DNA of 47,716 nucleotides, from NCBI GenBank assembly GCA_011176615.1, contig DUEG01000005.1, forward strand, positions 1 to 47,716, given 5' to 3'. Below the pieces are notes generated by a model. The model did no database searches, was not told the origin of the DNA, and was given only the letters and a program-made list of their open reading frames with translations. The first letter of the stretch is position 1; every line of letters starts with the position of its first letter. The translations under genes and the position numbers were made by a program. The DNA is from Anaerolineae bacterium (lineage in GTDB: Bacteria > Chloroflexota > Anaerolineae > Anaerolineales > UBA11858). Below, piece by piece: positions 1-47,716 of the stretch.

Positions 1-34
1 CCGAGAAGTAATGTGTTCTTGTTAATGAGAATGC

Positions 35-1177
35 TCATTTAGCACCTCCAATTGCGGCATCTACTGCTTTGTGTGCCGCGTCTGTAAGGGTTTCAGCAGT
101 GATCATATTTGCACCTGTTAGTATTTTTCTTCCTTCTTTTGCATTTGTGCCAACCAGGCGTGCTACTATTGGAACTTTTGGTTTGACTTCATCCAGTGAT
201 TGCAAAATTCCTTTAGCAACTTCATCAACTCGCGTAATACCACCAAAAATATTAATTAGAACTGCTTTGATATTTGGTTCCGAGAGAATAATACGAAGGG
301 CAGCAGCAACTTTTGTGGCTCCCGCGCCTCCTCCAATATCAAGGAAGTTAGCAGGTTCTCCACCATAAAGTTTGATGACATCCATGGTTGTCATTGCCAA
401 ACCTGCGCCATTTACCAAGCACCCAATATTACCATCAAGTTTTATATAAGAAAGACCATATTTACGGGCTTCGATTTCTTCAGCTGCCTCTATGTCCAAA
501 TCTCGCATTTCTGCTAAATCTGGATGTCTAAATAATGAATTGTCATCTAAGACCATTTTTCCATCTACAGCGATCAATTCCCCTTCATCAGTAATTACAA
601 GTGGGTTAATCTCAGCAAGTGTTGCGTCGGAATTTTTGTAAGCCTGCCATAGACCATGAGTAATTTTGGCGAAGGAGCGCCAATGTTTTTGAGGCAAGTT
701 TATACCGCTTGCTAAATCACGGGTTTGGTAGTCCCTTAATCCAAGAAGAGGGTCAATATGAACTTTAATTATTTTTTCTGGGGAAGTCCGGGCTACTTCT
801 TCGATTTCAATACCGCCTTCAGACGAAGCCATGAGAACAGGTTTTCGAGCCATGCGATCGTTTGTGATTCCAAGATAAATTTCTTTGTTGATGCTAACTG
901 CTTTGTCAATCAAAACCTTTCTGACAGGTAATCCTTTGATCTCCATACTTAAGATTTGAGTGGCAATTTCTTCGGCTTCGGTAGCATTTTTTGCTAATTT
1001 TATGCCGCCAGCCTTACCGCGGCCTCCTACGAGAACCTGAGATTTAATAACAACGCGGCCACCGATATCTTCTGCAATTTTTTTTGCTTCTGTTGAAGTA
1101 GCCGCTACTTTCCCGTTTGGGATTGGAACTCCGTATTTGGCAAATATTCTTTTTGATTGATATTCATGTAATTTCAT
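35..1177 (-). CDS. sucC: Succinyl-CoA ligase (ADP-forming) subunit beta
   Basis: ATP-grasp protein starting [25 protein letters not shown], with [40 protein letters not shown] and INIFGGITR motifs typical of SucC. Confidence 0.97.
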
Positions 1178-1402
1178 AAAATATTACTCCCGAGAAATTA
1201 ATGGAGGTGCATATAGAAGTTAATAGTTAATAAAGAAATTATACCATGCAAGAAAATCAAAACTATTAGCCAAAAGCAATATAATCCTTATGTCATATGT
1301 CAATAGTTTTAGTATTTTTAGTGAAGATTCTTGTGCTTAAGGATATTTGGAAAGTAATCTACCAAGCGCAAAAGAGGAAACTTTTAATGCACTGATACTG
1401 GT

Positions 1403-4400
1403 TTAATCTTTGGATTCTGGTTCCAAGGAAAAATGGAGCACTCGATGATTGCCGGTATCAACTACCCAAACACCTCCTTGTTTATCAACAGCCAATCCTG
1501 TAGGCAGATTCAAACCATCGGGACCGCTTCCATAATCACCCCAGTATTTAATAAAATTACCATCTGTATCGAATTCTAAAATGCGATATCCCTCGGGATC
1601 ACTAATATATAACTGATTATTTTTGGAGATAGCCAAATAGGGTTTGTTATCAAGCGATTGTCCATACCATCCACTAATTTCCCATTCTTTATCAGCAGTA
1701 AATGATGTGAACGTGTTGTCAGTTACGAATCTTTGGATTCGTTGATTCCAGGTGTCGGCTACGAAAATACGACCTTCATTATCAATTGCTATTCCGACAG
1801 GTTCGTCGAATTGCCCGCTCATTAGACCAGCAGATCCAAATTGGTTAATATAGTCTCCATCGCTGGTAAATATCACAATTCTTTTATTCCCTGTATCCGT
1901 TACAAATATACGGTTTTGAGAATCGACTTTGATATCCCTAGGGCCCCAAAATGCTGTGGGTTCTTCTCCTTGACCGAAGAAGCCCCACTGTTCGATGAAA
2001 TTTCCCGCTTCGTCAAATTTCTGTATTCGGTGGTTCCATGTATCTGCTACATATACATTATTGTTGTTATCTACAGCGATTCCCCAAGGCTCATAAAAAG
2101 TTCCTGGTTGAGCATTTCCGGTAGGTATATCAGCAAATGACCCCCACATGTTGATGAATTCACCTTGCGCAGAAAGATGTTGAATCCGATGATTCCCAGT
2201 ATCAGCAACATAGAGGGAGCCATCAGGTGCGATTGCAATATTCCTTGGGGATTCAAACTTACCAGCATCTGTTCCTTCGCCGCCAATAACGATGTCTGGA
2301 ATTAATTTTAACCCTTTACCTTCATAAGGATCTGCTTTTATCTCTTCTTTGGAGACAGGAGATAAGCCTAGATTCCAGACTTTTGAAGCAATATCTTTGC
2401 GAACATAAAGACGCATGCGATCAGAGGGAGACCAATTTTGCAAGCTAATATCCTTGTTAGTTAACTCAAAATACTTCGTATAGTCGTGATTGAACCAAAT
2501 TTGAAAAATCGCATTGCGCATTTCGCGATCAAATAAAGCGTTCTTTATACGTTCCCAAGTAAGATTGAAATAATCTTGATTTGGCCACCAAATTCTAATA
2601 TAGTCGAATTGAAAGTATGCCTGACCAACAACGGGCGTTAATTTATCGAAATTTTTATTACCAACGAGAATTACTGGGGCGTCACGAAGATCTCTTGTTG
2701 GGTTTTCGCCATAGTATTTTTGGTTGGGAAAATTACGTAAATACCACCAGAATGGGTAAGTCGTTTCATCATCATAGGCAACAAGCATTGACAAACTATC
2801 AGTTGTTCTTTCTGATAATTCTTTAATTTGCTCAAAAGCCTCTTTGGGTCCTCTAGCCATATGGGCATAGACAAGATACTCTGTTGGATTGTTGTAATTA
2901 ATGTAAGAAGCCATAAAGGATGTTCTTGCAGTTAATATTGCCAAAAAGCCAAACATTGTAATTGCAAACACACGTCCAAATTCTGTTAAATCCCATTTAT
3001 TTATTAATATTGCTAACCAAATCCCAGAAGATATTACGATTATAGAAGAAACCAAGAACAAACTCGTTGAAGATAATTGGGATAGGTCATCTCCTTGAAA
3101 TGGTGGGTTTGAACCTTCAAAAACGGCTAAAACTTTTGATAAACTTAGCAAAAAAACAAATAAGAGACCAAGTGTGATCAAACCTTGGTTTTCACGGAAA
3201 TATGACCAATCAACATGCTCAATTAATTTACCAATTGTCCAACCTGCAAGTAGAATCATTGGCCAGACAATATGGAACGTGAGCCATGGCATTTTTTCCC
3301 CAGCAATTGTATAAGCAATAATACTAGTAATAATCCAAAAGCCGAGAAAAGGGATGAATAAATTGTCACTATTTATATTTTTGTGAATTTTGTGGCTATT
3401 TGTTGTAGGAATGTTTCTTCTTTTAATCGATACAAGCCATAATGCAATAATGCTGCCAAGCGCAGGAAGATATTCATAGAAAGGGATTTGAAGCCCAATA
3501 TAATAATACCAAGGTTGACTTCCTCTATTTACCCCTTGTTGTTCAAGCCAGTAACCTAAGGAGCCGACTAATCCTGTGAAGAAACCGTTCCCATTGGTGA
3601 AAAATGATGTATATAATAAAACAAATGGAATATAGAAAATTCCAGCATTAATCAACCATAATTTACGATTCCACAACAATCCAATTCCAATGGATATGAG
3701 CACCAATGGAATAACAAAAGCACCAGTTCTGAGCATTCCTTGATAACTATAATCTGTTGGATCCCATCCCATAAATTTTACAGGAAATGGAGCCAATTGT
3801 GGTAGAACAAGGGTCATTAATAGAATAATTAAACTAAACGACCGTTCCTTTTTTAATAAATCCCAGGAAAAGCCACGGATAGCAAAATATAACGCCACCA
3901 AAAGAGTCAAAACGATCAGGCTGAGGGGTAGGATTGTTAATAAAGGATTTGTTACTGCTGTTGTAACTTCGCTTGATTCTTGTGCAATTTCCGCTGTCGG
4001 GACAGTTGTAGAAGGAGAATTTGAAAAGAATTTAATCCCCATAAATGCAACGATTACAATTAGCGAGATTATCAAAAGTGAAATAAAAGGTTTTCGGTAT
4101 TGAGGGTTTTTCCAGTTTGCCTTTAAGATCGATGCGACAAAAACTAAACCAAGAAAAATCAAAGCCTGCGCTGTATAGATGAAAGCGGTTTCCTTTGTTG
4201 TAAAATGCAACATTGTGACAGCAGTAAGCCAATAGGTGTATTTGACCTTACCGGATTCTAAATAATTAAGAATAGCCCAAAGAGTGATTAATCCGAAAAC
4301 ACCTATAAATGCTTCATTACGCACATAACGACCATAATAAAGCATATAAGGTGAAATTAGAAATAAAAGCGCAGTGATTAGTGTGCCTATTTTCCCCAAA

Positions 4401-4756
4401 TATCTTTTGTAATTCCAGACGAAAGCAATCGTTAAAATACTAAATATAGCCGCAGGAATTCTTGCTGTGAAATCATTATCACCGAAGAAAAAATATGATA
4501 GAGCAACGAGATGGAATTGCAATGGTCCATGAGTAATGGGTGTGTGTGAATACCCCATGCCCTTATACAAGCGCCATGCATAATATACATGACTTGTCTC
4601 ATCATGGCTAATTGTTCTAGCACCCAGATTATAAAAGCGTGACACAATTGCTAACACAATTATCAAAATGAAGATAAAAGTCTCAATAGTAAAAAAATTG
4701 TTTTCGAGGAGGGGCTTGTCGAGCCAATTTAGTGATTTCCTTTCTTGATGTTCCAT
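1403..4756 (-). CDS. Multi-pass membrane protein, GT39/Agl23-like (TIGR03663-type) N-terminus fused to C-terminal NHL-repeat beta-propeller
   Basis: Many TM segments; ISHDETSHVYYAWRLYKG resembles the GT-C/PMT-like luminal Asp/Glu motif; C-terminal third has repeated (V/I)AD T(G/W)N(H/Q)RIQ NHL units. Confidence 0.8.
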   Translation of the reverse strand: MEHQERKSLNWLDKPLLENNFFTIETFIFILIIVLAIVSRFYNLGARTISHDETSHVYYAWRLYKGMGYSHTPITHGPLQFHLVALSYFFFGDNDFTARIPAAIFSILTIAFVWNYKRYLGKIGTLITALLFLISPYMLYYGRYVRNEAFIGVFGLITLWAILNYLESGKVKYTYWLTAVTMLHFTTKETAFIYTAQALIFLGLVFVASILKANWKNPQYRKPFISLLIISLIVIVAFMGIKFFSNSPSTTVPTAEIAQESSEVTTAVTNPLLTILPLSLIVLTLLVALYFAIRGFSWDLLKKERSFSLIILLMTLVLPQLAPFPVKFMGWDPTDYSYQGMLRTGAFVIPLVLISIGIGLLWNRKLWLINAGIFYIPFVLLYTSFFTNGNGFFTGLVGSLGYWLEQQGVNRGSQPWYYYIGLQIPFYEYLPALGSIIALWLVSIKRRNIPTTNSHKIHKNINSDNLFIPFLGFWIITSIIAYTIAGEKMPWLTFHIVWPMILLAGWTIGKLIEHVDWSYFRENQGLITLGLLFVFLLSLSKVLAVFEGSNPPFQGDDLSQLSSTSLFLVSSIIVISSGIWLAILINKWDLTEFGRVFAITMFGFLAILTARTSFMASYINYNNPTEYLVYAHMARGPKEAFEQIKELSERTTDSLSMLVAYDDETTYPFWWYLRNFPNQKYYGENPTRDLRDAPVILVGNKNFDKLTPVVGQAYFQFDYIRIWWPNQDYFNLTWERIKNALFDREMRNAIFQIWFNHDYTKYFELTNKDISLQNWSPSDRMRLYVRKDIASKVWNLGLSPVSKEEIKADPYEGKGLKLIPDIVIGGEGTDAGKFESPRNIAIAPDGSLYVADTGNHRIQHLSAQGEFINMWGSFADIPTGNAQPGTFYEPWGIAVDNNNNVYVADTWNHRIQKFDEAGNFIEQWGFFGQGEEPTAFWGPRDIKVDSQNRIFVTDTGNKRIVIFTSDGDYINQFGSAGLMSGQFDEPVGIAIDNEGRIFVADTWNQRIQRFVTDNTFTSFTADKEWEISGWYGQSLDNKPYLAISKNNQLYISDPEGYRILEFDTDGNFIKYWGDYGSGPDGLNLPTGLAVDKQGGVWVVDTGNHRVLHFSLEPESKD
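1410..2300 (-). repeat. About six NHL-repeat-encoding units within the CDS
   Basis: Protein repeats VADTGNHRIQHL, VADTWNHRIQKF, VTDTGNKRIVIF, VADTWNQRIQRF, ISDPEGYRILEF, VVDTGNHRVLHF. Confidence 0.85.
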
Positions 4757-4835
4757 ACTTTCTCCCGTTTAAATTAATTTCAAATGTTTTATCAGTTATT
4801 TACTTTATTGAGAATTTCTATTACAAACAAATAAT

Positions 4836-5546
4836 TTATGATTTAAGGTCATGAATTTCTCTTTCTGACAAAAATCGCCACGATCCTGTTTTTAGATTCC
4901 CTAATCGGAGAGTTCCTATTCTAATTCTAATGATGCGTTTAACATACAAACCGGTAAGTTGTCCCATTTCTCGAATTTGGCGTTTTTTTCCTTCAAACAA
5001 AATTACAGAAAGCCAAGCGCCTTTGTCCTTGTGCGTACTCAATATCTTCACCTTGGCAGGAATAGTTCTATGTCCATCTAACAATACGATACCACTTTTC
5101 CATGCTTTAATCTGCTTGTCATCTGGGATTTTTGAGACTAAAACTTTGTACTCTTTTTCGTGTTGATAACGTGGGTGGGTTAATTTGTTTGTTAGTTCGC
5201 CATCGTTCGTGAGCAGGATTAAACCCTCACTATCAATGTCGAGCCGTCCTACGGGGTAAATATGGCCTAGATTTGGAATTAAATCAAGTACGGTTCTCCT
5301 ATTTTCCTTTGTCTTTGTAGTAGAAAGCACGCCTCGTGGTTTATTAAGGGCAATATAAATGTTTGATGCCGGTCCCTTAATTATCTTGTTATCAAGGGAA
5401 ATTTTGTCTTTTGATATATCAACTTTCATTCCGAGTTTTGCTTTTTTACCGTTTACGTAGACGCGACCATCAGAAATTAACTTTTCACAACTACGCCGAG
5501 ACCCTATACCGGCATGTGCGAGAAACTTTTGCAATCTTTCTTCCAT
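4836..5546 (-). CDS. rluB: Ribosomal large subunit pseudouridine synthase B-type (RsuA/RluB family)
   Basis: S4 domain MEERLQKFLAHAGIGSRRSCEKLI; catalytic GRLDIDSEGLILLTNDG; KKRQIREM. Confidence 0.92.
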   Translation of the reverse strand: MEERLQKFLAHAGIGSRRSCEKLISDGRVYVNGKKAKLGMKVDISKDKISLDNKIIKGPASNIYIALNKPRGVLSTTKTKENRRTVLDLIPNLGHIYPVGRLDIDSEGLILLTNDGELTNKLTHPRYQHEKEYKVLVSKIPDDKQIKAWKSGIVLLDGHRTIPAKVKILSTHKDKGAWLSVILFEGKKRQIREMGQLTGLYVKRIIRIRIGTLRLGNLKTGSWRFLSEREIHDLKS

Positions 5547-5648
5547 AGGATAAAACCTTAGATAAATTATAACGCAGACAGATTTTTCGGATTATTTCTC
5601 AATTAAATAAATAATATGGCTAATGAGATACTTTGTTCAAGATTATTA

Positions 5649-6620
5649 TTAATCACAAAAAGGACAAAGCACTTTCTCTTTGATAATTGTATTCTCTTCT
5701 ACTTTTGTTCCACTAAGAATCACAGATGATTGAATAGATACATTATCTTTTATTTCGCATCCTTTTTCTATGAACACCTCTGGACCGATGAAGCAGTTCT
5801 TACCAATCTTGACATTTGGTTCAATGTGAATAGGGGGAATGAATTGCGTAGATAAATTAATTAATTCTTTATCAAAAAGAATATTTAATTCATTGTTTCG
5901 TCTTAAGTAAGCGCGATTTACATTTAATAAGTCTTGGGGAGAAGTAACTGTATAACGCTCAGACACATGGTATCCATAAACTCCGCCTTCATCTTCAATC
6001 ATCATTTGGATTGCATCTTGAAGCTCAAATTCATTTCTTGGAGATATATCTATCTTGTCTAAATACCCCAATATTCTTTTAGAGAATCCATAAATTGGAA
6101 TGCTTCCTATATTGCTTGGCGCCTTATCCAGAGAAGGCTTTTCAACAATCCTCTTGATGGAATTGTCTCCGTTGAGCTCAACGATGCCACTTTTAGGAAT
6201 CATCTCATCGGGTAATGAAATAAGCGTTAACAGCCCATTATACTGTTTATTATTTCTCCATGTAGTGAGGAATCTGTTCAAGTCATCTAGAGGAATCAAA
6301 TTGTCACATGCAGAAAGGATAAAATTATTATTAATAACCTGTGATGCTTGTTTCAAGGCATGCGCCATCCCAAGTTGTTGGTCTTGAAAGACAAAAGTGA
6401 ATTTTATATCATACGAGGTATTTTTTTCTAAATGTGGACGAATACTCTTGTCATTAGGTCTGATAACAATTATAAATTCATGGATATCGTGTAAATAAAA
6501 GGATTCAATTACTCTTTCAACCATTGGTTTTCCAACAATAGGTTGCATTGCTTTCGATCGATATTGTGTCAGTAACCCCAATCGTTTTCCGCTACCAGCC
6601 GCTAATATTACTGCCTGCAT
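5649..6620 (-). CDS. Sugar-phosphate nucleotidyltransferase with left-handed beta-helix tail
   Basis: MQAVILAAGSGKRLGLLTQYRSKAMQPIVGKPMVERVI signature; hexapeptide-like C-terminus (IGKNCFIGPEVFIEKGCEIKDNVSIQSSVI). Confidence 0.88.
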   Translation of the reverse strand: MQAVILAAGSGKRLGLLTQYRSKAMQPIVGKPMVERVIESFYLHDIHEFIIVIRPNDKSIRPHLEKNTSYDIKFTFVFQDQQLGMAHALKQASQVINNNFILSACDNLIPLDDLNRFLTTWRNNKQYNGLLTLISLPDEMIPKSGIVELNGDNSIKRIVEKPSLDKAPSNIGSIPIYGFSKRILGYLDKIDISPRNEFELQDAIQMMIEDEGGVYGYHVSERYTVTSPQDLLNVNRAYLRRNNELNILFDKELINLSTQFIPPIHIEPNVKIGKNCFIGPEVFIEKGCEIKDNVSIQSSVILSGTKVEENTIIKEKVLCPFCD

Positions 6621-7789
6621 TAGATTAAACCAGTCTTATTTTCTTTATCTTTAATACTAAGACCTTGAACTGATATCTTTGGAGTATAGATAGAAGCATT
6701 TTGTAGGTTCAATTCCTTGATTTGTTTTTCCCAAACATCCGCTAGTTCGTTTTCTTTTCCAGGCTTGACCAATGCGTAGATAGAACCTCCTTGACCGGCG
6801 CCTGTAAGTTTTGCGCCTAACGCATGCTGATTTAAGGCGGTTTGAATTAATAGATTATTTAATCGTCCGGCGCCTTCTTGGAAACCGCAATAGTTCATCA
6901 TATCATTGACAACACCATGATTTAAGTTCATCATTTGACCAAAAGTTTCCATCTCGCTATTAAGTAACGCAATTTTTCCTTTCCAAGCCGTTTCCCAAAT
7001 TCTCTCCATATATTTAATCATCGGCGGCTTGGAACCACCCTTGTGATACCAAGTGTTATACTCCTCAAGATATTTTGTGCGCATCGCGTGATGTATATTT
7101 CCCGAATCGTGTTTAAGCCCTGTTGTTATTGCTACAAGGGAAAGTTTTCCTGCCCAACGATTTAAAATTTCATAAGTAGCGAATGGTTCCTGAGTGATAG
7201 ATTTATGAAAAAGTTTTCCGCGATAATCGATATATGCAAGACCACCGAAAATTGGCACATATCGATCCGCAAACCCGCATGTAATTCCTAATTCATTTTC
7301 CTCGATACGCTGAGTCATTTCTGCCAAAACATAGTTATTCATTATTTGTGTATCGAGGTGATAAAATTCGCGTAATGCGGCTAAGGTTAAAATAACGAAT
7401 AATGATGATCCGCCCAATCCGCTTTGTCGTGGTACTTCGCTCCATGTTGTAAGTCTAAAGCCACGTCTACAAATTTTGGATCTAAATTCAGGTGATATCT
7501 TTAAAAGAAAATTAAAAGCCCCCTTACAGAGTTTTGGCTCATCATCCATTGGTATAAGAGAATTTGATAACTCGCATTCAAAAACAGAATTTAGAGGAAA
7601 GTCCTTGGATTGATTATCATTGCCTGAGCCGGGCGCTCGCATTTCAAATACGATCTTGTCTGATGGTTCAATAATGGCATGAGCATAAAGAGATATTGCC
7701 ATTGAAATTGTTGCGAAATCACCCTCAACTGCATCGCTTGGATTTCCCAGTATGTTGATGCGTGCTGGTACCTTTAAATAATATGACAT
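6620..7789 (-). CDS. GHMP-family sugar kinase, glucuronokinase-like
   Basis: PARINILGNPSDAVEGDFATISMAI; PRQSGLGGSSLFVI (GHMP ATP-binding); LTGAGQGGSIYALV; start overlaps the end of the nucleotidyltransferase region (shared base 6620). Confidence 0.75.
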   Translation of the reverse strand: MSYYLKVPARINILGNPSDAVEGDFATISMAISLYAHAIIEPSDKIVFEMRAPGSGNDNQSKDFPLNSVFECELSNSLIPMDDEPKLCKGAFNFLLKISPEFRSKICRRGFRLTTWSEVPRQSGLGGSSLFVILTLAALREFYHLDTQIMNNYVLAEMTQRIEENELGITCGFADRYVPIFGGLAYIDYRGKLFHKSITQEPFATYEILNRWAGKLSLVAITTGLKHDSGNIHHAMRTKYLEEYNTWYHKGGSKPPMIKYMERIWETAWKGKIALLNSEMETFGQMMNLNHGVVNDMMNYCGFQEGAGRLNNLLIQTALNQHALGAKLTGAGQGGSIYALVKPGKENELADVWEKQIKELNLQNASIYTPKISVQGLSIKDKENKTGLI

Positions 7790-7880
7790 TTCTCCTCCGC
7801 ATCTTTCCCGCGTGAATTAAATAATTGTATCTTGGAGGGAAAGGCAATTGGAATATATATGTGCGCCTAAGAAAGTGTAC

Positions 7881-8498
7881 TCAAAATTCGGATTTACCTA
7901 GTTCAGCATTTTCCTCAAATTGAACATGTTTGGAATTGTTATTCTCATTATTAATTTGGCTAGTACTATCATTATCGATGGGAGGAAGTTTTTCTAATGA
8001 TTCGAGACCAAAATACTTGAGAAAATCAGGTGTTGTTGTATATAATATTGGTCTTCCTGGACTATCTGCACGTCCGACATCTTCTATCAAGCCTTTGCTA
8101 AGCATATTTTGGATGACACTGTCACTGTTAACTCCACGGATTGAATCAACCTGTGGACGGGTGATTGGTTGTTTATAGGCAATAATTGCAAGGGTTTCAA
8201 GGGCAGCGCGGCTGAGTTTGCTGGTGGTTTCAATGTTTAGAAAAGTTTCTATAAGGTGAGAGATTTCAGGCGCGCTGATCAACTGAACATGATTTTTGTG
8301 CCTCTGAACGCGAATTCCTCGTATTTTTAAGTTGTTTTCTAAAATGCTGATTTGTTTTTCTATTTCGCGAGTGCTAAGATTTAACAATGCGGCTAATTGA
8401 TGAATGCTAATGGGCGATGGCGAAACAAAAAGGAGTGCCTCAATTTTTGCACAATAATCTAAACCATTTACAATTCTTTCGCTTATGTTGTTTGACAT
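7881..8498 (-). CDS. scpB: Segregation and condensation protein B
   Basis: winged-helix ScpB pattern: IEALLFVSPSPISIHQLAALL..., ALETLAIIAYKQPITRPQVDSIRGVNSDSVIQNMLSKGLIEDVGRADSPGRPILYTTTPDFLKYFGL. Confidence 0.95.
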   Translation of the reverse strand: MSNNISERIVNGLDYCAKIEALLFVSPSPISIHQLAALLNLSTREIEKQISILENNLKIRGIRVQRHKNHVQLISAPEISHLIETFLNIETTSKLSRAALETLAIIAYKQPITRPQVDSIRGVNSDSVIQNMLSKGLIEDVGRADSPGRPILYTTTPDFLKYFGLESLEKLPPIDNDSTSQINNENNNSKHVQFEENAELGKSEF

Positions 8499-8555
8499 GC
8501 TATAATTTGAAGGTTGTTTTTCTTGACTAGTTATTAAGATTGGGAGTTAATAATT

Positions 8556-10166
8556 TTGCTTACTAAAGTGCGATTATACCATTCAATAATTTTTTCTATC
8601 GGTATTACCTTTTTTGTTTTATCAGGATGTACACCAGCGGAAACACCTAAACCCGAAATTAAAGTGACGGTATTGGCTGATGGGAGCAGTATTGATCTTG
8701 ATCTATTACCAGGTAGTACGGTTGATGATGCACTTCGACTTGCCGGAAAAGAATTGGGGGACTTGGATCGGGTTGAACCCCCTGGCTTTTCTGTAATTGT
8801 CGAAGATATGCAGATAAATGTAATTAGGGTCAGAGAAGAATTTAATGTAGTTGAAGATATAATTCCATTTGAGAAACAATTGCAACCCAGCGAATTACTA
8901 TCAGAAGGGGAGCAAAGAACATTGCAAATGGGTGAAAATGGATTGAAAGAAGTAACTTATAGAAAACTGATTGAGAATGATGTTGAAATATCTGTTAATC
9001 CTATTAAAACAGTTATTATAAAAGAGCCTATTCCACAAATTATTTTAGTTGGTGTTCAGACTTCATTTTCACCGATGGATATACCTGGACGATTAGTATA
9101 TTTGAATGATGGAAATGCGTGGATGATGGAACAGTCTACAGCAAATCGGATACCGATTATTACGAGCGGCGATATGGATGGTCGGATTTTTGAATTATCT
9201 GATGATGGTAAATGGCTTCTTTTTACGAGGAAAAGTGATGACAAGGAAATAATAAACACGCTTTGGATAGTAAATGTAGATAAACCTGAGGAAGAATATG
9301 ATATTCATATTGAGAATGTTGTCCATTTTGCTGAATGGAAACGCGATTCTGATACAACTATAGCATATTCTACGGTAGAGCCAAGGCAAGCGCCACCAGG
9401 TTGGCAGGCGAACAACAATTTGTTAGAAGGAAGTATTTCTTCAAATGGACGGGTTTCACGCAAGGAAACTATAATTGATACAAATTCAGGCGGCATTTAT
9501 GGGTGGTGGGGTTCGGAATTTTCCTTTTCTCCGTCAGAATCAATCATTGCTTTTGCACAGCCAAGTAAAGTTGGTTATATAGATTTTCAGAATGGAGAAA
9601 GTTTGTTTGAGAAAAACATTATTCCCTTAATAACTAGAAGTGATTGGGCTTGGGTACCGGGGATAAGCTGGAGCCCTGATGGAGGATATTTATTTATTGT
9701 TGAACATACTAATCAAAATAATTCTGTTAATCCTGAAGAATCACCCGATTTTGATTTGATAGCCTTATCAACTGAAATTGGTGTGCAAATTGATCTTGTT
9801 CAACAAGTTGGAATGTTCGCATATCCATTACCATCTCCCATTATGATTCAAGCCAATGAGGAGGAATCTTATATGGTTGCATATTTACAAGCGATTTCCC
9901 CGAAAGAGAGCGAAACAAGTCGCTATATTGTAAGCATAATTGACCGGGATGGTTCAAACCGACGAAGAATCTTTCCTTCAACTGGGGAAGAAGGATTAGA
10001 CCCTATTAAAAATTGGGGGGTTTGGTCACCCGATGTTGTGCAACCATATGGTAATTATGTTCTTGCTTTGATTTACAAAGATAGTCTTTGGGTTGTGGAT
10101 CCATTATCGGGCGAATCTCGTCAAATTACAGGAGATGAGGGAATAATCAGGGTTGATTGGAAATAA
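8556..10166 (+). CDS. Lipoprotein with DUF348/G5-like N-terminus and TolB/WD40-like beta-propeller C-terminus
   Basis: Signal plus lipobox FVLSGCTPA; KVTVLADGSSIDLDLLPGSTVDDALRLAGKELGDLDRVEPP resembles DUF348; VVEDIIPFEKQ...GEQRTLQMGENGLKEVTYRKLIENDVEIS...KEPIPQIILVG resembles G5; repeated W-SPDG blades. Confidence 0.72.
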   Translation: MLTKVRLYHSIIFSIGITFFVLSGCTPAETPKPEIKVTVLADGSSIDLDLLPGSTVDDALRLAGKELGDLDRVEPPGFSVIVEDMQINVIRVREEFNVVEDIIPFEKQLQPSELLSEGEQRTLQMGENGLKEVTYRKLIENDVEISVNPIKTVIIKEPIPQIILVGVQTSFSPMDIPGRLVYLNDGNAWMMEQSTANRIPIITSGDMDGRIFELSDDGKWLLFTRKSDDKEIINTLWIVNVDKPEEEYDIHIENVVHFAEWKRDSDTTIAYSTVEPRQAPPGWQANNNLLEGSISSNGRVSRKETIIDTNSGGIYGWWGSEFSFSPSESIIAFAQPSKVGYIDFQNGESLFEKNIIPLITRSDWAWVPGISWSPDGGYLFIVEHTNQNNSVNPEESPDFDLIALSTEIGVQIDLVQQVGMFAYPLPSPIMIQANEEESYMVAYLQAISPKESETSRYIVSIIDRDGSNRRRIFPSTGEEGLDPIKNWGVWSPDVVQPYGNYVLALIYKDSLWVVDPLSGESRQITGDEGIIRVDWK

Positions 10167-10238
10167 TTATTAAAAATAATAAAAAACATTTTGAATAGGC
10201 AAATTTAATACAATAATATATATGGAGATTCATTAATT

Positions 10239-11198
10239 ATGCGAATATTGATAACGGGTGCTGCGGGTTTTCTGGGTTCACATTTGTGCGACAAGTTATT
10301 AGATGAGGGTCATAGTGTTGTGGGGATGGATAATTTTATAACGGGGAATCCAGATAATCTTGCCCATCTTGCAGGGCACGAACGTTTTTCTTTTATTCGA
10401 CATGATGTGTCAAATTTTATTTTTGTTCCAGGAAAATTAGACGCTGTTCTGCATTTTGCGTCTCCAGCAAGTCCGAATCCGAATTCTCCGTATGGATATG
10501 TAAATTTGCCTATCCAAACTATGAAAGCCGGCGCTTTAGGCACACACAACACATTAGGGGTTGCTAGAGCACATGATGCAAGGTTTATGCTTGCCTCAAC
10601 AAGTGAAATATATGGAGATCCGCTTGAACATCCCCAAAAAGAAAGTTATTGGGGACATGTTAATCCCATTGGATTACGCTCTGTTTACGATGAGGCAAAG
10701 CGGTTTGCAGAGGCGCTTACAATGGCGTATCACAGATTTCATGGGATCAACACTTGTATTGTTCGGATATTTAACACATATGGACCAAGGATGCGTATAG
10801 ACGACGGAAGGGTCGTGCCAAACTTCTTGAGTCAAGGCTTGAAGGGCGAACGCTTATCAATATTTGGTGATGGTTCGCAAACGCGGAGTTTTTGTTATGT
10901 GGATGATTTGATTAATGGAATTTATAAACTTTTAATATCAAGTATTCACGATCCTGTAAATATTGGGAATCCTTCAGAAATTAGCATATTAGAGTTTGCA
11001 AAAATAATCAATCGTCTCACAAGCAATAATGCGGGTTACGAATTAAAACCCCAACAAAGAGGGGAAGGAGACCCTCAGCGAAGGAGACCAGACATATCTC
11101 GAGCAAGAGAAATATTAAATTGGGAGCCAGAGATTGATGTGGAGGACGGATTAGAAAAAACCATACCCTATTTTAAAGAGAAATTAGGGATTCCATGA
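10239..11198 (+). CDS. NAD-dependent epimerase/dehydratase, UDP-glucuronate decarboxylase (UXS)-like
   Basis: [27 protein letters not shown] Rossmann motif; [62 protein letters not shown] typical of UXS. Confidence 0.85.
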
Positions 11199-11665
11199 TT
11201 TTTATATCCATAATAAAGAATTCACGCGAGAGGAAAAGGTTTATTCGTTTTGCGGTCGTTGGAGCAATAGGGGCTTTTGTGGATTTCGGCACATTTAACC
11301 TGTTGTCTCAAGTTTTCCATATTGATCCTGTAATAGCAAGTATTACTTCATTCATAACTGCGCTTACGAGTAATTTTATTTGGAACCGGTACTGGACTTA
11401 TCCAGATTCTCGAACAAAGGCTGTTTCCCAACAAGTATTTCAATTTGCTGTAGTAAACTTGATTGGACTGGCGATAAGAACCCCAATATTTTTTGGATTC
11501 AGTAAATTATTTTTGTATTTCATTAATAGAATAAAGATATTTGAAACATTTTCAATATCAAACGAAGTCTTTGGAAACAATGTCGCACTAGCAGTTGCCA
11601 TAATTGTAGTAATGTTCTGGAATTATTTTGCAAATCGTTATTGGACATATAGTGATGTAAATTAG
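11195..11665 (+). CDS. GtrA family membrane protein
   Basis: [22 protein letters not shown]..., [32 protein letters not shown]; overlaps the end of the preceding ORF by 4 nt. Confidence 0.88.
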
Positions 11666-11693
11666 GTAGCGATCATTTGTTAAAAATATTGAG

Positions 11694-12092
11694 GTGAGTG
11701 TATATAATAGTAATATGAAAAAAAGGAAACGAATAATACCGATTTATACATCAAGAGGAGATGTAGGTGCACTTCTTGTTTATCCTTGGATTCATAATCT
11801 GCAAGGAGAATGGATAGGATGGGTAACCTCAACCGGAGAGGTTTATTCTGTCCTTGGTAATTATGTTGGCTGGCTTAGTAAAGACCCTAGGATTTTGAGA
11901 AGGAGAAGTTACGATTTTTCAAAACCTCGGCTTAAACCCCCTCCTCAACCAAAAAAGATTAGACCTCCAGCAACACTACCTTTAGCGCCGTTAATGCCAA
12001 TGTTAACTTATGCAACAATCGATGTTTTGCTTGATGAACCCGAAAAATTAAGTACCCCTGATTCGGATGATCTAAGAGAGGATATGGACTAG
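11694..12092 (+). CDS. Small protein with beta-flower-like repeat and Pro-rich tail; ATG at 11715 (MKKRKR) is an alternative start
   Basis: Repeated GEWIGWV/GNYVGWL units resembling the 4-fold beta-flower fold; KPPPQPKKIRPPATLPLAPLMP tail. Confidence 0.6.
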   Translation: MSVYNSNMKKRKRIIPIYTSRGDVGALLVYPWIHNLQGEWIGWVTSTGEVYSVLGNYVGWLSKDPRILRRRSYDFSKPRLKPPPQPKKIRPPATLPLAPLMPMLTYATIDVLLDEPEKLSTPDSDDLREDMD

Positions 12093-12131
12093 ATAATTTC
12101 AAGATAAGAACTGATTTGAGGTTGTTAACGC

Positions 12132-13373
12132 TTGCATAAAAGAATGATGGAGACAATGAATACAGACAGTGTATCAGAAGAAGAGAATAACATTTCTTCC
12201 CTTACCAATAATGATACTGGGGAAAATATTACTGGTGTTCGATCTTTGATGGAATTAATCGATATTGTAACTGGAAGGAATTTACAGAATACTCAAATTC
12301 AAGAAGATGGGGGATATGCCGATGTGATACCATTTCCTTTTATGGCTATTGTTGGTCAAAAGGAGATGAAAATTGCTTTAATTCTGTCAATCATTAACCC
12401 ACTGATGGGGGGAGTATTACTCATTGGACCAAGAGGTACTGGAAAAACAATAGCGGTTAGAAGTCTGATTGATTTATTACCAGATGTACCTCGTAGTTTA
12501 TGCTTTTATGGATGTTTGGAAGAGGATATTGAGAAAGGTGGTTTAGATGCAGTTTGCCCCGCGTGTGCTAAAAAATTTGCTATGGGGGAACCAATTTCAG
12601 TATTGGATCGAGTAAGATTGGTAGAATTGCCTCTAAATGCAAAAATCGATGATGTTATCGGTGGGCTGGACGAAAGAGCGACAATAAATGACCGGTTGCG
12701 ATTAAAGCGTGGAATATTAGCGCAGGCTGATCGTAATATTCTTTATGTTGATGAAGTTAATCTTCTCTCAGATGATGTAATTGATGCAATTCTTGATGCC
12801 TCGGCGCAAGGTCATTATACTGTCAGAAGAGGGCCAGTTTCTGCAACTTATCGCTCTAGATTTGTATTTGTTGGGTCAATGAATCCAGAGGAAGGAAATC
12901 TTCGCCCACAAATAATGGATCGTTTTGGATTAAGGGTGGTTATGCAGGGACTTAAAGAACCAAAAGAAAGATTAGAAGCGTATCGTCGGGTAAACTTATA
13001 TTTAAATAATCCTTACCAAGTCGTAAATAATTTTAAGGACGAAACAAGAATTGCTAAAGAGGAAATACAACTGGCAAGAGAAATGCTTCCAAAGGCTATT
13101 CTCAATGATGAGATAGCAAACCTTGGGTTGAAGCTGATATCAAAATTAAAAATCGAATCATTAAGAGCGGAAATTACTTTGTTTGAAGCGGCAAAAGCAT
13201 ATGCTGTTGCTGATGGAAGAATTGAGGTTACTAGAAACGATTTATTGAGGGTGGCGCCACTTGCTTTGAGATTGCGAAGATCGTCATTCATAACCGATTA
13301 CTTGTCCCAGCAAAATCAAGAAAAAGAAGAATTGGACAAAATCTTGGACGAGGTCATTCGTCATCAAGAGTAG
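12132..13373 (+). CDS. Magnesium chelatase subunit I-like AAA+ ATPase (orphan)
   Basis: FPFMAIVGQKEMKIALILSIINPLMGGVLLIGPRGTGKTIAVRSL; ILYVDEVNLLSDDVIDAILDASAQG; SMNPEEGNLRPQIMDRFGLRV; Cys-rich insert CFYGCLEEDIEKGGLDAVCPACAKKF. Confidence 0.88.
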   Translation: MHKRMMETMNTDSVSEEENNISSLTNNDTGENITGVRSLMELIDIVTGRNLQNTQIQEDGGYADVIPFPFMAIVGQKEMKIALILSIINPLMGGVLLIGPRGTGKTIAVRSLIDLLPDVPRSLCFYGCLEEDIEKGGLDAVCPACAKKFAMGEPISVLDRVRLVELPLNAKIDDVIGGLDERATINDRLRLKRGILAQADRNILYVDEVNLLSDDVIDAILDASAQGHYTVRRGPVSATYRSRFVFVGSMNPEEGNLRPQIMDRFGLRVVMQGLKEPKERLEAYRRVNLYLNNPYQVVNNFKDETRIAKEEIQLAREMLPKAILNDEIANLGLKLISKLKIESLRAEITLFEAAKAYAVADGRIEVTRNDLLRVAPLALRLRRSSFITDYLSQQNQEKEELDKILDEVIRHQE

Positions 13374-13409
13374 AATCAAGAATAATCGTAAAATGAGAAA
13401 ATTGCTGTT

Positions 13410-13970
13410 ATGTCAAGTCTTCGTGTAATTTCCGGTAAAGCGAGAGGCAAGAAATTAAGATCTGTGCCAGGAGATATTACAAGACCTATTACTGATAGGG
13501 TAAAAGAGGCATTGTTCAATATCATAGGGGCGGATATAGTTTCGAGTAAATTATTAGATTTGTTTGCGGGGACAGGCAGCGTGGGGATTGAGGCATTAAG
13601 TCGTGGGGCGAAATATGTGCTTTTTCTTGATAAAAACCGCAATGCAATCAACACGATTCGTCAAAATATAGAATCTACAGGAGTGAGTCAGCATAGCGAA
13701 GTTGTGAAAGCGGATGCATTTGTCTATATCAAGAAACCCCCGGATAATTCATTCGATTATATTTATGTTGCCCCTCCCCAATATAAAGATTTGTGGAAGA
13801 AGGCAATCAAATTATTGGATGAAAGGAAGGGATGGTTGGATTCAGATGGATGGGTTATTGTTCAAATACACCCTAAAGAGTATCAAGAAATCGAATTAAA
13901 ACATTTGTTTGAATTTGACCAAAGGGATTACGGGAGTACAAGGCTTGTTTTTTATAGAAAAAATCAATAA
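13410..13970 (+). CDS. rsmD: 16S rRNA m2G966 methyltransferase RsmD-family protein with atypical motif IV
   Basis: RVISGKARGKKLRSVPGDITRPITDRVKEALFNII; LLDLFAGTGSVGIEALSRGAKYVLFLDKN; motif IV region reads YIYVAPPQYKDLW. Confidence 0.88.
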   Translation: MSSLRVISGKARGKKLRSVPGDITRPITDRVKEALFNIIGADIVSSKLLDLFAGTGSVGIEALSRGAKYVLFLDKNRNAINTIRQNIESTGVSQHSEVVKADAFVYIKKPPDNSFDYIYVAPPQYKDLWKKAIKLLDERKGWLDSDGWVIVQIHPKEYQEIELKHLFEFDQRDYGSTRLVFYRKNQ

Positions 13971-14013
13971 AAAAGGGGATAATATTTTGTGCCAATTTAC
14001 ATTAAGAAAGATA

Positions 14014-14038
14014 GGGGTGTAAGAAATTCCTACACCCC
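14014..14038. terminator. Hairpin between convergent rsmD and aldolase genes
   Basis: ggggtgta-agaaattcc-tacacccc, perfect 8-bp stem in a convergent intergenic gap. Confidence 0.65.
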
Positions 14039-14050
14039 AGTTGTAGTTAT

Positions 14051-15469
14051 TTAATCTGCTAAATCGCTTGTATCTTCAGCGCTTAAAACATCTTTTAAAT
14101 AGTTCTCTAATTTGGGTTGTATTTTTACATGTTTTATATGTTTGCCAACATATTTCTTCGTTCCATGTATTTTAAGAAGCGTAAAAAGATTCCTGAATTT
14201 AGATTCCCACGCAGCCTCAATTTTCTCTTTCTGTTCTGGTGGTAGAGACCAGGTTTGCTTTTTAAAAGGACCAATCGCTCGTTTTCGGGTCTTATAATAA
14301 AATTGATCATCTGTTTGACCCTCTTTGCGCTCATTTGAATGGTTTTCTCGTAAATAAGCATAAATATCATTGCGAAGATCATCAGGGATTAGGTCATAAA
14401 AGATATTCTGAAAATTAGTCGCAAGATGTACTTCTACTGCTTCTGATTCAACAAATTTGCCGAAAGCATCTTCTGGTAGTGTGGATGCGCCATGCTGAAC
14501 GGCTCCGCCCATCCCATAATCTTTTCGTGCTATCCTGCTTAACTTTAATAATGTATCAAAGTCAACTTTTACTTTGGCAATAGACCCGTCAGGTAATACG
14601 ACTCCGCCATGAGAAGTCCCTGTTTGGATGCTTATTTTACTGAGTCCAATGGCTTTGGGGGAGATTTCTTTGAGATGAGAGTTATATCCATCCATATAAA
14701 CTCGTAACTCTTCCTCTGTAGAATTATGCCCCCCAACTTCTCCAATCTCACCCCCAATAGATACAGGTATATCCTTGGGCTGGATTGAGCGGATAAATGC
14801 AGAGAATTCGGCAGAAAGACTGGTATTTAATCTTTGTTGTTCAGGAATAGTTGTTTTGCTTAAATCAACCAAAGTCGATGTGTCTATATCGATATTGTAA
14901 AAGCCTGCAGAAATTGCCTCGATGGAAAGATCTTTGATTGCTTGTATTTCTTTGTCTTTGTTTTCTATAAATCGCTTTGGTGATACTTGAAAATGGTCAC
15001 CCTGGATAAATATTGCGCCGCGGAAATCCTCTTTTATGGCTGCTGCTAATATGCTTGTTACGTATTCTGATGGTCTTTGGTCTGTATACCCCATCTCTGA
15101 TCTAGCGATTTCAAATATGAACGCACCTGCATCCATACTATTCGCGACCTTGAAGACAGTACAGGCTGCGTTAAAAGATAGAGCACGAAGGTTAATTGCT
15201 GGTACAGTAAAATTTGTGGGGACTTCGCCACGACCACGGGCAAGATATAAATCGTTTATAGATGATGGTATTATATCCAAAGCCAAAGCGATTTTGCGCG
15301 TTAAATATCTAGCCAGACCTTGTTGATAACCGCTTCCAAGTGCTGATAATTCAGCGAATTTGGAAATATTTGCTCGTAATTTTGAGGAATCGAGGATAAC
15401 AATATGACCGTCTTTTAGATCAACGCTATTATCTAGTAGTTTTAGCAATTCTTGAATTCTTCTGTCCAT
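14051..15469 (-). CDS. Class II (ketose-bisphosphate) aldolase-like protein
   Basis: IFIQGDHFQVSP; SIGGEIGEVGGHNSTEEEL; IQTGTSHGGVVLPDGS; GAVQHGASTLPEDAF; longer than typical FBA (472 aa). Confidence 0.65.
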   Translation of the reverse strand: MDRRIQELLKLLDNSVDLKDGHIVILDSSKLRANISKFAELSALGSGYQQGLARYLTRKIALALDIIPSSINDLYLARGRGEVPTNFTVPAINLRALSFNAACTVFKVANSMDAGAFIFEIARSEMGYTDQRPSEYVTSILAAAIKEDFRGAIFIQGDHFQVSPKRFIENKDKEIQAIKDLSIEAISAGFYNIDIDTSTLVDLSKTTIPEQQRLNTSLSAEFSAFIRSIQPKDIPVSIGGEIGEVGGHNSTEEELRVYMDGYNSHLKEISPKAIGLSKISIQTGTSHGGVVLPDGSIAKVKVDFDTLLKLSRIARKDYGMGGAVQHGASTLPEDAFGKFVESEAVEVHLATNFQNIFYDLIPDDLRNDIYAYLRENHSNERKEGQTDDQFYYKTRKRAIGPFKKQTWSLPPEQKEKIEAAWESKFRNLFTLLKIHGTKKYVGKHIKHVKIQPKLENYLKDVLSAEDTSDLAD

Positions 15470-15630
15470 TATGAAACTCCTTATCGTTGTAAACGTATAT
15501 ACCTAATAAATAGGATCAGTGAGATTATAAACTGGAATGAAATAATAGCAAGGCTTGAATATTATTTTATTGCTTTAATGGATTTCTCAGGCTATAATTG
15601 ATTTAATAATATGGACAAAGTAAATATCAT

Positions 15631-16158
15631 TTGGAGGATAATATGAGTGACCTATTCGAAAAAATTACAGGAGATCAAGATATATTCAAAAAGATTGCGA
15701 ACAAAATACCGGGTTTCAATGGCTATATAGAACGACAAGACCGTAGGGCTGCAGATAAGATTCTAAGGGAGACAATTGCTGCCCATTTTGAAGGATTATA
15801 CGAGAAGGTGTCTTCGCTTCAAGAGGATTTTATTAGCCAAGGTGAAATCATGTACGTAGACGATCTTGAAAAAGCCGCCATAAAACTACGCACATTTATA
15901 GATAGAATAAAAACAGCATCCTATGGATATTCAGGTTTTTTTGATTCAATTAAATTAAATGAAGAAGAACTAAAACAAATTTATGAGTATGATCTAAAAA
16001 TGGTTGATCTTGAGGATGAGGTTTTACATGCGATTGAAAATGTTGAGGAATCAATGGGGAGCGATGGCATTCAAGCGGCGATTAGAAATCTCATTCAGAA
16101 AGCAAGTGAATGTGTAGAGATATTTAATCGAAGAGATGAGGTTGTTACACAGGGTTAA
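15631..16158 (+). CDS. Uncharacterised coiled-coil-rich protein; probable start ATG at 15643 (MSDLFEK)
   Basis: Complete ORF; SD-like ggagg at 15632-15636 sits before the ATG at 15643; GYIERQDRRAADKILRETIA motif; immediately upstream of the SPFH gene. Confidence 0.65.
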   Translation: MEDNMSDLFEKITGDQDIFKKIANKIPGFNGYIERQDRRAADKILRETIAAHFEGLYEKVSSLQEDFISQGEIMYVDDLEKAAIKLRTFIDRIKTASYGYSGFFDSIKLNEEELKQIYEYDLKMVDLEDEVLHAIENVEESMGSDGIQAAIRNLIQKASECVEIFNRRDEVVTQG

Positions 16159-16199
16159 TAAATCATTATTAATTATGAGAAAAAAGGAGGAACAGTGTT

Positions 16200-17252
16200 A
16201 TGGCTAGAATTTTTGATGTAATTGAGTATCCAGATGCAATGAAGGATGAGATTGTTCATCGTTTTCCTGAAACAGGTTTTGGTGACTTTAGAATAGGATC
16301 ACAAGTTATTGTACGCGAATCTCAATCGGCTGTATTTTATCGCGATGGACAGGCATTGGATGTTTTTGGTCCCGGAAGGCACACGATTGCTACTGCAAAT
16401 ATTCCAAGACTGATAGATTTCATCGGCAAAGCATTTAATGATCGCACACCTTTTCCGGCAGAAGTGTATTTCGTTTCTATGAGAGAATTTGTCGACAAAA
16501 AATGGGGAACCCCTCAACCTATTATTGTTAAAAACCCAGGAATGGGGTTGGGAGTTGCTCTGCTACAAGGGTTTGGAACATATTCCTTCCAGGTATCCAA
16601 TCCACAACAGTTTGTTACTCAGATCGTTGGAGCTCAGGGCGTTTTTAGGACAAAAGACATTGAAAATCGGTTAAGAGATGTGTTGCTTTCAGACTTAACT
16701 GACTTACTTGGAGAAACAGGAGCCAAGCATAGTGTTTTAGAATTAATTGGCTTAGTAAATGAATTGGGTGCTGGTGTCCGGGCAAAAGCCCAGGATCACT
16801 TTGCTTCATTGGGATTGACTCTCAAGACATTCCTAATTGCCAACTTGAAACCTTCGGATAAATCTGCAGAAGAATTACGTGCTATGGGAATGCTCGATAT
16901 GGACACTTATACAAGATTGCAAGCTGCAGACGCTTTGCGCGATGCTGCTCAAAACCCTAGTGGTGGGGCTGGATTGACTGCAGGCATAGGGGCAGGAGTT
17001 GGTATTGGAAATGTAATGAGCCAAACACTTCAAGGAATGACGGGGAGTGGAAATAACCAAAAAACTCCAGAAGGTGGTTCTTCAAATATGAGCATACCTG
17101 ATGTTATGACACCCTCTGAAGCAGCCAGTTTCCTTCGTGTGTCAGAGGAAGATGTGGTCGCTGCTATTGAATCGGGTGATATAAAAGCACGAAAACTAGG
17201 AAAGGCTTATAGAATTAGTAAAAAAGCATTAGAAGATTTCTTGTCAGGTTAA
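16200..17252 (+). CDS. SPFH/band-7 (virion-core-protein-like) domain protein with C-terminal excisionase-type HTH
   Basis: N-terminal IGSQVIVRESQSAVFYRDGQALDVFGPGRHTIATANIPRLIDF; C-terminal MTPSEAASFLRVSEEDVVAAIESGDIKARKLGKAYRISKKALEDFL matches the HTH_17/excisionase pattern; strong SD aaaaaaggaggaaca. Confidence 0.85.
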   Translation: MARIFDVIEYPDAMKDEIVHRFPETGFGDFRIGSQVIVRESQSAVFYRDGQALDVFGPGRHTIATANIPRLIDFIGKAFNDRTPFPAEVYFVSMREFVDKKWGTPQPIIVKNPGMGLGVALLQGFGTYSFQVSNPQQFVTQIVGAQGVFRTKDIENRLRDVLLSDLTDLLGETGAKHSVLELIGLVNELGAGVRAKAQDHFASLGLTLKTFLIANLKPSDKSAEELRAMGMLDMDTYTRLQAADALRDAAQNPSGGAGLTAGIGAGVGIGNVMSQTLQGMTGSGNNQKTPEGGSSNMSIPDVMTPSEAASFLRVSEEDVVAAIESGDIKARKLGKAYRISKKALEDFLSG

Positions 17253-17280
17253 TAGAGGAACGAAAATAAAATAAAAATTT

Positions 17281-17322
17281 GAAAAGAGATCCAACGGTTG
17301 AAAAATCTTGGGTCTCTTTTTT
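17281..17322 (+). terminator. Intrinsic terminator after the SPFH gene
   Basis: aaaagagatccaa...ttgggtctcttttttgt hairpin with T-run. Confidence 0.7.
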
Positions 17323-17341
17323 GTGAATACCAAATTTAATA

Positions 17342-18031
17342 TTATTTAAAAGAATCATTAATAATGTGTAATGTTTCTGAAGAAATCGGCTTCTTTTTTG
17401 CAAATTTGCGTAGATAATCCTTTAAATTTTGTGAATGAAGTGTAGGAACAGGGGCGTTGTCTGCATCTGCTTTGGCGTCCGGATGGGTTAGTACTAAAGC
17501 AGCATTAATATCAGGAGTTGATAATTCTGGAATTTTAGTTGACAAAAACTTTTTTATTGCATCCGTCTCTGAAGAAATTTCTAGATCTGGTCTTCCCAAG
17601 CTATCTTGTGCAAAAATTTTCAAATAACCTGACAGCAAACCTCCCCCTTTCTGTTTCCAACGATTTTTTTCATATACGATTCTGCCTTTTTGATTTTTTG
17701 GAAAGAGAACCCAAATACCTGCGGGTCCAGTTAACAAGTGAGATGCAGGGGTGGTGTAATGAAATAAAGTGTATTTTTTGTCAAGTCCTTTTAATGCTTT
17801 GTTAAGTTGTTCATCTGGTCTAGGACTTTTACCCCACCGATTAGTGAAGTAAATACCAATCTGTGAGAGCAAAAAACCTATTAGCAAGGCTGTCAAAGAA
17901 AGGCTGAATTGTTCTGGTGATTTAAAGGTAATGTACATACCCACACCTAAAATTGCAAGGCTGACAATATTTGTAACTTGCCCAATTCTAGCATTTCGCT
18001 TAATTAATTTTTCGTTTGTAATAATATTCAT
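17342..18031 (-). CDS. Membrane-anchored NERD-like domain protein
   Basis: Two hydrophobic N-terminal helices, then TLFHYTTPASHLLTGPAGIWVLFPKNQKGRIVYEKNRWKQKGG resembling NERD (GP-G-fv---K---G-I). Confidence 0.5.
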   Translation of the reverse strand: MNIITNEKLIKRNARIGQVTNIVSLAILGVGMYITFKSPEQFSLSLTALLIGFLLSQIGIYFTNRWGKSPRPDEQLNKALKGLDKKYTLFHYTTPASHLLTGPAGIWVLFPKNQKGRIVYEKNRWKQKGGGLLSGYLKIFAQDSLGRPDLEISSETDAIKKFLSTKIPELSTPDINAALVLTHPDAKADADNAPVPTLHSQNLKDYLRKFAKKKPISSETLHIINDSFK

Positions 18032-18037
18032 TTCAGT

Positions 18038-19363
18038 TTAAGTCTCCTTATAATTTTTAATAACTAAACATGCATTCTGACCGCCTAAACCAAAGGAGTT
18101 ACTTAAGGCGATATCAAGGTGTTTAATTTTTCTATATTTGTTTGGAACATAATCAAGATCACAACTTGGATCGGGGTAGTCATAATTTATCGTAGGAGGA
18201 ATTATATTTTCGTTTATGGCTAATATACATGCGATCGCCTCAAGTGCCCCAGACGCACCCATTGGATGACCTATCATAGATTTTGTTGAACTTATCGGAA
18301 TCTTGTATGCATTCATACCAAATACCGATTTAATTGCTTTTGTTTCCATTTCATCATTTAGTAAGGTTGATGAGCCGTGCGCATTGATATAGTCAACCTG
18401 GTCTGGCGATATCTTGGCATCAAGTAACGCTAGATTCATTGCGCGGATGGGTCCATTTCCGTTTGGATCAGGTGCTGCAATATGATATCCATCTGAAGAA
18501 GAAGAATGACCTAAAATTTCGGCATAGATTTTGGCGCCTCTAGACTTCGCATGCTCGAGGCTTTCAAGAATAAGCACCCCCGATCCTTCAGAAAACACGA
18601 AGCCTTCTCTTTTGCTATCGAAAGGTCTTGATGCTTTTGTAGGGGCATCGTTAAAATGAGTGGGTAATGCTCGCATTGCAGAAAAACCGCCGAAGGAAAA
18701 ATCTTTAATAAGTGCTTCTGTTCCTCCTGCGATAACGATATCAGCGACGTTACGTCTTATGAATTCTGTACCCTCACCAATTGCCTGAGTGCTTGAGGCA
18801 CAAGCGGTTGTAATAGTTACATTAGGACCAAGAAAGCGGAATGTCTTTGAAATTAGAAAAGCGGATAAATTAGGTAAGCAGCCAGGGATTGTAAAAGGAT
18901 TGACCTTTGATACCCCGCGTTTTCTAAGAGTTTCAATTCCTTCATACGCTAAATCAAATCCTCCCATGCCGGTACCGAATACAACGCCGCATTTATCAGG
19001 ATTTGAATGGTTATTCAGGTAATTTGCGTCTTGAATCGCCAGTTGAGATGCTGCTAACGCAATTTGTGCTGACCGTGGCATGCGACGGGCATCCTTTTTA
19101 TCCATGTAATGGCGAGGATTGAAGTCGGGAATTTCGCCTGCTATTTGGCTCGGGAAGTTAGAAGCATCAAATTGAGTAATTCGTCGAATGCCGGATTTTC
19201 CTGACACTAGACCTTCCCAGTATTCGTGCACTGTGCAGCCAAGCGGAGAAATTAACCCAATGCCAGTGACAACAATACGCTTATTCTTCGAAGAATCAAG
19301 CATGTAATTATCCAACCAACTTGGTTCTAATGCCATTTTGCAATGATTCCAATAAATTTGCAT
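18038..19363 (-). CDS. fabF: 3-oxoacyl-ACP synthase II (KASII); probable start at 19303 (MLDSSKNKRIVVTGIG)
   Basis: VVTGIGLISPLGCTVHEYWEGLVSGKSGIRRI; TACASSTQAIGEG; NAHGSSTLLNDEMET; SMIGHPMGASGALEAI; SFGLGGQNACLV. Confidence 0.95.
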   Translation of the reverse strand: MQIYWNHCKMALEPSWLDNYMLDSSKNKRIVVTGIGLISPLGCTVHEYWEGLVSGKSGIRRITQFDASNFPSQIAGEIPDFNPRHYMDKKDARRMPRSAQIALAASQLAIQDANYLNNHSNPDKCGVVFGTGMGGFDLAYEGIETLRKRGVSKVNPFTIPGCLPNLSAFLISKTFRFLGPNVTITTACASSTQAIGEGTEFIRRNVADIVIAGGTEALIKDFSFGGFSAMRALPTHFNDAPTKASRPFDSKREGFVFSEGSGVLILESLEHAKSRGAKIYAEILGHSSSSDGYHIAAPDPNGNGPIRAMNLALLDAKISPDQVDYINAHGSSTLLNDEMETKAIKSVFGMNAYKIPISSTKSMIGHPMGASGALEAIACILAINENIIPPTINYDYPDPSCDLDYVPNKYRKIKHLDIALSNSFGLGGQNACLVIKNYKET

Positions 19364-20303
19364 CGACCGCTTGTCTGGCGATTTTTATGGCATTGAAAAG
19401 CGCATGCGAATCAGACCTACCATGACCAACAAATATTAAACCATCGATACCCAATAATGGCGCAGCACCAACTTCACCCGGGTCCATTATTTTTTTTACA
19501 TTGGCGAATGCTGGTTTTGTTAATAGGGCTCCTAATGAGACCAGCAAATTACTTGTTAGTTCTTTACGAATAATATCGATCAACAACTTTGCGACCGCTT
19601 CACTTGTTTTCAAAAGCACATTTCCCGTAAATCCATCAGTGATTGCAACATCAACGCGCCCCTCAAAAAGTTCTTTTGGCTCAATGTTCCCAACAAAATT
19701 GATTTTAGAATTCTTTAATAGTGGGTAAGTTTTGAGTATCAGAGCGTTACCCTTGCCGGATTCTTCACCATTGGATAGTAAACCTACTCGAGGATTATTT
19801 ATACTCAAAACACTTTTTGAATATATTGAGCCCATAATCGCAAATTGAAGCAGGTATTCAGGTTTACAATCAGCATTAGCGCCAATATCCAGAACGACTG
19901 TATGTCCACCACTTACAGGGAAAAGGGTAGTTAAAGCAGGACGTTTTACGCCTTTTATTCTCCCAAGCCGAAATAGAGCATTTGTCATTGCACCACCAGT
20001 ATTTCCAGCAGTCACAAATGCATCGGCTTCACCTGTTTTAATTAAATCCATTCCAATAGCCATTGAGTTTTGTGCTTTTTTCCTTGCGGCACGAGAAGGT
20101 TTATCGGTCATTTCTAGCACTTCTGGAGCATGGATGACATGAACTTTATTGAACCCTATTTGATTTTCTAGCAATGGATTTATGACATCCTTTTGCCCAA
20201 CCAAAAAGATATCGTCGCCAAATTTTTCTACCGCCCTTAAAGTTGCTTGAATTTCTGGGATTGGGTGTGAATCACTTCCCATTGCATCTAAAACAATCCG
20301 CAT
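19308..20303 (-). CDS. plsX: Phosphate acyltransferase PlsX
   Basis: MRIVLDAMGSDSHPIPEIQATL; TAGNTGGAMTNALFRLGRIKGVKRPALTTLFP; DGFTGNVLLKTSEAVAKLL; GHGRSDSHALFNAI. Confidence 0.97.
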   Translation of the reverse strand: MRIVLDAMGSDSHPIPEIQATLRAVEKFGDDIFLVGQKDVINPLLENQIGFNKVHVIHAPEVLEMTDKPSRAARKKAQNSMAIGMDLIKTGEADAFVTAGNTGGAMTNALFRLGRIKGVKRPALTTLFPVSGGHTVVLDIGANADCKPEYLLQFAIMGSIYSKSVLSINNPRVGLLSNGEESGKGNALILKTYPLLKNSKINFVGNIEPKELFEGRVDVAITDGFTGNVLLKTSEAVAKLLIDIIRKELTSNLLVSLGALLTKPAFANVKKIMDPGEVGAAPLLGIDGLIFVGHGRSDSHALFNAIKIARQAVDANLLESLQNGIRTKLVG

Positions 20304-20382
20304 CTAAAGGTCTCCTTTCAAGGATTACAAAAGCAAATTTGCTTGACAGACATCATTTGACGATTATAATACGAAAGAGTTT

Positions 20383-20465
20383 GCGCTGGTGCTGGAACTG
20401 GCAGACAGGCATGGTTGAGGGCCATGTGCCCCTAGGGCGTGCGGGTTCGACCCCCGCCCAGCGCA
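20383..20465 (+). tRNA. tRNA-Leu(GAG)
   Basis: Acceptor GCGCTGG/CCAGCGC; anticodon arm CATGG-TTGAGGG-CCATG (GAG); T arm GCGGG-TTCGACC-CCCGC; long variable arm. Confidence 0.95.
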
Positions 20466-20472
20466 CAAAATA

Positions 20473-20496
20473 GCCACCAATTTGGTGGCGTTTTTT
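20473..20496 (+). terminator. Intrinsic terminator downstream of tRNA-Leu
   Basis: gccacc-aattt-ggtggc followed by gtttttt. Confidence 0.85.
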
Positions 20497-20512
20497 GTTG
20501 ATTTTGAAATAA

Positions 20513-21307
20513 TTAATGATGGAGTATTTGTGAAAGAAAAAGTTTTGTCCTTTCTTCTTTCGGATTTGTAAAAAGTTCAGCAGGTGTTGTTTGCTCTACT
20601 ATCAATCCTTCATCAATGAATATGATTTCATCGGCTGCAGAACGTGCAAAACCCATTTCATGGGATACACAAACCATTGTCATCCCTTCGCGTGCTAAGT
20701 CTAGCATGACATCCAAAACTTCTTTGATCATTTCAGGATCGAGAGCGCTTGTGGGCTCATCAAAAAGCATAATTTTAGGATTCATTGCCAGGGCTCTCGC
20801 AATAGCAACCCTTTGTTGTTGCCCACCTGACAATTGACCGGGATAAACATCTGCTTTTTCGGGAATACCAACTCTTCGCAATTGTTTCAATGCTATTTCC
20901 TTGGCTTCTTCAGAGCTGCGACGCCTTACAACTTTTTGGGCAAGCGTAATATTTTCGAGTGCTGTCAAATGAGGAAATAAATTAAACAATTGAAAAACCA
21001 TTCCGATTTCTGCTCGAATTTCGTTTAGGTGTTTTTGATCGTTAGTCAATAGTTCACCATCTATCCAAATTTCGCCTTTAGTGGGAATCTCCAGATAATT
21101 TATGCATCTTAGTAGAGTTGATTTTCCAGAACCACTGGGCCCTATGATAACGACAACTTTTCCACGTTGAATGTTAATATTTACTCCATTCAATGCTTTG
21201 ACGTGTCCAAAATGCTTATGTAAGTTTTTTATTTCAATAATGTTATCAGGTGCGTTCATTTTTACGTAGTCGCTTTTCAATATAACGAACAAGCATTGAG
21301 AGTGCAA
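20513..21307 (-). CDS. Polar amino-acid ABC transporter ATP-binding protein; probable start at 21259 ([10 protein letters not shown])
   Basis: Walker [10 protein letters not shown]; signature LSGGQQQR; Walker [23 protein letters not shown]; GlnQ/HisP-like. Confidence 0.93.
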
Positions 21308-22172
21308 GTGTCATTATTAAATAGAGTACTGTTAGTGTAACATAAGCCTCACGAAATCTAAAAGATCTTCCGGCATAGAGCCTTGCCACTTGAGTTATAT
21401 CACGAACAGCCAGAACAGACACAAGGGAAGAATCCTTTACCATTGCAACAAAATCATTCCCTAAAGCGGGCAATACATTTCTAATTGCCTGAGGAAGGAT
21501 TACAAACTGCATCGCTTGTTTATAAGACATTCCTAACGAACGAGATGCTTCCATTTGACCTTTGCCAATAGACTGGATACCTGCCCTAAATATTTCTGCT
21601 AAGAATGCACCATATGTAACAGCAAGAGCAATGATTGCACGGACATTCATCGCGATGGCTTGATTATGTAGATTTGTTAAAAATTTACCCGTACTTGTTA
21701 AACCTAAACTTAAAAGAAGAACACCGATTTTATTAAGAAAATCTACGGCAATTGGAACCCCGACAAAAGCAATAAAAAAAATAAGAACAAGCATTGGAAT
21801 GCCGCGTATTAACTCAATATACAGGGTAGCCAAGTTGTTAATGACTACATTCCTTGAAATTCGACCTAGACCCGCGAAAAGCCCTAAAATGGTAGCGATT
21901 ACATACGCGGTAAGCGATGTAACGATTGTAAACTTTATCCCAACAATGATAAAGAGAAAAGCCTCGCGATAATTTTCTTTTGAAAATATAAAAAAGGATG
22001 CCCAAATAGCGATGAGAATAAGCCCAACAAACCACCATGGAAATTCTCCGAGTTTGTTTTCGCTAATTGTAATTTCGGGAATTGATATACTTTCGTCTTT
22101 CAAAGGTATGGATGGTTGATCATCCATTGATTTCTCCTTAATGTGCACAAACCGGTGTGCAAAGAAATACAC
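21246..22172 (-). CDS. Polar amino-acid ABC transporter permease (HEQRo family); probable start at 22127 (MDDQPS)
   Basis: [20 protein letters not shown]-like and [60 protein letters not shown] aaggag ahead of ATG 22127. Confidence 0.92.
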
Positions 22173-22182
22173 ACCGGCTTGT
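22147..22182 (-). promoter_or_regulatory. Intercistronic hairpin between substrate-binding protein and permease genes
   Basis: acaa-a-ccggtgtg-caaagaaata-cacaccgg-c-ttgt inverted repeat (8-bp perfect core plus 4 flanking pairs). Confidence 0.65.
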
Positions 22183-22201
22183 CCTAGCCTAAAAATAGAT
22201 A

Positions 22202-23062
22202 TTACTCTCCATCTTCCTCGCCGTAAGCGCCGGGGCCAATGTCATCGTAAGTAAGCGTAAAGTTTGGGCCAAAATATTTAGTATTTAAAGCCATCAAAAA
22301 GCCATCGTTTTTCATCGATGTAATTGCCTTGTTCACAGGCTCTACGAGATCAGAGCCTTTAGGGAATATAAAACCAAGTTGGTCACTAGAGAGCGATGGG
22401 CCGACCAATTTTAATTCCTCAGCATTTTCGCCAACGTAACCCTGACCTGCGACTTCGTCAATGATTACAGCATCTATGTCGCCAGCAATTAACGCCTGTA
22501 CAGCGAAGGGGAATTGCTCAAATGCTTTAATGCGATCTTCTGGCAAGTACTTAATGGCAGTTTCGTAATTTGTTGTCCCTGTTTGAGTGCCTAAAACGAA
22601 ACTTTCATTATTAACAATATCATCAATGCTGTTAATTCTGGTTTCGTCCTTTCGCACAAGCAATCGTTGGTCAATATTTATATAACCGAATGAGAAATCA
22701 ACAACTTTTGCACGTTCATCAGTTATTGTAATGCCGTCTGCTGCTGCATCGAATTGACCATCTGATACGGCTTGAATCATTCCTTCCCATGCTGCTTCTG
22801 TGTATACAGGTGTACAGTGGAGGCGAGTGCAAATTTCGTCCCACGCTTCATAATCCCAACCACCTGGTTTACCCGTATCAAGTTCAATATAATTGAATGG
22901 CAAATAAGCATTTTCGATTGCCACAGTGACCTTTCGACACTGTAAATCTACAAGTGCGTCTTTTGCTGTACCTAGGCATCCTTCAGGCTCTTTCGCAGTG
23001 CAGCCCGATATCATTAAGGCTACTGCGAAAATAAATAATAAAATAAAAATAACTTTTTTCAT
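22202..23062 (-). CDS. Polar amino-acid ABC transporter substrate-binding lipoprotein
   Basis: Lipobox [61 protein letters not shown]. Confidence 0.93.
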
Positions 23063-23240
23063 CTCCTCACTCCTTTTGGTTGATTAATCAGTTATTACGA
23101 ACGGAAAAAACATTATGTTTTACATTTATAGAATAGCCGAAATTATAAAAAATTTCAAGGATTAACCACCTTTTTTATTATTTTTATATAAATAACATGA
23201 ATTTGTTTATTAGATTAATCTTAGGAATAAATATTTCTAT

Positions 23241-23271
23241 AAAAAAAACCCCGAACGAGAAATCGGGGTTT
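23241..23271 (-). terminator. Intrinsic terminator downstream of tRNA-Gln
   Basis: On the minus strand: aaccccgatttctcgttcggggtttttttt, stem plus T-run. Confidence 0.8.
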
Positions 23272-23273
23272 GA

Positions 23274-23344
23274 CTGGGGGCAGAGGATTCGAACCTCTAC
23301 TTACGGATTCAGAGTCCGCTGTCCTACCGTTAGACGAGCCCCCA
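23274..23344 (-). tRNA. tRNA-Gln(CTG)
   Basis: Minus strand TGGGGGC...GCCCCCA with G73; anticodon loop CTCTGAA gives CTG; T arm AGAGG-TTCGAAT-CCTCT. Confidence 0.95.
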
Positions 23345-23493
23345 AGAATGATTTGAATTTTATCAGAGGATTATTCTAACGTCAAACATGGGAAGCAAAA
23401 ATGAATCAAAACGAATGATAACTTAATGACTATAGAATATGCTAAAATGTTGTCTATAAAAACTGGTAGATAATTGGTATTGGAGTTTAATTA

Positions 23494-25179
23494 ATGAGTT
23501 CTGCTGAAGAAACAAAACCTAAAGACTTTATCCGCGAAATAATTGAGGAAGATATTAAAAACAACACTTATGGAGGACGTGTTCACACGCGTTTCCCACC
23601 AGAACCAAATGGATATCTACATATTGGACATGCAAAATCAATACTTTTGAATTTTGGTTTAGCAGAGGAATATAACGGTTTATTTAATTTGAGATTCGAC
23701 GATACTAATCCTAGCAAGGAAGAAGTTGAGTATGTAGAATCGATTAAAAGAGATATCCAGTGGTTAGGTGTTGATTGGGATGATCGAGAATATTATGCTT
23801 CTGATTATTTTGAACAATTATATGAATACGCGGTTCAACTGATAAAAACTGGGAAAGCCTATGTTGATGATTTAAGTGCAGATGAAATCCGAGAATATAG
23901 GGGTACATTAACGAAACCTGGGAGGAATAGTCCATATCGAGATCGAGCGATAGAAGAAAATTTATCTTTGTTCAAACGGATGAGAAAAGGTGAATTTCCA
24001 GATGGGTCAAGAGTGTTAAGGGCAAAAATTGATATGACATCTCCGAATATCATAATGCGCGATCCTGTAATGTATCGTATACAACATCAAAAGCATCATC
24101 GCACGGGGGATAAATGGTGTATTTATCCGATGTATGACTTTGCCCATGGTCAATGTGACTCAATTGAAAGGATTACCCATTCAATTTGTACGCTTGAATT
24201 TGAAAATAATCGATCATTATACAATTGGTTTTTAGAAAATCTTGGAATATTTCATCCCAAACAGATAGAATTTGCTCGATTAAATTTAAGTTATACAATC
24301 TTGAGTAAAAGAAAATTAATTGAATTAGTGAATGGAGGATTTGTTAGCGGATGGGATGACCCGAGAATGCCAACAATTTCTGGGCTGCGTAGACGCGGAT
24401 TTACGCCGCAGGCAATAAGAGCGTTTAATCAAGCAATTGGTGTCGCAAAAAACGAAAATCTAGTTGATGTAGCACTTCTTGAACATTATATTAGAAAGGA
24501 TTTAAATAAAATAACACCGCGAAGAATGGTTGTTCTCAACCCACTAAAAGTAGTGATAACGAATTATCCAGAAGATAAATATGAAATGCTGGAGGCAATT
24601 AATAACCCTGAAGACCCGAGTATGGGCGTGAGAGAAGTGCCATTTTCAAGAGAACTATACATTGAAAAAGATGATTTTATGGAAAATCCCACAAAGAAAT
24701 ATTTTCGTCTAGCTCCTGGAAAAGAAGTGAGATTACGTTATGGTTATATCATTAAGTACCAAGATCATATCAAAAATGATGATGGGGAAATCGTCGAAAT
24801 TCAATGTACTTACGATCCCTTAACTAAAGGTGGATATGCGCCGGATGGGCGAAAGGTGAGAGGAACTATCCATTGGGTATCAGCAAATCACGCAATAAAT
24901 GCAGAGATTCGATTGTATGACCGTTTGTTTACAAAAGAAAATCCAATGGACCTTAAGGAGGGAGAGGATTATTTGGACTATTTGAATCCAGAATCTTTAT
25001 TAACCTTGAAGGATTCTAAATTAGAACCATCTTTGTCTAAGTCCAAGGTGGAGGATCGATATCAATTCGAACGTTTAGGGTATTTTATAGTTGACCCTGA
25101 TTCCTCAAATGAGAATCTGGTATTCAACAGAACGATCACATTAAGGGATACATGGGCAAAAATTAAAAGAAAAAAATAA
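23494..25179 (+). CDS. glnS: Glutaminyl-tRNA synthetase
   Basis: [93 protein letters not shown]. Confidence 0.97.
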
Positions 25180-25207
25180 TACTTTAGACTATTTGAAGCA
25201 TTATTGC

Positions 25208-26716
25208 CTAAGATTGATTAGGTTGACCCTCAATTGATTTAAGTAAATCTATTGCGATAGTAATTCTATTTAATACTGTTTCTTTACCAATAATTTCCAT
25301 GCTTTCAAGAAGAGGAGGGCTAACTTTTTGCCCTGTGATAGCAACCCTCAAAATGCCAAACAATTGACCTGCTTTAAGTCCGAGTTTCTCTGCTAATTGT
25401 CTAAGAGGTTGCTCTAGCGAACTTGGAGAAAATTCAGTTAAATCTGATAATAACTTGTATGATTCATGTGCTGCGATAATAGATTCGTCAATAGTCAAAT
25501 GCTTACCAATAAGATCATTAGGATTTGGATTCACATGATCAGCAAAAAAGAAGCCTGAAATTTCAGGTGCTTCATTGAGTGTGTGAAGGCGCACTTGAAT
25601 TAATGGAATAACCTTATCTAACACACTATCGTCAATCGAATAGCCTGCTTTTAGATAGAATGGTTTTAAACGTTTTGCTAATTCGCTTTTACTAAGAGCA
25701 CGGATATGCAACCCATCAAAATAGTCTAATTTTTTAAAATCAATGGCTGCAGGCGAAGGATTTAATTTATCAATAGAAAAATTATTTACAAGATCATTAA
25801 GAGTAAAGAATTCAGTCTTATCGTCGAAACTCCATCCCATTAAAACGATCCAATTAATAACACCTTCAGGGATATAACCCATTTTGCGAATATCTTTGAT
25901 AAATATCGAGTTGCCCTTTAGTCTCATCTGTTGCGCAAATCGTTTGCTCATTTTTCCCTTACCTGTTGGGTTAAGAAAAACGGATAAGTGTATCCAAACA
26001 GGTTCTTCCCAGCCAAATGCTCTGTAAATATGGGCGTGAAACGGGAAAGTTGATAACCATTCTTCGCCTCGAAATACGTGGGTGATTCCCATAAGGTGGT
26101 CATCAACCATCGCTGCTAAATGGTATAGGGCTAAGCCATCAGATTTTACAATAATGAAATCATCCAATTGTTTATTATTTACTGTAATATCACCTCGTAG
26201 GTAATCATGAACGGTAATTGATCCGGTTAAAGGGGTTTTAAATCTGATAACATGCGATTCGCCATTCGCGACACGTTTTGCAGCTTCCAATGGAGGAATA
26301 TCTCGACATTTGCGATCATATTTTGGGTTTACCTTTCGCTTTTGTTGTTCCTTACGTAATTCATTAAGCCTGTTTTGTGTGCAAAAGCATGGATATGCAT
26401 AGCCCATATCTATTAATTTCTGAGCGTATGATTGATAAATATCTTTACGTTCAGATTGTCTGTAGGGCGCATATGGCCCACCAATATCAGGCCCTTCATC
26501 CCAATTTAAGCCAAGCCACTTTAGACTTGAAATCAAATCGATTTCTGATTCGGGATTGTATCTTTTACGGTCAGTATCTTCGATTCGTAAAATAAATTGT
26601 CCATTTGTTTGGTGGGCTAAAAGGTAATTGTAGAGGGCTGTACGGGCGCTACCCAAATGCGTCATTCCTGTTGGGGATGGCGCAAAACGAACTCTGGCTG
26701 GTTTTTGTTTTGTCAT
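25208..26716 (-). CDS. gltX: Glutamyl-tRNA synthetase
   Basis: VRFAPSPTGMTHLGSARTALYNYLLA; FILRIEDTDRKRYNPESE; GKMSKRFAQQ; LMGWSFDDKTEFFTLNDLV. Confidence 0.96.
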   Translation of the reverse strand: MTKQKPARVRFAPSPTGMTHLGSARTALYNYLLAHQTNGQFILRIEDTDRKRYNPESEIDLISSLKWLGLNWDEGPDIGGPYAPYRQSERKDIYQSYAQKLIDMGYAYPCFCTQNRLNELRKEQQKRKVNPKYDRKCRDIPPLEAAKRVANGESHVIRFKTPLTGSITVHDYLRGDITVNNKQLDDFIIVKSDGLALYHLAAMVDDHLMGITHVFRGEEWLSTFPFHAHIYRAFGWEEPVWIHLSVFLNPTGKGKMSKRFAQQMRLKGNSIFIKDIRKMGYIPEGVINWIVLMGWSFDDKTEFFTLNDLVNNFSIDKLNPSPAAIDFKKLDYFDGLHIRALSKSELAKRLKPFYLKAGYSIDDSVLDKVIPLIQVRLHTLNEAPEISGFFFADHVNPNPNDLIGKHLTIDESIIAAHESYKLLSDLTEFSPSSLEQPLRQLAEKLGLKAGQLFGILRVAITGQKVSPPLLESMEIIGKETVLNRITIAIDLLKSIEGQPNQS

Positions 26717-26778
26717 ATAATTTATCGTTGTTGTTTTATTGTAAGTGATTTGATTAGGTTATTACCAAAAAAATAATA

Positions 26779-27921
26779 TTAAAATTCAAGGGATTTTTGT
26801 CTGAGAGCAACACTTTCTACAATCCCAATACCTAAAAGATTTGATAGTAAGGAACTCCCGCCATAACTAATAAACGGTAGTGTAAGTCCTGTAACTGGCA
26901 ATAAATTAAGGTTCATACCAATGTTTACAATTGCTTGAAACGCTATTAAGGTTGCTACACCATAAGAAAGCAACGCTCCAAATGTATCGCTAGAGATTCT
27001 CGCAACGTGGATACACCGTAGAATAACGAATAATAATAAAGCGATAACAATTACTGTGCCAACGAAACCAAATTCCTCGGACAGCGCTGAAAAAATAAAA
27101 TCTGAATGTCTTACTTTTAGGAAGCGCAATTGAACTTGTGAACCACTTCCATAACCTTTGCCAAACCAACCTCCAGATCCAATTGAAACAAGTGCTTGCT
27201 GAACGTTGTATATTGCACCATGTGTGGCATTTGGGTTAGGGAAAAAGAAATTTATAATCCTTTCAACCTGGTATGGTTTTATTAAACCAGATTCTTGATT
27301 GGGGTCATAATTGGTTAATAAGTATAGCAATCCTAAACCACCGCCGAAAACTCCAATCCCACTCGCGATAAGTAAGTGTTTGATTTGTAAACCCGCGATC
27401 CATATCATAGCAAACCAAATTGCGAAAATAACGATTGACGTGCTTAAATCAGGTTGTAATAAAATCCAGATCGCTAAACCAAAAACAATTATTAGACTTT
27501 TTAACAACCATTTAATATCATGTGCTTCTCCTTGAGAATGAGCAAAATAATCGCTAAGCACAATAATAACAACAATTTTTGACAATTCCGAGGGTTGAAT
27601 GAGAATAGGACCAAGACGAAACCATCTAGCAGAGCCGAACAAGGAATCCCCAAATAATATCAATATTACTAGAAGTAAAATTATACCAACGTATAAAAAC
27701 TTGCTAATTGCCGAGAGCAATCGGTAATCAATTGCAGCCATTAACATCAAGACAAATAATCCTGCAATACCAAAAATTATCTGTTTTTGCACAGTGTTTT
27801 GATTAATTAATTCGATATTGCCTGCAATAGCAGAGCGAATCATCGTTATGCCGAAAATTGTCAAAACAATAACGGTTCCCAAAAGCCAAAAATCAAAATA
27901 TCTCCACGAGATAGAACGCAT
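26779..27921 (-). CDS. rodA: SEDS-family peptidoglycan polymerase RodA
   Basis: VLMLMAAIDYRLL; QPDLSTSIVIFAIWFAMIW; GFVGTVIVIALLLF; GMNLNLLPVTGLTLPFISYGGSSLLSNLLGIGIV. Confidence 0.94.
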   Translation of the reverse strand: MRSISWRYFDFWLLGTVIVLTIFGITMIRSAIAGNIELINQNTVQKQIIFGIAGLFVLMLMAAIDYRLLSAISKFLYVGIILLLVILILFGDSLFGSARWFRLGPILIQPSELSKIVVIIVLSDYFAHSQGEAHDIKWLLKSLIIVFGLAIWILLQPDLSTSIVIFAIWFAMIWIAGLQIKHLLIASGIGVFGGGLGLLYLLTNYDPNQESGLIKPYQVERIINFFFPNPNATHGAIYNVQQALVSIGSGGWFGKGYGSGSQVQLRFLKVRHSDFIFSALSEEFGFVGTVIVIALLLFVILRCIHVARISSDTFGALLSYGVATLIAFQAIVNIGMNLNLLPVTGLTLPFISYGGSSLLSNLLGIGIVESVALRQKSLEF

Positions 27922-27934
27922 TTCTAGATTACAC

Positions 27935-28201
27935 CTATCTAAGTTTTCTTTTAGATTGCTTTAAGGGGATGTCTGCAATTAATCTTTGTTGACGTCCTGT
28001 GCTGTTCATCTCGATCTTAACTGAAGAAGGGTCAATGTCAATATGCCGGGAGATTGTCGCAATCAAATCATCTTTTAGTAATTCAAGCATATTATTGGTG
28101 AAGTTTGTGCGATCATGAATAAGTACCATTTGTAAACGTTCTTTGGCGACTTTACCACTACGCGGATTATTTTTGAATAGTCGAGAAATTAAATTTGTCA
28201 T
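27935..28201 (-). CDS. minE: Cell division topological specificity factor MinE
   Basis: 88 aa; AKERLQMVLIHDRTNFTNNMLELLKDDLIATISRHIDID; start overlaps the minD stop by 4 nt. Confidence 0.93.
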   Translation of the reverse strand: MTNLISRLFKNNPRSGKVAKERLQMVLIHDRTNFTNNMLELLKDDLIATISRHIDIDPSSVKIEMNSTGRQQRLIADIPLKQSKRKLR

Positions 28202-29007
28202 TTTTCACCCCTAGAGGATCGAATAAAACTCGTTATTCTTGTAAAAAGGTTGCCATTCGATTCTAAGTTGGCAAAAGGAATATCCTCACCATAAATACGA
28301 TGGGCAATGTTGCGAATGGAGCGACCAGCAAGGCTTTTTTCATCTAAGGATATTGGGAATCCCTTGTTTGTGCTGACGATAACCTTTTCATCCTCAGGAA
28401 CAATCCCTATTAATTCAATAGCAAGTAATTCTACGATGTCTTCTATGGCGATCATTTCTCCGCGTCGGATCATTGCAGGATTTATTCTGTTAATAATTAA
28501 TTTTGCTGGTCCTTTCTCTTCTGCTTCAATTATTCCAATTATTCTATCCGCATCTCTTATTGCTGAAATTTCCGGATTAGTTACGACGATTACTATATCA
28601 GCGGGTGCAATGGCGTTTCTAAATCCTCGCTCAATGCCTGCAGGAGAATCGATAAATATCCAATCAGCAAGTTCTCTTAACTCATTGCAAAGTCGAATCA
28701 TATCCGTTGGGGAGATAGCAGATTTATCTCGAGTCTGTGCAGCTGGTATTAGAAAAAGGTCTGGATTTCTTTTATCTTTTATCATGGCTTGTCTAAGCCT
28801 ACATCTTCCTTCAACTACATCGACTAGATCATAAACGATTCGATTTTCCAAACCCAAGACAACGTCTAAATTTCGCAATCCAATATCAGCATCAATACAA
28901 ACAACTTTTTGTCCAATTGAAGCAATGGCAGTTCCTAAGTTTGCGGTAATTGTTGTTTTACCAACGCCTCCTTTACCTGATGTAATCGTAATAACTTTCG
29001 CGGTCAT
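28198..29007 (-). CDS. minD: Septum site-determining ATPase MinD
   Basis: MTAKVITITSGKGGVGKTTITANLGTAIA deviant Walker A; DADIGLRNLDVVLGLENRIVYDLVDV. Confidence 0.98.
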   Translation of the reverse strand: MTAKVITITSGKGGVGKTTITANLGTAIASIGQKVVCIDADIGLRNLDVVLGLENRIVYDLVDVVEGRCRLRQAMIKDKRNPDLFLIPAAQTRDKSAISPTDMIRLCNELRELADWIFIDSPAGIERGFRNAIAPADIVIVVTNPEISAIRDADRIIGIIEAEEKGPAKLIINRINPAMIRRGEMIAIEDIVELLAIELIGIVPEDEKVIVSTNKGFPISLDEKSLAGRSIRNIAHRIYGEDIPFANLESNGNLFTRITSFIRSSRGEK

Positions 29008-29041
29008 ATATATTCCTTAGATATTTTTATTTAAGAATTAC

Positions 29042-29746
29042 TTAGAAATCCCAAGTTTCTGCAATCACGCGATTATCGACCAATCTGGCAATCTCTGGCT
29101 TAGGAATGTTTTTTTGTGATGGCGCAATAGAAATCTTATCAGCGATACGTAATTGGGTGGGGGAGAGGTCAAGTGCACAAACGATTGCTGAATTATCGCC
29201 TTGTGCTCCAGCGTGCACTGTGCCTCGTAGTTTTCCCCAAACTATTATGTTTCCCCCTGCAAATATTTCTGCGCCTGGATTTACATCGCCGATAACAATC
29301 ACATGACCATGGAATATGATGCGGTTTCCTGATCTTAATGTTTTGTGTATTAAGATTGCTTCTTCGCCAAGAGTAACGGATTGTAATGGAACTGATGATG
29401 GTTTATCAATTTTTGGCATTGATAGTCGTGTAGCAAGACCTAGGGATTGTGCATTTTTAATAGTTGTGGGCGAATCGCTAATTAATGCCCAGAGTTTTAT
29501 TCCAAATTCGGAAATTTGTTCTATTAAGGCAACAATTTCAGATTCTTCGATTATTATATTACCAACGTCAAGAGATAATCGAGCACCTGTAAGAAAATTC
29601 TTTTGGTTCTTAAGGTGAGAAAGCAATGAGTTTTTTAAATTATCCCATTTACCGTCACTAAACTTAACAAGAAGCCCATCACGAGTTCCTTTAATAGTCA
29701 AGTTATTTTGCGTGTGCTGAAATTTACTACTTTGATCAAAAGTCAT
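29042..29746 (-). CDS. minC: Septum site-determining protein MinC
   Basis: C-terminal RSGNRIIFHGHVIVIGDVNPGAEIFAGGNIIVWGKLRGTVHAGAQGDNSAIVCALDLSPTQLRIA. Confidence 0.96.
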   Translation of the reverse strand: MTFDQSSKFQHTQNNLTIKGTRDGLLVKFSDGKWDNLKNSLLSHLKNQKNFLTGARLSLDVGNIIIEESEIVALIEQISEFGIKLWALISDSPTTIKNAQSLGLATRLSMPKIDKPSSVPLQSVTLGEEAILIHKTLRSGNRIIFHGHVIVIGDVNPGAEIFAGGNIIVWGKLRGTVHAGAQGDNSAIVCALDLSPTQLRIADKISIAPSQKNIPKPEIARLVDNRVIAETWDF

Positions 29747-29811
29747 AGTATTGGATTATAGCATGCTACATAAGAATTATTTGTGTCATGTATGTGTAAT
29801 TACCAATGGGA

Positions 29812-31896
29812 TTAAGGATTTGTTGATGTTGAATCGATAACTTTCAATTCAAAATATGCTTCCAATACTTTGCGAACGATTGGTGCTGCAACACTTGAAC
29901 CCTCTAATCCATTATAGACAAAAGCAACGACAGCAATCTCCGGGTTGTCATACGGAGCATAAGCAACTGTCCATGCGTGGGAAGGCCAATCGCCTGGTTT
30001 GCAAAGATTTTTCGCATTAGCAAACTCATCACAGTATTCAGCTGTGCCAGTCTTGCCGGCAGAAGCGACGGTAAAGTTTTTAAATGCTTTAATTAATGTT
30101 CCAGATGTAACAGCCTTCCTCATTCCTTCTTGAACTTTTTGGATGACCCAAGGTTCCACAGTAATTTTATCCCCGGTTAATTTTGCTTCACATCCACCTG
30201 CACTAGTTGGATCACTATAAACGTCGATTACTGGATCTTGTGTGATGTCCCATTTTAAATCAGGCTGAAATGGTTGGATGACATTTCCTTGACTGTCCAC
30301 AATATCATGGATAATTGTTGGTCTCATCAATTTACCATCAGCCGCTATTACAGAAGCGGACATCAATACTTGTAAGGGCGTTGCGATTACAAAACCTTGA
30401 CCGACGCTGGCTATGTAGGTATCGCCAATAGACCAATTTTCGCCTTGTGTAATTCGTTTCCAGTGGGGATCAGGCACAAGACCGTCTGCCTGGTCTGGTA
30501 ATTCGATTCCTGGATAATCGCCATATCCCAACGCGCGTGCATAAGTGCCCAATCTACATATTCCTAAGCCTTCTGGAACCTCGTCTTTATAACCTCCACC
30601 AAGTTTATAAAAATAGACATTACTGGAATTTGCGATACCACCTAGAAAGTCTAATTGACCGAAACCAGCGCGATTCCAATCGACGAATTTTCTAGCGTGA
30701 CCAGGATCGTTAGGCGTATATTTCTCAGTGATATAAATTTCTCCTGGCGTGGAGATAATTTGGTCTGGTGTTACAACACCTTCGTTTAATGCTCCCACTG
30801 CGGTAGTTATTTTGAATACAGAGCCTGCTGGTAATTCTGCTCCAACTGCATGGTTGAGTAAAGGATCGCGTGCGTCCCTAATTAATTGTTCATAATAATA
30901 GGAAGGTATATATCTCGCGAAACGATTGTTTTCGTAAGAAGGAAAATTAACCATGGCAAGTATTTCACCAGTTTGCGGATTCATAGCAATTACTACGCCA
31001 CTGGTGATTCGTATCTCATTAAAATAGTTATTCCATTGGTCAATTTCGCTTTTTAATATTGCTTCTACTGCTTGCTGTAATCGTGTATCAATCGTTAAAT
31101 AGATATTTTGACCTGGAAAAGAGGGTATGGTGGGTTTGACATCCCGAATAATTTTACCTGCTACATCAACTTCAACAACACGTTTGCCAGGCTTTCCCGC
31201 TAGCAAACTGTTAAATGATCGTTCTACGCCAGCATAACCAATTTTATCTCGATTTGGTACAAATCCTCTTTCGCGATAATATTCCTCGTTAACTGAAGAT
31301 ATAGGCCCTAGGAAACCAATCAAAGGCGCTGTAATTGAACCGGTTGGATAGTCGCGAATAGGCTCTACTTCAATACTAACACCTAGCCAATCTGTACTTT
31401 TTTCTAAAATCTTCATTGCAATTTCTCTATCAATATCACACTTGATTTTTACTGGTTCAAATGGTGCGCTGGTCTCCCCATAATTAACAATTTGTGCAAT
31501 ACCATGATCTGAAACACAAGGGACATAAGGATTATCACTAGTGACTTCATTTAAATTGATGGGCACATTAATTAATTTTGATAATTGACGGAAAATATCC
31601 TGAATAGCGCCCTCTTCATCAGGAAGATTTGCAGGAATAATTACAACATTGTAAGAAGCGATATTTCGTGCTAAGACGTACCCATTTCGATCGTATATAA
31701 CCCCTCGCAAAGCAGGAATGCTGATTTCGTTTATCCGATTATCTTCTGCAAATGCAACCCAAGTGTCTCTATCGAAGATTTGAATTCTGATTAATTCGCC
31801 GATATAACCAGTAAAAACCAAAGAAACAACGATAATGAAACTTATTAAACGCCATTTTGAGATTGTATTTCTAGTATAACTATTGATATTACTCAT
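29812..31896 (-). CDS. mrdA: Penicillin-binding protein 2
   Basis: ALRGVIYDRNGYVLARN; AELPAGSVFKI (SxxK); SSN; KTGTAEYCDEF. Confidence 0.95.
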   Translation of the reverse strand: MSNINSYTRNTISKWRLISFIIVVSLVFTGYIGELIRIQIFDRDTWVAFAEDNRINEISIPALRGVIYDRNGYVLARNIASYNVVIIPANLPDEEGAIQDIFRQLSKLINVPINLNEVTSDNPYVPCVSDHGIAQIVNYGETSAPFEPVKIKCDIDREIAMKILEKSTDWLGVSIEVEPIRDYPTGSITAPLIGFLGPISSVNEEYYRERGFVPNRDKIGYAGVERSFNSLLAGKPGKRVVEVDVAGKIIRDVKPTIPSFPGQNIYLTIDTRLQQAVEAILKSEIDQWNNYFNEIRITSGVVIAMNPQTGEILAMVNFPSYENNRFARYIPSYYYEQLIRDARDPLLNHAVGAELPAGSVFKITTAVGALNEGVVTPDQIISTPGEIYITEKYTPNDPGHARKFVDWNRAGFGQLDFLGGIANSSNVYFYKLGGGYKDEVPEGLGICRLGTYARALGYGDYPGIELPDQADGLVPDPHWKRITQGENWSIGDTYIASVGQGFVIATPLQVLMSASVIAADGKLMRPTIIHDIVDSQGNVIQPFQPDLKWDITQDPVIDVYSDPTSAGGCEAKLTGDKITVEPWVIQKVQEGMRKAVTSGTLIKAFKNFTVASAGKTGTAEYCDEFANAKNLCKPGDWPSHAWTVAYAPYDNPEIAVVAFVYNGLEGSSVAAPIVRKVLEAYFELKVIDSTSTNP

Positions 31897-32393
31897 GATT
31901 CTAACTCAGTTGGGAAAATTGTCTCCGAGACATCTTGAATTAATGCATAGATTGGAATAGATAACAATAAGTTGAGCAACAAACTGGGCAATGTTATCAA
32001 GTTTATCGTATCCATTAATGGTAATGTTGAATGCGTAAGATTAATCATTAAATAAGATAAAAAGTGAGTGAGGATTGTGCCAACAAAAGTAATGATGATC
32101 ATTGTAAAATAAGGTTTTTGCCAAACCTGTCTTTTTGTGATTAAGGTAATTTCAACTATTGACAAATAGGAAATCAAATAAACTAATAGTGGTAAGGTAG
32201 ATACAAAACCAATTAATATTGCTGAAAACAAACCCCAAAACCAAGCGGAATTGTCTTTTGATAGCAAAGACCAAGCAATCAACACGAGCATGCTTATGTC
32301 TGGTGTGCCTTGAAGTAGAGGCATCTGATTGATAATCGATGTTTGTAAGATGACTAATCCAATAAAAATCGGAATGGATATTATGGTACTCAT
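31893..32393 (-). CDS. mreD: Rod shape-determining protein MreD
   Basis: Small hydrophobic protein with MreD-like TM pattern, between mreC and mrdA; start overlaps mrdA end/start junction. Confidence 0.85.
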   Translation of the reverse strand: MSTIISIPIFIGLVILQTSIINQMPLLQGTPDISMLVLIAWSLLSKDNSAWFWGLFSAILIGFVSTLPLLVYLISYLSIVEITLITKRQVWQKPYFTMIIITFVGTILTHFLSYLMINLTHSTLPLMDTINLITLPSLLLNLLLSIPIYALIQDVSETIFPTELES

Positions 32394-32396
32394 AAC

Positions 32397-33245
32397 TTAT
32401 GGATTTACTGGTGTTGGTTGAAGTGGGGTGATATTGAATGATTTGAAATTCGTTATGATTAAAACTATTTCTAAATGCGAGAAATCAACCGTTGGTTGAA
32501 CAGAGCCACTTTGAAAGAGCGCATAGTCCTGTTTTCTAATACTAGATACTTGACCAATAAGAATGTTCGGAGGATAGTCGCCACCTAATCCTGAAGTGAG
32601 AACAAGATCGCCATTTGAAATGTTTGCGTCTTGAGGAATAAAATCTAATAATAAATCGCCAGTAATTGAGCCAATCAATATTCCTTCTGCATTTGTGGGC
32701 TGAAGGCGAACATTTAACTTAGAACCCGGATCGGTGATTAATAGTACGCGAGATGCTTCGGGAATTACATTTGCTATACGACCAATTAATCCTTTATCCG
32801 ACACCACTGGCATTCCTCTTTGCAATCCATCATCGGAACCACGATTGATAATTATGTAATGAAGGAAAGGACTTGGGTCTTTTCCAATAACACTTGCGCT
32901 TGAATAATGGAAATCTGGATTTGCCCTTGCGAAATCTAATAAAGCAGATAATATCTGATACTCGTTTAGTTGTTGTTGAAGAGAAATTATTTGGCTTTGT
33001 AATTTGGATACTTCTGCCTCAAGTTCTGCATTTTTTGTTATCAATACGTTTATATCTTTAGGTGTATTAATGCTATTAGATATTGCGTAATATTGTTCAG
33101 AAACTTTTGTTTGTAGCCGAACCAATGGTTGTAAGGCGATTTTAATTACAGGTGTTAAATAACCACTAAATCCAAGCATAATAAAACCAATTGCTAATAT
33201 ACTCAAAATAATGGTACGGAATAAATCAGGAGAATTACTTTTCAT
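32397..33245 (-). CDS. mreC: Rod shape-determining protein MreC
   Basis: N-terminal TM plus coiled coil; ASVIGKDPSPFLHYIIINRGSDDGLQRGMPVVSDKGLIGRI; LVLTSGLGGDYPPNILIGQV. Confidence 0.95.
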   Translation of the reverse strand: MKSNSPDLFRTIILSILAIGFIMLGFSGYLTPVIKIALQPLVRLQTKVSEQYYAISNSINTPKDINVLITKNAELEAEVSKLQSQIISLQQQLNEYQILSALLDFARANPDFHYSSASVIGKDPSPFLHYIIINRGSDDGLQRGMPVVSDKGLIGRIANVIPEASRVLLITDPGSKLNVRLQPTNAEGILIGSITGDLLLDFIPQDANISNGDLVLTSGLGGDYPPNILIGQVSSIRKQDYALFQSGSVQPTVDFSHLEIVLIITNFKSFNITPLQPTPVNP

Positions 33246-33324
33246 TATGTAGGTTCTAAATCAATAAATTTAATTTCGGAATTATCAAGATATTAGATTG
33301 ATCTATGTTGAGGTGACAATATAG

Positions 33325-34392
33325 TTATGTGTGGCGAGTACTACCGCGTTCTAAGCCCACGAATAAGGACCCCCATTTGTCTCTGTTCTCTAGTGCAATA
33401 CCCGCACCCCGCGCAACACAACTGATTGGATCTTCAGCAACCCATGAGCGTATGTGTAATTCATCGGTAAGACGTTGATCAAAACCTTGCAACAAACTTC
33501 CGCCACCTGCTAAGCATATGCCATTATCCATTAAATCCGATAGAATTTCTGGCGGAGCCTCATCAAGAGCATCTTTTATTGTATCAATAATAGTTTGAAT
33601 TGATACAGACATCCCTTCCCTGAGCTCTACAGAAGAAACTTCTAACGCCTCTGGAAGACCTGTTATCAAATTCCTACCACGGAGAATAAAGGTCTTTTCT
33701 TCCGGAAGATGATATGCGGAACCAATTGTCATCTTTGCTTGTTCCGCCATGCGTTGACCAATTAGTAGGTTGTATTTGTTCCGAATATATAAAATAATAT
33801 CCTCATCAAGTTCGTCCCCTGCGACTCTTAATGACCTGGAAACAACAACACCTTGCATGGATAGAATAGCCACTTCAGATGTGCCTCCACCAATATCTAC
33901 AACCATGCTCCCTTGTACTTTGTCGATGGGTAAGCCAGCACCCAATGCTGCGGCGACAGGTTCCTCAATTAAATAGACTTCTCTGGCACCAGCAGACATT
34001 GCAGCATCATAAACTGCTCTCTTCTCAACTTCAGTAACACCAGCAGGTATGCCAATGACAACCCTCGGTCTTGGTACAGGTACAATACTTTGTTGATGCG
34101 CTCTACCGATGAAATACTCAAGCATTGACTGTGTGATTTCAAAATCCGAGATGACTCCATCGCGTAGCGGTCGAATTGCGATGACATTTGCTGGTGTTCG
34201 ACCGACCATTTCTTTGGCTTCTGCACCAATTGCGATTGGTTCTTTAGTTCGTTTGTTAATGGCTACCCATGAAGGTTCATTGATAACAATGCCTTTACCG
34301 CGGACATTAACTAATGTATTTGCGGTACCAAGATCAATACCGATATCTAACGAGAAGAAGCCTAACAATATGTTTAAAGGGTTGAAAGCCAA
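33325..34392 (-). CDS. mreB: Rod shape-determining protein MreB
   Basis: DIGIDLGTANTLVNVRGKGIVINEPSWVAI; VDIGGGTSEVAILSMQGVV; ICLAGGGSLLQGFDQRLTDEL. Confidence 0.98.
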   Translation of the reverse strand: MAFNPLNILLGFFSLDIGIDLGTANTLVNVRGKGIVINEPSWVAINKRTKEPIAIGAEAKEMVGRTPANVIAIRPLRDGVISDFEITQSMLEYFIGRAHQQSIVPVPRPRVVIGIPAGVTEVEKRAVYDAAMSAGAREVYLIEEPVAAALGAGLPIDKVQGSMVVDIGGGTSEVAILSMQGVVVSRSLRVAGDELDEDIILYIRNKYNLLIGQRMAEQAKMTIGSAYHLPEEKTFILRGRNLITGLPEALEVSSVELREGMSVSIQTIIDTIKDALDEAPPEILSDLMDNGICLAGGGSLLQGFDQRLTDELHIRSWVAEDPISCVARGAGIALENRDKWGSLFVGLERGSTRHT

Positions 34393-34510
34393 AACACTCT
34401 CCCTATATAGGCAAAATAATAATTTTTACTGGGAGCGATTATACCAGTTTTGTTGAAGTATTCTAATAATTCGCTTGGGTTAAAAACAATGATATTATCA
34501 ATAATTGAGA

Positions 34511-34516
34511 TATAAT
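34511..34516 (+). promoter_or_regulatory. Candidate -10 box for the glmS transcript
   Basis: tataat at 34511-34516, about 70 nt upstream of the predicted ribozyme cleavage site; no clear -35 identified. Confidence 0.4.
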
Positions 34517-34586
34517 CTGTTTCACTAAATAAACATTACTATGGAATTTAAAAAGGAGGTGCATATAAGAATTTAATGGGAAAGAT

Positions 34587-34800
34587 AGCGCAAGGGCCAA
34601 AAATCTTGATTTATATGGATTTGACGGTTGACGAGGATGATGGTTCCTCTCAGAGACGAGAGGATAAGTGGTGATCAAGCATACTATTGATACACACAAA
34701 AATCGAATAATCAGCGGAAGCCATCCGGGTTGTCCATTACCCGTTTCCTTTCCCTCCAGTTAAACTTTATATTCAAAACTCATGAGGAATTATGAGCACA
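34587..34800 (+). ncRNA. glmS glucosamine-6-phosphate-activated ribozyme (candidate)
   Basis: In the glmS leader: gatA|GCGCaaGGGCC, GGTTGACGAGGATGaTGG, ATCGAATAATCAGCGGAAGCCATCCGGG, CGGG..CCCG hairpin, CCAGTTAAAC and a downstream CTCAT/ATGAG hairpin, in the order known for glmS ribozymes; cleavage predicted between A34587 and G34588. 3' end approximate. Confidence 0.85.
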
Positions 34801-34881
34801 AAAATATGAAGAATGGAAAAATATTAAAAGATCAGGTAAGTTCATTAGGGTAGAAAACATTATTATGGAGGGTTTCTTGCT

Positions 34882-36723
34882 ATGTGTGGAATTGTTGGGT
34901 ATATTGGGCAAAAGGACGCAACGCCTATCGTATTAAATGGGCTTAAGCGGTTGGAATATCGTGGCTATGATTCGGCGGGTTTGGCTATCTTGCAAGACGA
35001 AACGATTAAAATTAGACGCGTTGCTGGGAAGATTGACAAATTATTTGAACTAGTTTCTGAAAGTCCATTAAAGGGGAATATCGGGATTGGGCATACTCGT
35101 TGGGCTACTCATGGGGAGCCTAACAAAACCAATGCACATCCACATTTAGGAAGCAATAAGGATGTCGTAATTGTCCATAATGGCATCGTAGAAAATTATT
35201 TAGAATTAAAGGATGAATTGATTGAAGAGGGGGTGAATTTCAAATCCGAAACTGATACCGAAGTTATTGTACATTTAATTGAGTTATTTCTTACTTCAGG
35301 GTTAAGAATTGATGAGGCTGTACGCATGGCAATAATGAAAATACGCGGCGCTCATGGTATTGTTGTATTTTCAAAAAATGAACCCGATAGGATTATTGCT
35401 GCAAGGATAGGGAATGCTGGAGGGGTGGTAATAGGGGTTGGAAAAAATGAAATGTTTATAGCGTCTGATATTCCCGCAATCCTAGATCACACTAGAAAAA
35501 TGATTTTTTTAGAATCCCAACAGATGGCAATAGTAAAATCAAATGAAGTGGACATTTATGACCTTAATGGAAATGCTTTGACGTACGAAGTGCATAATGT
35601 GAATTGGGATCCTGTTTCTGCCGAAAAGGGGGATCATAAACATTTTATGCATAAAGAAATTCACGAGCAAGTCAGATCTTTAATAGATACTATTGCAGGA
35701 AGAGTGAATTTCACAGATTATTTAATTAAATTTAATGATTTGAGTTTGGACAAAGAACTTGCGATAAGCATAAATAAAATATTCATCACCGCTTGCGGGA
35801 CTGCTGCTTATGCGGGAATGGTAGGAAAAATATTAATTGAAAAAGTTGCAAGGATCCCGGTAGAAGTGGTCATAGGGTCTGAATTTAGGTATAGTGACCC
35901 GATAATTGATGAAAATACTATCGTTTTGGCTATAAGCCAATCAGGAGAAACTGCAGATACATTGGCAGCAATGGATGAAGGGAAGAAAAGAGGGGCAAAA
36001 ATATGGGTAATTGTTAACGCAATAGGTTCACAGGCAATGCGTATAGCGGATGGGTATATATCGATGCAAGCGGGACCTGAAATTGGTGTAGCCTCCACGA
36101 AAGCATATACTGCACCTTTGGTTGATTTGTATATGCTAGCGATATTATTAGGGGAATTGCGTGATTCAATTTCAGAACAACAAAGAAGAGATTTAGTTAA
36201 TAATTTACGACTTGTGCCAGATCTTGTGGGAGAATGTTTAACCCGCGAGGATGAGATAGTTGAAATCGCAAAAAGATTAGAGAATATGCAACATTGTTTG
36301 TATTTGGGTAGAGGGATCAATATGCCAACGGCTTATGAAGGGGCTTTGAAATTAAAAGAAATTTCGTATATCCATGCTGAAGGTTATCCTGCTGGAGAAA
36401 TGAAGCACGGACCGATCGCATTAATTGATAACAATATGCCAGTAATTGTTATTTCGCCGAAAGATCCGTGGTATGAAAAAATGATTAGTCAAATTGAGCA
36501 GGCAAAGGCAAGAGGGGGATTTGTTATCGCTTTAGCAACAGACGGGGATGAATTGATAAAGGATATTGCAGATCGTGTGATTTGGGTTCCTGAAACGCCA
36601 TGGATGTTAAGTCCTGTTATCTCTATTATTCCTTTGCAATTACTTGCTTATCATATTGCCCATCAAAGAGGACTTGATGTTGATCAACCCAGAAACTTAG
36701 CCAAGTCCGTAACTGTTGAATAG
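34882..36723 (+). CDS. glmS: Glutamine--fructose-6-phosphate aminotransferase (isomerizing)
   Basis: MCGIVGYIGQKDATPIVLNGLKRLEYRGYDSAG; HTRWATHG; ACGTAAYAG; SQSGETADTLAA; LAKSVTVE C-terminus. Confidence 0.98.
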   Translation: MCGIVGYIGQKDATPIVLNGLKRLEYRGYDSAGLAILQDETIKIRRVAGKIDKLFELVSESPLKGNIGIGHTRWATHGEPNKTNAHPHLGSNKDVVIVHNGIVENYLELKDELIEEGVNFKSETDTEVIVHLIELFLTSGLRIDEAVRMAIMKIRGAHGIVVFSKNEPDRIIAARIGNAGGVVIGVGKNEMFIASDIPAILDHTRKMIFLESQQMAIVKSNEVDIYDLNGNALTYEVHNVNWDPVSAEKGDHKHFMHKEIHEQVRSLIDTIAGRVNFTDYLIKFNDLSLDKELAISINKIFITACGTAAYAGMVGKILIEKVARIPVEVVIGSEFRYSDPIIDENTIVLAISQSGETADTLAAMDEGKKRGAKIWVIVNAIGSQAMRIADGYISMQAGPEIGVASTKAYTAPLVDLYMLAILLGELRDSISEQQRRDLVNNLRLVPDLVGECLTREDEIVEIAKRLENMQHCLYLGRGINMPTAYEGALKLKEISYIHAEGYPAGEMKHGPIALIDNNMPVIVISPKDPWYEKMISQIEQAKARGGFVIALATDGDELIKDIADRVIWVPETPWMLSPVISIIPLQLLAYHIAHQRGLDVDQPRNLAKSVTVE

Positions 36724-36733
36724 TTGTAAATGC

Positions 36734-37372
36734 TTAACCGTCAATTGTGTCCGAATATAATGGACTCAGCAAAAAGGTGCAGGGTTCGCGAAAGCCAAGT
36801 CTGTACATAAACTTCTTTTTCATTGTTGCGTGGATGTGGGATATCCTTGAGATAATTAACTCATCTAGGCGACAAAAATATTGTGATGATTTGGCAATGC
36901 TTTGATAAGGACAATTGTCGAATAATAGTATTGGACCATCTAGCGTTGACTCCCATCGAGCGATATAGTTCATTTGATTTAGAATTTCTACTGTTTTATT
37001 TAAACGGGTAATTATCGAAAAGGTGTCATCAGGCAACTGATATTTGCTAACCATCCTTTCGGAAATATCATTGAGAAGTTGATTTGTTTGTGATGAATAA
37101 ACGTTTGATGAGAGCGCCTCCACAAACGCATTGCAAAATAAGTTATAGTTATTAGTGTAATACGAATCGGATATGCGATATCTTCTTGCAGGTCGGCCGC
37201 GTTCACCGAGCGGTTGTATTCCAGTATCTACAATATACTTAGTACCTAATAAAATATTAATATGATGCCTAATATTTGGCTTGGTGAGATGAAGTGCCTC
37301 ACTGAGTTCTTTTATTGAGGCGGATTCTCGGCTAAAAAGATATTCAATTATTTCTTCTCTGGTATTTTGCAT
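36734..37372 (-). CDS. Winged-helix transcriptional regulator (ArsR/DeoR-like)
   Basis: N-terminal TREEIIEYLFSRESASIKELSEALHLTKPNIRHHINILLGTKYIVDTGIQPLGERGRPARRYRIS. Confidence 0.8.
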   Translation of the reverse strand: MQNTREEIIEYLFSRESASIKELSEALHLTKPNIRHHINILLGTKYIVDTGIQPLGERGRPARRYRISDSYYTNNYNLFCNAFVEALSSNVYSSQTNQLLNDISERMVSKYQLPDDTFSIITRLNKTVEILNQMNYIARWESTLDGPILLFDNCPYQSIAKSSQYFCRLDELIISRISHIHATMKKKFMYRLGFREPCTFLLSPLYSDTIDG

Positions 37373-37377
37373 GGTAT

Positions 37378-37430
37378 TTAAGATAATATATTTTATCTTA
37401 ATTATAACTTAATAATCTTATTAAGATAAT
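37378..37430. promoter_or_regulatory. Palindromic operator-like cluster between HTH regulator and nuoB
   Basis: TTAAGATAA-tatatt-TTATCTTAA (37378-37401, perfect 9-bp arms), ATCTTA-t-TAAGAT (37415-37427), direct copy of ttaagataat at 37421-37430. Confidence 0.65.
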
Positions 37431-37529
37431 AAATATTAAACTAATTATGGATTGACGACAGAAATATAAACGCTATAATTTCTACGTCGTCTAATGTTGA
37501 TTTAAAACATATTACGGAGGATCCATTAC

Positions 37530-38168
37530 ATGCCGGAAAATATTAATTCTGAAGGATACGACATTCCACCCGAGATGCAGCAGACTGTGGCAATTACTAC
37601 TTTAGATAAAATATACAATTGGGGGAGGAAATACTCTGCTTGGCCTATGATGTTCGGACTCGCATGTTGTGCTATCGAAATGATATGCACGGCTGCTAGT
37701 AGATTTGATTTATCAAGATTTGGTATGGAGATTATGCGCCCAAGTCCTAGGCAAGCAGACGTAATGTTGGTGTCAGGAACTGTAACCAAAAAAATGGTTC
37801 CCCAAATTGTCAGACTGTATAATCAAATGCCTGAACCTAAATACGTAGTTGCAATGGGGGCATGTGCATCTGGAGGTGGCCCATTCAAAGGTGGCTATAA
37901 TGTTGTCTCTGGTGTTGATAAATTCTTACCGGTTGATGTTTATATTCCTGGTTGCCCTCCAACACCGCAAGCATTATTGCATGGCTTGATGAAATTGCAA
38001 GAAATGATAGATAAGCAATCTATAAAGAATGTTCGGTGGTATAAAAGGGAGCCAATTGAGGAAATCCCAATACCAATCCTTGGCCCAGACCTAATTGATC
38101 CAAGAGATCTTCCGCAGATCAGAAGTAACTTGCACGCAGAAAAGAATTTAGGAATCAAAGAGAATTGA
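37530..38168 (+). CDS. nuoB: NADH-quinone oxidoreductase subunit B
   Basis: [84 protein letters not shown]. Confidence 0.97.
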
Positions 38169-38188
38169 CAAAAAAGGCATAAGATATT

Positions 38189-39931
38189 ATGGCAACGAAA
38201 TCATTTAGCATTGATGAAGTTAAAGAAAACTTTCAGGAAATAAACATTGAGGAAGATGAAAGAAAAGGATATTCAGGATTAATAGTCGAAACGGATAAAT
38301 TAGTGGATTTTGCCAACATACTTAAGAACAAAATGGGGTTTGATTATCTTTCATCTGTAACTGGGGTTGATTATCTGCCAGACAACATGATGGAAGTCGT
38401 CTATCACGCATATAAATCAACTGGCGGTAAACCAATGGAATTCAAAGTACAGGTACCCAGGGAAAAACCCGTTGTACCATCATTGGTTTCGGTTTACCCA
38501 GGAGCAGGATTCCAGGAACGAGAAGCATGGGATTTATTAGGTATAAAATTTGATGGACACCCTAATCTAAAGAGAATACTTATGTGGGAAGGCTTTGCTG
38601 GTCATCCACTTCGTAAAGATTGGCACGAAGCATATTATGAAGAAGATGCAAAGCCTTATAAGAGCAGATGGCCAAATGGTCGCGATGTTCATCTTGCTGA
38701 GGACAGAAATCCGTACAAGAAGAATGTTGTATACCCTAAAGATTTTGATCCTGACAAATGGAATCCTGAAGGGGAAGACGCATTATACCTTGGTATGAAA
38801 TCATTGCAAAAGGATGATGATTTAAAAACAGAACAGATCATTGTTAATCTAGGCCCCCAACATCCATCGACGCATGGTGTTTTCAGAATGGTTGTGAATT
38901 TGGAAGGGGAAACAGTAAAGAAACTGGAACCGGTTATGGGGTATCTTCATCGAAATCACGAGAAGATTGGCGAGAGGAATACTTATTTGATGAATATCCC
39001 TTATACGGATCGGCTTGATTATTTATCATCAATGAGCAATAATTTCGGTTATGTTCTTGCTGTTGAAAAACTTATGGGAGAGAAGGCAAAACCGACAGAG
39101 CGCGCAGAATACATTCGCGTAATTATGGCTGAATTTACGCGCATTAGCAATCATTTGTTTGCAATTGGAACTTTCTTGAATGACCTTGGCGCATATTTTA
39201 CACCAATGTTGTATGCGCTTGAAGAACGAGAATTGATAATGGATATATTTGAAGCGACTGCAGGTTCTCGAATAATGTGTAATTATTTCCGATTTGGCGG
39301 TGTTGCTAGGGATCTGCCACCAGGAGTCTATGAGAAAATGCGAGACCTTGTTTTTGATAGGCTTCCAAGGAAAATAGATGAACTAGATAAATACCTTACA
39401 AATAATGAGTTGGTACGAGTACGTAGTGAAGGGATTGGGGTCCTCACACCAGAGGAAGCAATCGCATTTTCTGCAGCGGGACCAGTTTTAAGAGCATCAG
39501 GTGTTCCATACGATGTTAGGAGAGCTGAACCATATGGTATATACAATCGATTTGATTTTAAAGTGGTTGCACGGAACCATGGAGATGTATATGACCGGTA
39601 TTTAGTTAGGCTGGAAGAAATACGCCAGAGTATCCTTATTATTCAACAAGCATTAGATCAAATGCCGGATGGGCCCATTATTAATGGGAAGCCACAATAT
39701 CAAGTTAGAGTGCCTGCTGGAGAGGCATATGGAAGGGTAGAAGGGCCTAAAGGGGAGTTAGGCTTCTATATTGTTTCCAACGGAAAACCAAATCCATGGA
39801 GGTATCACGTACGCGCCCCTTCGTTTATCAACCTGACTGCCTTGAGTAAGATGTGTGAAGGCGATAAGGTTGCTGATACAATTATCATTTTGGGTTCGAT
39901 AGATATTGTGTTGGGTGAAACAGACCGTTAA
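38189..39931 (+). CDS. nuoCD: NADH-quinone oxidoreductase subunit C/D fusion
   Basis: NuoC part: [40 protein letters not shown]. NuoD part: [38 protein letters not shown]. Confidence 0.95.
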
Positions 39932-39959
39932 ATTAGGTGTACTCAAGGAAAAATGAAAA

Positions 39960-40565
39960 ATGTATGGAAAAGGAATTGTCAAAGGATTAGGAATTACCCT
40001 AAAGCGTTTGATTGAGACCTATATTGATGATATCAAGTGGGGCAAGAAGAGATACAATACGGACGAAGGAATCGCTCATCGAATGAGCAAAGATGCACGT
40101 GGTATTTTTACAGTACAGTACCCAGAAGAGAAAATACCTGTACCTGAAGAATTTAGGTTTATTCCGTTTTTGATTTATGAAGTTGATGAAAATGGAGAGA
40201 AAATTGAGCGGTGTACATCTTGTGGAATTTGTGCTAAAGTTTGCCCATCACAATGTATATGGATTGAAAGGACGAAGGATCCGAAAACAGGCAGACCTGT
40301 ACCGGTGCCCGCAGAATTCTATATAGATATTGATATGTGTCTGAATTGTGGTTTGTGTGCTGAGTATTGCCCATTTGATGCAATTAAAATGGATCATGAT
40401 TATGAACTCGCAAGTTATGAAAGGACAATATACAATAAAGAAAAATTATTAAAGCCAGTTTCATATTATGCTTCAATAAGACCACGTAATTACGAAAGAG
40501 AAGAAAAAGCGCGTGCAAAGGCTGCTGCAATTAAAAATGCACGGAAAAAACAAAATATAAGATAA
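39960..40565 (+). CDS. nuoI: NADH-quinone oxidoreductase subunit I (2x[4Fe-4S] ferredoxin)
   Basis: CTSCGICAKVCPSQCIW and CLNCGLCAEYCPFDAI; N-terminus GIVKGLGITLKRLIETY. Confidence 0.92.
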   Translation: MYGKGIVKGLGITLKRLIETYIDDIKWGKKRYNTDEGIAHRMSKDARGIFTVQYPEEKIPVPEEFRFIPFLIYEVDENGEKIERCTSCGICAKVCPSQCIWIERTKDPKTGRPVPVPAEFYIDIDMCLNCGLCAEYCPFDAIKMDHDYELASYERTIYNKEKLLKPVSYYASIRPRNYEREEKARAKAAAIKNARKKQNIR

Positions 40566-40588
40566 ATAAAATTCGAGGGATATAAATA

Positions 40589-41683
40589 ATGAGTAATAAA
40601 GATAATTTAAAGAAATCAGTATTAAATGCTTTAAGTACGGTTCAAGATCCAGATTTACATAAAGATCTTGTGACGTTAAATATGATTAAGGATTTAAAAA
40701 TTGTCGGGGAAAAAGCAAGTTTCCGAATTGTATTAACAACGCCAGCATGTCCGATGAAGGATCGTATTAAAAACGATGCAATTGATGCGGTAAAAAAAGT
40801 ACCTGGCGTAAAAGAAGTAGAAGTTACTATGGATGCAGAAGTGCCTGCAGATGGAAAGGTGAGGGGATTGTTGGATGCGCCAGTGAAAAATGCGGTAGCA
40901 ATAGCGTCTGGAAAGGGAGGGGTAGGTAAAAGCACGATTGCCGTAAATCTCGCAGTGTCTTTGGCAAAAAGTGGCGCTAGCGTTGGATTAATGGATGCAG
41001 ATATTTATGGACCCAACATTCCCACTATGATGGGTGTTAATAAGATTCCAGGAACAGATGGCAAAAAATTGATACCTGCTGAGGCGTATGGCGTCAAAAT
41101 GATATCGATTGGTTTTTTAGTTAAGCCAGGAGAGCCGCTAATTTGGCGAGGACCGATGTTGCATTCTGCTATAAGGCAATTCATAACAGATGTCTCCTGG
41201 GGAGAATTGGATTATTTAATTATTGACCTGCCGCCCGGCACGGGGGATGCACAATTAAGTCTATGTCAATCTTTGGCACTAAGTGGCGGCGTTATTGTAA
41301 CCCTGCCTCAACAAGTGTCGCTTGAAGATGCGCGCAGAGGATTAGAAATGTTCAGAAAATTAAATGTGCCAGTTCTTGGTGTAATTGAAAACATGAGTTA
41401 CCTTGAGCTACCGGATGGAACACGAATGGATATATTTGGATTTGGTGGGGGAGAAAGACTAGCAAAAGACACAGGGGTTCCATTCCTTGGCGCTATCCCA
41501 ATAGATCCATTGGTAAGATTGGGTGGTGATGATGGTGTGCCCGTTGTTATCTCGAATGAGAAAAGCGTTGTGTCTCAGGAATTGATTAAAGCAACACAAA
41601 GAATTGCTGCTGAGGTAAGTATCGCTGCCATAAACAAGGAAAATAGGATACCAATTAATATGGTAGGATTTGGTAAAAAATAA
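40589..41683 (+). CDS. mrp: Mrp/NBP35-family Fe-S carrier ATPase with N-terminal DUF59/MIP18 domain
   Basis: ALSTVQDPDLHKDLVTLNMIKDL; AIASGKGGVGKSTIAVNLAVSLAKSGASVGLMDADIYGPNIPTMMGV; DLPPGTGDAQLSL. Confidence 0.95.
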   Translation: MSNKDNLKKSVLNALSTVQDPDLHKDLVTLNMIKDLKIVGEKASFRIVLTTPACPMKDRIKNDAIDAVKKVPGVKEVEVTMDAEVPADGKVRGLLDAPVKNAVAIASGKGGVGKSTIAVNLAVSLAKSGASVGLMDADIYGPNIPTMMGVNKIPGTDGKKLIPAEAYGVKMISIGFLVKPGEPLIWRGPMLHSAIRQFITDVSWGELDYLIIDLPPGTGDAQLSLCQSLALSGGVIVTLPQQVSLEDARRGLEMFRKLNVPVLGVIENMSYLELPDGTRMDIFGFGGGERLAKDTGVPFLGAIPIDPLVRLGGDDGVPVVISNEKSVVSQELIKATQRIAAEVSIAAINKENRIPINMVGFGKK

Positions 41684-41710
41684 ATAAGTTTACTGAAGAA
41701 TATATATTCA

Positions 41711-41747
41711 CGAGTTTTGTGATAGTTTTCTCGCAAGACTCGTTTTT
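41711..41747 (+). terminator. Intrinsic terminator after mrp
   Basis: cgagttttgtgatagttttctcgcaagactcgttttt hairpin with T-run. Confidence 0.75.
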
Positions 41748-41770
41748 ATATATGAGGTAGAATATATCAA

Positions 41771-42589
41771 ATGGAAAAGAAAAAAGTCGGCATAAAATTT
41801 AAGAAAGTGGGAAAGATTTACCATTTTGATGCGAAGAATGTAAAAAGCATCGAAATTGGAGACTATGTCGTCGTTGAAACGAGCAGAGGTATGCAGTTAG
41901 GTCGTGTTGAGGTCATTTTTAAATCAAATGGCGAAGTGAATAAGGAAAAACTAAAACCAATAATTAGGAAAGCAACCCCACGGGACTTGTTGATTAGACA
42001 ATTGTGGAAGAAAAAAGAAATTGATGCATTAAATAAATGCAGGGAAAAGGCTGCTAAACTTAATATAAGAGGGATGAAGTTAGTTTCTGCAGAATATACA
42101 TTTGATGGAAAACGATTAACTATTATGTATTATGTGGAAGGAGGGGAGAAAATTGATCTTGGTAGTTTCAATAAAGCAATATCACATTTTTTCCCTCGAC
42201 AAAAAGTTGAATTAAAGCAGATAGGACCACGTGATGTCGCAAAATTTATTGGGGGTTTAGGCGCGTGCGGCATGGAAACTAGATGCTGTACTATGTTTTT
42301 AACAGATTTCAACCCGATTTCTATAAAAATGGCAAAAATTCAAGGAATATCACTTGCTCCGTCTGAAATAACTGGAATGTGTGGACGCCTTCGATGCTGT
42401 TTAATATATGAATATGAACAGTATTTAGAAATGCGGTCGAATTTGCCTAGAAAAGGAAAGAAAATTATCACGCCTCTTGGGGAGGGAAAAGTCACTGAGA
42501 TTTATCCATTAAGTGGAAAGATACTTGTAAATATTGATAAAATCGGGAAGAAGAAGTTTGCAATAGAAGAAGTTAAATACAAAGAATAA
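41771..42589 (+). CDS. ricT: PSP1-domain protein (RicT/YaaT-like)
   Basis: VGIKFKKVGKIYHFDAKNV; GDYVVVETSRGMQLGRVE; Cys-rich GLGACGMETRCCTMFL...ITGMCGRLRCCLIYEYEQY. Confidence 0.85.
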   Translation: MEKKKVGIKFKKVGKIYHFDAKNVKSIEIGDYVVVETSRGMQLGRVEVIFKSNGEVNKEKLKPIIRKATPRDLLIRQLWKKKEIDALNKCREKAAKLNIRGMKLVSAEYTFDGKRLTIMYYVEGGEKIDLGSFNKAISHFFPRQKVELKQIGPRDVAKFIGGLGACGMETRCCTMFLTDFNPISIKMAKIQGISLAPSEITGMCGRLRCCLIYEYEQYLEMRSNLPRKGKKIITPLGEGKVTEIYPLSGKILVNIDKIGKKKFAIEEVKYKE

Positions 42590-42629
42590 TAGAGATATCA
42601 ACATTAATAGTGTGCTATAGGGAATAGTA

Positions 42630-43817
42630 ATGATTGATTTTATCAATGAAAGTAGAAACATATTTAATTATGCGCAAGAAAAAAGAAGAGATTTTCATAG
42701 GCACCCAGAATTGGGCTTTAAGGAAATTCGGACTAGCAAAATAATTGAAAAAGAGTTACAAAAATTAGGGCTAGAAGTTAAACCGGGGATTGGCGGAACT
42801 GGAGTTATTGGACTATTAGAAGGATACCGAAAATACCCTGTTGTATTACTGCGTTTTGATATGGATGCTCTTCCAATACAAGAAGAGAATGAGGTTGATT
42901 ATGTATCAAGGAACAAGGGCGTTATGCATGCGTGTGGACATGATGGTCACATGGCGATTGGTTTATCTGTTGCAAAATTGTTATCACAATACAAGAATGA
43001 AATACCCGGTACTATTAAATTTGTGTTTCAACCTGCAGAGGAGGGATTAGGGGGAGCATTGGCGATGATTGAGGGTGGTGTTTTAAAAGATCCCAAACCC
43101 AATTATTCCTTAGCAATGCATTTATGGAATGAAGAAAATATAGGATGGATTGGTGTTACAGAAGGCCCAGCAATGGCTGCTTCAGAAACCTTTAATATTC
43201 ATATTACAGGAAAAGGAGGGCATGGAGCATCACCACATCAGACGGTCGATCCAATTTACATAGCGGCTCAAATAATTAATACATTACAAAGTATTGTCTC
43301 TAGAAATATCGACCCACTAAAAACAGGTGTTGTAAGTGTCACATCGGTACATGGAGGCGATACATTTAATGTTATCCCGCAATATGTTGAATTAAGCGGA
43401 ACTATAAGAACATTTGACCGCGAGACAAGAGAATTGGTTTTGAAACGTTTTAAGGAAATCGTTAGAGGTATTATAAAAACATTTAATGCAGAAGTAGAAA
43501 TTTCGATTGAAGATGTGACGCCTGCTGTAATTAACGATGAGATTGTATCGAAAAATATTTTACAAATGGCAAGAAATCTATTTCCTAAATATAAAGTAGT
43601 AAACGATGTTATAACTATGGGCTCTGAAGATATGGCTTACATGATGAAAGATATCCCAGGATGCTATATGTTTGTGGGCTCGTCTAATCCAGAAAGAGGA
43701 TTGACGGCAAAACATCACCACCCAAAATTTGATTTTGATGAACAGGCTCTTTCAATAGGCACGGCACTGATGTCGTCAGCAGCCATTCTAATCCTTGGAA
43801 TGGAAGATAATAATTAG
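42630..43817 (+). CDS. M20-family amidohydrolase (N-acyl-amino-acid / hippurate hydrolase-like)
   Basis: RRDFHRHPELGFKEIRTSKII; HACGHDGHMAIGLSVAKLL; FQPAEEGLGGALAMIEGG; GKGGHGASPHQTVDPI; HHHPKFDFDEQAL. Confidence 0.93.
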   Translation: MIDFINESRNIFNYAQEKRRDFHRHPELGFKEIRTSKIIEKELQKLGLEVKPGIGGTGVIGLLEGYRKYPVVLLRFDMDALPIQEENEVDYVSRNKGVMHACGHDGHMAIGLSVAKLLSQYKNEIPGTIKFVFQPAEEGLGGALAMIEGGVLKDPKPNYSLAMHLWNEENIGWIGVTEGPAMAASETFNIHITGKGGHGASPHQTVDPIYIAAQIINTLQSIVSRNIDPLKTGVVSVTSVHGGDTFNVIPQYVELSGTIRTFDRETRELVLKRFKEIVRGIIKTFNAEVEISIEDVTPAVINDEIVSKNILQMARNLFPKYKVVNDVITMGSEDMAYMMKDIPGCYMFVGSSNPERGLTAKHHHPKFDFDEQALSIGTALMSSAAILILGMEDNN

Positions 43818-43933
43818 GCTGGGTATTTAATATTTATAGATGGGGAGAAAAAATTGAAATATCAATTTTCATTAAAACATAAGATTTTTTTATTGACCTT
43901 GTTAACAAGAGGTGATAAAATTTTTGCATAATG

Positions 43934-43961
43934 AATCATATGATTAAACATAACAATCATA
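43934..43961. promoter_or_regulatory. Palindromic operator candidate upstream of the GntR-type regulator
   Basis: AATCATATGATT (43934-43945, perfect palindrome); TATGATT (43939-43945) inverted to AATCATA (43955-43961). Confidence 0.5.
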
Positions 43962-43982
43962 TTAATATTATGGAATATCCAA

Positions 43983-44651
43983 ATGATTGATCAGGGGAAA
44001 CCATCTGAGCTTCTCAAATATATTCTTGAAATAAAACAATCTTCAATAGATCGTAGGTTGCCCTCATTAAAAGTACTTAGTGATGAAATGGGTGTTAGTA
44101 TTACAAGTCTTCGCGAGCAATTGGAAGTGGCAAAAATGCTTGGCTTGGTTGATGTAAAGCCAAGAAAGGGCATTAGTTTAAATAATTACTCATTTAAACC
44201 AGCAATATGGGAAAGCCTATCTTATGCAATAAAATTAAAACCAAAATACTTTGATGATTTTTTTGATTTACGGATGCATGTTGAAAAATCATATTGGCAT
44301 CAAGCAGTTAGTAAATTAGAAAATGAAGATAAATTGGAATTACAAGAATTAATGAAAGATGCATGGAAAAAACTTCAAGGTAATCCGGCTAGAATTCCTC
44401 ATCAAGAACACAGGAAATTGCATTTAGGGATTTACAAACGCCTTGATAACACGTTTGTCATAGGAATTCTTGGAGCATATTGGGACGCGTATGAGGCAGA
44501 GGGATTAAACATTGTGACAGATTATGATTATCTAAAAAATGTATGGAATTATCATCAGAGACTGGTTGATTGTATATGTGATAACAAATTAGATGAAGGT
44601 TATGAAATACTAGCAGAGCATTTTGAATTGCTTTATCAAAGACCGGAGTGA
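43983..44651 (+). CDS. GntR/FadR-type (FCD-domain) transcriptional regulator
   Basis: N-terminal wHTH RRLPSLKVLSDEMGVSITSLREQLEVAKMLGLVDVKPRKGISL; helical C-terminus with DLRMHVE, EHRKLHLGIYK, YHQRLVDCI, AEHF. Confidence 0.8.
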   Translation: MIDQGKPSELLKYILEIKQSSIDRRLPSLKVLSDEMGVSITSLREQLEVAKMLGLVDVKPRKGISLNNYSFKPAIWESLSYAIKLKPKYFDDFFDLRMHVEKSYWHQAVSKLENEDKLELQELMKDAWKKLQGNPARIPHQEHRKLHLGIYKRLDNTFVIGILGAYWDAYEAEGLNIVTDYDYLKNVWNYHQRLVDCICDNKLDEGYEILAEHFELLYQRPE

Positions 44652-44710
44652 TGATAGATTAATAAAGTTAAAATACAATAACAGGAACGAAGATTTATTT
44701 AGGAGAAATT

Positions 44711-46546
44711 ATGAATAAACTAGAGGTAAAAGAAAGTGATGAATCAATGAAGGCAATGAGGGAAATTGTTAATGATTTTTCCATTACCGTAGGTACTGTG
44801 AATGGATCTGGTAGCCAAACATCCAATTTAACAATACTTCGCTCAATTTTCAAGATGGGCATCCCTGTTTCAGGTAAAAATATTTTCCCTTCAAACATAC
44901 AAGGATTGCCAACTTGGTACACAATTAGGGTTAGCAAAGACGGATATTTAGCGAGACGTGAAGAGCACGAAATTGTTATTGCGATGAACCCTGTTACTTT
45001 CAATCAGGATTTAAACGATCTTGTTCCAGGTGGCGCATTATTTTATGCTGATCACATAAAGGAGGAAATCACAAGGGATGATATTGTAGTTTACCCAATG
45101 CCCGTAAAACAACTGGTTAGCGAAATGAATGTTCCTGGTAATCTTAAGGATTATGTAGCAAATATGGTTTATGTTGGCATACTTGCAGAAATGATTGGAA
45201 TTGATTATGGGAAAATAGAAAAGGCTCTCGATTTCCATTTTAAAGGGAAAAAAGCACCAATAGACATGAATTTTGGCACAGTAAAACTTGCGGGGAAATG
45301 GGCTTCTGAAAATTTAAATAAAGAAGATTTATTTGTGTTGGAGCCAATGGATAAAACAGATGGTTTTATTATGTCGGACGGGAACACGTCTGGCGCGCTT
45401 GGATCAATTTATGGTGGTGTTGAGTTTGTGTCATGGTATCCTATAACACCTGCATCAAGCCTTGCTGAATCGTTAAATTATTTTTTACCGATGCTTCGAA
45501 AAGACCCAAAAACGGGGAAAAATACATTTGCAGTTGTTCAAACAGAAGATGAATTGGCTGCTGTTGGAATGGCAATCGGCGCCGGATGGGCAGGTTTAAG
45601 ATCTATGACATCAACTTCTGGTCCAGGTATTAGTTTGATGTCAGAATTTACAAGCCTTGCATATTACAGCGAAGTACCTCTTGTGATTTGGGATGTACAG
45701 AGAATGGGTCCAAGTACCGGGCTTCCAACGAGAACTTCACAAGGGGATATAAACCAAGCATATTTCTTGGGACATGGGGATACAAAACATATTTTATTGT
45801 TCCCGTCTTCCATAAGAGAATGCTTTGAATTTGGTTGGAAATCGCTTGATTTGGCTGAGCAATTACAGACACCAGTGTTTATTATTAGCGATCTTGACCT
45901 CGGATTAAATCAATGGATGTCTGAGCCATTTACTTATCCTGATACTCCAATAAAGCGGGGAAAGGTGCTTTGGGAAGAAGATTTGGAGAAACTTAAACAA
46001 CCTTGGGGAAGATACCTGGATATTGATGGCGATGGAATCCCATATAGAACAGTGCCAGGAAATAGACATCCGAAAAGTGCTTATTTTGCTAGAGGCACGG
46101 GACACGATGAATTCGCGAATTATTCGGAGGATCCAGCTGTTTGGTCGGAAAATATGGAGAGATTGAATAAAAAATTTGATACTGCGCGTCAATTGGTGCC
46201 AAAACCTATCGTAGAAAACGATGATAACGCCGATATAGCAATTATTGCATTTGGTTCAACGCATCATGCAATCAAAGAGGCTGTCGATATATTAAAAAAG
46301 GATGGCGTTACTATTGATTATATGCGATTGAGATCTCTGCCATTTACTAAAGAGGTGAGCGAATTTGTTATGAAACATAACAGAATCTATGTGATAGAAA
46401 TGAATCGAGATGGTCAGATGAATCAATTGCTGGTGATTGAGTATCCTGAAATTGCTTCTAAATTTATTTCTGTAACACACAACGATGGAATGCAACTAAC
46501 CGCAAAATGGATTGTGAATGCAATAATGGATAAGGAGGCTAAATAA
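44711..46546 (+). CDS. korA: 2-oxoacid:ferredoxin oxidoreductase, fused gamma-alpha subunit
   Basis: N-terminal gamma-like GTVNGSGSQTSNLTILRSIFKMGIPVSGKNIFPSNIQGLPTWYTIRVS; alpha GGVEFVSWYPITPASSLAESL, TSTSGPGISLMSEF. Confidence 0.93.
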   Translation: MNKLEVKESDESMKAMREIVNDFSITVGTVNGSGSQTSNLTILRSIFKMGIPVSGKNIFPSNIQGLPTWYTIRVSKDGYLARREEHEIVIAMNPVTFNQDLNDLVPGGALFYADHIKEEITRDDIVVYPMPVKQLVSEMNVPGNLKDYVANMVYVGILAEMIGIDYGKIEKALDFHFKGKKAPIDMNFGTVKLAGKWASENLNKEDLFVLEPMDKTDGFIMSDGNTSGALGSIYGGVEFVSWYPITPASSLAESLNYFLPMLRKDPKTGKNTFAVVQTEDELAAVGMAIGAGWAGLRSMTSTSGPGISLMSEFTSLAYYSEVPLVIWDVQRMGPSTGLPTRTSQGDINQAYFLGHGDTKHILLFPSSIRECFEFGWKSLDLAEQLQTPVFIISDLDLGLNQWMSEPFTYPDTPIKRGKVLWEEDLEKLKQPWGRYLDIDGDGIPYRTVPGNRHPKSAYFARGTGHDEFANYSEDPAVWSENMERLNKKFDTARQLVPKPIVENDDNADIAIIAFGSTHHAIKEAVDILKKDGVTIDYMRLRSLPFTKEVSEFVMKHNRIYVIEMNRDGQMNQLLVIEYPEIASKFISVTHNDGMQLTAKWIVNAIMDKEAK

Positions 46547-46547
46547 G

Positions 46548-47585
46548 ATGGCTGGTAAAAGTCCGCAGGGAAAAGTCAATTTAGTTAATTTAACAAAAAG
46601 TGATTATCGAGGAGCACCATCAACACTTTGCCAAGGTTGTGGCCACAATTCTATTGCTAGCCAGATAATTGCAGCATGTTATGAAATGAATATAATTCCT
46701 GAAAATGTTGTAAAGTTTAGTGGAATAGGATGTTCAAGTAAAAGCCCAACTTATTTCTTAGGAAGATCTTTTGGATTTAATGGGTTGCATGGAAGAATGC
46801 CTCCTTTAGCAACTGGCGCTATGTTTGGGGATACATCTTTATTGGGTATTGGGCTGAGCGGTGACGGGGATACTGCGAGTATTGGAATGGGTCATTTTAA
46901 ACATGTGATGAGACGTAATTTGCCACTAGTATATATTGTTGAAAATAATGGGGTTTATGGATTAACAAAGGGACAGTTTTCGGCAACTGCAGAAATAGGA
47001 TTGAGTCTAAAGAAGCAAGGCACGAATCTTTATATGCCTGTAGACATTGCTGCGGAGGCAGTTGCCAGTAATGCAACGTTTGTAGCGAGATCGTTTGCTG
47101 GAGATCCTAAACAGGTGAAGGAGTTGATAAAAGCTGCATTTAGCCACAAAGGTATTGCAATACTGGACATAATTAGTCCTTGTGTTTCATTTAATAATCG
47201 AGAAGATTCGCACCATTCCTATAAATGGGGAAAATTACACGAATCTGCGTTACATGAACTTTCTTACGTACCACCTAAAGAAGAAATCATGGTTGAATAT
47301 GAGAAGGGCGAATTAAAAGACGTTGAAATGCATGATGGATCCTTAATAAGATTAAGGAAATTAGGAAAAGATTATGATCCAACAGATAGAGCAGCAGCAT
47401 TACGTGCTCTTGAAGAGGCAAATAAAAACCAAGAACTTCTAACGGGATTGATATATATCGATACTAGTCACCCGTCTTTATTCGACATGTATGATTTACC
47501 AGATGAAGCATTGAATAGACTTACACCCGATAGAATTAGACCCACCAAAGAAAGCATTGATAAAATAAATGCTCTAATGTTTTGA
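46548..47585 (+). CDS. korB: 2-oxoacid:ferredoxin oxidoreductase subunit beta
   Basis: TLCQGCGHNSIASQI; GIGCSSKSPTYFLGRSFGFNGLHGRMPPLATGA; SGDGDTASIGMGHF; NNGVYGLTKGQFSAT. Confidence 0.95.
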   Translation: MAGKSPQGKVNLVNLTKSDYRGAPSTLCQGCGHNSIASQIIAACYEMNIIPENVVKFSGIGCSSKSPTYFLGRSFGFNGLHGRMPPLATGAMFGDTSLLGIGLSGDGDTASIGMGHFKHVMRRNLPLVYIVENNGVYGLTKGQFSATAEIGLSLKKQGTNLYMPVDIAAEAVASNATFVARSFAGDPKQVKELIKAAFSHKGIAILDIISPCVSFNNREDSHHSYKWGKLHESALHELSYVPPKEEIMVEYEKGELKDVEMHDGSLIRLRKLGKDYDPTDRAAALRALEEANKNQELLTGLIYIDTSHPSLFDMYDLPDEALNRLTPDRIRPTKESIDKINALMF

Positions 47586-47600
47586 TGTGAAAAGATATTA

Positions 47601-47643
47601 AACAATAAATAACGGCGCATTGTTTGCGCCGTTATTTATTGTT
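47601..47643. terminator. Strong, likely bidirectional terminator after korB
   Basis: aacaataaataacggcgc-attgttt-gcgccgttatttattgtt, perfect 18-bp stem. Confidence 0.85.
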
Positions 47644-47716
47644 AATGGGAAATTATTTTGTGTAATGCGATTTTTTCAAAACCGCAACGTAAGGTAACGT
47701 CCGAAATTGATCGGCG

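Follow-up and report, generated by a model that had tools for sequence, protein, structure and literature searches.

Whether the leader of glmS in an Anaerolineales genome encodes a glmS ribozyme, and how cleavage of such an RNA would be read out by the gene behind it, are the questions raised by the stretch of DNA analyzed here (hereafter the window; 47,716 nucleotides). The glmS ribozyme is a textbook ribozyme riboswitch that acts by cutting and decay. An earlier note on this DNA had placed one ahead of glmS, and had named beforehand the RF00234 score relative to its gathering cut-off as one check on which that claim could fall. Infernal searches against Rfam returned an RF00234 match at 34576-34821 of the plus strand, spanning the full model (1-167) with a score of 47.4 bits (E 8e-10; cut-off 37); the only other match in a scan of the whole window was a tRNA gene (23274-23344, minus strand; 63.2 bits). 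The gene downstream (34882-36723, plus strand; 613 aa) scored 782.9 bits against 418 with the equivalog model TIGR01135, confirming it as glmS and the ribozyme as part of its 5′ UTR. While 47 bits is a moderate score, the E-value, the synteny with glmS and the occurrence of homologous leaders across the order rule out a chance match, the probability of which we consider negligible; judging from its sequence, the element is almost certainly a glmS ribozyme. Divergently oriented from glmS are mreB, two small mreC/D-like genes and pbp2 (29812-34392, minus strand; MreB and PBP2 assigned by NCBIfam), such that a set of cell-wall genes adjoins the ribozyme. On the other side, after nuoB, a single gene (38189-39931; 580 aa) encodes a fused NuoC-NuoD protein matched by the NuoC model over residues 34-146 and by NuoD models from residue ~212 onwards.

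The host is represented by an Anaerolineales metagenome-assembled genome (MAG) of the phylum Chloroflexota, the assembly of which is 83% complete. In agreement with the phylum proposed in the earlier note, the nearest named GlmS proteins came from Anaerolineales MAGs (71-73% identity). The host itself, which had been put forward as the ground for interest, had to be given up as such, the ribozyme family being common in the phylum: of the close relatives, 46 of 61 had an RF00234 match, and among 400 genomes each from the order and the phylum the number was 254 and 125, respectively. The overall reading of the note was thus partly upheld, as to ribozyme and phylum, and failed as to the notability of the host; missing from it were two lineage-specific helices designated here P0 and P5, the inserted hairpins, the fact that the 5′ fragment bears a Shine-Dalgarno-like element, and the ribozymes that relatives place before glnA and glutamate-synthase-like genes. 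A total of 149 Anaerolineales loci were parsed; the parser demanded A|GCG, hence its presence in 149/149. The downstream gene, assigned mostly by N-terminal motif and on some loci with profiles (PF00120/TIGR00653 for glnA), was glmS in 97 loci, glutamine synthetase (glnA) in 46 and glutamate-synthase-like (gltB-like) in six, so that about one-third of the Anaerolineales copies examined precede a gene of the latter two kinds. Outside the order, every examined locus with a readable gene was a glmS locus. The loci share ancestry, so that the z values given below make them look more independent than they are; the controls, drawn from other windows and from other Chloroflexota, speak against an artifact of composition. 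No report of the additions or gene associations described here for Anaerolineales was found in the literature searched, outside which lay the survey of McCown et al. 2011, and priority for these findings is tentative.

The Rfam alignment positions the predicted cleavage between A34587 (A-1) and G34588 (G1), as had been anticipated, and all of the sequence blocks recognized previously sit where they had been placed; all features described hereafter are on the plus strand. A(-1)|G1 C2 G3 and the P1 hairpin that follows together span 34587-34629. The 5′ strand of P2.2 (34588-34592) engages C2, G3 and C4 (34589-34591) with G34716, C34715 and G34714, respectively (C2-G56, G3-C55 and C4-G54), leaving A5 opposite A34713. 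P1 (34594-34629) is built on a GGCC/GGUU base and has as its distal part the AAAUC/GAUUU pairing that had been assigned to the first hairpin. It is followed by GACGAGG (34630-34636), which contributes the 5′ strand of P2.1 and the active-site guanine (Rfam alignment; residue roles from PMC11602151) and the last six letters of which, ACGAGG, recur in 148 of the 149 parsed loci. The 3′ strand of P2.1 is found in AUCGA (34702-34706), part of the cofactor pocket (Rfam alignment; PMC7125110); the resulting CGA/UCG helix (34632-34634 with 34703-34705) forms the double pseudoknot with P2.2. The core helix, read in the earlier note as GGAUG/CAUCC, is in reality P2, made of GAUGG (34639-34643) and CCAUC (34721-34725). 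Covariation in relatives supports this register (GAGGG/CCCUC, GAAGG/CCUUC and GGAGG/CCUCC), the window pair being a compensated change relative to GAGGG/CCCUC. The 3′ strands of P2.2 and P2 lie in UCAGCGGAAGCCAUC (34711-34725; Rfam alignment and covariation).

P3, the P3.1 pseudoknot and P4, with its purine internal loop and GNRA loop, are all located within 34726-34817. P3 (34726-34743) is the CGGG/CCCG hairpin seen earlier, and a terminator-like match in the window leader proved to be this same hairpin; by direct reading, its loop UCCAU (34733-34737) forms the five base pairs of P3.1 with AUGGA (34813-34817). J3/4, CUUUCCCUCCA (34748-34758), contains the pyrimidine segment UUUCCUUUCCCUCCA. 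P4 (34765-34811) consists of CUUUAUAUU/AAUAUGAAG, with an internal loop CAAAA/CACAAA, an upper stem CUCAUGA/UUAUGAG and a GGAA loop (34786-34789); a strict scan found a GNRA-capped hairpin in 102 of 149 loci. The 3′ end of the element is at ~34817-34821 and not at 34800, and UUAAAC, taken for the terminal block, sits between the P5 strand and P4. The stability of the whole-leader fold was uninformative (z -0.25).

Two additions stand out in the window. One is the pyrimidine segment of J3/4 given above; the other, located between P2 and the 3′ strand of P2.1 (within the gap from GGUU to AUCGA), is an insert of 59 nt harboring two hairpins, one closed by CCUCUC/GAGAGG (34646-34663) and the other by GUG...GAUCAA/UUGAU...CAC (34668-34697); order-wide, the insert has a median of 48 nt and the two-hairpin fold is found in 138 of 148 loci. 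The fourth pair of P2.2, 5-53, is missing, A34592 facing A34713. Position 5 is A or C in 105 glmS-like loci; C5 occurred with G53 in 16/16 and A5 with A53 in 89/89 (the U4 type counted), indicating that the two combinations replace each other as a set and that A.A is a maintained state, the commoner one in the order. Since pair 5-53 is also poorly conserved in the glmS ribozyme family (PMC7125110), it was not treated as defining.

Upstream of the cleavage site, where the RF00234 consensus is unpaired, the window carries GGGAAAG (34578-34584), the complement of CUUUCCC (34748-34754) in J3/4. This helix, P0, was recovered in the unconstrained minimum free energy fold and in a comparison of matched with swapped partners: the strand at -13 to -2 relative to cleavage paired better with its own J3/4 than with borrowed ones, both in glmS leaders (-11.0 vs -8.9 kcal/mol, n=96) and in glnA leaders (-7.3 vs -6.5 kcal/mol, n=46), p being at the permutation floor in the two cases, and control windows at -25 and -37 showed no preference for their own J3/4. 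The signal persisted upon removal of similar loci, with z -11.2 (n=63) and -9.1 (n=35) for glmS and z -4.5 (n=30) and -2.3 (n=17) for glnA/gltB; it was absent from 27 other Chloroflexota loci (z +2.6). P0 sequences are diverse (GGGAAAGA/UCUUUCCC, GGGAGAGA/UCUCUCCC, GAAUUGG/CCAAUUC, UUGGGAA/UUCCCAA, AAGGAUAA/UUAUCCUU and GGCAAAU/AUUUGCC), and the helix is very probably real. By eye, a few class-level loci (L267-L270) and the more distant L283 also look P0-bearing, as illustrated by GGGGGGAAG/CUUCCCCCC in L269, suggesting that P0 may predate the order.

The remaining helix, P5, joins CCCUCCA (34752-34758) of J3/4 to UGGAGGG (34866-34872), the Shine-Dalgarno sequence of glmS. Tests of P5 used a narrow J3/4, the wide one being confounded by the P4 strand; a best-site test biased by site choice was left aside, as were seven terminator loci where the hairpin was the wrong one or the P5 site was misplaced. 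For glmS leaders, the pairing signal of J3/4 fell in the Shine-Dalgarno window, at z -3.0 and p 0.0016 (z -3.2 on non-redundant loci), and neighboring windows gave none. For glnA/gltB leaders of the terminator type, it fell 16-50 nt before the terminator hairpin, where z was -4.3 (p 0.0002), or -3.7 on non-redundant loci, and other windows again gave none. As with P0, the sequences vary (GCCCCUCA/UGAGGGGC, CCCUCC/GGAGGG, CCCUUCC/GGAAGGG, CCCUUUC/GAAAGGG and CCCUUCU/AGAAGGG), and P5 is probably real. The indication that a helix including the Shine-Dalgarno sequence coevolves with it is modest, because any glmS J3/4 pairs well with any Shine-Dalgarno sequence. The P5 segment of terminator-type leaders was also a better match to the 5′ arm of the terminator in its own leader than to the arms of other loci, with z at -3.0 and p at 0.0012 (0.017 on non-redundant loci), consistent with a possible antiterminator.

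P0 and P5 draw on the same nucleotides. They have 3 nt of J3/4 in common in the window and overlap by at least 2 nt in 71 of the 77 glmS leaders in which both helices reach at least 6 bp and, among terminator-type leaders, in 22 of 24. In fold predictions, which ignore pseudoknots, removal of the 5′ piece from glmS leaders increased P5 pairing (p 8e-6) and lowered the mean openness of the Shine-Dalgarno sequence slightly, from 0.202 to 0.154, the change going in the opposite direction in 14 of 92 loci; for the window, predicted openness fell to 0.04, starting from 0.30, or from 0.21 when the 5′ flank was extended. The equilibrium fold predicted for glnA/gltB leaders favored P5 plus the terminator whether the 5′ piece was present or absent. 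Any switch there would therefore have to be kinetic, and the model is weaker for these genes.

The glnA loci span five GTDB families and the gltB-like loci three. Many genomes have both glmS and glnA copies of the ribozyme; in L159 the two genes stand in tandem ~2 kb apart, each with a ribozyme of its own. The glutamate-synthase-like FMN proteins come in two forms, one of which has a cysteine-rich N terminus and matches no model clearly. The L261 protein matched PF01645 and, in part, the model of the glutamate synthase large subunit; the shorter form, in L263, gave no clear match. The 5′ end of glnA-type ribozymes reads GCG(G/A)CUG or GCGUAUG in place of GCGC(A/C), which fits a bulged fourth nucleotide followed by C5-G54 and U6-A53; bulged alternatives of P2.2 have been described in mutants (PMC7125110). 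The active-site and cofactor-pocket blocks ACGAGG, AUCGR and GCGG recur unchanged whichever class of gene follows, which makes GlcN6P the most likely cofactor of the glnA and gltB types as well. Many glnA leaders carry a terminator-like hairpin ahead of the gene, and about one-third of them, chiefly in family f13, have no recognizable terminator. Just 5′ of P0, glnA-type leaders share a conserved ACAAYUGAAUA, also seen before gltB-like genes and in a small number of glmS leaders, for which no pairing partner was identified. No PF00120 match was obtained in the 83% complete host assembly, and the contigs bearing its glutamine synthetase gene are probably absent.

Transcription of the window leader may start from a sigma70-like promoter (ATGATA, 16 nt, TATAAT; 34489-34516) that matches the consensus at 10 of 12 positions, a weak finding by itself with ~2.5 such sites expected by chance in the region; the estimated transcription start is near 34523. 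Across glmS leaders, a TATAAT was present in 77 of 96, its median position being 60 nt upstream of cleavage, and in some families the promoter is so near that the 5′ piece would measure ~20 nt, which weighs against the strand-exchange reading given below. The fragment removed by cleavage contains AAGGAGGUG (34553-34561), which is fully complementary to the 16S tail that relatives have (GGATCACCTCCTTT) and lacks a start codon at Shine-Dalgarno spacing. GGAGG occurs in 60 of 95 glmS 5′ fragments against 3.5 expected and in 4 of 46 glnA leaders, its commonest form being GGAGGUG, mostly (AA)GGAGGUG, complementary to the 16S tail. No ATG was found 4-12 nt after the element in 61 glmS loci, and an upstream open reading frame behind AAGGAGGUG was rejected on that count. 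The element co-occurs weakly with CCUCC in J3/4, its possible partner (Fisher p 0.037), and may be either a detachable STAB-SD stabilizer or a decoy occupying that CCUCC.

In terms of sequence statistics, the Anaerolineales-type element comprises the conserved core, two inserted hairpins, P0, the alternative helix P5 and the overlap of P0 and P5 on J3/4. The reading that we favor, with a probability of roughly 0.55, is that of a GlcN6P-activated self-cleaving ribozyme exerting feedback control on glmS in a manner that includes strand exchange. At low GlcN6P, the uncut leader would hold J3/4 in P0 and leave the Shine-Dalgarno sequence more open; at high GlcN6P, the RNA would be cut at A34587|G34588, the 5′ piece would depart, P5 would form and mask the Shine-Dalgarno sequence, and the 5′-OH product would then be degraded by RNase J. 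Cleavage followed by RNase J decay is established for B. subtilis (PMC3997798), and probably operates here too, an RNase J homolog being encoded in the host genome (573.9 bits vs 400). GlcN6P binding leaves the fold of known glmS ribozymes unchanged (PMC11602151), so that a pairing destroyed by cleavage would be a natural coupling to the expression platform. That the exchange, as driven by cleavage, acts as a control mechanism is slightly less than an even bet for glmS and less likely for glnA/gltB, the ribozyme copies of which would let GlcN6P influence the supply of glutamine, the amino donor of GlmS.

How much of this architecture is required depends on whether an ordinary glmS ribozyme, working through cleavage and RNase J only, could account for it, P0 merely clamping the substrate strand, P5 closing the P4 domain and the overlap with the Shine-Dalgarno sequence being incidental. 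The canonical mechanism is sufficient (PMC3997798) and RNase J is at hand; the known ribozymes, as cited above, do not refold on GlcN6P, support of a core by peripheral helices is common, and P5 is kept in glnA/gltB leaders, where its 3′ strand is not a Shine-Dalgarno sequence. However, competition of P0 and P5 for nucleotides of J3/4 would be odd if both were purely structural, cleavage itself abolishes P0, and P5 in glmS leaders falls on the Shine-Dalgarno window and on none of the other leader windows tested; we consider this account rather unlikely. Clearly less probable still is one in which AAGGAGGUG would be the working part, ribosomes bound to it as to a STAB-SD shielding the uncut mRNA from RNase J and the shield being lost on cleavage. 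The enrichment of GGAGG in glmS 5′ fragments, its complementarity to a 16S tail that relatives possess and the lack of an ATG at Shine-Dalgarno distance speak for such a role, and STAB-SD elements have been described in Bacillus (cited in PMC3997798); its rarity in glnA leaders speaks against it, as does its ability to pair with CCUCC in J3/4, which may make it a Shine-Dalgarno mimic for P5. Stabilization would be compatible with the favored reading of a cleaving, strand-exchanging ribozyme, P5 then being secondary.

Very improbable, finally, is a fold that has been kept while its function was lost or passed to another ligand, above all in the glnA type with its altered P2.2. The A.A in place of C-G at 5-53 of the window might point that way, single mutations there costing ~1000-fold in a Tte core construct (PMC7125110), as might the weakness of P1 and the extra nucleotide at position 4 of glnA types; against this, each of the 105 loci has either the A5/A53 or the C5/G53 combination and the three active-site and pocket blocks are retained before all classes of gene. 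Returning to the strand-exchange reading, its broadest form would make the Anaerolineales glmS ribozyme a cleavage-driven switch whose 5′ strand guards an anti-Shine-Dalgarno segment in glmS leaders or an attenuator segment in many glnA/gltB leaders, and which co-ordinates amino-sugar synthesis with the glutamine synthetase/glutamate synthase route of nitrogen assimilation. We advance it tentatively, the odds being against it as a whole. If true, the regulon of this ribozyme would reach nitrogen assimilation and its mechanism would reach to self-cleavage read out as strand exchange; the system also lends itself to asking directly whether the cut by itself, with no nuclease involved, suffices to turn off a gene.

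Compared to the RF00234 ribozymes of B. subtilis, B. anthracis and T. tengcongensis, the window shares A|GCG, P1, the P2/P2.1/P2.2 core, P3, P3.1, P4 with its loops, and glmS downstream; it differs in the two hairpins between P2 and the 3′ strand of P2.1, the A.A at 5-53, the pyrimidine segment of J3/4, P0 where the consensus is unpaired, and P5 to the Shine-Dalgarno sequence. All but two of 463 glmS ribozymes reportedly resided in glmS mRNAs in the survey of McCown et al. 2011, which is also said to have described extra core stems in Deinococcus-Thermus glmS ribozymes; by that description, those variants resemble the window in bearing extra stems in the catalytic core. Riboswitch platforms that mask a Shine-Dalgarno sequence or form a terminator likewise engage the Shine-Dalgarno sequence or, in most glnA/gltB-type leaders here, a pre-terminator segment in a helix that originates in the sensor RNA, but their trigger is ligand-induced refolding whereas the one proposed here is the loss of a strand by self-cleavage. 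The STAB-SD of cry3A in B. thuringiensis similarly places a Shine-Dalgarno-like sequence close to the 5′ end with no start codon to serve, the window element differing in that it would be detachable by the ribozyme. The glnA RNA motif (glutamine riboswitch, RF01739) also precedes glutamine synthetase genes, yet belongs to an unrelated family, the Anaerolineales glnA leaders matching RF00234.
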